This document shows positions 1 to 35,383 of a stretch of DNA of 35,383 nt, piece by piece (position 1 is the stretch's first letter; every line of letters begins with the position of its first letter). Origin of the DNA: a virus. The translations under genes and the position numbers were made by a program. Where the stretch lies: IMG/VR virus record IMGVR_UViG_3300007735_000660, positions 1 through 35,383 of that record; one strand, written 5' to 3'. The notes below the pieces were generated by a model that did not search any database, was not told where the DNA came from, and saw nothing but the letters and a program-made list of their open reading frames with translations.

Positions 1-100
1 GGCCGGAGTGTCCTCGGGATCTTGGCCCGCCGTGGTGGCACTCAAGCACTTCCAGTAATCTGACGTACCGTCCTGCGCCCCCGGGGGTGCCTAGAAACGG

Positions 101-156
101 TCGTCCACAGGGTTGTCCACAGCCTGTCCACAGGGTTGTCCACAGGGTTGTCCACA
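101..156 (+). repeat. Five tandem TTGTCCACA-like 9-mers (putative DnaA boxes or packaging iterons)
   Basis: Five copies of YYGTCCACA lie head to tail at 101-109 (TCGTCCACA), 113-121, 124-132 (CTGTCCACA), 136-144 and 148-156. Three are exactly TTGTCCACA. Start-to-start spacing is 12, 11, 12 and 12 bases, so successive boxes lie on nearly the same helix face. TTGTCCACA is the favoured DnaA box in Streptomyces-type actinobacteria. The rest of 1-174 has no supportable gene. It holds a GC palindrome at 75-90 and an inverted repeat (ACCACGG, G, CCGTGGT) at 161-175 touching the HNH stop codon; neither has a T-tract. An alternative role is a terminase-binding (cosB-like) site, because HNH and terminase genes flank the region if the ends join. 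Confidence 0.75.
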
Positions 157-174
157 GGCCACCACGGGCCGTGG

Positions 175-459
175 TCACCAGCGTCGGGTGGCTCCGGTCG
201 GCGGCTGGTACAGCGGTGCGTTCTGCCGCCGGCGGTTGCAGGCGAAGTGCGCGAGCTGCCAGTAGCGGGTGTCGAGCTTCGACCCGCCCTGTGAGGTCGG
301 GATGATGTGGTCGATCGTCGGTGCCTGGTCGTGCAGCGGTGGCAGGTCAGGCTGCACAGGTCGGCCGCACAGGTGGCAGATCCAGCCGTGGTCGGCCGTG
401 GCGAGCCACTCGGCCCGCAGCCGGTTGTAGGTGCGGCCCTTGGCGCTGTGCCTGCTCAC
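175..459 (-). CDS. HNH homing-type endonuclease (packaging-associated)
   Basis: This 94-residue protein has a compact HNH nuclease domain. A CxxC pair (C28, C31) and a later C74 suggest a structural zinc site. The catalytic core reads TIDHIIPTSQGG (D50, H51), followed by H71 and N75 in LAHFACN. HNH proteins next to terminase genes are known to stimulate cos cleavage by the terminase in many phages. Here the gene ends the early transcript, and it would lie just upstream of the small terminase if the window is circular. The GTG start overlaps the previous stop as GTGA, which suggests translational coupling. An unrelated nicking role cannot be excluded. Confidence 0.85.
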   Translation of the reverse strand: MSRHSAKGRTYNRLRAEWLATADHGWICHLCGRPVQPDLPPLHDQAPTIDHIIPTSQGGSKLDTRYWQLAHFACNRRRQNAPLYQPPTGATRRW

Positions 460-728
460 CGGTCGAGCTCGACGGTGCGACGGACGAGCACCCGTGGGAT
501 GTGGATGCCGCCGCCGTAGTAGTCCTCGTCGGGTTCGTCCCCGTCGCAGCAGGACGTGGCGAGTGTCAGCCAGTCGTCGTTGTCCTCGACGACGTAGCCG
601 ACGGACGTGACGAGACGCTCACGGTCGGAGCGTCGCACGCTGCTTGCCTTGGCCCAGGCCGGGAACGCGTCGGAGGCGTCGAGCCACTCGACCAGCAGCA
701 CCTTGTGCGGTGGGTCAAGCCTGGCCAT
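456..728 (-). CDS. Hypothetical acidic protein, 90 aa
   Basis: I do not recognise this family. The protein is 90 residues, acidic, with a DEPDEDYYGGG stretch in the C-terminal half and two adjacent cysteines near the middle (SCCDGDEPD). No membrane segment or signal peptide is visible. It overlaps the upstream gene by 14 bases and the downstream HNH gene by 4 (GTGA), so it is almost certainly translated as part of the early operon. Its last codons (ELDR, stop) are a degenerate form of the EVDR gene-end sequence seen in three other genes of this unit. Confidence 0.6.
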   Translation of the reverse strand: MARLDPPHKVLLVEWLDASDAFPAWAKASSVRRSDRERLVTSVGYVVEDNDDWLTLATSCCDGDEPDEDYYGGGIHIPRVLVRRTVELDR

Positions 729-939
729 CGACGACCTTCGGGTACGGCGTGATGTTGGGGTCCAGTTCGTGGGCGAGGTCGGCGAGCAGCTGGTACGTCT
801 CGGTGAGCCAGCCGGTCGACAGGTTGAGGGCTGCGAGCATCCGGGTGGTGGTCATCAGGTGCTTGGCCGCTTCCCGTGCCGAGACGCCGGCGGTGACGGC
901 GATCATGTGGTGCTGGTCATCGGTCAGCTGTGTCGTCAT
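715..939 (-). CDS. Hypothetical helical protein, 74 aa
   Basis: This small protein of unknown function is predicted by eye to be mostly helical (MTTQLTDDQHHMIAVTAG... followed by LAALNLSTGWLTETYQLLADLAHEL). The region VSAREAAKHLMTTTRML could be a helix-turn-helix, but this is weak. It overlaps the end of the replication-initiator-like gene upstream by 23 bases and runs 14 bases into the next gene, as expected for a coupled operon member. A role as a small accessory to that upstream DNA-binding protein is only a guess from position. Confidence 0.55.
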   Translation of the reverse strand: MTTQLTDDQHHMIAVTAGVSAREAAKHLMTTTRMLAALNLSTGWLTETYQLLADLAHELDPNITPYPKVVDGQA

Positions 940-1648
940 GGTCGGCCCGTCGGTAGTGGCGCAGGTTGTTGCCCTGACCCAGCAAGTATCCCACCACGAC
1001 CTGGTCGGGTGCGTCGGGATGCTGCTCGAGCAGCGACGTGACCTGCGCTGCGGCTCGGCCGACGAGTGCGTCCACGTCGTGACGGCCGGCGGCTGACGCT
1101 GCGGTACGGACCTTCGACACGATGGCCCTGGCCTTCCCGGTGACGTGCGGGTCGGCCGTGGTTGCGTCTTTCAGGAGAGTGTTACCACTATCTGTATCTG
1201 ACTCTGTCTCTGACTCTTGCGCGGTGACAGGGCTGTGACGGGTGGCGTGACTCACGCCCGTGTCGCGCTGTGACATGACCGCGACAGAATCGGACGAATC
1301 CCCGCCGTTGCTGGCCTGTCGGCGTTCCCGGCTGCGCTTTTGGCGTTCGATCGCTGACGCTCGGGCGTTCTGTACCTCGTCCCTTGTGCGCTGGTGTTTT
1401 GCATAGTCGTGCACAGAATGAGCGTTCTCGATGCGCTCCCAGAGCCCTGCGGCGACCAGTTCGGCGGCCGCCTTCTTGGGTCGCCGGCACGGGCTGATGC
1501 GGTTCAGGATGGCGTCCGGGATGACCCCGTCGGTGAGGTTCCTCGAGCTGTAGGTGAGTCCGTGGAGCCACATCGTCCACGCCTCGCAGGACAGTCCGAC
1601 GCACTTGGGATGCTCGGTCACCAAGTCGTCGATCTTGACCCACGTCAT
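917..1648 (-). CDS. Replication-initiator-like winged-helix protein
   Basis: The 243-residue protein begins MTWVKIDDLVTEHPKCVGLS and continues with a segment of about 90 residues typical of phage replisome-organiser or initiator proteins. These are winged-helix domains that judge whether a cell section is alike or replaced (GVIPDAILNRI, then a KKAAAELVAAGLWE helix pair). A charged Ser/Thr/Asp-rich linker spans about residues 105-165. A C-terminal helical domain (about 170-235) resembles those that contact a helicase in DnaD/O-type proteins. No polymerase, primase or helicase gene is present, so this would be the main candidate for recruiting host replication machinery, perhaps at the 9-mer array near 101-156. 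The ATG overlaps the upstream stop (ATGA). Confidence 0.55.
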   Translation of the reverse strand: MTWVKIDDLVTEHPKCVGLSCEAWTMWLHGLTYSSRNLTDGVIPDAILNRISPCRRPKKAAAELVAAGLWERIENAHSVHDYAKHQRTRDEVQNARASAIERQKRSRERRQASNGGDSSDSVAVMSQRDTGVSHATRHSPVTAQESETESDTDSGNTLLKDATTADPHVTGKARAIVSKVRTAASAAGRHDVDALVGRAAAQVTSLLEQHPDAPDQVVVGYLLGQGNNLRHYRRADHDDTADR

Positions 1649-1989
1649 GGCTGGACAGCGTGCCAGACGATGGCCTGTCGACCGGACATCGTGCTGGCCC
1701 GTTGGCCGGTGTCGATTGCCAAGCCGCGCTTGGTGAGCTCGTTGCGGCGGGTGCGGACACCGGACGGCGACTGCGGCGGGACCAGGCCGTCGTCGGCGAA
1801 CTGCTCATAGATAGCCAGCAGCACCTCGTCGGTCATGGGCCCGTGCTCGAGCAGGATGGCCCACACGGCCTGCCTGCGCTCGGTCAGGTTGTCGAGGCTG
1901 CGGGCTGCGGCGTGCGACGTGTCAGGGTCGCCGGTCCGGGCCTTCGGTGCTGGCTCGTCCCACACGACGTCGAACAGTGAATCGGTCAT
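1645..1989 (-). CDS. Winged-helix DNA-binding protein
   Basis: This 114-residue protein has an N-terminal TGDPDTSHAAA motif, seen in many phage proteins placed beside replication genes. It is followed by a winged-helix core: helix RRQAVWAILLEHG, then MTDEVLLAIYEQF, then a recognition-helix candidate SGVRTRRNELTKRGL and a GRQAIVWHAV strand. The fold suggests DNA binding, probably in replication control together with the next gene, with which it overlaps by 4 bases. The start is preceded by the repeated ACAGAAGGAGAC ribosome-binding element at 1995-2006, with good spacing (7 bases from GGAG to ATG). The gene follows a 30-base gap, one of the few in this unit. Confidence 0.65.
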   Translation of the reverse strand: MTDSLFDVVWDEPAPKARTGDPDTSHAAARSLDNLTERRQAVWAILLEHGPMTDEVLLAIYEQFADDGLVPPQSPSGVRTRRNELTKRGLAIDTGQRASTMSGRQAIVWHAVQP

Positions 1990-1994
1990 CGGTT

Positions 1995-2006
1995 GTCTCC
2001 TTCTGT
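1995..2006 (-). promoter_or_regulatory. Start-associated ribosome-binding element, copy 1
   Basis: The minus strand reads ACAGAAGGAGAC, ending 5 bases before the ATG at 1989. It contains a strong Shine-Dalgarno core (AGAAGGAG). The same 12-mer precedes the genes starting at 3388, 5090 and 6097, which is more conservation than a ribosome site needs. Confidence 0.7.
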
Positions 2007-2019
2007 TGTTGTCCGATTG

Positions 2020-2646
2020 TCAGTCGTCGACTGATGGCACCGGGTTGTCTCCCTCGATCCGATTGCACGAACGGTGCTCCCACTGAACCTTCCTGCCGCC
2101 CTGTGACGCCGGCTTGTCGCAGTGGCCGAGCTCGAAAGGATCACCGGGACGCCAGCCCTCCGTACAGCGGCCGCAGATGGTGTCAGCGTGCCGGATCTCG
2201 TCCCACGTCATGTCTGCGTCGAAGCCCTGACCGATCAGGTATGCGGTCTGCTCGAGCTCTCGCGCGTGCTCAGTCTCGCTGCGACGAACCCATGACAGGT
2301 GATGCTGGATGCGCGCCTGGATGCTGTCCTGACGCTCATTGGCGTTGCTCAACCTGGCAGGCTTGTAGCGGACCTCGCCGTCACCGTCGACATACCTGAC
2401 CGGTGTCTCCGGGATAGCGACCTCCATGCCGTTGAGATCGAACCGCAACTGCTCCATGTCGTCAGGCGGCTCGGCCCACGTGCGCTGGCGCTGCTTGTTG
2501 AGGTTCACCATCAGGCGATGCTCCGCATCCCACAGGATCTCGGTGCTGTATTCCAGCACCATCTCCCGTGCGGCATCCTCGAGGGACAGGCCGTCATTGA
2601 CGAGCTCATCCATCTTCTTGAGTGCTTCAGTCTTCCAAGAGGGCAT
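2020..2646 (-). CDS. HNH-like zinc-binding protein
   Basis: The 208-residue protein has an acidic helical N-terminal half of unknown function. Its C-terminal part resembles an HNH module: CGRC (C158, C161), FELGHCDKP (H175), a SQGG stretch, then WEHRSCN (H191, C194). This matches the HNH endonuclease at 175-459 position by position (TIDHIIPTSQGG and LAHFACN), except that the usual Asp before the first His is Gly. The zinc scaffold looks intact, but nuclease activity is uncertain. It overlaps the upstream ParB-like gene by 20 bases. Start context GAAGGAGAAGGCAG then ATG gives a good ribosome site. Confidence 0.55.
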   Translation of the reverse strand: MPSWKTEALKKMDELVNDGLSLEDAAREMVLEYSTEILWDAEHRLMVNLNKQRQRTWAEPPDDMEQLRFDLNGMEVAIPETPVRYVDGDGEVRYKPARLSNANERQDSIQARIQHHLSWVRRSETEHARELEQTAYLIGQGFDADMTWDEIRHADTICGRCTEGWRPGDPFELGHCDKPASQGGRKVQWEHRSCNRIEGDNPVPSVDD

Positions 2647-3388
2647 CTGCCTTCTCCTTCATTCGGGTCCACATTGCGATCATCTTGGGAGCCAAGTTGC
2701 GAACTCCCTTCCAGTTGTCCAAGTCCTCGGCTGCGTCGATCAGCGACAGATCCAAGGTGAGCTGGTTATGTGCAAGACCCAGCAAGCTCGCCAGTTCAGC
2801 GTCGTTGGCAGCAATCTCACGCTCCTTGGCCTTAGCGGCCTGCGCTGCGTCATGGTCGGCCTTGTCCTTGCGGGCCTTGGCCTTCTTGTAGGCGGCATCA
2901 AGGGCAATCCGACCATCTCGGACGCCAAGCAACAGATCCAGGTTCTCGGACCAGTCGGCCACGAACCCGGCCTGACGCATCGCTTGTTCCCATGCATCGC
3001 TAACCGAAGATTCTCGGTTGTCGCCCTGGTCCCCTGGCACGCTGCCCCGTGCCCATCGGCCGTCCTTGCGCTTGCCTTCAGCAATCAAGGACAGGGCACA
3101 CGATGCGGCCTTTTGACCGGTCGACATCGTCCTCACGTTCAAGTTGACGTCCCGGCTGTAGGCCCACGGGTCACCCTCGTAAACCTCGAAGGTGGGTTCG
3201 ACCTTCACCAAAGCGCACGCAGCGAGCCGGTTCCGTCCATCAAGGACCTCACCGTCCGGCGTCATCACGATCGGGTGTAGCAGTCCGTTTTGAGCGATGC
3301 CGACGGCCAACCGATTCAGCTCGTCTTCGCCATGCATCGGGAAGGCATTAGCGGCCAGATGCACCGGCAGCGAGTCACTTGCAGTCAC
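2627..3388 (-). CDS. ParB-like nuclease-domain protein
   Basis: The N-terminal domain (about residues 15-75) has the ParB/Srx-type signature: GIAQNGLLHPIV followed by DGEVLDGRNRLAAC (residues 45-58) and a strand-rich FEVYEG. ParB-like domains bind nucleotides and DNA and act in partition, transcription control or DNA nicking; many phage copies are stand-alone. The middle is helical, and about residues 165-205 form a strongly charged KAKARKDKADHD coiled-coil-like segment. No ParA ATPase is present, so plasmid-style partition is unlikely. The GTG start at 3388 is chosen because the repeated ACAGAAGGAGAC element lies 3-4 bases upstream. Confidence 0.75.
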   Translation of the reverse strand: MTASDSLPVHLAANAFPMHGEDELNRLAVGIAQNGLLHPIVMTPDGEVLDGRNRLAACALVKVEPTFEVYEGDPWAYSRDVNLNVRTMSTGQKAASCALSLIAEGKRKDGRWARGSVPGDQGDNRESSVSDAWEQAMRQAGFVADWSENLDLLLGVRDGRIALDAAYKKAKARKDKADHDAAQAAKAKEREIAANDAELASLLGLAHNQLTLDLSLIDAAEDLDNWKGVRNLAPKMIAMWTRMKEKADALLED

Positions 3389-3391
3389 TTC

Positions 3392-3403
3392 GTCTCCTTC
3401 TGT
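3392..3403 (-). promoter_or_regulatory. Start-associated ribosome-binding element, copy 2
   Basis: An exact ACAGAAGGAGAC on the minus strand, 3 bases before the GTG start of the ParB-like gene. The flanking CACAACCCACA suggests that conservation extends upstream of the Shine-Dalgarno core. Confidence 0.7.
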
Positions 3404-3415
3404 TGTGGGTTGTGG

Positions 3416-3643
3416 TCAGCCCCGCTGGTGCACCAGCACGTTCAGCCGGCGCACCTCGCTGCGGTACTCCTGCAGCTGGGCTCGTTGGCGCAGGATCGTG
3501 TCCACTGCGTACTGCAGCTGCTCCTCGAGCTCGGCGACCTGGTCGATGGTGAGCTTGAGTACGTCGGCCTCGGCCCGTGGCTCGTAGCGCAGCCAGCGGA
3601 CCAGCTGGCCCTTCACGCCCATGAGGCGGTCGTACTCAGCCAT
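3416..3643 (-). CDS. Small coiled-coil protein
   Basis: From the ATG at 3643 the product is 75 residues beginning MAEYDRLMGVKGQLVRWL. About residues 28-70 form a regular heptad pattern (VAELEEQLQYAVDTILRQRAQLQEY...), indicating a coiled coil. Function is unknown. An upstream in-frame ATG would add 24 Arg/Ser-rich residues that are only a read of the preceding gene in another frame, so I prefer the internal start, which overlaps the previous stop by 8 bases. The position between SSB and the ParB-like gene suggests a role in early DNA metabolism, but nothing in the sequence proves this. Confidence 0.6.
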   Translation of the reverse strand: MAEYDRLMGVKGQLVRWLRYEPRAEADVLKLTIDQVAELEEQLQYAVDTILRQRAQLQEYRSEVRRLNVLVHQRG

Positions 3644-3797
3644 GGCGGAGCACCCGGTAGCACTGGTCGCACAGCTGCGACGGTCCCGACGTCCAGATCG
3701 TGCGGGTCCAGACATGCCGCTTGTGGAGGGTGCAGTGCACCCTCCGGGCCTCGTCGAACGTGCTGCGCTGCAGCGGCGGCAAGTGCATCGTGGCCAT
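3636..3797 (-). CDS. Small Cys/His protein, 53 aa
   Basis: The 53-residue product starts MATMHLPPLQRSTFDEA and carries CTLH, then CDQC near the C-terminus. One cysteine and one histidine, then a CxxC pair, suggest a small treble-clef or zinc-ribbon fold. Its ATG at 3797 overlaps the SSB stop codon (ATGA), a strong sign of coupled translation with SSB. A longer reading from further upstream would be Arg-rich antisense-like sequence inside SSB, so I reject it. Function unknown. Confidence 0.55.
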   Translation of the reverse strand: MATMHLPPLQRSTFDEARRVHCTLHKRHVWTRTIWTSGPSQLCDQCYRVLRHG

Positions 3798-4195
3798 CAG
3801 AACGGCTCCTCGTCGGCTGCGACAGGTGCGGTCCGCTTCTCGTTGCGGTGCACCTCGGCGGTCGACCAGTTCAGCGCCGGGCCGACGTGCTCGGCCTGCA
3901 CCTCGACCTTCGACCGCTTGCTGCCGTCGTCGGCCTCCCAGGATCGCTGCCGCAGCTTGCCGACGACGATGACCGTGGTGCCCTTCGGGAGCGACTCGGT
4001 GACGTTCTCGGCGAGCTGACGCCAGCACACGACGTCGTAGAACGACGGGTCACCGTCGACCCATTGGCCGCTCTCGTCCTTCTTGCGGTTGTTGACGGCC
4101 AGGCCGAACGTGCACATGGCCAGCCCGGAGCCGGTGAACTTGAGGTCGGGGTCACGGGTCAGGTTCCCGACGATGGTGACTGCGGTCATTGCCAT
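3797..4195 (-). CDS. ssb: Single-stranded DNA-binding protein
   Basis: This 132-residue OB-fold SSB protects single-stranded DNA during replication and recombination. It opens MAMTAVTIVGNLTRDPDLKF, followed by FGLAVNNR and the YDVVCW strand found in bacterial SSBs. It ends with an acidic tip, ADEEPF, the tail through which SSB recruits repair and replication partners. The region between core and tip is very short compared with host SSBs. I chose the ATG at 4195 rather than a longer form because the extra 22 residues are Arg/Pro-rich. It sits one base from the RecT-like gene, with which it probably acts in strand annealing. Confidence 0.95.
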   Translation of the reverse strand: MAMTAVTIVGNLTRDPDLKFTGSGLAMCTFGLAVNNRKKDESGQWVDGDPSFYDVVCWRQLAENVTESLPKGTTVIVVGKLRQRSWEADDGSKRSKVEVQAEHVGPALNWSTAEVHRNEKRTAPVAADEEPF

Positions 4196-4196
4196 G

Positions 4197-5090
4197 TCAG
4201 GCCTCCTCGGTGGTGTCGTCGGTCGGGGCGACCGCGGCGACGATCGCCAGCACCTGCTCACACTGCGACGCCGTCCACTTCTGCGACGACAGCGGGATGT
4301 CGGCGGCCTTGAGCGCCTCGGCGATCTCGCTGTAGATGCCCTGCCCCTTGGCGATGTCGACCGCCGCCCGTGCGGTGCCCCGCAGCTGCGGTGCTGCGGG
4401 CGTGTCGCCGGTGGCGACCTTCGCCGGCGGCGTCGGTGGCGTCGGTGCTGGTGTGGGCTCCTCGACGACCTCGGCGACTTCGACCACCTCGGCGTCGGTC
4501 ACGTCGGAGTCGTCGACCTCGACGACCGGTGCGGTGACGGTCACCGTGGGCACGTCGACCTCGAGCACCTCGGCCTCGTCCTCGGTGAGCGCACCGCCGA
4601 CCAGAGCGTCCGAGCAGTAGCGGCGCACCGCCCGGCTGGTCGCACGGGCAACCAGCATGTCCTCCGGGTTGGACTTCCAGTTGGACTTCCCGGCCAAACC
4701 GGCGGTCTTGGCGTCCTCCATCGTGTAGGTCACGGTCCCGAGGGTCTCGCCGGTCGAGGTCAGGATCACCTTGGCGGTGGCCGACTCCCGGCTGGCCTCG
4801 GTGACCAGCACCCGGTACCCGGCCCGTGTGGCGAGGGCCCGCAGCAGCGTGGCGTCGATCACCGGCTTGCCCTGGACCCATGCGACCCCGTGGATGGCGT
4901 CCATGACGGACAGTCCGACACGGTCGGCCCAATCCATGGCCAGCAGGACCGCGCCGGGGTTCGCCCGGTAGGTCCGTGGCAGCAGGTCGCCGGCCTTGGC
5001 GATGGCGGTGGCCTTGGCCATCTCCACGTCGTGGCTCGCTTGCTGCACAGCGGGCGGCTGCGCCTGACGGGTGGTGAGAATCTTGCTCAT
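4197..5090 (-). CDS. RecT-like single-strand annealing protein
   Basis: The first 175 residues match the RecT-like group common in actinobacteriophages: LLPRTYRANPGAVLLAMDWADRVG, then GKPVIDATLLRALATRAGY, and the helix MLVARATSRAVRRY ending GGALTEDEAE. It would coat and anneal single strands produced by the exonuclease encoded just upstream (4-base overlap). A Val/Glu-rich, then Pro-rich linker (about residues 180-235) joins a C-terminal helical domain of about 60 residues, which may contact partner proteins. The gene is preceded by the ACAGAAGGAGAC element at 5096-5107. Confidence 0.8.
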   Translation of the reverse strand: MSKILTTRQAQPPAVQQASHDVEMAKATAIAKAGDLLPRTYRANPGAVLLAMDWADRVGLSVMDAIHGVAWVQGKPVIDATLLRALATRAGYRVLVTEASRESATAKVILTSTGETLGTVTYTMEDAKTAGLAGKSNWKSNPEDMLVARATSRAVRRYCSDALVGGALTEDEAEVLEVDVPTVTVTAPVVEVDDSDVTDAEVVEVAEVVEEPTPAPTPPTPPAKVATGDTPAAPQLRGTARAAVDIAKGQGIYSEIAEALKAADIPLSSQKWTASQCEQVLAIVAAVAPTDDTTEEA

Positions 5091-6097
5091 GTCCTGTCTC
5101 CTTCTGTGGTGTGCCTGATGGTCAACCTACGGGCCCCGACGGGTTGCCGGTGCGCCTCGTAGAGCTCGGGAGCCTCGGTCTTGGCCTTGGTCCGGTCGAG
5201 TGTGGTCATGCCGAGGTCGGGCCGTTCCAGCAGGATCGCTGTCTCGGCCTCGGCGGTCAGTGTCATCGCAGGCTGTGACACCGACACCCGGTAGCCGTCG
5301 CAGACGCCGACGGTGGCAGCGCCGATGGCGTCCCGCAGGACCGCCTCTGCGGCCTTCTGGCGGTCGGTCAGTTCCTTGATGGCAGCCTTCGTCTCGTCGA
5401 GCACCTGCACGACCTCGACCAGCGACGCCAGGTCGACGGTGTCGGCGTCCGGGTCGGCGACGGCGTTGACGACCTTCACGTCGTCGAGGGCGCTGCCGTC
5501 CTGCGGCTCGGGCAGGGTGCCGGCGTCGATGTGGACCAGCAGCCGGTCGGCCACCATGACGAGCTGGTCGGCGATCATCTCGTCCCGGTCGATCCGCACG
5601 ATGCGGATGCCCTCGCACACGTCGTCGACGTCGTCGATGGTGGCGATGGCGATGACCGCCCGTGGCACGCCGGTGACATGCATCTGCCACTGCACCTGCG
5701 CCTTGGTCCGCTCCAGGTTGTGGCGCACACCGACGCCCGTGGTCTTGACCTCGAGCACTGCGGTCACGTCGTCGATGTCGCAGTCCGGGACCGGTGCCAG
5801 GAACCCGTCGACCGTCGCCCGGTGCCGGCGCTCGTCGACGTGCTCGCACCACGTCTCCTCGCCGACGACGTACAGGCCGGTGAGGGCGTGCACTGCATCG
5901 GCGATCGTCTCCTGCCACCGCTGGCCGCGTTCCATCGCCGTGGTCTGCTCGGGCGGTGGGATCAGGCCGAGCTTGCGGCCGACCACCGAGTAGGCACCGC
6001 CGTAGCTGCCTGACCAGGCGTCGGCGACCTCGGTGGCGGTGATGCCACCCCTGCGCCACTCAAGCCATGCGTCATGTTCGTCGTCGTGGACTGGCAC
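5087..6097 (-). CDS. YqaJ-type (lambda-like) recombination exonuclease
   Basis: A PD-(D/E)XK exonuclease of 336 residues, expected to chew one strand of linear duplex DNA and feed the RecT-like protein. Visible motifs, in order: WRRGGITATEV (14-24), MERGQRWQE (55-63), ATVDGF (94-99, catalytic Asp), LEVKTT (115-120, the ExK pair) and QVQWQMHVTG (134-143, the conserved helix of the YqaJ family). The C-terminal third (about 210-336) has an extra helical, partly coiled-coil domain (KAAIKELTDRQKAAEAVLRDAI), common in phage versions. The GTG at 6097 is supported by the start-associated element at 6103-6114. Confidence 0.9.
   Translation of the reverse strand: MPVHDDEHDAWLEWRRGGITATEVADAWSGSYGGAYSVVGRKLGLIPPPEQTTAMERGQRWQETIADAVHALTGLYVVGEETWCEHVDERRHRATVDGFLAPVPDCDIDDVTAVLEVKTTGVGVRHNLERTKAQVQWQMHVTGVPRAVIAIATIDDVDDVCEGIRIVRIDRDEMIADQLVMVADRLLVHIDAGTLPEPQDGSALDDVKVVNAVADPDADTVDLASLVEVVQVLDETKAAIKELTDRQKAAEAVLRDAIGAATVGVCDGYRVSVSQPAMTLTAEAETAILLERPDLGMTTLDRTKAKTEAPELYEAHRQPVGARRLTIRHTTEGDRT
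5096..5107 (-). promoter_or_regulatory. Start-associated ribosome-binding element, copy 3
   Basis: An exact ACAGAAGGAGAC on the minus strand, followed by AGGAC and the ATG at 5090. It lies inside the 3' end of the exonuclease gene, so the element is also coding sequence there. Confidence 0.7.
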
Positions 6098-6320
6098 CTT
6101 CTGTCTCCTTCTGTGGGTACATCTCTAGCAGTTCTGCGAGCCGCTGGCGTTCCAACGTCTCGAGCACAGTCTGCACACGGGCTGTGACAGCGACCCCGGG
6201 CCGCTGCATCTCCCGCCTCCAGGCGTACAGGGCTGACTGGCTGACCGGCACCAGCTTGGCGAACTCTGCGAACGTCAGGCCGGTGAGACGGATGCGGCGT
6301 TCGAGCTCGGGCCCGGTCAC
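6072..6320 (-). CDS. Cro/XRE-like HTH protein
   Basis: From the GTG at 6320 the product is 82 residues: VTGPELERRIRLTGLTFAEF..., a compact helix-turn-helix (LTFAEFAKLVPVSQSALYAWRR) followed by a helix with heptad character. The HTH pattern matches phage Cro-like regulators, so it may repress or tune early transcription. Its GTG overlaps the WhiB-like stop (GTGA), and its own 3' end extends 26 bases past the exonuclease start, so the exonuclease ribosome site lies inside this gene. Longer upstream readings give Arg/Pro-rich sequence and are rejected. Confidence 0.7.
   Translation of the reverse strand: MTGPELERRIRLTGLTFAEFAKLVPVSQSALYAWRREMQRPGVAVTARVQTVLETLERQRLAELLEMYPQKETEGASPRRRT
6103..6114 (-). 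promoter_or_regulatory. Start-associated ribosome-binding element, copy 4
   Basis: An exact ACAGAAGGAGAC on the minus strand, 5 bases before the GTG at 6097 and inside the end of the upstream HTH gene. It shares a longer match (CACAGAAGGAGACAG) with copy 3. Confidence 0.7.
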
Positions 6321-6787
6321 TCGGCCACCTTCCGGTACTGAACCTGTCCGCCACGGGTCCGCTTCTCGATGCGCCACCGGTTGCCGAGCTTCTTGATCTG
6401 CGCCCGGATGTGCGCCTCGGACCGGCCGACGGTCAGGGCCAGATCCGAGCTCGACCACCAGCGACCGTCCAGCAGGCAGTTGCCGACGGTCATGCGACGG
6501 CTCCGGTGCGGCTCCCGGAAGTGCCCGCCCCACACGCCGTTGGATTCGCCGAGGCCGGCGTCACGGCACTCCTCGATGACGCTGCAGCGGTCGCAGTAGG
6601 CGTAGGCGGCTGCGACGTCCTCGGGCCGGTCACGCCTCGGGAACATGACAGGCCCAGCGCCACGGCAGGCGGCGTCGGCCCACCAGTCCCGGCGCAGCAG
6701 GGCCAGCAGCTCGAGCAGGTCGACACGGTCGGCCTTGTCCTGTGCGCCGACGTGCACTGCGTACTCATGCGGCTCAGGTTTCGACAT
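6317..6787 (-). CDS. WhiB-family regulator fused to a winged-helix domain
   Basis: WhiB proteins are actinobacterial iron-sulfur regulators that bind the host sigma factor. The four cluster cysteines are visible: C41 (DAACRG), C65 and C68 (CDRC) and C74 (EECRDAGL), followed by the G-V-W-G-G turn at 84-88. Phage WhiB proteins usually end soon afterwards. Here a further 65 residues follow, including WWSSSDLALTVGRSEAHIRAQIKKLG and a basic WRIEKRTRGGQVQYRKV hairpin, which reads as a winged-helix DNA-binding domain (about 108-156). The protein could therefore tie sigma-factor contact to sequence-specific DNA binding. A 4-base gap separates it from the upstream nuclease gene. Confidence 0.85.
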   Translation of the reverse strand: MSKPEPHEYAVHVGAQDKADRVDLLELLALLRRDWWADAACRGAGPVMFPRRDRPEDVAAAYAYCDRCSVIEECRDAGLGESNGVWGGHFREPHRSRRMTVGNCLLDGRWWSSSDLALTVGRSEAHIRAQIKKLGNRWRIEKRTRGGQVQYRKVAE

Positions 6788-6791
6788 GTGC

Positions 6792-7103
6792 TCACAGGTC
6801 GTTCAGGTCCAGGTCACCGAGCCGGATGACGACGAGGCCTTCGGCCGTCGCCATCTGGCGTCGCTTCAGGATAAGTGCAGGCCGTTCGTCGGGCCCGGCT
6901 TTCCGTTCGATGTGGGCGAACCACTCCTGTACCCGCCATGCGCCATGGTCCTTGCACTCGAGCAGCAGCCCGTTGTGCATGACCACATCGCCGGCGTCGT
7001 CGTGCACGCCCGGCCGGGTCGACCTGGTCGTGTGAGTGCCGAGGTACTTGGCGACCGCCCGTTCCCACCGGATGCCCTTCATGCGTGCTGCTGCACCGCT
7101 CAT
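6792..7103 (-). CDS. Hjc/VRR-type Holliday-junction resolvase-like nuclease
   Basis: A 103-residue PD-(D/E)XK-fold protein. The core reads RWERAVAKYLG (E14 region), then DDAGDVV (D39) and LLLECKDHG (E49, K51), the order and spacing expected for small resolvases such as Hjc and for phage VRR-NUC-like enzymes. It would cut branched intermediates made by the exonuclease, RecT-like and SSB set, or trim concatemers before packaging. I use the ATG at 7103 because it overlaps the upstream stop (ATGA); a longer form adds 76 Arg/Gly-rich residues with no homology signal. Confidence 0.75.
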   Translation of the reverse strand: MSGAAARMKGIRWERAVAKYLGTHTTRSTRPGVHDDAGDVVMHNGLLLECKDHGAWRVQEWFAHIERKAGPDERPALILKRRQMATAEGLVVIRLGDLDLNDL

Positions 7104-7699
7104 GCGGCCTCCTCCCGTCGACGCTGCCGAAGCTTGGCTTGTCGTGCCCGCATCAGTTCCCGTTCGGTCCCGACCAGCTGGGCGTGCAGCTCGGCGACCT
7201 TGTCGGCGGTCGACTGCAGGACCACGTCCCGCTGGATCTGCAACGCCGGCTTCTCGTACTCGCTGCCGAGCCGCCTCGCCAGGTCGCCCTTCGTGTAGCC
7301 GTAGCGCAGCATGTCCTCGATCAACTCCCACGTCCGGGTGGCGTCGACCAGCGCCCCCGGTGCCCGGACATGGGTGCCGACGGCGAGGATCTTGGCGATC
7401 GTCTCGGCCCGTGCCCGCTTGGTGCGACCGTTGATGATCTGCGCGAGTGCGGTCCTGCCGATGCCGCTCTGCTCGGAGACGGTCCGCAGGCCGACCCCGT
7501 TGGCTCGCAGGAACTTGAGGTGCTCACGGGCCTCGGTGTTGTCGAACAGGGTGTCGATGCCGTTGATGCGCCGTCGCACGCTGAGCTTGTTGTAGAGGAC
7601 CGCAGCATCGGTGCACGGCAGGCAGCGGCATCCCCGCCGCCAGTCCTGTCCGGGTTCCGGGCCCCACCGATAGCAGGTGTAGGTGCCGTGTTCCCTCAC
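7100..7699 (-). CDS. HTH protein with N-terminal GCRCxPC cluster
   Basis: The 199-residue protein begins MREHGTYTCYRWG and carries GCRCLPC (C24, C26, C29) before a YNKL segment. This layout is common to a family of actinobacteriophage DNA-binding proteins that start HGT...Y..GCRC.PC. A helix-turn-helix follows (about 70-105: GLRTVSEQSGIGRTALAQIINGRTKRARAET), consistent with a phage repressor- or regulator-like role. The C-terminal 45 residues are a charged coiled coil (DKVAELHAQLVGTERELMRAR). It has 4-base overlaps on both sides and could be an early regulator, but the direction of regulation cannot be read from sequence. Confidence 0.75.
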   Translation of the reverse strand: MREHGTYTCYRWGPEPGQDWRRGCRCLPCTDAAVLYNKLSVRRRINGIDTLFDNTEAREHLKFLRANGVGLRTVSEQSGIGRTALAQIINGRTKRARAETIAKILAVGTHVRAPGALVDATRTWELIEDMLRYGYTKGDLARRLGSEYEKPALQIQRDVVLQSTADKVAELHAQLVGTERELMRARQAKLRQRRREEAA

Positions 7700-7899
7700 T
7701 GGTCCCGCATCCTTGCTGCGACATGCCAGAGCGCCAGGTCGGCCTCATGCTGGGTGTCGTCGTCGGTGTCCTCGGCCATGCACACGGCCCGGTGGGCGGC
7801 GATGGCGTCGAGCAGCTGGTCACGCTGGCGGGACACGCGCTTGATCTCGGCCCACAACGTCTCGGCGATGCGGGTCCCGTGGTCGTCGAGCGGGTTCAC
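7696..7899 (-). CDS. Small helical protein, 67 aa
   Basis: I do not recognise this 67-residue protein. It looks fully helical, with an early helix (RIAETLWAEIKRVSRQRDQLLDAI) and an acidic second part (EDTDDDTQHEADLALWHVAARM). It is joined to both neighbours by 4-base ATGA overlaps, so it is clearly part of the early operon. No membrane segment or metal site is visible. Confidence 0.55.
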   Translation of the reverse strand: MNPLDDHGTRIAETLWAEIKRVSRQRDQLLDAIAAHRAVCMAEDTDDDTQHEADLALWHVAARMRDQ

Positions 7900-8165
7900 G
7901 ACGCCTCCTCGTCGGACAGGACACGGTCGGCCCGCTCACGCCACTGCTCCGGGAGCTCGGCGTAGATGCGGTCACGGCACTCGGGGTCGGCCTCGCCGAC
8001 CATCGCCAGCAGCGTCTGAACCTTGCGGGCGGAGTCGACCTGGCGTCCGTCGAGGACCCACGACAGGCCCTCATGGTCGGAGACCCTGATGTTGTCGGCC
8101 CCGAGCACCTGCACCCGTCGGGCCTCACGGGACCAGTGGAACGTTTCGGGCTTCTTCTTCGCCAT
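7896..8165 (-). CDS. Hypothetical protein, 89 aa
   Basis: From the ATG at 8165 the product begins MAKKKPETFHWSREARRVQVLG, a basic tail followed by alternating strands and helices (GLSWVLDGRQVDSARKVQTLLAMVG). The C-terminal half is acidic (ELPEQWRERADRVLSDEEAS). The family is unknown to me. The start coincides with the last base of the stop of the next upstream gene (TGATG). A longer in-frame reading exists but is Pro/Arg/His-rich antisense-like sequence, so I do not use it. Confidence 0.5.
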   Translation of the reverse strand: MAKKKPETFHWSREARRVQVLGADNIRVSDHEGLSWVLDGRQVDSARKVQTLLAMVGEADPECRDRIYAELPEQWRERADRVLSDEEAS

Positions 8166-8371
8166 CACCGGCCTCCGATCGTGTCGGCCACGATGACGAC
8201 CATGACCGTCGCCGTCAGGATGACGACGCACCAGGCGAGGGTGTGGCAGAGGCGTTTGACGGCCCGGTCCCGGCGGGCGGCGGCACGCTCGGCCTCCCAC
8301 CATTCGGTCGTCACGATCGTGTCTGCGACCCGCTCACGGGCACGCTCGGCGGGATGCTGTCGGCGGATCAC
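8165..8371 (-). CDS. Small single-pass membrane protein
   Basis: From the GTG at 8371 the product is 68 residues: a charged N-terminal half (ARERVADTIV...EAERAAARRDRAVKR), then one hydrophobic helix (about 46-63, LAWCVVILTATVMVVIV). It is probably a single-pass inner-membrane protein with a cytoplasmic basic N-terminus. The GTG overlaps the upstream stop (GTGA), the same coupling used throughout this unit. Possible roles such as superinfection exclusion are guesses from size and location only. Confidence 0.55.
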   Translation of the reverse strand: MIRRQHPAERARERVADTIVTTEWWEAERAAARRDRAVKRLCHTLAWCVVILTATVMVVIVADTIGGR

Positions 8372-8748
8372 CGGTCGACCTCGACGTCCATCATTCGCAC
8401 GATGCCGCCCTTCGAGAACCGCCCCTGCGGCTTCGTCACCTGCCAGGTCACGCCGGTCGTCGGCGACGTGATCGTACCGCCTGCGCCCTCGGCGTGAATG
8501 ATGGCGATGTGCCGCACACGGGCGAGAACGTCGGCAGCCTTCTGCTGCATCTCCGCAGCGAGCGCCAGCAGGTCCGGCACCTCGTCGGTCGGCACCAGCC
8601 CGGCCTTGCCGGCGACGGTCGCCAGGTCGCCGTCGATGCGGGCCAGCAGATGCAGGGCGTCGAACAGCGCCGTGTTGACGTCGGCGATGTCGAACTCGTC
8701 GTCGCTCACTTTTGTCGGCGTCTGTTCGGTTTTCTGGTCGTCGCTCAT
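8368..8748 (-). CDS. Hypothetical protein, 126 aa
   Basis: The 126-residue protein starts MSDDQKTEQTPTKVSDDEFD, with a flexible acidic N-terminus. A long helix pair follows (VNTALFDALHLLARIDGDLAT and LLALAAEMQQKAADVLARVRHI), then a C-terminal strand-rich part (TITSPTTGVTWQVTKPQGRFSKGG). It ends EVDR, with the last codons forming part of a gene-end sequence related to the repeat at 8742-8763. Function unknown. Its start overlaps the end of the Mom-like gene (ATGA), so the two may be made in fixed ratio. Confidence 0.5.
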   Translation of the reverse strand: MSDDQKTEQTPTKVSDDEFDIADVNTALFDALHLLARIDGDLATVAGKAGLVPTDEVPDLLALAAEMQQKAADVLARVRHIAIIHAEGAGGTITSPTTGVTWQVTKPQGRFSKGGIVRMMDVEVDR

Positions 8749-8763
8749 CGGTCGACCTCCTGC
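8742..8763 (-). repeat. 22-bp gene-junction repeat, copy A
   Basis: This copy encodes the QEVDR end of the Mom-like gene and supplies the ribosome site and start (CAGGAGGTCGACCG then ATGA) of the next gene. It is identical to 9326-9347. Degenerate relatives occur at 8368-8385 and 456-473, both at gene junctions. Confidence 0.75.
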
Positions 8764-9332
8764 TTTCGCAGCGAGTACGTCCACCGATGCTTCGGCCCCT
8801 GCGTGGTGACTCCGTCCCACGATCCATGTCCTGACGGGTAGCCCCGGCCATTGGCGTCGAACCGTTGGCCGTGGTGTGTTGGCGAGTACGTCCAGCCGCT
8901 CGCCTTGTAGAGCGCCCCCGTATGGCCGTGAATCGGGTCTGAGTACGAAACCAGCGTCGTCACGGTGTGGTCAGTCCGTGCCAGTTGACGCCGTGCCCAC
9001 GCCATCATGCGACTGCCGGCATTCCGTCCGGCGTCAGCAGTCAGGCACCACCGGGACAGTTCCAGCCATGAGCCATCGCTCGGCAACATGCGAGCAGTCG
9101 GCCAGCGCCAGACCTGGCAGGCGACCATGACATCGTCGACCCATCCAGCGAAGCAGCGACGAGCCGAACGCACAGGCCCGAGGTAGTGCTCGGCTGCGAG
9201 CAGCCCATTGACCTCGTCGACGCTTGCGTGTGTGAACTGGAGCCGTGGGGTCGGACTTGCACCGCCATCTCCTGCCGGGAATGGCAGGCGTGCTACTCGT
9301 TGCACCACCACGGCACGATCGGTGCCGCTCAT
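8745..9332 (-). CDS. Mom-like DNA adenine modification protein
   Basis: The 195-residue protein resembles phage Mu Mom, a GNAT-fold enzyme that converts adenine in phage DNA to a carbamoylmethyl form and blocks many restriction enzymes. Visible Mom-like features: a HYLGPVRSARRCFAGWVDD strand-turn (about 49-66), LELSRW (90-95), GRNAGSRMM (102-110, acyl-donor loop position) and SYSDPIHGHTGALYKASGW (129-147). About 45 C-terminal residues end WTYSLRKQEVDR. Mu regulates mom through Com and Dam; I see no com-like gene beside this one. The start overlaps the upstream stop (ATGA). A generic acetyltransferase is the main alternative, but the SDPxxGHxGxxYxAxxW block favours Mom. Confidence 0.8.
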   Translation of the reverse strand: MSGTDRAVVVQRVARLPFPAGDGGASPTPRLQFTHASVDEVNGLLAAEHYLGPVRSARRCFAGWVDDVMVACQVWRWPTARMLPSDGSWLELSRWCLTADAGRNAGSRMMAWARRQLARTDHTVTTLVSYSDPIHGHTGALYKASGWTYSPTHHGQRFDANGRGYPSGHGSWDGVTTQGPKHRWTYSLRKQEVDR

Positions 9333-9347
9333 CGGTCGACCTCCTGC
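9326..9347 (-). repeat. 22-bp gene-junction repeat, copy B
   Basis: This copy encodes the QEVDR end of the small membrane protein gene and the ribosome site plus start of the Mom-like gene. It is identical in 22 of 22 bases to 8742-8763, so both ends of the Mom-like gene carry the same sequence. That arrangement would allow the gene to be lost or gained by recombination. Confidence 0.75.
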
Positions 9348-9553
9348 CAGGCGGTCGCCTGCTCACGCTGCCGGCGGAGGTACAGCTCGGTCGGCGACTC
9401 CGACGGCCGGCGCACCGTCAGGTCCGGCTGGATGTGGCGACGCCACCGGGCGTTCAGGCCGGTGCGTTCGCACAGGACGTAGCTGGCGGCGAGGACGATC
9501 AGCAGAAAGGCCGTGACCGCTGCGACCTCGGCGAGTGCGGACAGGATCGTCAT
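9329..9553 (-). CDS. Small membrane protein, 74 aa
   Basis: From the ATG at 9553 the product opens MTILSALAEVAAVTAFLLIV, a single hydrophobic helix (about 4-27). A basic and then polar tail follows (RWRRHIQPDLTVRRPSESP), ending with a helix that closes QEVDR. The topology is probably N-out, C-in, with a cytoplasmic tail. The family is unknown. It is coupled to both neighbours by 4-base overlaps, and its last codons belong to the 22-bp junction repeat. Confidence 0.55.
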   Translation of the reverse strand: MTILSALAEVAAVTAFLLIVLAASYVLCERTGLNARWRRHIQPDLTVRRPSESPTELYLRRQREQATAWQEVDR

Positions 9554-9759
9554 GCCGTCACCCGCTCGGCCTGCTCGATGACGAGCGCCGCCGCCTTCAG
9601 CAACATCGTGGTCAGCTCCTCGGGCCTGCCGCTGAGGGTCAGTCGCTGCTCGGTCGAGTAGTCCAGCTCGATGTAGACCGCACCGTTGTCGGCCCGTCGG
9701 ACGGCCACGTCGCAGTCGTCCCGGACGACCAGGTGTGTGCTGTTGAACATGTTGCTCAC
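9550..9759 (-). CDS. Hypothetical protein, 69 aa
   Basis: The reading frame continues from a GTG at 9759 that overlaps the upstream stop (GTGA), giving 69 residues: VSNMFNSTHLVVRDDCDVAV... The first half is strand-rich (VRRADNGAVYIELDYS), the second half a helix (PEELTTMLLKAAALVIEQAERV). An internal ATG at 9750 is the alternative start. I do not recognise the family. The GTG is preferred because this unit repeatedly uses GTGA overlaps. Confidence 0.5.
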   Translation of the reverse strand: MSNMFNSTHLVVRDDCDVAVRRADNGAVYIELDYSTEQRLTLSGRPEELTTMLLKAAALVIEQAERVTA

Positions 9760-9941
9760 TTCGGGTTCCTCCTGTTGATGATGTTGGCCACGGTGCCATG
9801 CGAGACGCTGCCGCCGGATGCGGCTGCGATGTCCCGGTAGCTGGCTCCGTTCTTCCACAGGTCGACGACGATGTCGTCCCGTGTCTCGGTGGCGGCTGCG
9901 ATCGTCTCGCAGGCCTTCCGTAGATCCTTGGTCGTGCTCAT
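9756..9941 (-). CDS. Small HTH protein, first gene of the early unit
   Basis: The 61-residue product reads MSTTKDLRKACETIAAATET..., then a helix-turn-helix (LWKNGASYRDIAAASGGSVSHGTVANIINRR). The recognition helix is short and the end basic, typical of tiny phage regulators. The ATG has no Shine-Dalgarno site. A TTGACA promoter ends 7 bases upstream, so a leaderless transcript starting at or within a base of the ATG is likely. Leaderless mRNAs are common in Actinobacteria. As the first early gene it is a good candidate for autoregulation or for timing of early genes. Confidence 0.65.
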   Translation of the reverse strand: MSTTKDLRKACETIAAATETRDDIVVDLWKNGASYRDIAAASGGSVSHGTVANIINRRNPK

Positions 9942-9948
9942 GTGGGAC

Positions 9949-9977
9949 TGTCTAACCGCTGCACGAGCGCATGTCAA
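9949..9977 (-). promoter_or_regulatory. Early promoter, leaderless type
   Basis: On the minus strand TTGACA (9977-9972) is an exact match to the actinobacterial housekeeping -35. A 17-base spacer follows, then TAGACA (9954-9949), a weak -10 matching at the T, the A and one inner A. The 7 bases after it end immediately before the ATG at 9941, so transcription should begin at or next to the start codon. CTGTCTA/TAGACAG half-sites lie at 9948-9954 and 9983-9989 and overlap or flank the promoter; they could be an operator. Confidence 0.6.
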
Positions 9978-9993
9978 CGACCTAGACAGACGA

Positions 9994-10035
9994 ACGCCCG
10001 GCCCCGGTACAGAAGGAGAAACCGGAACCGGGCGT
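9994..10035 (-). terminator. 15-bp-stem hairpin ending the late unit
   Basis: The minus-strand RNA can fold a 15-bp stem with two G-U pairs (arms 10021-10035 and 9994-10008) around a 12-base loop at 10009-10020. The tail after the stem is U-rich but not a clean U-run (UUCGUCUGUCU). It lies between the stop of the phosphoesterase gene (10068) and the early promoter, so it would stop late transcripts from entering early genes. Read on the plus strand, the loop is ACAGAAGGAGAA, nearly the start-associated element of the early genes but in opposite orientation. Confidence 0.7.
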
Positions 10036-10067
10036 CGCCGCCGCACCTGGAGATGCTTGGCCTCAGC

Positions 10068-11081
10068 CTAGACGACGATCGTGGTGCGCCACACGATCCG
10101 GTCCCGGTCGACGATCGCCACAACCTGCTGCGGCGGCTCCACCGGGAAGTTGCACTCGGCGCTGAAGGCTGAATAGCCGACGAGGCTGCCATTGACGGTG
10201 AACGCCGGCCCGAACGTCGCCTGGTGCCAATGGCCCAGCCAGAGGTGTGCGAACGGTCTACCGAGCGCCGACTGGCGCTGCTGCTTGCGTGCGTGCAGCC
10301 GCATGAGTGGCGGCCAGATGCCACCGATGCCGCCGCCGCCACGGGTCTGATCGCCGTGCGTGAGTAGGTGCCGCTGACCCATCACCTCAAACTCGGCGTC
10401 GCTGGCCTCGTCGATCTGCCACGTGATGCGCTTGTCGTCGGCGGTCAGCCGGGCGACCAAGCCCGCCAGGTGCCAGTCGAGGTTCGACCGGACCTTCAGG
10501 TGCGTGCGCTTCTGCTTCTCCATGCGTCCGTGGTTGCCGACGACGACCGGCACGTGGACCTTGCCGTAGTGGTCGGCCAGCAGGGTGAACGCTGCGGCCA
10601 GCTGCTCCGACCAGTAGAGCAGCGTGCCGAACATGGTGTCGGCCGACTCCTGCAGGTGCATGACGTCGATCGGCCCGGTCATCATGTCGCCACCCCACAG
10701 GACGACGCAGCCCTGCAGGTCGGCCTTAGGGCCGACCTCGGCGACGTTGACCAGCTGCTCGGCCCACGACTGCAGCCGGCGGGTGGCGATGGTCCGGTCG
10801 TAGGCGTTGACCCCGGCGATGTCCTCGGGCCGGACGATCTCGTCGAAGTGAGTGTCGGACAGCATCGCCACGACCACGGCCTGCTTCGGCCCCGGCTTGC
10901 GTGGGCTCGTCCACTTCGGTGGCCGTGGGTCCAGCCGGTCGATGCCCTCGAGCACCCGCAGCTGGCCGAGGGCGTCGTCCAGCTCGGCCTGCACGGCCTT
11001 CACCTCGGCGCGCAGGCGGGCGTTCTGCTGTCTCAGCAGTCCCCGGCTCGCCTCCTCGGCGAACTCGTCGAGGTCGGCCAT
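10068..11081 (-). CDS. Calcineurin-like metallophosphoesterase
   Basis: The 337-residue protein begins with a long charged coiled coil (about residues 5-50), then a full metallophosphoesterase core: MLSDTHFD (metal ligands Asp and His), GGDMM, VVGNHGR, LTHGD near residue 250, and LGHWHQ. The motif order matches calcineurin-type phosphatases found in many phages near the end of the late operon, with two-metal phosphodiester or nucleic-acid 5' or 3' activity. A DNA role (end processing, nicking) or an anti-defence phosphatase role is possible. It is the last gene of the late unit; a hairpin follows. Confidence 0.9.
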   Translation of the reverse strand: MADLDEFAEEASRGLLRQQNARLRAEVKAVQAELDDALGQLRVLEGIDRLDPRPPKWTSPRKPGPKQAVVVAMLSDTHFDEIVRPEDIAGVNAYDRTIATRRLQSWAEQLVNVAEVGPKADLQGCVVLWGGDMMTGPIDVMHLQESADTMFGTLLYWSEQLAAAFTLLADHYGKVHVPVVVGNHGRMEKQKRTHLKVRSNLDWHLAGLVARLTADDKRITWQIDEASDAEFEVMGQRHLLTHGDQTRGGGGIGGIWPPLMRLHARKQQRQSALGRPFAHLWLGHWHQATFGPAFTVNGSLVGYSAFSAECNFPVEPPQQVVAIVDRDRIVWRTTIVV

Positions 11082-11082
11082 C

Positions 11083-11307
11083 TCACGACCGTTTCCCGTG
11101 GCGGTAGTTCTCGACCTTCGAGTAGGTGGCGTCCGGGTATCCGACGGAGTGCAGCCAGTCGACGATCGTGTGGGTGGCGTGGGTCGACTCGACGATCACT
11201 TGCCGGATCTCCTCTGGCAGCGTGAACCACCAGGCCGACGGGCGCGCTGACTTCTTGGCGGCGGCGAACTCGTCGAGGCTCGCAGCCAAGTCGTCGCCCT
11301 TCGTCAC
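11083..11307 (-). CDS. Short HTH-like protein, 74 aa
   Basis: The 74-residue protein begins MTKGDDLAASLDEFAAAKKSA and contains WWFTLPEEIRQVIVESTHATHTIVDWLHSVGYPDATYSKVENY. This pattern (helix, HTH-like IVDWLHSVGY, then a tyrosine-bearing end) is frequent in small phage proteins placed by lysis or phosphoesterase genes, often named helix-turn-helix without a known target. One base separates it from the phosphoesterase, and it overlaps the endolysin by 4 bases. Terminase-small-subunit-like HTHs have similar short helices, but no terminase context is present here. Confidence 0.55.
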   Translation of the reverse strand: MTKGDDLAASLDEFAAAKKSARPSAWWFTLPEEIRQVIVESTHATHTIVDWLHSVGYPDATYSKVENYRHGKRS

Positions 11308-12104
11308 GCCTCGCCTCGCTCGATCCGGCCCAGCAGGAAGATGAGCGCCTCCTTGGTCCGGGGTCCGGCGATGCCGTCGACCTCGAGCCGCCAGATGCGC
11401 TGCAGGTCACGGACCGCCTTCTCGGTGGCGGGCCCGTAGTGGCCGTCGTGGGCGAGCTCGGTCCGGTTCGCTGCCAGTGTCAGCGACCGCTGGAGTGCTG
11501 CGACCGATTCGCCCCGGTCGCCACGACGCAGCGTCGGAGCCTTGGTCAATGACCGGATGTTGACCGCAGCGGCATACTTCCGGAACGCTGCGGCCTGCGC
11601 CGGGTCGGGCGAAGGCGGTCGTGGTGTCGATGCCGCCGTGTAGGCCGGTCGACCGAAGCCGGCGATGACGGACCTCGGCCGGACCCGTCGGTACACGCCG
11701 CCGCCGTTCGACTGGCTGCCGGCGTTCGTCGGCGACGTGTTGCCCTCGATCGTCTCGACCTGGCCGTCGGGTCGGACCCCGGTGACGATGCCGACGTGGT
11801 CGACGCCGTTGGTATCGGTGCCACCCTGCCAGTCGAAGTAGACGAGGTCGCCCGGCTGGACGGGACCGTTGCGGTCGATCGCCCGGCCGAGTCGTCGGTA
11901 CGCCTGCAGGCCCGACGGCGTCCAGATGCTCGAGGGTTCACCGGTCTGGCCGGCACGGCCCAGCACCCAATCGGTGAAGCTGCCGCACCACGGCTGGTGG
12001 TTCGCCTGACCGTTCTCCACGGCGTACTTGTTTGCGTTGTTGCGCCCCTCGGTGTAGCCGACCTCGGCCGAGGCGATGCGGACCACGTCCGCTCCGGTCG
12101 CCAT
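11304..12104 (-). CDS. Endolysin: CHAP amidase/endopeptidase plus peptidoglycan-binding domain
   Basis: A two-domain lysin of 266 residues. The CHAP domain (about 1-150) has the catalytic Cys in PWCGSF (C40), the histidine in DHVGIV (H103) and a following acidic/Asn region (IEGNTSP, about 119-125). It cleaves peptidoglycan peptides or the amide bond. After a Pro-rich linker, residues about 190-262 form a PG_binding_1 repeat (RRGDRGESVAALQRSL ... GHYGPATEKAVRDLQR ... VDGIAGPRTKEALI). There is no signal peptide, so release needs the holin encoded next to it. Confidence 0.93.
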   Translation of the reverse strand: MATGADVVRIASAEVGYTEGRNNANKYAVENGQANHQPWCGSFTDWVLGRAGQTGEPSSIWTPSGLQAYRRLGRAIDRNGPVQPGDLVYFDWQGGTDTNGVDHVGIVTGVRPDGQVETIEGNTSPTNAGSQSNGGGVYRRVRPRSVIAGFGRPAYTAASTPRPPSPDPAQAAAFRKYAAAVNIRSLTKAPTLRRGDRGESVAALQRSLTLAANRTELAHDGHYGPATEKAVRDLQRIWRLEVDGIAGPRTKEALIFLLGRIERGEA

Positions 12105-12328
12105 CAGGACTCCCGCCAGCTGCCGGTGTCCGGGTCGCCGACGGTCTTGCCGGCCAGCGCCATCAGGGCACTCAGCCCAGCACTGACCGCAGCGATGGCC
12201 GCGGCCTGCAGGCTGTCCAGGGACACGTCCGGGTTGGAGACCTCGACGGCGAACACTGCGATGGCCGCCTGGATGAACGTCCGGGCCGCTCGCTCGAGCA
12301 GATCCCGCTGGAACTTGGACAGCTTCAT
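12104..12328 (-). CDS. Holin
   Basis: From the ATG at 12328 the product is 74 residues: MKLSKFQRDLLERAARTFIQ..., then hydrophobic segments at about 15-30 and 42-60 (QAAAIAAVSAGLSALMALAG), and a closing GKTVGDPDTGSW tail typical of r1t-type phage holins. Two membrane helices with both ends cytoplasmic would allow pore formation and timed lysis. A strong Shine-Dalgarno sequence (GAGGAGGACACC) precedes the ATG. The stop overlaps the endolysin start, a classic lysis cassette. Confidence 0.85.
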   Translation of the reverse strand: MKLSKFQRDLLERAARTFIQAAIAVFAVEVSNPDVSLDSLQAAAIAAVSAGLSALMALAGKTVGDPDTGSWRES

Positions 12329-12338
12329 GGTGTCCTCC

Positions 12339-12653
12339 TCAATCCGGCCGTAGCCACGACTGGTGGTCGATCCGTTCGTGGGCGTGGTCGACACGCTTGG
12401 CGAGGGTGTGGACATCGGCCTTCACGTCGGCGATGTCGCCCCGCAGGCTGTCGACCTTGTGGTGCTGCGTCTCGACGCTCGAGGTCAGCGTCGTCAGCTG
12501 CGCGTGCACCTCGCCGTGCTGATCCTTGTTCTCACGCTTCACCCTGTGTGCGATGAGCGCCGCAGTGATCGAGGCTGCGGCCGTGATGAGGACACCGACG
12601 AGTCCGAGGATGCCGATGCGCTCACCCTCGGTCAGAGCGAGTAGCAGTCCCAT
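12339..12653 (-). CDS. DUF2746-like membrane protein with coiled coil
   Basis: From the ATG at 12653 the product is 104 residues with one membrane helix (about 13-36, IGILGLVGVLITAAASITAAL), then RVKRENKDQHGEVHAQL and a long coiled coil with DIADVKADVHTLAKRVDHAHERI heptads. This order (N-terminal helix, EN..DHGEV, VKADV repeats) matches the DUF2746-like proteins found beside holins in actinobacteriophages. It may be a second membrane component of lysis or an antiholin-like partner, but no experiment on this group is known to me. Confidence 0.7.
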   Translation of the reverse strand: MGLLLALTEGERIGILGLVGVLITAAASITAALIAHRVKRENKDQHGEVHAQLTTLTSSVETQHHKVDSLRGDIADVKADVHTLAKRVDHAHERIDHQSWLRPD

Positions 12654-12654
12654 G

Positions 12655-12903
12655 TCACTGCCCGTCCTCAAGGATCGCCTGGGCAGCTGGCTTCACGTCG
12701 TCGAGCGTCGTGGCGTCGACGATCGCCTGGGCGAGCTGGCGCAGCGGGTCGGGCGTGTCGACGACGACCGGCAGGCCGGTGAGCGCCTCGGTCGACGCCA
12801 CGGTCCCGTCGGCGTTGTAGGTCGTGCGGGTGCCGGTGCCGTCGCCGTTGTCGACGGTCGACTCGACGAGCACGCCGTTCTCGTAGTGCCAGTGACCGCT
12901 CAT
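12655..12903 (-). CDS. Hypothetical tail-fibre-adjacent protein, 82 aa
   Basis: From the ATG at 12903 (overlapping the fibre stop, ATGA) the product is 82 residues. Residues 1-50 are strand-rich (HWHYENGVLVESTVDNGDGTG and TTYNADGTVASTEALTG), resembling short repeats from fibre or baseplate proteins. The rest is helical and acidic (PLRQLAQAIVDATTLDDVKPAAQAILEDGQ). The family is unknown. A longer upstream reading is Gln/Arg-rich and overlaps the fibre gene, so I reject it. Confidence 0.5.
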   Translation of the reverse strand: MSGHWHYENGVLVESTVDNGDGTGTRTTYNADGTVASTEALTGLPVVVDTPDPLRQLAQAIVDATTLDDVKPAAQAILEDGQ

Positions 12904-15338
12904 GCGAACCTCACAGCGACGATGGGCGACTGGTTGATGTTGTCGGTGACGGCCGTGACCGCCGGGTAGCTGGTGATCGCCCCGGTGCCAGGGCTCTTGA
13001 GCCAGCCGCTGAACTGGTTGGCGCTGCTGCTGGTCGACGCCGGCATCGGCGGGACGTTGCACGCCGCAGCCACTGCCCGTGCCGTCAGGGCGTTCGCCGA
13101 CCGGTTGTGGACCACGACGTAGTAGAGGCCCGGATTCACCGCTACGGCCGTGCCGGTCGCCGACAGCACCTGCGTGCCCGTGCCGGTCGTCGTGACGCTG
13201 ACCGTGAACACGCTGCTGTTCGGGTCACCCGACGAGTTCGCCGACATGAGGTGCAGGTCGATCGCCTGACCGGATGCCGTCGCCGACGACAGGTCGACCT
13301 GCAGGCCGTCGACGGACTCGACGTCGTAGATCGGGTATGGCGTCGCCGTGGCCGCACCGGACGCCACCGACCGTGTGCCACCGCTCGTCACGCCCGGCGG
13401 GTAGTAGTAGCGGCCGGTGACGTAGTACGCCTGGACGACCGGCCGTGCGTAGGTCTGGTCGCCCCGCAGGAACGTCGAGGCCGAGGCGGTGCCGGTCCCG
13501 AGGCGGGCGGTGGCGACCGTCCCCGAGGTGAGTTTCCCGGCGTCGATGGCGTTGGGCACGTCGTTCGTCCGGCCCGGACCGAGGACGAGGATCTCACCGT
13601 TGTTGGCGTTCACCCGAGTGACTCGGCCGACATTCTGGATCAGCTCACTCGCCCCGGTCGGCTTGGTCCCGGTGAGCTGGCCGGCGGTGGTGCTGACGTA
13701 CACCGCCTGATTGATCGCATAGGCCGCCGTGTTGACGCCTCGCAGCGTGCCGAGCACGGTGACGTAGCCCGTGGCGTTGGCTGCGAGGCTGGTCTCGGTC
13801 AGGCCGATCGCCGGCATCGTCGCTGCGTTGTCCGCATCGGCCGGGGCGATCTCGACCGTGGACGTGGACCCGACGGTCCCGGTGGCGTAGACCGGCGCGC
13901 CCTTGGCGATGGTCGACCCGCTGGTGTTCTTCACCGGTACGTACACCGGCACGTCGGCGGTCCACTCGCCGAGCCCGTTCAGGAACGTGTAGCTGGTCGG
14001 AGTGCCCGTGCCGAGCCGGGCCGGTGCGACCAGGCCGGATGTGATCTTGGCCCCGGACAGACCTTGCGGGATGGCGATGGTGCCGTCCGTGGTGCTGATC
14101 GTGTTGCCGACGCCGTCGGTGAAGGACGTGGCACCGACCCCGGCGGTGGCGATGTGCGACGGCTGAATGTCGAGGATCTTGGACCCGCCGTACTCGTGGA
14201 CCGTCATCCACGCCACGTCCATGCGGTTCTGGATGCCGATCTTCCAGGTCTCGACGCCGTTCGGGTCCATGCTGGCGAACCGGGCGTCCGTCTCCGAGGC
14301 GACCGGCTCCCACCAGTAGCCGTCGTCGGTCTGCTCGATGCCGGTCACCCCGGTGTCGTAGGGAACCCACCGCCACTGTGTCACCGTCTCAGTGGCCGTG
14401 TCGTGCGTCAACCGGGCGATCAACGGGACACCGATCAGGCGGCTGCCGTCGTCGTAGAAGAACCCGGCCGACTCGCCTGCGGCCCCGGTCAGGGTCGACT
14501 CGTAGAACCAGGCGGCCACACCTTCCTGCAGGTTGCTCTGTGTGAACGTCTCGTCCGGGTGGAGGATCGCCCACTCGGTCAGGTCGCCACCGGTGGCCGC
14601 CGCCTTGGTCTGAGTCAGGATCTCCCGGTACCGCTGGTAGGGCCAGTCGGTCGACGTGCCCGCCAGCTCCGAGTCCTCGTAGGGGCGGTGCAGGTAGATC
14701 TTGGCCCGGACGTCGATGCCGTCAGGCGTCGCCGGCAGCGTGCCCGTGCCGGTGCTGGCGTTCGTGATCTGCCACGTGCCGCCGTAGTCGCCGTCCATGC
14801 TGGCAGCGGTCGGGTAGCAGCGCAGCCACGGTGCGGTCGTCGTGTCGAGCTCGTTGTCGAGCGCGTCGGCCAGCCATGCACGCTCGCCCGGATCGGTCGT
14901 CTCGGGCTTCTGCAGGTTGGACAGCGCCCAGCCCCACGCCCCGCCGATCTGTATCGACAGAAACTGGACGACCTCGCCGACGTTGAGCGTGTACGTCGAG
15001 CCGATCCCGAAGAATGTGTCCGACCCGGCCGCACTGATCGTGGTCGTCACAGCAGCGGCGTTGATGCCGACCAGCTGGCCGGCGTTGTCCTCGGCGTCGG
15101 GCATCGTGACCGCAGCGCCGGTCGTCGACACCGCTGACTCGTCGGTGATCGTGAACGGGTCGGTCGTCGTGAACACCGACTCGGCCCGCTGGCCGCCCCC
15201 ACCACCACCCGCAGGACCCTGCGGCCCGGACTGTGCGACCTCGAGCACCAGCGTGGTGGCGTTGACCGACAAGGTCGACAGGGCCTCGGTTCCCCTGACC
15301 TGCACATCGGCGTTCGTCGTCGACAGCTCGAGCGCCAC
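12900..15338 (-). CDS. Tail fibre or receptor-binding protein
   Basis: From a GTG that overlaps the upstream TAG by one base the product is 812 residues. The N-terminal 35 residues are strand-rich, then a collagen-like stretch SGPQGPAGGGGGG (about 37-49). The middle has a long Thr/Ser/Gly-rich strand pattern typical of fibres. Two similar segments near residues 425-465 and 585-625 (KITSGLVAPARLGTGTPTSY and KLTSGTVATARLGTGTASAS) are internal repeats, and the region between them contains further repeats. The C-terminal part is again strand-rich, a candidate receptor-binding head. High Thr/Ser content is consistent with extracellular location. It is the largest fibre-type protein here and the best candidate for host recognition. 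Confidence 0.85.
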   Translation of the reverse strand: MALELSTTNADVQVRGTEALSTLSVNATTLVLEVAQSGPQGPAGGGGGGQRAESVFTTTDPFTITDESAVSTTGAAVTMPDAEDNAGQLVGINAAAVTTTISAAGSDTFFGIGSTYTLNVGEVVQFLSIQIGGAWGWALSNLQKPETTDPGERAWLADALDNELDTTTAPWLRCYPTAASMDGDYGGTWQITNASTGTGTLPATPDGIDVRAKIYLHRPYEDSELAGTSTDWPYQRYREILTQTKAAATGGDLTEWAILHPDETFTQSNLQEGVAAWFYESTLTGAAGESAGFFYDDGSRLIGVPLIARLTHDTATETVTQWRWVPYDTGVTGIEQTDDGYWWEPVASETDARFASMDPNGVETWKIGIQNRMDVAWMTVHEYGGSKILDIQPSHIATAGVGATSFTDGVGNTISTTDGTIAIPQGLSGAKITSGLVAPARLGTGTPTSYTFLNGLGEWTADVPVYVPVKNTSGSTIAKGAPVYATGTVGSTSTVEIAPADADNAATMPAIGLTETSLAANATGYVTVLGTLRGVNTAAYAINQAVYVSTTAGQLTGTKPTGASELIQNVGRVTRVNANNGEILVLGPGRTNDVPNAIDAGKLTSGTVATARLGTGTASASTFLRGDQTYARPVVQAYYVTGRYYYPPGVTSGGTRSVASGAATATPYPIYDVESVDGLQVDLSSATASGQAIDLHLMSANSSGDPNSSVFTVSVTTTGTGTQVLSATGTAVAVNPGLYYVVVHNRSANALTARAVAAACNVPPMPASTSSSANQFSGWLKSPGTGAITSYPAVTAVTDNINQSPIVAVRFA

Positions 15339-15688
15339 TACAGCGTCCAGTCCTTCACGACGAACGGGCCCGAGCACAGGGCCACGTCGCTGGAGCCGTC
15401 GTTCCACTGCAGCGACCACCAGTAGCGGCCCACGTCGAGGGTCGCATCGGCAGCGGCGACGGTGATCTTGAACTGGCCGGCGGCGGCGTTCGTGATGGTC
15501 GCCGTGAACGTCTTGACCGCTGCGGCCGACGACTCGGATGCGGTGATCTCGGCGGTGATCGTGTAGCCCGAGATGTTGATCGCCGTGCCGCCGGTCGTGG
15601 CTGTGAACGTCCGGGTCCAAGTGCAGTTCTCCCGCACGGTCCAGGTGACGTATGCGCCTGCGTCGTCGAATGTGACTGTGCGTGCCAT
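15338..15688 (-). CDS. Minor tail/baseplate protein, Ig-like or BppU-like
   Basis: The 116-residue protein is almost all beta-strand: MARTVTFDDAGAYVTWTVRENCTWTRTF..., with alternating hydrophobic residues and a final WSLQWNDGSSDVALCSGPFVV. This pattern is that of small baseplate-upper or Ig-like adaptor domains that anchor fibres. It lies directly upstream of the fibre gene and shares a TAGTG junction with it, so the two are probably made together. GGGAGG lies 4 bases upstream of its ATG. Confidence 0.65.
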   Translation of the reverse strand: MARTVTFDDAGAYVTWTVRENCTWTRTFTATTGGTAINISGYTITAEITASESSAAAVKTFTATITNAAAGQFKITVAAADATLDVGRYWWSLQWNDGSSDVALCSGPFVVKDWTL

Positions 15689-15717
15689 CGTGCCTCCCGC
15701 TTGAGTCTACCCGTGGC

Positions 15718-16656
15718 CTAGAACACGACCGCCCCGACGAAGATGCCAGACAGGCCAGGGTTGGCGTACAGCACTGCGATCGCTTGCGGATAGCCGAACA
15801 GAGTTGTCGTGTCTTCGAACGTCAGTGGAGACAAACTCAGCCGTGTGACTGATCCGGCTGTGCCTGAGTATCCAGTTGCATAGAACTCGACATCAAGCGC
15901 AGCGACTAGCCCGGCTTGTCCTGCTGACAGTGACAGTGTTTCCGCTGTGGTCTGAGTGCCAACGTCATAGCGGAGAGCGGCGCTGCTGCCGATGCCGCCC
16001 TGACTCAGGAACACATCAGTCTGATCTGTCGCAATACCGCCCAAGGCTGCTGTCAGGACACCCGATGTCGCAGTCATGGTCGATGTGTCAATGCGATCCA
16101 TTGCGGTCGTGCCACGCAGCACATACAGATCAGTGCCCACGAGCGTCATGTCGAATGGCTCGCCAGCCAGCTGCACGTCGTCAACGAACGAGCCATCCGA
16201 GGCGTTGAGTTTCGTGATCGTCCTGGCCGTACCGTCGGCATTGACGACGTAGGCGTGAATGCCGTCGTCAATCACCTTGGTCGGGTTCGGTCCACACACC
16301 GTGCCACTGACGCTCCAGACGACCGACCCGTCGTCAGGGTCCAGTCGATCAGTTCGATCATTGCTCGTGCTGCCACTCAGCTCAGTGAGATACAGGCGAT
16401 CATTCGTGCCATTCAGGAGACTGACTGATCCGACGTTGACCGTTGCGAGCACATCGGACACGTCGTCACGATTCAGGCGGTAGATATTGCCAGCGTTGCC
16501 AGCAGTACCCTGAGCCCACAGGTTGCCTGCGGCTATTGCCGGTGACGCCATGTCGTCGATGTATTCCTCGAGCGTCAGGGTCAGTGGGTCGAAGCGTTCA
16601 AGGCGAAATGGGAATGAACCGGACGGCGTGTAGCTGGCGACATAGACCCCGGCCAC
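15718..16656 (-). CDS. Beta-propeller-like tail protein
   Basis: The 312-residue protein shows repeated motifs of about 40 residues with a D-rich turn and paired strands, such as DGSVVWSVSGT, DGIHAYVVNADG, GTDLYVLRGTT and TDQTDVFLSQGG. This is the look of a propeller or similar repeated-blade fold, as in some phage tail-tip and adhesin proteins. Base use is less GC-biased than in flanking genes, which suggests recent transfer. It begins with GTG (GTGGCCGGGG), and the 22-bp repeat at 16652-16673 spans its start. I cannot tell whether it binds sugar or protein. Confidence 0.6.
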   Translation of the reverse strand: MAGVYVASYTPSGSFPFRLERFDPLTLTLEEYIDDMASPAIAAGNLWAQGTAGNAGNIYRLNRDDVSDVLATVNVGSVSLLNGTNDRLYLTELSGSTSNDRTDRLDPDDGSVVWSVSGTVCGPNPTKVIDDGIHAYVVNADGTARTITKLNASDGSFVDDVQLAGEPFDMTLVGTDLYVLRGTTAMDRIDTSTMTATSGVLTAALGGIATDQTDVFLSQGGIGSSAALRYDVGTQTTAETLSLSAGQAGLVAALDVEFYATGYSGTAGSVTRLSLSPLTFEDTTTLFGYPQAIAVLYANPGLSGIFVGAVVF

Positions 16657-16673
16657 GACTCAGCGTTCCCCGA
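16652..16673 (-). repeat. 22-bp direct repeat, copy 1 (end of the inserted tail gene)
   Basis: Identical to 17422-17443. It spans the GTG start of the propeller-like gene and the sequence just upstream, and includes a relict coding end (VGER, stop) matching the C-terminus FGER of the minor tail gene ending at 17430. A tiny open frame (16660-16692, MIGTHLVGER) remains from the original arrangement. Confidence 0.75.
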
Positions 16674-16688
16674 CTAGGTGCGTGCCGA

Positions 16689-17426
16689 TCATCGCCAGGC
16701 CCTCGCACGTCCCACGCTGATCGACGAACCGCCGAACGTTCCAGGCGTGTCGGAAGCAGTCACGGTGAACTGCACAGTCAGTTCGCCCGATGCGTATGTA
16801 GCGAACACACTCGATCTTGTGCCCTGCTGCACATCGGCAATCACGAAACCGCCCACTCGGTTCGTGATGGCTGCCCGCCGATGCCGCTCAGTCATCGCTG
16901 CAGCATCTACGACTGCGCCCATGTTGTCAGTAGCGTCCATCGCCAGCTGCACAACCAACCCGTCTGCGGTGCTCGCAACAGCGCCGCTTGTACCGTCAGC
17001 AGGCAACTGGCCCAACCCATCCGGGCCTGCAGTCTTCCAATACTGAAAGCTCAGGGCCTGCACCGTACCAGTCGGTCGCCAGATGGCAGTCTCAATGCGC
17101 CATGCGCCTGCTGTTGGAGTGGACGTGCTGGCAACAGTCACGGGGAAGTCGGCAGGGTCATAGATTCCCAGCCAGACAAACAGCCAATGGCTGAATCCAC
17201 CAGCGTTCCTCACACCAGCAGCTTGATATCCAGCGTCAGTGAGATCACTGGAAACAAAACCGGTCGGCATGTAGTCCACGCCAGCAATGGCGCAGACCAT
17301 CAGAAAGTCACCGGTGGTGATACCGGCTGGCAGGTCGGCAATGTCCACGTCAAGGCTGGCCGGGAACGCTGTGGCAGGGTCGTAGATCGGTGCACCTGCA
17401 GCGATGAATGCTGGCGTGAATGCCAC
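16689..17426 (-). CDS. Virion/tail protein of the inserted segment
   Basis: The 245-residue protein begins MAFTPAFIAAGAPIYDPATAFPA and contains DLPAGITTGDFLMVCAIAG, then WLFVWLGIYDPADFPVTVAST, AWRIETAIWRP and a final GGSSISVGRAR. This pattern of D/T/G turns and long strands matches tail-spike or jelly-roll tail proteins seen in actinobacteriophages. Base use is less GC-rich than its neighbours. It is bracketed by the 22-bp repeats at 16652 and 17422, which suggests the whole gene was inserted. The GTG start is preceded by GGGGAACGCTGAGTC, part of the repeat. Confidence 0.6.
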   Translation of the reverse strand: MAFTPAFIAAGAPIYDPATAFPASLDVDIADLPAGITTGDFLMVCAIAGVDYMPTGFVSSDLTDAGYQAAGVRNAGGFSHWLFVWLGIYDPADFPVTVASTSTPTAGAWRIETAIWRPTGTVQALSFQYWKTAGPDGLGQLPADGTSGAVASTADGLVVQLAMDATDNMGAVVDAAAMTERHRRAAITNRVGGFVIADVQQGTRSSVFATYASGELTVQFTVTASDTPGTFGGSSISVGRARAWR

Positions 17427-17443
17427 GACTCAGCGTTCCCCGA
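17422..17443 (-). repeat. 22-bp direct repeat, copy 2
   Basis: Contains the FGER-stop coding end of the minor tail gene (stop at 17430-17432) and the GTG start of the next gene (17424-17426). The matching copy at 16652-16673 is 770 bases away and also sits on a gene start. Confidence 0.75.
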
Positions 17444-18284
17444 ACACGAGTCTCACGGCCAAGTCGGTCGCCCCAGTGCCCACACCCGTCGTGGACATCT
17501 GCAGCGAGTAGGTGGGCCACAGGTCGGTCTGCGTGACCGTCATGCCGAACACGGCGTCCCGACCGGCCGGGATCGTCACCGTCGTCGAGGACGTGCCGCC
17601 CGACTGGCTGAACTCCACCGGGAACCCTGCGGCCTTGATGACGAACGTCGTGGCAGTCGAGCCGGCCGTCTTGAGCGTGGCGAACACCGACTGCAGGCGG
17701 CCGTAGTCCGACAGGTACTCGAAGCCCGAGTCCTTGACCTCGATGGTCGGCTGGCTGAACACGATCTCCAAGGTCCGCACCCGGCCCGCCCGGACGTCCG
17801 GGTCGATGTCACCGGCGATCGTCGCCGCGGCCGACCGGCCATTGAGCGTGCCGTCGTTCAGCTGGCGCAGCTGCCCGTCGGCCTGCTCGAACCTGGTCGT
17901 CGCAGGACGCACCAGCTCCGGCGTGTACGACAGGACGCCGGTCCCGTCGTCCTCGGTGACCGTGATCGACCTGACCTGCATCACCTCGCCCGTCAGGCTG
18001 TTCGACAGCCTCGGCACGGTGACCGTCGCCCCCGGCCCCCAGGAGCCCGCATACGGCGTCTCAGCGGCTGTGGTGGGCAGCAGGCCCGCCCGCACCGTCG
18101 TGATGCCCGAGTTGAGCACGTCGAGGTACTCGCCGATGGCAGCCGTCGTCGCTGCGCTGTTCGTCGTCGACGTCAACGACAGGAACGACTCCCGTCGCCC
18201 GTTCGTGCTGATCGACGAGGCGTCCGTGTCGGTCCGGTAGCCGCCCTCGTAGCGGGTCAGGATGGCGTTCTTGATCGTGCTCAC
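17430..18284 (-). CDS. Minor tail protein
   Basis: From the GTG at 18284 (overlapping the upstream stop as GTGA) the product is 284 residues: VSTIKNAILTRYEGGYRTDTD..., rich in short strands and Thr/Asp turns. It has two similar segments (SITVTEDDGTGVLSYTPEL and GGTSSTTVTIPAGRDAVFG) and ends RLVFGER. The length and pattern fit a minor tail protein of siphoviruses downstream of the tape measure. A longer upstream reading overlaps the previous gene by about 470 bases and is Arg-rich, so I use the GTGA start. Confidence 0.65.
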   Translation of the reverse strand: MSTIKNAILTRYEGGYRTDTDASSISTNGRRESFLSLTSTTNSAATTAAIGEYLDVLNSGITTVRAGLLPTTAAETPYAGSWGPGATVTVPRLSNSLTGEVMQVRSITVTEDDGTGVLSYTPELVRPATTRFEQADGQLRQLNDGTLNGRSAAATIAGDIDPDVRAGRVRTLEIVFSQPTIEVKDSGFEYLSDYGRLQSVFATLKTAGSTATTFVIKAAGFPVEFSQSGGTSSTTVTIPAGRDAVFGMTVTQTDLWPTYSLQMSTTGVGTGATDLAVRLVFGER

Positions 18285-19705
18285 TTCGGCTGGTCCTCCT
18301 CCAGATCGGCGAGGTTGCTGCCGATCGTGAACGTCGCAGCGTTCGGGGCGATCACCGTGCCCTTCCGGTACACGTCGAGACGCAGACCCGCAGGCTGCGC
18401 CCGGTACTCGATCGACGTGTCGGCCATCTGCCGCAGCACATCGGCGAGGTTCTGGCCGACCCGGAACGTGAACGCCTGGTTCACCGGCCACGACTGGCCC
18501 GCCGAGTCGACAGCGTCGGTGCACGACAGCGTCCAGCCGGTCAGCGCACCACGGGCCTGCGCCTCCTCGAGCAGCGCCCGCAGGATGCGGCCCGGAGTCG
18601 GTGCCGGGTACACGGTCGGATAGTCGAGCGCCTTCCACGACGACGTGGTCCCCAGCAGCCGGTTGGCGTTGTCGTAGTTCCCGCCGACCCCGCCACCCTT
18701 GTAGACCGTGCACTGCAGGATGCCACGGCACACGGACGGCAGCGCCGGCGTCCACGCCCGTGACTCGGCCTCAATCGCGATGTAGTGCGTCCCAGCGGTC
18801 AGGTACGGCGTCGCCCGGTGGGCGTAGATGAACGACTCCTCATTGGGCTCCGAGGTCCATCCCGGCGTGACGAGCACCCCGTCGACCCACACCCGGCAGC
18901 GGGACGACGCCGTGTAGAAGATTGACACCCGGTCCGCAGACGCCAGCGTGAACGTCGACCGGAACAGCGACGACCCCTCCGGGCTGCCCGTCGACACGTT
19001 CCGGGACCAGATCCAATCCGACCCGAGGATGTCCGAGGTCCAGCCCAGCGGCGGGAACCACGGGTCAGGCAGCGGCGGGACCGTCCGGCTGTTCGGTGCC
19101 AGACCGGCGATCGCCACCGTCGCCGACAGCCAGCCGTCCGTCGACAGCTCCGGGCTGAACCACCCGAACGCCCTGTTGTCCGACGACGGCCGGGACCCGG
19201 TCCCGCCATACGGGAACACAATCGCGTCCTCCCAGGCCGACACCAGCCCACGGCCCGACAGCGTGAACCCACGGCCGGCGTCCTCGTCCTGGCCGTACCG
19301 CCACTGCTTCTGCTCAACCCTCGAGGCGAAGGCGTACACGCCACCGGTCGACGCCAGCTGCTGCGGCGTGGCGATCTTGAACCGCAGCACACCCGGGTTC
19401 AGCGAGGCGTTCGCCGACGACGACAGCACCGACGCCGTGCCCCGCCCCAGCCCCGACAGCTCGTCCTGGAACGACCGGTCGTAGGACTCGTCGAGCGCAC
19501 CCAGGTAGGTGCCGTTGTCGGCCGACCACGCCTCCACCAGCATCTTGGCCGGTGTGAACGTCGCCGACGGCACCGACGTCGTGAACGGCTGCGGCGTCGC
19601 CAACGACGACAACGTGTCGAACGTGCGGGTCGTCGCCCCCACCGTCGTCGTGAACGCAACCGGACCACCGGTGCCGGTGAGCGTGTCGAACGTGCTGGTC
19701 GTCAT
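18281..19705 (-). CDS. Minor tail protein (tail-tip/hub-like)
   Basis: The 474-residue protein opens with two imperfect repeats (TFDTLTGTGGPVAFTTTV, TFDTLSSLATPQPFTTSV), then alternates strands and W/D-rich turns (DNGTYLGALDES, WFPPLGWTSDILGSDWIWSRNV). A middle region is SSSSRCRVWVDGVLVTPG-like, compatible with a jelly-roll carbohydrate-binding insert, and the C-terminus reads LDVYRKGTVIAPNAATFTIGSNLADLEEDQPK. Tail-hub proteins of actinobacteriophages share this region order just downstream of the tape measure. The N-terminal repeats resemble the end of the next upstream protein (FDTVSGGGALSFTPSGG), perhaps by a shared strand motif. Confidence 0.7.
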   Translation of the reverse strand: MTTSTFDTLTGTGGPVAFTTTVGATTRTFDTLSSLATPQPFTTSVPSATFTPAKMLVEAWSADNGTYLGALDESYDRSFQDELSGLGRGTASVLSSSANASLNPGVLRFKIATPQQLASTGGVYAFASRVEQKQWRYGQDEDAGRGFTLSGRGLVSAWEDAIVFPYGGTGSRPSSDNRAFGWFSPELSTDGWLSATVAIAGLAPNSRTVPPLPDPWFPPLGWTSDILGSDWIWSRNVSTGSPEGSSLFRSTFTLASADRVSIFYTASSRCRVWVDGVLVTPGWTSEPNEESFIYAHRATPYLTAGTHYIAIEAESRAWTPALPSVCRGILQCTVYKGGGVGGNYDNANRLLGTTSSWKALDYPTVYPAPTPGRILRALLEEAQARGALTGWTLSCTDAVDSAGQSWPVNQAFTFRVGQNLADVLRQMADTSIEYRAQPAGLRLDVYRKGTVIAPNAATFTIGSNLADLEEDQPK

Positions 19706-19712
19706 GGCGACC

Positions 19713-20117
19713 TCAGATCGTGAAGATGCCCGACGCGCCGAAGCTCAGCGTGAAGTTGCCACCCGACGGCGTGAAGCTCAGCGCACCACCGCCGCTCACC
19801 GTGTCGAAGTAGGCGATCAGCTTGCTGGTCGACTCGGTGCCGCTGTCCTTGAACAGCACCCACGACGTGACCGTGTCGCCGGTCAGCGCCGTGAACGTCA
19901 CGTCGGCAGCGTCGAACGCCCCGCCGGTCGTCGTCCGGGACGACAGCGCCGAGCTCGTCGCCACCCGTGCGCCGGCGGTGATGTCGTCGAGGTTGTCGTG
20001 GGCCGTGTTGTACGTGTAGCCCGAGTCGCACAGGACGATCTTGATCGTGTCGGTCAGCAGGTCGATGTCAGCATCGAGTAGGGCCTTCTTGGCCAGCGGG
20101 TAGACGGCATTCGCCAT
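19713..20117 (-). CDS. Conserved phage tail protein, 134 aa
   Basis: From the ATG at 20117 the product begins MANAVYPLAKKALLDADIDLLTDTIKIVL, followed by YTYNTAHDNLDDI, a GAFDAADVTFTALTGD segment and LFKDSGTESTSKLIAYFDTVSG. These blocks are shared by a widespread set of phage and prophage proteins with unknown role, usually found among tail genes. It probably forms a small beta-sandwich in the tail. A 7-base gap separates its stop from the following gene start. Confidence 0.75.
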   Translation of the reverse strand: MANAVYPLAKKALLDADIDLLTDTIKIVLCDSGYTYNTAHDNLDDITAGARVATSSALSSRTTTGGAFDAADVTFTALTGDTVTSWVLFKDSGTESTSKLIAYFDTVSGGGALSFTPSGGNFTLSFGASGIFTI

Positions 20118-20118
20118 G

Positions 20119-20589
20119 TCACTGCACCCTTCCACTCGGGATGCTGACCGTCAGCACCCCACGAACCCAGCGGGCATCCTCAGCATAGGTGCCGAGGTCG
20201 AAGCCCGTGACGTGCACGTCCTCGGTGCGGGTCGTCCCGTCGGGCATCGTCAGCACCGCCGACCTGGTCCCGTTCGTCGTCCCGGTCGGCGCAACGATGT
20301 TAGCCCGCAGGTAGTCGAGGTTGATCTGCAGCCGCTCGAAGGCGTCGCCCGAGGTCGACCCGGTGTAGGTCACGTCCCCGGCGATCACCAGCTGCAGGCC
20401 GCGGCGGGTGGCCGTGTCCCGCCGCTGCTGGGCGAGCGCACCGGACGCACCGGGCACGATCCGGTCGCCGCCGCGCTGATCGGCCGGCAGCCACAGGTCG
20501 ATCAGGTTCATGACCTTGCACCACGTCGTCGTCAGGCTGATCCCGCTGATCGTCAGACCGCCGGCTGCGCTGTTCCACTCGAACGGCAT
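20119..20589 (-). CDS. Minor tail protein, 156 aa
   Basis: From the ATG at 20589 (one base from the tape-measure stop) the product begins MPFEWNSAAGGLTISGISLTTTWCKVMNL, then strands and a DTATRRGLQLVIAGDVTYTGSTSGDAFERLQINLDYLRANI helix-strand unit, and closes ARWVRGVLTVSIPSGRVQ. The order and position directly downstream of the tape measure are those of the distal tail or minor tail proteins that start baseplate assembly. I see no specific domain match. Confidence 0.6.
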   Translation of the reverse strand: MPFEWNSAAGGLTISGISLTTTWCKVMNLIDLWLPADQRGGDRIVPGASGALAQQRRDTATRRGLQLVIAGDVTYTGSTSGDAFERLQINLDYLRANIVAPTGTTNGTRSAVLTMPDGTTRTEDVHVTGFDLGTYAEDARWVRGVLTVSIPSGRVQ

Positions 20590-20590
20590 G

Positions 20591-23146
20591 TCAGACCCCC
20601 GCCAGGAACTCGGCGTCCCGCTGCCGTCGCACGACCTCGGCGGCGGTCTGCAGCGGGTCCGGTGTGGTGATGTTCTGGATGATCTGCGGGCCACCCATCT
20701 GCAGCTGGCCGTTGGAGATGATCCGGCCCGGCACCCGTGGCACAAACAGCTCCGGGCCTTCCTCGCCGACCCGGACGGCCTGACCCTTGGCGACCGGCCC
20801 GCCGATGGCCCTGCCGATGATGCCGTTGCCGTTCAGGTCACGATTGCCGACGACCTCTTGGAACAGAATGTCGTTTCTGTTGGCGGCGTTCTGCTCCTCA
20901 ACACTCATCTGCGGAGCCTTGCCGGCAAACACCCCACCAAACAGATTGATGACCGATTCAGCCGCACGGTCGGCCGCTGACTTGACTGTGGCCAGCCCGC
21001 CGGAAAGACGAGTCAAGCCGTCGAGCACTGGCTGCACATTCGTAGGTATCGCCACGTTGCCGACTGACTCAGCTGCCAAGTCAGCTTGTGCCTTGACTGC
21101 AAACAAACCGCCGGAAAGACGAGTCAAGCCGTCGAGCACTGGCTGCACATTCACGGACACTGGCAGATCACCAGGTGCGCTCTCGCTGAGACCCTGTGCT
21201 TCCAAAGCTGCAAAGAAGAACTCCTTCTTGACCTGGTCGATCGGGCCACCTGGCGCAGCCAGTGCCGGGTACTTCTGCGCCAGGATGTCGAGCGTCTCGA
21301 TCGCCGAGCCGTAGGTGATGTTCCCGTCCTCAACCTCGCCTCGCAGGGCAGCGATGGTCGACTCCAGCCCGACCGCAGCGCCGACCGCATCCCGCTGGGC
21401 GTCGGCCAGGTCGACGAACTCCTGCGCCGTCGCACCGTCAGTGAACAGTGCGATGTACGCCTCGGCCACCTTCTGCTGTGCGTCGGCCAATCCGCCGGCG
21501 GCGTCGATCACTGCGAAGAACGGATCGGTGTTCGCCTTCAGCACGTCGCTGTACGCCTGGAAGGCGTTCTTGGCCTCGTCCGTCTTGACTGCCAAGCCTT
21601 CGACGGTGGTGGACAGAACCTCGGCCGGTGCGTTCGTGTTCTCAAGTTCTCCCGCAAGCGCGTCCAGCGTTCCTGTCTTGGTAGCGTCAGCCTCAGCGGA
21701 CAGCCGCAGGCTCTCACGGTTGCGGTCGATGAACTCCTGGTTGGCTTGGAACTGACCGCTCGAGCGATCCAGACCGTCGGTCACACGTTGCAGCTCGTCG
21801 AGCGTGGCAGATGCTAGGCCTGGATCGGCACCCTTCAACTTGTCGAACGCTGCCTGAGTGTCCTCGACGCTGGAGATCAGTCGACCGTTGCCCAGCTCGA
21901 TCTGCGTGCCGTTGTCAGTGATGATCTTGCTGAGGCTCAGCACACGATCCTCGGCGTTGACCAAGCCAGAGAACGCATCCAGCACACCTGGTCCAGTTGT
22001 CTGCGCTGCGACCAGTGTCCTGTTCAGCGCATCCTCAAGCTCGCCGCTAGCGTTGCCAGCAGCGTTCAGAGCTTGGAAGATTCCTTCAGAAACAGCGATG
22101 GCCGTGCCGATCTTGGCGAGAACGACTGCAGCGTTGCCCAGCTTGGTCAGCGACCGGCGCTGGGTCTCCACGCCATCTACGACGACCGTCGTCGTCTGCG
22201 TGAAGGCGTCTCGGAACTTGATGGCCTGACCAGCGATCACTGACAGTCCGCCGACGGCGACGGCTGCGAACGATCCGATGCCGGCCAGCGCACCGAGGGT
22301 GTTGCGGATCGGGTCTGGCAGACCCTGCAGGCTGCCGATCAGGTTGCTGACACCACCCACGACCGTGGCGAAGATCGGTGTGAGCTGCTCGCCCAGCTCA
22401 ATCTTGAGGTTCTCGAACTCGGCCTGGGCGTTCCGGGTCTGGTTGGCGAGGCTGTCCGACGTGCGGATGACGTCGCCCTGCGCCAGCTCGAAGTCCTTGA
22501 ACAGCTTGCTGTTGATCGCCAACACCTTCTGCTGGGTCGTCAGCGAGCCCGTCACCTCCTCGCCGGTCAGGGCCAGGTACTCGGCCTTCAGGGCGACCTC
22601 GGAGATGTCGCCACCGAGACGCCGAATCGGCTCGCCCTCGCCTGCCAGACCGGACTGGAGCGCCGCCAGAGCGTCTGCGACCGAGATGTCCCGGAACGAC
22701 GAGATGTCGCCGGCGAGCTGCACCAGGTCGGTCGAGAACTTGACCGCCGACTCACCGGTCAGCCCGGCCTGACGTGCGAACGTGGCGAAGCTGTTCGCAG
22801 CCTTGGTCGCCTCGGTCTTGGAGATGTTGGCCGTGTCGGCCGCAGCCGCGGCGAACGCCTCGAGCTGCGCCGCACCCTCCTCGCCGAACGTGACCGTGGC
22901 AGCACTCACCTGCTCGGAGTAGGCGCTGGCAGAGTCGGCGAGCTGCTTCAGCCCGGTCACAGCGACAGCACCGCCGGCCAGCAGGCCGGTGCCGATGCCC
23001 GTCAGACGGTTGCTGAGCCGCTCCAGCTTGTCCTCAGTGCGACCGAGCTCCCGATCAGCTGCCGCTCCGACCTTCTGGAACTCACGAATGGCACCCTGAG
23101 CGTTGCCGTCGATCAGGATCTGGAGTCGCTCGGTGAAGCCTGCCAT
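20591..23146 (-). CDS. Tape measure protein
   Basis: The 851-residue protein has the usual form of a siphovirus tape measure, which sets tail length and reaches the cell membrane. The N-terminal 60 residues are helical (RLQILIDGNAQGAIREFQKVGAAADRELGR). A phage-tail tape-measure core follows (QLADSASAYSEQVSAATVTFGE...FATFARQAGLTGESAVKFSTDLVQLAGDISSF), then hydrophobic segments around 270-300 (TLGALAGIGSFAAVAVGGLSVIAG) and a long alanine-rich helical region. Two tandem 37-residue repeats lie near residues 670-745. I use the ATG at 23146, which overlaps the preceding stop by one base (TGATG). Confidence 0.9.
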   Translation of the reverse strand: MAGFTERLQILIDGNAQGAIREFQKVGAAADRELGRTEDKLERLSNRLTGIGTGLLAGGAVAVTGLKQLADSASAYSEQVSAATVTFGEEGAAQLEAFAAAAADTANISKTEATKAANSFATFARQAGLTGESAVKFSTDLVQLAGDISSFRDISVADALAALQSGLAGEGEPIRRLGGDISEVALKAEYLALTGEEVTGSLTTQQKVLAINSKLFKDFELAQGDVIRTSDSLANQTRNAQAEFENLKIELGEQLTPIFATVVGGVSNLIGSLQGLPDPIRNTLGALAGIGSFAAVAVGGLSVIAGQAIKFRDAFTQTTTVVVDGVETQRRSLTKLGNAAVVLAKIGTAIAVSEGIFQALNAAGNASGELEDALNRTLVAAQTTGPGVLDAFSGLVNAEDRVLSLSKIITDNGTQIELGNGRLISSVEDTQAAFDKLKGADPGLASATLDELQRVTDGLDRSSGQFQANQEFIDRNRESLRLSAEADATKTGTLDALAGELENTNAPAEVLSTTVEGLAVKTDEAKNAFQAYSDVLKANTDPFFAVIDAAGGLADAQQKVAEAYIALFTDGATAQEFVDLADAQRDAVGAAVGLESTIAALRGEVEDGNITYGSAIETLDILAQKYPALAAPGGPIDQVKKEFFFAALEAQGLSESAPGDLPVSVNVQPVLDGLTRLSGGLFAVKAQADLAAESVGNVAIPTNVQPVLDGLTRLSGGLATVKSAADRAAESVINLFGGVFAGKAPQMSVEEQNAANRNDILFQEVVGNRDLNGNGIIGRAIGGPVAKGQAVRVGEEGPELFVPRVPGRIISNGQLQMGGPQIIQNITTPDPLQTAAEVVRRQRDAEFLAGV
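20997..21152 (-). repeat. Tandem 111-bp unit inside the tape measure gene
   Basis: A 45-base sequence at 20997-21041 recurs exactly at 21108-21152, offset by 111 bases (37 codons). It encodes NVQPVLDGLTRLSGG followed by a partly diverged unit ending AAESV. The repeat keeps the frame and would lengthen the tail by one unit. Confidence 0.85.
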
Positions 23147-23552
23147 CACATCTCGCTGTCGTTCAGGAGCCGCAGGTCACGGAGCGACTGTCGGCGTGTC
23201 ACGTCGGGTGGCCAGTGGAACCGACGTGCCATGACGACTACCCAGTCGTCTCCGGGTCGCCCTCCGATTTTGGGACGCCGCCCTCGTAGACCTCAGGCAG
23301 ATCGTCCTCAACCTGCTCGAAGATCGGCGGGTCGGCGACGAGCATCTGCGGTGTCAGCTGCTTGACCTCAGCGCCGACATGCTCGCACGCCAACCGGTAG
23401 ACGACCATCGCAGTCTTGGCGGTGCTGGCGGGTGCGACGATCACGTCGACCCACCGCAGCCCTGTCTCCTGCTCGATGACGGCGAACGTCTCGAGCGGCA
23501 GATCCATGAGACGGACCTGCCCGTTGGGAGTGTTGACTGCGAAGGTCGCCAC
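23146..23552 (-). CDS. Tail assembly chaperone, frameshifted G-T form
   Basis: Reading the G gene to the CCCAAAA heptamer at 23274-23268 and shifting back one base gives a 135-residue fusion. Its first 95 residues are G; the last 40 are IGGRPGDDWVVV followed by MARRFHWPPDVTRRQSLRDL... and end NDSEM at 23146. Frameshifted tail chaperones (G and G-T) are conserved in siphoviruses and bind the tape measure before tail polymerisation. The stop coincides with the tape-measure start. An independent start at the internal ATG (23232), giving a 28-residue peptide, is the alternative. Confidence 0.8.
23238..23552 (-). CDS. Tail assembly chaperone G
   Basis: The 104-residue protein starts MATFAVNTPNGQVRLMDLPLETFAVIEQETGLRWVDVIVAPA, with a helix and strand layout typical of phage gpG-like tail chaperones. 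The end is acidic and disordered (FEQVEDDLPEVYEGGVPKSEGDPETTG). It lies between the tail tube gene and the tape measure, the conserved location. The terminal 9 codons after the slippery site are read only in the unshifted form. No start-site doubt: the ATG follows a short gap after the tail tube gene. Confidence 0.85.
   Translation of the reverse strand: MATFAVNTPNGQVRLMDLPLETFAVIEQETGLRWVDVIVAPASTAKTAMVVYRLACEHVGAEVKQLTPQMLVADPPIFEQVEDDLPEVYEGGVPKSEGDPETTG
23268..23274 (-). promoter_or_regulatory. Minus-1 ribosomal frameshift site CCCAAAA
   Basis: In the G frame the heptamer reads C CCA AAA (preceded by GT of the GTC codon), the canonical X-XXY-YYZ pattern for tandem minus-1 slippage. Shifting here leads into the 40-codon T extension. 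Immediately downstream is GC-rich sequence with a short GGGCGACCC stem that could help pausing. Confidence 0.85.
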
Positions 23553-23555
23553 CTA

Positions 23556-23969
23556 TCAGGCCTGGACGTAGCCGACGGACGTGGACGCCGCCCAGCTGCC
23601 CGAGGACTCGACCGCACCGCCGACCGTCTGCGTCGTGGTCAGGTCGAAGGTCGCCGTCCCGAACCAGTACGTCGACTGATGAGCCGACCCGGCCTGCGGA
23701 TATAGGTAGAATTTTCGAGCCAACCCGTCGGCGACATATTGGGTCAGGGTGCCGGCGGCATCCCAGAATCCCGAGAAGTCGCCCTGGGCGTCCTTGAGAC
23801 CGGCCACGTACGCCTTGGTCGTGTCGCCGAAGGACGTGACCTCGGTACGGTCCGAGGTCTGGTTGACGCTGAAGCTGTTCAAGTTGGAGATCGGCTGGGC
23901 CGACCCGTTCGCCGCTGCCGACGTGTCGACATACAGCCGGCCGTTGCGCCCCGTAATCGGTGCTGCCAT
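23556..23969 (-). CDS. Major tail (tube) protein
   Basis: The 137-residue protein begins MAAPITGRNGRLYVDTSAAANGSA and contains ISNLNSFSVNQTSDRTEVTSFGDTTKAYVAGLKDAQGDFSGFWDA. The block with a TEVTSFGD..K.Y..GL.D..G.FSG pattern is the hallmark of siphovirus tail tube proteins of actinobacteriophages. It then closes with strands ending GSWAASTSVGYVQA. Position before the tail chaperone genes agrees. It should form the hexameric rings of the tail tube and be one of the most abundant virion proteins. Confidence 0.88.
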   Translation of the reverse strand: MAAPITGRNGRLYVDTSAAANGSAQPISNLNSFSVNQTSDRTEVTSFGDTTKAYVAGLKDAQGDFSGFWDAAGTLTQYVADGLARKFYLYPQAGSAHQSTYWFGTATFDLTTTQTVGGAVESSGSWAASTSVGYVQA

Positions 23970-23982
23970 CGGTACTCCCTGG

Positions 23983-25002
23983 TCAGAGGCCGAGCGCCCT
24001 CAGCAGGCGTCCGGCGTTGGTGTCGAAGGTGCGATCCTCCACCGCAGCGGCGGCTCGCTCCACTGCCATCATACGTGCCTGCGGGTTGGCGATGGCCCAC
24101 CTGAGCTGATCGCCCAGCTCCTCGGGTGTCGTGAACGTCGGCAGCATCGGGAACACCTCGTCCGACTCGGGCCGGGACTGGCGTGCGAACCACAGCCCGC
24201 AACGGGCCATCTCCACTTCCCGTGGCCCCATCGCCCACCCGTCAGCCGTGTCGGACAGTTGGCCGTTCGTCTCGGCTCGGTAGATGTTGAAGCTCGCCAG
24301 GCTGCCCCGATAGACCTCGGCGGTCACGTCGTTGTCCACGCAGTCCTCGGGGTCGTGACCGACGAACTGCAGCAGGCACTCAGGTGCATCCTTGAAGTTG
24401 CCGCCGAAGCTCACGTCCAGGCCCGACCAGTCGACCTGCTCGAGGAACCGGGCCCGGCTCGGGTAGCACGTCCCGATCCACGACACGTCCGCATGGTGCG
24501 GGGCCGGTGCCCGGTAGTGGACCTGCGGGTCGTAGGCGTGCGGTGCGTACAGCGCCGGGCCGTCACACGCCTCGCTGAAGGCGTCCAGGTTCGTCGGGTC
24601 GTTCACCACGACGGCGTCGTACCACGCAGCCTTGGTCAGCTGCGTCTCGTCCTCGTAGGGCGACTCAGTGCACAGCAGCACCACGTGCCGGTGCCGGGCA
24701 CGCATGATCTCGACGAGCTGCGGGTACATGAAGAACCCGGAGACGACCAGCACGATGTCCGGCCACCAGTCGTAGCACGCCGCCTTGATCTGGCCGGCGG
24801 CGAGCTGGATCGCCTCCGTCTCGGTGTGCGTCTTGACGATCTCGCCGTCCCGGTCGGTGTAGGCGTAGGCGAAGTAGTCGAGCAGCTTGTCGAGCTCGAA
24901 CGTCCGCACGTCGACCCCGCAGGCGGCCAGGCCCTTGGCCCAGCCCCGCGCCACGTCGGCCACCGAGAAGTTCGGTCCCGGATTGACGACCAGCGCCCTC
25001 AC
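23983..25002 (-). CDS. CgeB-like glycosyltransferase (GT-B fold)
   Basis: The 339-residue protein starts MRALVVNPGPNFSVADVARGW, an N-terminal Rossmann start with a glycine-rich turn. It has a SGFFMYPQLVEIMRARHRHVVLLCTESPYEDE segment and a C-terminal GPREVEMARCGLWFARQSRPESDEVFP, the donor-binding block of CgeB/GT4-type enzymes (GPR..EMA.CG...E..E.FP). It probably uses a nucleotide-sugar to modify a protein or glycan. It is inserted between the tail tube and the gp10-like gene, an unusual place. The GTG at 25002 overlaps the upstream stop (GTGA). Confidence 0.8.
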   Translation of the reverse strand: MRALVVNPGPNFSVADVARGWAKGLAACGVDVRTFELDKLLDYFAYAYTDRDGEIVKTHTETEAIQLAAGQIKAACYDWWPDIVLVVSGFFMYPQLVEIMRARHRHVVLLCTESPYEDETQLTKAAWYDAVVVNDPTNLDAFSEACDGPALYAPHAYDPQVHYRAPAPHHADVSWIGTCYPSRARFLEQVDWSGLDVSFGGNFKDAPECLLQFVGHDPEDCVDNDVTAEVYRGSLASFNIYRAETNGQLSDTADGWAMGPREVEMARCGLWFARQSRPESDEVFPMLPTFTTPEELGDQLRWAIANPQARMMAVERAAAAVEDRTFDTNAGRLLRALGL

Positions 25003-25559
25003 GGCCCGAACTGGCTCCCGAGCGCCCGGACATAGGACGTTCGGAACACCTTGACGGCCTCAGGCTGGCCTTGGCGCACGCCCCGGCTCCACGTGTTCTT
25101 GGGCTTCACGCCCGGATGCACGATCGGCCCACGGACCGGATGGGCGTAGCCCTGGCCCTTCAGGAACTTCTGATTGGCCCGACGGTAGGCACGGTTCCGA
25201 TTGACACGGGCACGACCGGAGTCCGACCGACTCAGGCCGGTGCGACCCAACCCGATCAGGTAGCCGCCGGCGGTCTGTGTGCCGTACTCGAGCACCTTCC
25301 ACGGACCCTGCGGCCGGGCCCGCAGCAGCGCCGTGGCGTTCGTCGTACCCTGCACGTCGTAGCCGGCGTTGATCCTCAGTCCACGCTTGCCCCACTTGGA
25401 CAGCCGCAGGTCGCCGGTGTCCCGCCGACCTTCCTTCAGGACGGCCTCCTTCATCTTCAGCGCAGCGAAGCCGGTCGTCCGCTTGTTCAGGTTCGGCATG
25501 TCGCCTGCGAACTTGGCCAGCTTCCGGGCCAGTTGGGCGCTGCTCGTCGACGTACCCAT
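24999..25559 (-). CDS. HK97 gp10-like head-tail joining protein
   Basis: The 186-residue protein begins MGTSTSSAQLARKLAKFAGDMPN and contains a basic, glycine-containing middle (LRINAGYDVQGTTNATALLRARPQGPWKVLEYGT). The layout of an N-terminal helix followed by a PGWPWKVLEYGT-like strand is typical of gp10/minor capsid tail-joining proteins that sit between capsid connectors and tail. The C-terminal third is highly basic (SRSDSGRARVNRNRAYRRANQKF). It ends PEAVKVFRTSYVRALGSQFGP. Confidence 0.7.
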   Translation of the reverse strand: MGTSTSSAQLARKLAKFAGDMPNLNKRTTGFAALKMKEAVLKEGRRDTGDLRLSKWGKRGLRINAGYDVQGTTNATALLRARPQGPWKVLEYGTQTAGGYLIGLGRTGLSRSDSGRARVNRNRAYRRANQKFLKGQGYAHPVRGPIVHPGVKPKNTWSRGVRQGQPEAVKVFRTSYVRALGSQFGP

Positions 25560-25960
25560 CAGACCATGATCGACAGGTTCACGGTGGCGGCGTAGTAGCC
25601 GACGTCGCCGATCACCAGTTCCCGGTACTCGCCAGCACCCGACACGCTGCAGAACGCCACGGCGTCGTTCAGCGTCGGGTCATCGTCGAACAGCGCCCAC
25701 AGCGACAGCGACCCCGACGGCGACAGCAGCTCGTCGAGGGCGTCGACCTGGTCGACGTGACGCCGGGAGACCACCACGGTCAGATCGGCGGTCGTCCGCA
25801 GGTTGGCGTCGGCGAACGTCCCGGTGTCGATCTGGAACCCGCCGACCATGATCGCCGGAGCCTCGACCGTGTCGGGTGGCAGCCGATAGATGTTGAACGC
25901 CGGGTAGGCGTCGGTCAGCTTCACCAGCAGCGCCTCCCGCAGATCGCCGAGCGTCGCCAT
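25559..25960 (-). CDS. Tail terminator or neck protein
   Basis: From the ATG at 25960 the product is 133 residues: MATLGDLREALLVKLTDAYPAFNIYRLPPDTVEAPAIMVGG, then strand-rich sequence with TTADLTVVVSRRHVDQVDALDELLSPSG. The size and pattern fit the tail-terminator group, small alpha/beta proteins between head connector and tail tube genes. The start shares one base with the upstream stop (TGATG). I reject the long in-frame N-terminal reading because it is His/Ala/Pro-rich antisense sequence. Confidence 0.7.
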   Translation of the reverse strand: MATLGDLREALLVKLTDAYPAFNIYRLPPDTVEAPAIMVGGFQIDTGTFADANLRTTADLTVVVSRRHVDQVDALDELLSPSGSLSLWALFDDDPTLNDAVAFCSVSGAGEYRELVIGDVGYYAATVNLSIMV

Positions 25961-26589
25961 CAGGCCAGCCCCACGTTCAGCGGATGCCGGAACGGCTGCA
26001 GCAGCTGCTGGGCTCGCGCAGGCAGCTGACGGCCGAGACGCACGACCCCGAACTCCCCGAAGCCCGCCACGCCCATCGGCGCATCGGCCAGCTTGTAGAG
26101 CTCGGCGGCGAGGATGCGGGTCGCCTGCTTCACCTCGGGCGGGACCGCCGGCCAGCCCCAAGTGCCCGTCAGGCGCACCAGGCCGACCCTGCCGAGTGCC
26201 GTCGGCGCATACGGCAGGACCGTCGTGGTGAGCACCCGGATCTGCTGGTACGGCCACTGTGCCGGTGCCTGACCCTGCGGCGGTGCCAGCAACTGGTAGC
26301 CGGATGCGCTGATCGTCGACTCGTAGGTGCCGTCGTCGTTGTTGTCGTAGGCGAACGTCGTGAGCGACACGAGGTCATTGAACGGCCCGAGGGTCACCGT
26401 GTAGCCGTCACGGTCCACGTCGAACTCACGGGCCTCGGCGGTCGCCTGGTAGAAGTGCCGCCCGCAGTACCGGTCGACCATCCGGGACGCAGCGGTCAGC
26501 ACGTCGTCGAGGTCGGCGGTGTCGCTGGCAGCGGACACACCGACGTAGCTGCGCAGCTCCTCGAGCGTCAGGTATGCGTTCGTGGCCAT
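25960..26589 (-). CDS. Head-tail connector (gp6-like)
   Basis: The 209-residue protein begins MATNAYLTLEELRSYVGVSAASDTADLDDVLTAASRMVDRYCGRHFY, the common start of gp6-type connector proteins: a helix pair, then the CGR.FY segment. Middle strands (VTLGPFNDLVSLTTFAYDN) and the WGWPAVPPEVKQATRILAAELYK helix follow. It should form the ring under the portal. The start lies 21 bases inside the glycosyltransferase gene upstream, so those genes overlap slightly. Confidence 0.85.
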   Translation of the reverse strand: MATNAYLTLEELRSYVGVSAASDTADLDDVLTAASRMVDRYCGRHFYQATAEAREFDVDRDGYTVTLGPFNDLVSLTTFAYDNNDDGTYESTISASGYQLLAPPQGQAPAQWPYQQIRVLTTTVLPYAPTALGRVGLVRLTGTWGWPAVPPEVKQATRILAAELYKLADAPMGVAGFGEFGVVRLGRQLPARAQQLLQPFRHPLNVGLA

Positions 26590-27116
26590 CGATGCTGCTC
26601 CGGTCTGACGATGTAGGCGATCTGCTGGGCCATCACGACGATCCGCTTCCGGTCGACGAACCGCCTGACGTACTCGTAGTCCTCGATGCTGGCGCAGCGT
26701 GGCGGGCCCGGCAGCATCGGTTCCTGTAGGGCCAGTCTACGCTTGACCGTGAAGCTGATCCCCACGTTCCCGTGCACGATCGGGTCCGAGCCGGGCCGTG
26801 GCACCGGACCCAGGTCCGGGTGCAGCATCGGGTGCACCACCATGTCGGCAGCCGGGTGCGGCTCCACGTTCGCCCGGTACAGGTCCGGGATCACCACGTC
26901 GTCGTCGTCGAGGAACCCGATCCAATCGCCGGTGCACGCCTCCACGCCGGCGTTCCGGGCCAGACCGGGCGCACCGACGTCGACGTGCACGGTCGCACCG
27001 ATGTGGGGCGCACCGTCGGCGACGACCACGACCTCGTCGGCGCACGCCGCCGCCGACAGGATCGCCCGCTCGAGCGTGTCCCGGCCCGTCGTCGGGATGA
27101 CGATGGACAGCCTCAT
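26568..27116 (-). CDS. GT2 family glycosyltransferase
   Basis: From the ATG at 27116 (overlapping the upstream stop, ATGA) the product is 182 residues: MRLSIVIPTTGRDTLERAIL..., then GLARNAGVEACTGDWIGFLDDDD (51-73), the nucleotide-sugar and metal-binding DxD core of the GT-A fold. The acceptor half is short. The 182-residue length is small for this family, so it may be a compact single-domain enzyme. It overlaps the connector gene by 22 bases. It probably acts on virion or cell glycans with the neighbouring glycan genes. Confidence 0.85.
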   Translation of the reverse strand: MRLSIVIPTTGRDTLERAILSAAACADEVVVVADGAPHIGATVHVDVGAPGLARNAGVEACTGDWIGFLDDDDVVIPDLYRANVEPHPAADMVVHPMLHPDLGPVPRPGSDPIVHGNVGISFTVKRRLALQEPMLPGPPRCASIEDYEYVRRFVDRKRIVVMAQQIAYIVRPEQHRWPRTHT

Positions 27117-27952
27117 CCCAGCACCGGTGGTCGCCACCACAGGACCGCAGCCACCAGCGCCAGCGGCAGCCACCGCTCAGGGATCACCCCACACGCCACC
27201 AGGGCCACCACAGGCGCAGCAGGCGGCTGGTAGACCCTGACGGTGTCGGTGGCGACCAACAGCGCCCCGTAGCCAACGAGCAGGCAGACGACCAGCTGCG
27301 CCGACGGTTCCAGCAGGGCGACGAGGCCCACCGACCACGGTGCCGCCATGAGCCAGAAGTTGCGCCACCCACCGGCCTGCTTGCGGTGCTCGAACGCTGA
27401 TCGGACCGGATGGTCGTGCACCCGCCGCAGCAGCGGCAGGGCGGTCACGCTGTCGATCTGCGGCCGTCGGACCAGGTAGGCGACCCCGGCCAGCGGCAGC
27501 ACCAGCAGCGGCCACGGCGTCCACGCCCACAGGGCGATCCACACCGGTGCCTGTTCCTTGATCGTGACGGCCCACACGGCGAACACGAACCCCAGCACCG
27601 GCTGGCCGTTGACAAAACAGGCTGCCGACAGCGCCGAGACGGCCATCGCCGGCAGGTCGACCCCGACCGGCCAGGTGGAGTGCGGCTGCAGCACACCGGG
27701 CAACGCAACGACGAGCACCGCCGTGGCCAGCGCCACCGGCCACGACGCGCCCAACCCACGCGCCCACCAGACCAGTGAACCGGCGAGCGCCGGCCACGAC
27801 AGACCCCATGCCACCCACCATGCCGCAACGTCCGTGCCGCACAACGCAGGCAGCAGCCACCGGACGTTGAACGGGAACGCCACCCGCTTGCCCTCCGCAG
27901 CCAGCAGGTACCGGGCAGCGTCAGGGCCCGGCCGGAAGTCGATCAGCGCCAC
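27113..27952 (-). CDS. Polytopic membrane protein, possible GT-C glycosyltransferase
   Basis: From the GTG at 27952 the product is 279 residues with roughly eight membrane helices (about 40-60, 70-88, 100-113, 117-130, 136-157, 198-216, 220-235 and 245-275). The N-terminal part reads DAARYLLAAEGKRVAFPFNVRWLLPAL, similar to GT-C proteins with a start of the form YL.LA.G...PF..R.LLP. WAVTIKEQAPVWIALW (about 127-142) has the KE pair seen after a membrane helix in several GT-C enzymes. A lipid-sugar role fits the neighbours. The fold call is tentative. A start at 28006 would overlap the upstream gene by 64 bases, so I chose the GTG. Confidence 0.6.
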   Translation of the reverse strand: MALIDFRPGPDAARYLLAAEGKRVAFPFNVRWLLPALCGTDVAAWWVAWGLSWPALAGSLVWWARGLGASWPVALATAVLVVALPGVLQPHSTWPVGVDLPAMAVSALSAACFVNGQPVLGFVFAVWAVTIKEQAPVWIALWAWTPWPLLVLPLAGVAYLVRRPQIDSVTALPLLRRVHDHPVRSAFEHRKQAGGWRNFWLMAAPWSVGLVALLEPSAQLVVCLLVGYGALLVATDTVRVYQPPAAPVVALVACGVIPERWLPLALVAAVLWWRPPVLG

Positions 27953-28431
27953 AGGACACCTAGGCCGTGCGTCGTCGGGATGAACAGCCAGTCCGGTCCG
28001 CAGCACGAACGCACCACGTCGGAGGCGATGTCGTGCATGACGACCAGCTGCGTGGCGAGGCGCATGGCGTCACGCACATCGGCCTGTGTCCCCTCGAGCG
28101 AATGGTCGCCGTCGATGAACACCATGTCGGCCTCGGTCGGCAGCTCGGCCCGGTCGGTGTGGCACACCACGTTGACGGGCAGGTTCGGCCAGATGGTGTC
28201 CTGCACCCATTCGTCGACATCGACCGTGCAGACCAGTTCAGCGGTCTGCGCCAGTGCACGGGTCGACACTCCCAAGCCGGTACCGAACTCGATGACCGTG
28301 CGGCCATGCGCAAGCACCGACAGGATCGCCGCCTCCTCGTCGGTCACCGACAGCCTCGGGTCACCGGTCGTCGGCTCGCCCGGATCGTCCAGGTGCCGGT
28401 AGCTGCCGGTGCTGTCGAGCTCCAGCGTCAT
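27943..28431 (-). CDS. Class I SAM-dependent methyltransferase-like protein
   Basis: The 162-residue protein has the methyltransferase motif I as VIEFGTGLGVSTRAL (46-60), an acidic strand end at D71 (CTVDVDEW) and FIDGDHSLEGTQADVRDA (105-122), the methyltransferase-24 signature. It ends in a short C-terminal segment (CCGPDWLFIPTTHGLGVLWR). A likely substrate is a sugar or a glycan built by the adjacent transferases; DNA is less likely, since there is no target-recognition domain. The start overlaps the upstream stop (ATGA). Confidence 0.75.
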   Translation of the reverse strand: MTLELDSTGSYRHLDDPGEPTTGDPRLSVTDEEAAILSVLAHGRTVIEFGTGLGVSTRALAQTAELVCTVDVDEWVQDTIWPNLPVNVVCHTDRAELPTEADMVFIDGDHSLEGTQADVRDAMRLATQLVVMHDIASDVVRSCCGPDWLFIPTTHGLGVLWR

Positions 28432-29237
28432 CCGGCGATGTCCCGACGGGCGTCACCGTCACCCATGAAGTAGTCCGCAGGCACCGGATCGGTGCGGGCG
28501 TCCTCGGGCCACCACACCTTCGCACCCTTGTGGTGGCCCACGTGCAGCGTCGTGTCGACGTACACCTTCCACCCGGCTTCACGGGCCCGCAGGCAGAAAC
28601 TCAGGTCCTCGCCCAGCTCCCACTCGCCGGCGTCGGTCGTGAACTGGTCGTAGCCGAACCATGAGTGGATCGACCCGCCACGCTTCAGCCGCATGTCCTC
28701 GAGCACGTCACGGTGCACCAGCAGGCAGCCGGTGCCGGTCGCAGCGACCTCGCCGACGACGTTGTCTTGGTAGTCGAGCATCACCCTGGTGATGGCCTCG
28801 TCGTCGTCGATGAACATGGTCGGCACCGCACCCTCGGCCGTCACGATCACACACAGGGCCCCGAGCATCTTGACGTCACACTCGACGGCACGGGCGATCA
28901 GCCGGTGCAGCGTGTCCGGCTTGAACACCATGTCGGAGTCGACGAACCACAGCCATTCGGCCTCGGGCGTGTTGTCGAGGAACTCGACCACCAGCCGGTT
29001 CCGGGCCTTCGCCAGATTCGCACCGGCCTCGATGGCGACGTAGTTCCACAGCAGCCGCAGGTCGATCGGTGTCGGCGACTCGGGACAGCCGAGCGCCTCC
29101 CACGCCTGCACCGCCCGCTCCCGGTCGAACACGTCCAGCTCGACGTAGCTGCGGAGGAACCGAGTGGAGATGTCGTGGCCGCTCGACGGGAACGCCAGCA
29201 GTGCACGACCCGGATGCCGGTCTGCGCCTTCTGTCAT
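28428..29237 (-). CDS. GT2 family glycosyltransferase, first gene after the capsid terminator
   Basis: From the ATG at 29237 the product is 269 residues. It has a FVDSDMVF block (DSD at 100-102), an NLAKARNRLVVEFLDN helix before it, and GEDLSFCLRAREAGW (209-223), the catalytic ED and acceptor loop of the GT-A fold. A GTG three codons further upstream is the alternative start. The ATG has no ribosome site; TAGCGT ends 7 bases upstream, exactly as TAGACA does at the early promoter, so a leaderless start is possible. Confidence 0.85.
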   Translation of the reverse strand: MTEGADRHPGRALLAFPSSGHDISTRFLRSYVELDVFDRERAVQAWEALGCPESPTPIDLRLLWNYVAIEAGANLAKARNRLVVEFLDNTPEAEWLWFVDSDMVFKPDTLHRLIARAVECDVKMLGALCVIVTAEGAVPTMFIDDDEAITRVMLDYQDNVVGEVAATGTGCLLVHRDVLEDMRLKRGGSIHSWFGYDQFTTDAGEWELGEDLSFCLRAREAGWKVYVDTTLHVGHHKGAKVWWPEDARTDPVPADYFMGDGDARRDIAG

Positions 29238-29266
29238 GGCGAGCACGCTAACAGTTGAACGACGAA

Positions 29267-29294
29267 GGCCGGGCCACCCGAAGGTGACCCGGCC
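29267..29294 (-). terminator. Terminator hairpin downstream of the capsid gene
   Basis: The minus-strand RNA folds a 12-bp stem with one G-U pair (arms 29283-29294 and 29267-29278) closed by a UUCG tetraloop. It is followed by UUCGUCGUUCAAC. It lies between the capsid stop (29325) and the next gene (29237), so it should reduce expression of downstream genes relative to capsid. Confidence 0.75.
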
Positions 29295-29324
29295 CGCATC
29301 GGACGTGGCAGTCAGGGGGAGGCG

Positions 29325-30671
29325 TCAGCTCAGGACGTTCTTGAAGCCCGTCCCGGTCACGACGCAGGTGGCCACCGGGTAGCGGCCGGCCGTGAAGGCC
29401 GAGTAGCCGAACACGACCATCTGCACCGACAGCTGGTCGCCCTTGACCTCCTCGAACGTCAGGCCCACCGGAGCCGAAGCGTCCTCCATGAACAGGACGT
29501 CCTGGCGGCGGGTGACGATGATCCGGTCCTCGTCGGTGCTGGCTCCGAGGTTCGTCGGGATGCCGGCGTCGGTCACGACCGGGATGCCGACGAGGCTGCC
29601 GACGACGCCGTAGCCGGCCGCCGCACCGTTGCCCTGGGCGTTGAAGCCCGGACCGTCGACCTGCACGAACGGCCGGTTCGACGTGTCGGAGGCGGCGCAC
29701 AGGAACGCCCACCGGCGGGGGTGCATCACGATGAGGTCCGCAGCGGCGAAGCGGCTGGCGTTCACCTTGCCGACGGCGTTGTGGATCGACGTCATCAGCG
29801 ACGCACCGGTGGTCCCGGTGAACGCTGCGGTCTGCACCGACGTGGTGTTGAGGATGCCCCAGTGGCTACCGCCGGTCCCGTCACCGGAGATCGCCGAGAG
29901 GTTCACCCTCGTCGCGTACTCGGCGAACAGGTCCGACAGCAGGATGCTGGCGATGCCGGTGCCCCGGTCGACGGCCTGGCGGGACACGACCTGCTGGCCG
30001 GCGAACGTCCGCACCGGGACCGTCAGGTCCGACTCGGTCATCGTCGTGTTGGACACGCCGGTGTTCTCCGTCGCCTGCGCCGCGACCGTGGTTGATGTGA
30101 GGCCCCTCGGGATGGTGAGGGTCATGCCGGCCTCGGGCAGCGGCACCGAGGTGACGTTGCTGAGGAACGGACGACCCGACTCGAGGTTGGGGGCGTACAG
30201 GTCGGTGAGGTACTGCGGGACGACGAGTCCGCCGAAGTTGCCGGTGGTGGACCGGTAGTCGACGAGCGCCTCGGCCCGGGCCCGCTGCACCCGCTCGGTC
30301 GCCTCGGCGTCCCGGAGGATGGTCGACCGGTAGGCGTCCTGCAGGAAGTTGTGCTGGCTGTCGGGCCGGTAGGTCCGCTCCTCGCGACCGACCTGGACCG
30401 TCGGCACACCGAGTGCCTTCCGGGCCTCGTCGGCCTTGGCCTTGCGCTCGTCGAGCTCGACCAGCTCGGCCTCACGGGCGGTGAGCTCGTCGATGCGGTC
30501 GTCGATGGACCGCAGCTCGGCGCGTGCGGCGTCGAACTTGGTGGCCTCGTCTGCGGACAGCTCGGAGCGGCCCTCGGTCTCGGCAGCGGACAGGATGGCC
30601 TCGACGGCCTCGGCCGCGGCGTCACGGTCGTCGAGCGCCTTGGCGATCAGGGAGCGGATCTGCTCCAACAT
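29325..30671 (-). CDS. Major capsid protein (HK97 fold)
   Basis: The 448-residue protein has a long charged N-terminal coiled coil (residues about 1-110, MLEQIRSLIAKALDDRDAAAEAV...), the delta-domain scaffold that the prohead protease removes. The capsid body follows: YRSTTGNFGGLVVPQYLTDLYAPN, PFLSNVTSVPLPEAGMTLTIPR, and the last third ASTDEDRIIVTRRQDVLFMEDA and FTAGRYPVATCVVTGTGF. This is the layout of actinobacteriophage capsid proteins. The ATG at 30671 follows GTGAGG. A longer reading adds 48 Arg/Pro/Ser-rich residues and is not used. Confidence 0.93.
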   Translation of the reverse strand: MLEQIRSLIAKALDDRDAAAEAVEAILSAAETEGRSELSADEATKFDAARAELRSIDDRIDELTAREAELVELDERKAKADEARKALGVPTVQVGREERTYRPDSQHNFLQDAYRSTILRDAEATERVQRARAEALVDYRSTTGNFGGLVVPQYLTDLYAPNLESGRPFLSNVTSVPLPEAGMTLTIPRGLTSTTVAAQATENTGVSNTTMTESDLTVPVRTFAGQQVVSRQAVDRGTGIASILLSDLFAEYATRVNLSAISGDGTGGSHWGILNTTSVQTAAFTGTTGASLMTSIHNAVGKVNASRFAAADLIVMHPRRWAFLCAASDTSNRPFVQVDGPGFNAQGNGAAAGYGVVGSLVGIPVVTDAGIPTNLGASTDEDRIIVTRRQDVLFMEDASAPVGLTFEEVKGDQLSVQMVVFGYSAFTAGRYPVATCVVTGTGFKNVLS

Positions 30672-30792
30672 GGTGAACCTCACAGGGTCGTAGGGATGTG
30701 AACCGACCGGGTGACTCTGCGGTGCCGACCAGGTGGGGCGAACCCCGGCGTGGTCGACGGCCGATCGTCGGCGCAGTCCTCTTGCGTACAGA

Positions 30793-32254
30793 CTACCGTC
30801 GCTTCCGGGACGCATCGACAGCCTGCTGCCGTCGGGCCTGGGTCACGCTGCGTCCGGCGGGCTGTTCGTCGGCCTGCTCGGCCTCCTCGTCGTCGGCCCG
30901 CAGCTTGACGACGGTCGACGGGTTGGCCGGGTAGGTCACGACCGACACGTCGAACAGCTTGACCTCGGAGATCGTCCGCTCCGAGTAGTCCGTTCCACGA
31001 CTCACGCATGACCCGGAAGGCGAAGCTCATCTGATCGAGGTCCCCACGCTCCATCGCAGAGCGCACTTCCTGGGCCGCAGGGTTCGTCGGATCGAGCGTC
31101 GCCCGGACCTTCAGGCCGATGTCGTCCGACTCCAACTCGAGCGTCCCGGACTTGGTGCGGGCCAGCGGGACGCCGTCGTGGTTGACCAGCAGGCGCACGT
31201 CCGCTTCCTTGGCAGACTTGGCCGCCGCACCCTTGGCGATCACCTCGGAGAAACCGCCGGCCTCGGGGCCACCGCCGATGTCGTAGCGGTAGTCGTAGAC
31301 CGTGGCGTACCCCTCGAGCACCGGCAGGCCGTCCTCGGACTGGCGCAGCTCCAGACGCTCGACGCGCCGGACCTCACGCTCCGGTGTCTCCATGCCTTCG
31401 TCGGTCCGTCGGTAGTCGTCCATCGTGTCCCCGACCTCCATGGTAGGTGCCTCGTCCGGGACGGTCGTCGGCTCCACACCGAGCAGCTCCTCCGGGATGA
31501 CCCACAGCTTGCAGATCCCCTCCGGTGCGATGTCGCCGGACACGACCTCGCAGGCCCGTGGCCCCTCGTAGAACACGCAGCTGGCACAGACCATGCCCTC
31601 GTCGGCGAACGGCGACTCGGCGACGTAGTGCGCACCGTCGGCACCGACGCCCTGATCGAACATGCCGAAGACCTCGACGAGCTGCTCGGTCACCTCGTAC
31701 TGCGCCTGCTGACGTGGCGACAGCGGGTACATCGACTCCTCGCCGTTGCGCTCGTCGCTGTCATCGTTGTCCGACGCCACGATGCTCGTCGACCAGTCCC
31801 GCCCGGCGTCCCCACCCCAGGCGTCCCACGCCACACGGCCCGGCGTCGGATAGCCGTCCTCACCCCGGTCGAAGCCCTCGGCGTCACGGTCGCTGGCGTG
31901 GCGGCCGAAGTAGTTGGCCATCCGGCCGACCGTCTCCCGGCTCACAGTCTCGCCAGCGGCCAGCTGGGCGGCACGCGCCCGGCCAACGTCGGTGAACCCG
32001 TCGCCGGCCAAACCTTCGGCGATCCACTCCAACGCACGGGCAGCGGCATCCTGCACACCCTGCGGCGGCGTGTAGGTGTCGTCAGCGGCCCGCTCGTCGT
32101 CCTCACCCTCGGCCATGTAGAGCGCCGACATCTGGTCGTCGGCATCGGCGTAGGTGGCGTGGCACCCCTCGAGCTCGCCGTCGTCGAGCTTGTGCACCCC
32201 GAACGGCCTGGACGCCGGACACGCCGGGTCCTCCTGGACGATCTCCCAAGGCAT
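30793..32254 (-). CDS. HK97-type prohead protease with long N-terminal extension and apparent frameshift
   Basis: Residues about 300-421 are a prohead protease: RRVERLELRQSEDGLPVLEGYATVYD, ADVRLLVNHDGVPLARTKSGTLEL (H and GVPLA), and DLDQMSFAFRVMRESWN. The frame then shifts: the expected DYSERTISEVKLFDVSVVTYPANPSTVVKL is present one base on, ending at 30793. Skipping one G at 30990-30991 restores a 486-residue protein. The first 300 residues are unusual: an MPWEIVQEDPACPASRPFGVHK start, an HYFGRHASDRDAEGF..YPTPGRVAWDAWGGDAGRDW block and a C-x2-C...C...C segment. The start overlaps the upstream stop (TGATG). Confidence 0.8.
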
Positions 32255-33456
32255 CAGACCGGCTCCTCGTCGTCGGTCGCAGCCGGTGCGTCCGAGTCGG
32301 CTTCCACGGGGAATGCTCGGTACGGCGGCCACAGCAGTTCATCGGCACCGGGCACGGGCTCACGATCTTCGATCTGTCGGACCTCATTGACGCTCAGCCA
32401 ACCGGCTCGGATGGCCGAGGCGTGAGCGTTGTAGCGAGTCGTCAGGTCCGATCGGAGCACACCGTCGAGGTTGAACTTGATTCGGTCCGGCTGGGGGACC
32501 AATCCAGACATGGCATCTTCAAGCGCAATCAGGTACGGCATGAGCCCGAACGTCAGGAAGTCGGCCGCCCGCTGCTCACGGTTGGCATAGGTCACCGACG
32601 ACCCGGACGTGGCACCACCGATCATCTCCGGGAAGATGCCGTAGATCCGGGCGATCTGCTCGACGGTGAACCGCTGCTGGTCGAGGAACTGCGCCTCATC
32701 CGGTGCGACGCTGATTCGCTCGTAGCGCAGACCGGCACCCATCACCGCAGGCTCCCGGTTCCCGGCGGTCGACCCGACGAACGCAGACTTGATCCCCTGC
32801 GCCTGCTCCTGGGTCAGCTCGGTGTCCGAGTACAGGATGGCGTTGGGCGTCCCGCCGCCGGTGAAGAAGTCCGTCCCGAACCGCTCGGCCGACAGCCCGC
32901 CGGCGATCGTCTGCTTGGCGTGCTGCACCGGCGACAGGCCGTAGGGTGCACCCGGCATCGTGAAGATCGGGACATGCCACAGCGGACCCTCCGGGTACCG
33001 CCCCATGTCCTGACGGTCGACCGTCACCACCCAGCCGTCCCGCTCGTCGGCCCGCCACTGCACCACCGACGGGTCCAACAGCTCGACAGTCGTCGGATAG
33101 CCGTTCGCACCGACCGACGTCACCAGGCCGTAGGCGTTGCCGGCGGTCAGCAACGACGACCACACCTGATACAGCCAGGTTGACAGCGTCACACCCGGTT
33201 GCGGCCGATCGAACAGGACCGACCTCGGCACGTCGACCGTCAGGCCGTCACGGCGACGCTGCTGGTCGAGCGGCAGCGTCGAACCCAACCCGGCCAGCAG
33301 ACGGATGCACGCCCACACCGCTGATAGTCGCATCGCCGAGTCGGTCGTCACGACCGGCGGCATCGTGCCGGTGCGGCGACGGTCGTTCATCATCGCCAGC
33401 ACGTCATCAGCCGAGAACTTGCGCTGCTCAGGTGCAGCACGTCGGAACAGTCCCAT
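32254..33456 (-). CDS. Portal protein (HK97 family)
   Basis: The 400-residue protein begins MGLFRRAAPEQRKFSADDVLAMM, then VWACIRLLAGLGSTLPL (the conserved wing helix), a strand-rich core (PLWHVPIFTMPGAPYGLSPVQHAKQTI) and IARIYGIFPEMIGGATSGSSVTYANREQRAADFLTF, typical of HK97-type portals. The C-terminus ends with a disordered acidic tail (DAPAATDDEEPV). It forms the dodecameric DNA entry ring. The stop overlaps the protease start (TGATG), and the ATG at 33456 is 1 base from the stop of the upstream small membrane protein gene. Confidence 0.93.
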   Translation of the reverse strand: MGLFRRAAPEQRKFSADDVLAMMNDRRRTGTMPPVVTTDSAMRLSAVWACIRLLAGLGSTLPLDQQRRRDGLTVDVPRSVLFDRPQPGVTLSTWLYQVWSSLLTAGNAYGLVTSVGANGYPTTVELLDPSVVQWRADERDGWVVTVDRQDMGRYPEGPLWHVPIFTMPGAPYGLSPVQHAKQTIAGGLSAERFGTDFFTGGGTPNAILYSDTELTQEQAQGIKSAFVGSTAGNREPAVMGAGLRYERISVAPDEAQFLDQQRFTVEQIARIYGIFPEMIGGATSGSSVTYANREQRAADFLTFGLMPYLIALEDAMSGLVPQPDRIKFNLDGVLRSDLTTRYNAHASAIRAGWLSVNEVRQIEDREPVPGADELLWPPYRAFPVEADSDAPAATDDEEPV

Positions 33457-33596
33457 CAGTCACGCTCCAGCAGGTAGCCGACCGTCACCAGCGCCGCACC
33501 CGTCACGGCGATGCCGAGCGGCGGCGTGACGAGCCATGCGGCCAGCACGATCAGCACCACACCGAGCAGCTCGAGCAGCGTGGCGAACAGATCCAT
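33456..33596 (-). CDS. Tiny two-helix membrane protein, 46 aa
   Basis: From the ATG at 33596 the product is 46 residues, almost all hydrophobic: MDLFATLLELLGVVLIVLAAWL..., then PPLGIAVTGAALVTVGYL and a charged end (LERD). Two membrane helices with a short PP turn. Genes this small between large terminase and portal occur in other actinobacteriophages, but their role is unknown. The stop overlaps the portal start region by one base; the large terminase stop is 10 bases upstream. Confidence 0.55.
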   Translation of the reverse strand: MDLFATLLELLGVVLIVLAAWLVTPPLGIAVTGAALVTVGYLLERD

Positions 33597-33606
33597 GGTC
33601 CTCGGC

Positions 33607-35019
33607 TCAGTAGGCGAACACGGGCGCAGGCTTCTGCACCTCGTCATCCAGAGTAGTGGCACCCCACAAGGCCAATGTCGCTGCGACCAGCGGCGAGATG
33701 TCGACCGCCGACGACGACCTCGACCACGCCCATGCGTCACCCAGCTTGCGGGTCGCCGCACCCGCCACCGCCGTCGTCATGTCGACCTGGTCGGTGTGGC
33801 GCACACGCCGGTTCGCCACGGCGTCATAGAACCGGCCGCAGGCCGACGCCATCTGGCGCGGCCCGGTCGTCTCGACCCGCAGACCAGCCGCCTCCATCTC
33901 CGGCACGAACGTCGACGCCGGGCCCGCAGCGTCCACCACGAACGCCTTCGGCGAGTAGCGGTCGTTCAGCTCAATGCACCGGGACACGACCCACTCGGTG
34001 CCCGGCCGGCGGTCGGCGAGCTCGAACACCGTTCCGTCGCACACGACGATCGACGACATCGCCCGGTCCGGTGCCACGTCCACAGCGAACACCACACCGT
34101 CGACACCCGGCGACACGTCCCCGGCGCACGCCTCCCAGCTGCGGGCCGGGATCTTGCTGGCGAACGCCTGCGCCGTCCACCGGTTCAGGTAGGCACGCTC
34201 AAACTCGGCCGGTTCCTTCGACAGCTGCTCAGCGGCGATGCTCTCCACCGGGATCGTGCGGCCGAGGCTCGGGATGCACCGCCACCACGTCTTCGGGTCC
34301 GACGGGTCGTCCTCGCTGTCGGCCGACCACTCGAAGTACGCCAGCCCCGAGTCGACGCCATCCCGCACGGCGTCACGACCACGCTCCACCTTCGCCTTCA
34401 GGTAGGTCGACTCGGCGTGACCGGCCGTCGAGATCACCCACATCTGCGGCTCCGGACGAGTGATCATCGCCGGTGAGAACCCTTGGTCCAGCCGGTGGTC
34501 CTTGAACTCGAACGCCTCGTCGACCACCGCCAGGTCGATCTGCCGGCCGTGGCCCGCACGGTCCGTCGGCGACAGCACCTCATGCAGGCTGCCGTTGTGC
34601 CACCGGATCGACTCGTCGCCGTTCGACCACCGGATGTCATACAGCCCCGCCAGCGTCGACGCCTCGAGCATCGGCACCTGATCGTCCCGCCACTTCTTGC
34701 GGGCAGCCTGACCGTCCTGGGCCGTGTAGACGATCCGGGCTCCCGGCTGGTGCAACGCACGCCACACCATGACGGCCATCATCAGCGTCGTCTTGCCCGA
34801 CTGGCGTGGCACAGTCACCGTCACGTCCCGGTACACCAGCAGACCGGACTCCGGGTCGAACTCCAACGCCACGTCGACGACATGCTGCTGCCACGGCATC
34901 AGCGGCGTGCCCAGGCGCTCGGCGATGATCGCCACCGCCGGACCGTGCGACGGTCGGTCAGTCCGACTCGACGTGAACCGCGGCGGACAGCTCGGCAGCG
35001 AGGAGCTCGAAGGCGTCAC
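33607..35019 (-). CDS. terL: Terminase large subunit
   Basis: The 470-residue protein powers DNA packaging and cuts the concatemer. Its N-terminal segment (PPRFTSSRTDRPSHGPAVAIIAERLGTPLMPWQQHVVDVALEFDPESG) is typical of this family. The Walker A box is PRQSGKTT (71-78) and the Walker B DLAVVDEAF (162-170). A motor coupling HSLHEVLSPTDRAGHGRQ-like segment precedes it. The nuclease half shows GVVFAVDVAPDRAMSSIVV and later AFVVDAAGPAS acidic positions. I choose the GTG at 35019 because AGGAGG lies 6 bases upstream; a TTG at 35025 is possible. It overlaps the upstream gene by 62 bases. Confidence 0.95.
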   Translation of the reverse strand: MTPSSSSLPSCPPRFTSSRTDRPSHGPAVAIIAERLGTPLMPWQQHVVDVALEFDPESGLLVYRDVTVTVPRQSGKTTLMMAVMVWRALHQPGARIVYTAQDGQAARKKWRDDQVPMLEASTLAGLYDIRWSNGDESIRWHNGSLHEVLSPTDRAGHGRQIDLAVVDEAFEFKDHRLDQGFSPAMITRPEPQMWVISTAGHAESTYLKAKVERGRDAVRDGVDSGLAYFEWSADSEDDPSDPKTWWRCIPSLGRTIPVESIAAEQLSKEPAEFERAYLNRWTAQAFASKIPARSWEACAGDVSPGVDGVVFAVDVAPDRAMSSIVVCDGTVFELADRRPGTEWVVSRCIELNDRYSPKAFVVDAAGPASTFVPEMEAAGLRVETTGPRQMASACGRFYDAVANRRVRHTDQVDMTTAVAGAATRKLGDAWAWSRSSSAVDISPLVAATLALWGATTLDDEVQKPAPVFAY

Positions 35020-35233
35020 CGGCAACCTCCTCCCGTCGCAGCTCGGCGAGCAACGCCCGCAGCTCCTTCACCAGCGGACCCGACACGTCGCCGGCGTCGA
35101 TGCTCGCAGCCACCGCCGTCGCCAGCTCGGCCAGCGGCTCGAGGTCGTCGCACCAGTCGTCGTCGCCACGCCTGGTGACCAGCCATCCGGCCAGCACCGG
35201 ACCGACGCCCTTCGGCTTCGCCGGCCTACCCAC
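34958..35233 (-). CDS. Putative terminase small subunit
   Basis: The 91-residue protein begins MGRPAKPKGVGPVLAGWL, a short basic start resembling the GRPxKP beginning of some small terminases. The rest is helical and acidic (LEPLAELATAVAASIDAG and LVKELRALLAELRREEVAGDAFELLAAELSAAV). No clear HTH can be seen, so the call rests on position before the large terminase. The start is GTG at 35233 with no good ribosome site. A 13-codon minus-strand open frame (35226-35267, starting GTG) ends overlapping this start, so it may be coupled. Confidence 0.5.
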   Translation of the reverse strand: MGRPAKPKGVGPVLAGWLVTRRGDDDWCDDLEPLAELATAVAASIDAGDVSGPLVKELRALLAELRREEVAGDAFELLAAELSAAVHVESD

Positions 35234-35247
35234 AGGTCATCCCCAGC

Positions 35248-35364
35248 TTGTCCACAACGATTCCCACAGGTTCAGACTAGACCCGGACCGTTTCCGGCCG
35301 AATCCACAGGTTTTCCACAGGTCGTCCCCAAGTTGTCCACAGGCTGTCCCCAGCAACATCCACA
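35248..35364 (+). repeat. Right-edge cluster of TTGTCCACA-like 9-mers
   Basis: Exact TTGTCCACA occurs at 35248-35256 and 35333-35341, and near matches at 35300-35308 (GAATCCACA), 35311-35319 (TTTTCCACA) and 35356-35364 (ACATCCACA). Weaker forms ending CCCCA lie at 35344-35352 and nearby. All have the same orientation as the left-edge array. A CCGGA...TCCGG dyad lies at 35283-35297. A possible minus-strand -10 (TAGTCT, 35279-35274) for the late unit is weak, with no -35. The rest of 35234-35383 has no supportable gene. Confidence 0.65.
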
Positions 35365-35383
35365 AGAGGGAGAAGAAGATGCC

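Follow-up and report, generated by a model that had tools for sequence, protein, structure and literature searches.

What role do the phased arrays of a DnaA-box-like 9-mer play at the two ends of this viral genome? The preliminary description of the locus proposed a DnaA-dependent phage origin, with a cosB-like terminase site as an equal rival. We examined both readings in the window, i.e., the whole stretch of 35,383 nucleotides, and in related and unrelated phages.

Repeat arrays at both genome ends

The 9-mer arrays at the genome ends are real and not a product of chance (Table 1). Tandem Repeats Finder ranks positions 99-158 as the highest-scoring array of the window and recovers a second array at 35303-35353. 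The five left-edge boxes follow each other in steps of 12, 11, 12 and 12, which agrees with the 11-12 base period first described. All boxes of both arrays share one orientation, as had been noted; they lie on the plus strand, antisense to the genes, nearly all of which run leftward. At the right edge, the reported minimum of five related boxes is present, but the array is longer and more degenerate than described, with most boxes carrying TCCCCA and two being exact. The exact 9-mer TTGTCCACA occurs five times in the whole window, three times in the left and twice in the right array. With up to one mismatch allowed, the window has 14 matches, whereas shuffled sequences average 6.25 and none of 100 shuffles reached 14. 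Eight of these matches, including all five exact copies, lie in the end arrays within about 260 bp of an end. The degenerate form YYRTCCACM has nine matches in the window, seven of them inside the joined end region, whereas the biggest 420-bp cluster in 200 Markov simulations contained four.

Table 1. Coordinates and sequences of the features discussed (positions in the window unless another record is named).
Feature	Position	Strand	Sequence or description
HNH-side spacer to inferred cos end	1..100	.	holds some of the genome's least stable DNA, 99.8th percentile (20-bp windows)
HNH-side array	101..156	+	five 9-mers (101, 113, 124, 136, 148), all fit YYRTCCACM, period 11-12 bp
Box	101	+	TCGTCCACA, one mismatch
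Box	113	+	TTGTCCACA, exact
Box	124	+	CTGTCCACA, one mismatch
Boxes	136 and 148	+	TTGTCCACA, exact
HNH endonuclease	175..459	-	last gene ahead of cos
Replication-initiation-like protein (Rep)	917..1648	-	PHROG 2447, E 2.5e-32
Single-strand DNA-binding protein (SSB)	3797..4261	-	
RecT-like and RecE-like recombinases	4197..6097	-	
Terminase large subunit (TerL)	33607..35025	-	
Small-terminase-position gene (TerS)	34958..35233	-	91 aa; matches no family; assignment rests on its place ahead of TerL and on conservation in relatives
TerS-side array	35237..35364	+	about 8 boxes, two exact (35248, 35333), others degenerate, 11-bp phase, two blocks
Box	35237	+	TCATCCCCA
Boxes	35248 and 35333	+	TTGTCCACA, exact
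Box	35300	+	GAATCCACA
Box	35311	+	TTTTCCACA
Box	35322	+	TCGTCCCCA
Box	35344	+	CTGTCCCCA
Box	35356	+	ACATCCACA
TerS-side inferred cos end	35365..35383	.	GGCATCTTCTTCTCCCTCT on minus strand
Origin-like stretch of G011	L256 10776-10965 = G011 26.78-26.96 kb		palindromes GGTGACGATCGTCACC, TTATCCACA on both sides

Genome ends and packaging site

The window record has no terminal repeat or end overlap, so we infer the junction of its ends and do not read it directly. The contigs of relatives stop at the same place. The contig of the closest relative, L002 (TerL 99% identical), starts at the base matching window position 35383. Three more distant relatives (L003-L005, TerL 79-84%) start at a comparable place, 9-10 nt ahead of the TCTCTCTCC block, and two others (L183, L184) start close to, though not exactly at, the base matching 35383. 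In a sister family (TerL ~46%), four contigs (L009, L010, L011, L013) each start with ACCGAYTTTTT and two (G007, G011) end at GACGCGCCAC. The joined sister contig L012 carries 12 extra nucleotides, CCTGCGCCTTTC, at 4684-4695 between a G007/G011-type end and the ACCGAYTTTTT start. Such extra bases would be expected if a 12-nt 3' overhang drops off linear ends during library preparation. Judged from these contigs, the cos of the sister family is a 3'-overhang site placed between HNH and TerS. Metagenomic contigs can hence reveal a 3'-overhang cos through bases that are absent from linear contigs and present in a joined one. Given the shared contig termini and the sister cos, the window ends are very probably virion (cos) ends located between HNH and terS, and the arrays would thus flank cos on the circle. 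The first description had likewise placed the arrays at the packaging site with HNH and terminase genes flanking once the ends join, and this placement holds. We found no joined close relative spanning the window-type cos, whose overhang is missing from the contig, and Rep or HNH queries recovered no HNH-side close relatives of the window.

Replication genes and host

Counted from the right end, the TerS-position gene and TerL are followed by portal, protease and capsid genes. A RusA-like protein is encoded in addition to the Rep, SSB and recombinases. When about 40 ORFs were scanned against PHROGs and Pfam, no phage polymerase, primase or replicative helicase was recognized, consistent with the earlier account of an initiator-like gene unaccompanied by these enzymes. 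The absence of replicase genes is not proven, since several ORFs including 12900-15620 have no family match. Phage replication appears to be host-dependent. No iterons were found in or near rep, and neither a search of the rep region nor Tandem Repeats Finder detected another iteron array near the gene. A gene for a WhiB-like regulator indicates an actinobacterial host. Host assignment from MAG bins was distrusted: a 99% relative falls in an Actinomycetota bin but a 78% relative falls in a Rhodobacteraceae bin. Among the remaining genes, 8745-9332 (minus strand) matches a PHROG family of Mom-like DNA modification proteins, with base modification against restriction as a possible function. The ORF at 12900-15620 (minus strand, 906 aa) lies between holin/endolysin and tail genes, has no PHROG or Pfam match, and is perhaps a tail fibre.

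Match to actinobacterial DnaA boxes

The 9-mer TTGTCCACA is listed as a high-affinity DnaA box of M. tuberculosis and S. coelicolor (PMC4285127), and the consensus at Streptomyces oriC is [TC][TC][GA]TCCAC[AC] (PMC3583192). Seven boxes of the joined ends, including all five of the left array, fit this Streptomyces consensus, which may differ from that of the actual host. The joined ends hold a DnaA-box cluster of seven YYRTCCACM with five exact copies of TTGTCCACA. The core was rightly described as matching the actinobacterial DnaA box, with both sequence and degeneracy fitting Streptomyces and Mycobacterium boxes (PMC4285127, PMC3583192). Chromosomal oriC regions of these actinobacteria similarly contain clustered intergenic TTGTCCACA or YYRTCCACM 9-mers, recognized there by DnaA. 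The phage boxes differ from oriC by their single orientation, their spacing of 11-12 bp and their split by the packaging site, and the arrays are not next to dnaA/dnaN.

Recurrence in phages with unrelated terminases

A BLAST search of the array against phage records retrieved Arthrobacter globiformis phages with boxes at the extreme right end. In Richie, Faja, Gorpy, Seahorse, Auxilium, Tiff81, BillyTP and others, an HNH gene is followed by boxes and then cos. The boxes are located 57-102 nt from the cos end after the terminal HNH gene, and terS begins around base 64 in the genomes whose left end was read. We refer to the whole group as cluster AY, a cluster name taken from papers only for MidnightRain and JellyBread. 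The box motif is TT[G/A/T]TCCACA and has one orientation relative to transcription in every phage read. The genome end of MidnightRain is a 3' overhang, CGCCGGTGA (PMC10871062). MidnightRain was found by the same array search, and its overhang equals the invariant last nine bases of 11 aligned ends. AY phages thus share HNH, a DnaA-box array, cos and terminase genes with the window, in the same orientation. They differ in being temperate with genomes of ~50-56 kb, in carrying the array on the HNH side only, in having an AT-rich palindrome after cos, and in their unrelated TerS and TerL. Between the window and Richie, TerS similarity is undetectable and TerL similarity is not significant. Richie encodes a Pol III beta-clamp (DnaN) and has no annotated polymerase or Rep. 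Just inside the left cos end of Richie (MH834625, bases 24-38), an AT-rich palindrome, TTCAAAAATTTTGAA, ranks among the genome's least stable DNA and could be an unwinding element for the adjoining boxes.

In both phage groups the boxes vary in number, spacing and base 3 among members with similar terminases. Four AY phages compared have TerS 91-97% identical and no change in the final 15 nt at cos, while their boxes number 2 to 4 and differ in spacing; the box variation concerns chiefly base 3 (G/A/T) and copy number. Relatives of the window with TerL identity of 77-84% have 0 to 3 TerS-side boxes, some inverted. A single TerS-side box is recognizable in L005 and L184, no box is found upstream of TerS in L006, and boxes of opposite orientation occur in L003 and L005. 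Related prophages (TerL 41-52% identical) have no boxes between HNH and TerS. The window and L002 share identical exact boxes, with differences in the adjoining degenerate units.

Many viral contigs, of widely differing GC and gene context, carry tandem TTRTCCACA arrays. T5-like viruses, 40-kb enterobacterial viruses and micro-viruses have similar ones, and in T5-like phages and 40-kb Klebsiella phages tandem TTATCCACA arrays lie within or close to the terminal repeats or the genome ends. T5-like phages and others with such arrays are not known to initiate replication from DnaA boxes. The presence of an array alone hence does not prove an origin. The gene neighbors of 119 survey arrays were mixed (replication, terminase, methylase and other), with no single linked partner. 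Nine survey arrays lie within 150 bp of contig ends compared to 2.8 expected, a modest enrichment which fits a frequent placement near genome ends and may partly stem from redundancy or assembly breaks. In G011, a TerL relative, boxes are missing at cos. G011 encodes a polymerase/primase, and just after that gene two GGTGACGATCGTCACC palindromes and an AT-rich tract have TTATCCACA boxes on either side, in a layout resembling an origin. In the Curtobacterium phage Elener, which has no annotated polymerase, a mixed TTGTCCACA/TTATCCACA array (L253 26032-26082) is located mid-genome at the 3' end of a gene for a DNA-binding protein.

Probable binding by host DnaA and competing explanations

The box match, the apparent host dependence and the same boxes beside cos in unrelated actinophages support the host-DnaA reading of the preliminary description. 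We consider it probable, from these sequence comparisons, that DnaA binds the arrays. The proposed equality between DnaA and a terminase site does not hold up. Recognition of the boxes as cosB-like sites by the small terminase or HNH protein would suit their position, since the boxes are placed on either side of the inferred cos, with the TerS-side array occupying the stretch from cos to terS in which lambda has its cosB. Lambda-type cos (cosQ-cosN-cosB) indeed also has repeated protein-binding sites adjoining cos before terS. The motif of the window, however, matches a DnaA box and is present to the left and right of cos, and its turnover is not tied to TerS. The repeats are neither specific to their own TerS nor conserved with it: AY phages share the motif without detectable TerS or significant TerL similarity to the window, and their boxes change at near-constant TerS and an invariant cos end. 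The varying number and orientation of TerS-side boxes in the closer TerL relatives, and their absence in the prophages, point the same way. Such turnover is unlike a terminase-specific site, while a site for a conserved host protein could behave in this manner. A role as cosB therefore appears improbable. We judge equally poor the prospect that the boxes are iterons of the phage's own Rep and resemble DnaA boxes by chance or convergence. The rep gene is located ~1 kb from the boxes, is recorded as on the same strand, and has no other iterons nearby, but in AY phages the motif goes with another set of genes, which has DnaN in place of an annotated Rep, and the degeneracy follows that of DnaA boxes. 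Neutral repeat expansion could account for the fast change in copy number between relatives. The exact boxes nonetheless stayed the same in the window and L002 while neighboring degenerate units diverged, and the array recurred independently at cos in an unrelated phage group, making neutral expansion highly improbable.

DnaA binding is more likely than an origin role; that the arrays form the origin and not some other DnaA-dependent site is less secure. The boxes might titrate DnaA away from host oriC, or might halt transcription or serve as a switch where the early operon (HNH end) meets the late one (TerS). Titration has a precedent in datA of E. coli (PMC5835720). The spread of TTRTCCACA arrays across varied GC, gene contexts and virus types shows no tie to one replication type, and the boxes keep a fixed orientation to transcription across the window and the AY phages read. 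The orientation of the window is also shared by 21 of 30 survey arrays between co-directional genes, although this 21:9 bias is weak and ignores relatedness. The inverted boxes of L003 and L005 and the origin-like context of the G011 boxes speak against such functions, and 13 boxes would sequester little DnaA before the phage replicates. We regard these other uses of bound DnaA as possible yet rather unlikely.

A candidate origin at the cos junction

That a host-DnaA binding array forms, or helps form, a phage origin at the cos junction is a proposition we hold in even balance. After injection, the cohesive ends would join and place the two arrays, with the readily melting DNA that separates them, in a single intergenic region of ~400 bp. 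Host DnaA would occupy the phased boxes, probably jointly with the phage Rep. At the DnaA-bound junction, the duplex would be opened and host helicase and polymerase III recruited. The purpose of the arrays would thus probably be the borrowing of host replication machinery. Several plasmids are known to have their Rep protein assisted by host DnaA (PMC4980987). Plasmid origins using Rep and host DnaA (P1, F, RK2, pSC101) likewise combine their own Rep, DnaA boxes and a reliance on host DnaA and replisome (PMC4980987). In contrast to these origins, no separate Rep iterons were found in the phage and the boxes are located at cos.

Among 20-30 bp segments of the window, the least stable (99.7-99.8th percentile) fall between the two arrays, in DNA that is not AT-rich and at a kind of site, intergenic, that is perhaps softer generally. 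No conspicuous AT-rich unwinding element is present at the junction. GC skew at third codon positions has its cumulative minimum at the junction in both the window (p 0.026) and Richie (p 0.0005). We rejected this skew as origin evidence: G007 and G011, which lack arrays at cos, share the junction minimum, and the pattern reflects early and late modules. In Elener, the skew minimum lies 0.3 kb from the mid-genome array (p 0.66). Origin mapping by GC skew, as suggested in the preliminary description, hence does not discriminate.

A stronger version of the origin reading, which we consider doubtful, is a split origin. Cos would halve the DnaA-box cluster, so that the origin is complete only once the injected genome has circularized and is dismantled by terminase cleavage. 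If true, end-joining would be coupled to the start of replication and packaging to replication shut-off. Two halves that make one origin only after circularization would add a new variation to how origins are controlled.

Implications for actinophage replication

DnaA boxes in phages and plasmids are already known; the arrays belong to this known type and are unusual in their placement. In the open-access literature searched, we found no description of DnaA boxes arranged with cos or terminase in phages, neither of boxes on both sides of cos nor of their recurrence at cos among phages with unrelated terminases. To our knowledge, the origins of most actinophages are unmapped. An array beside cos that is shared by two or more phage groups whose terminases are unrelated, cultured Arthrobacter phages among them, offers a candidate origin that can be tested directly and that might physically connect circularization, replication and packaging.
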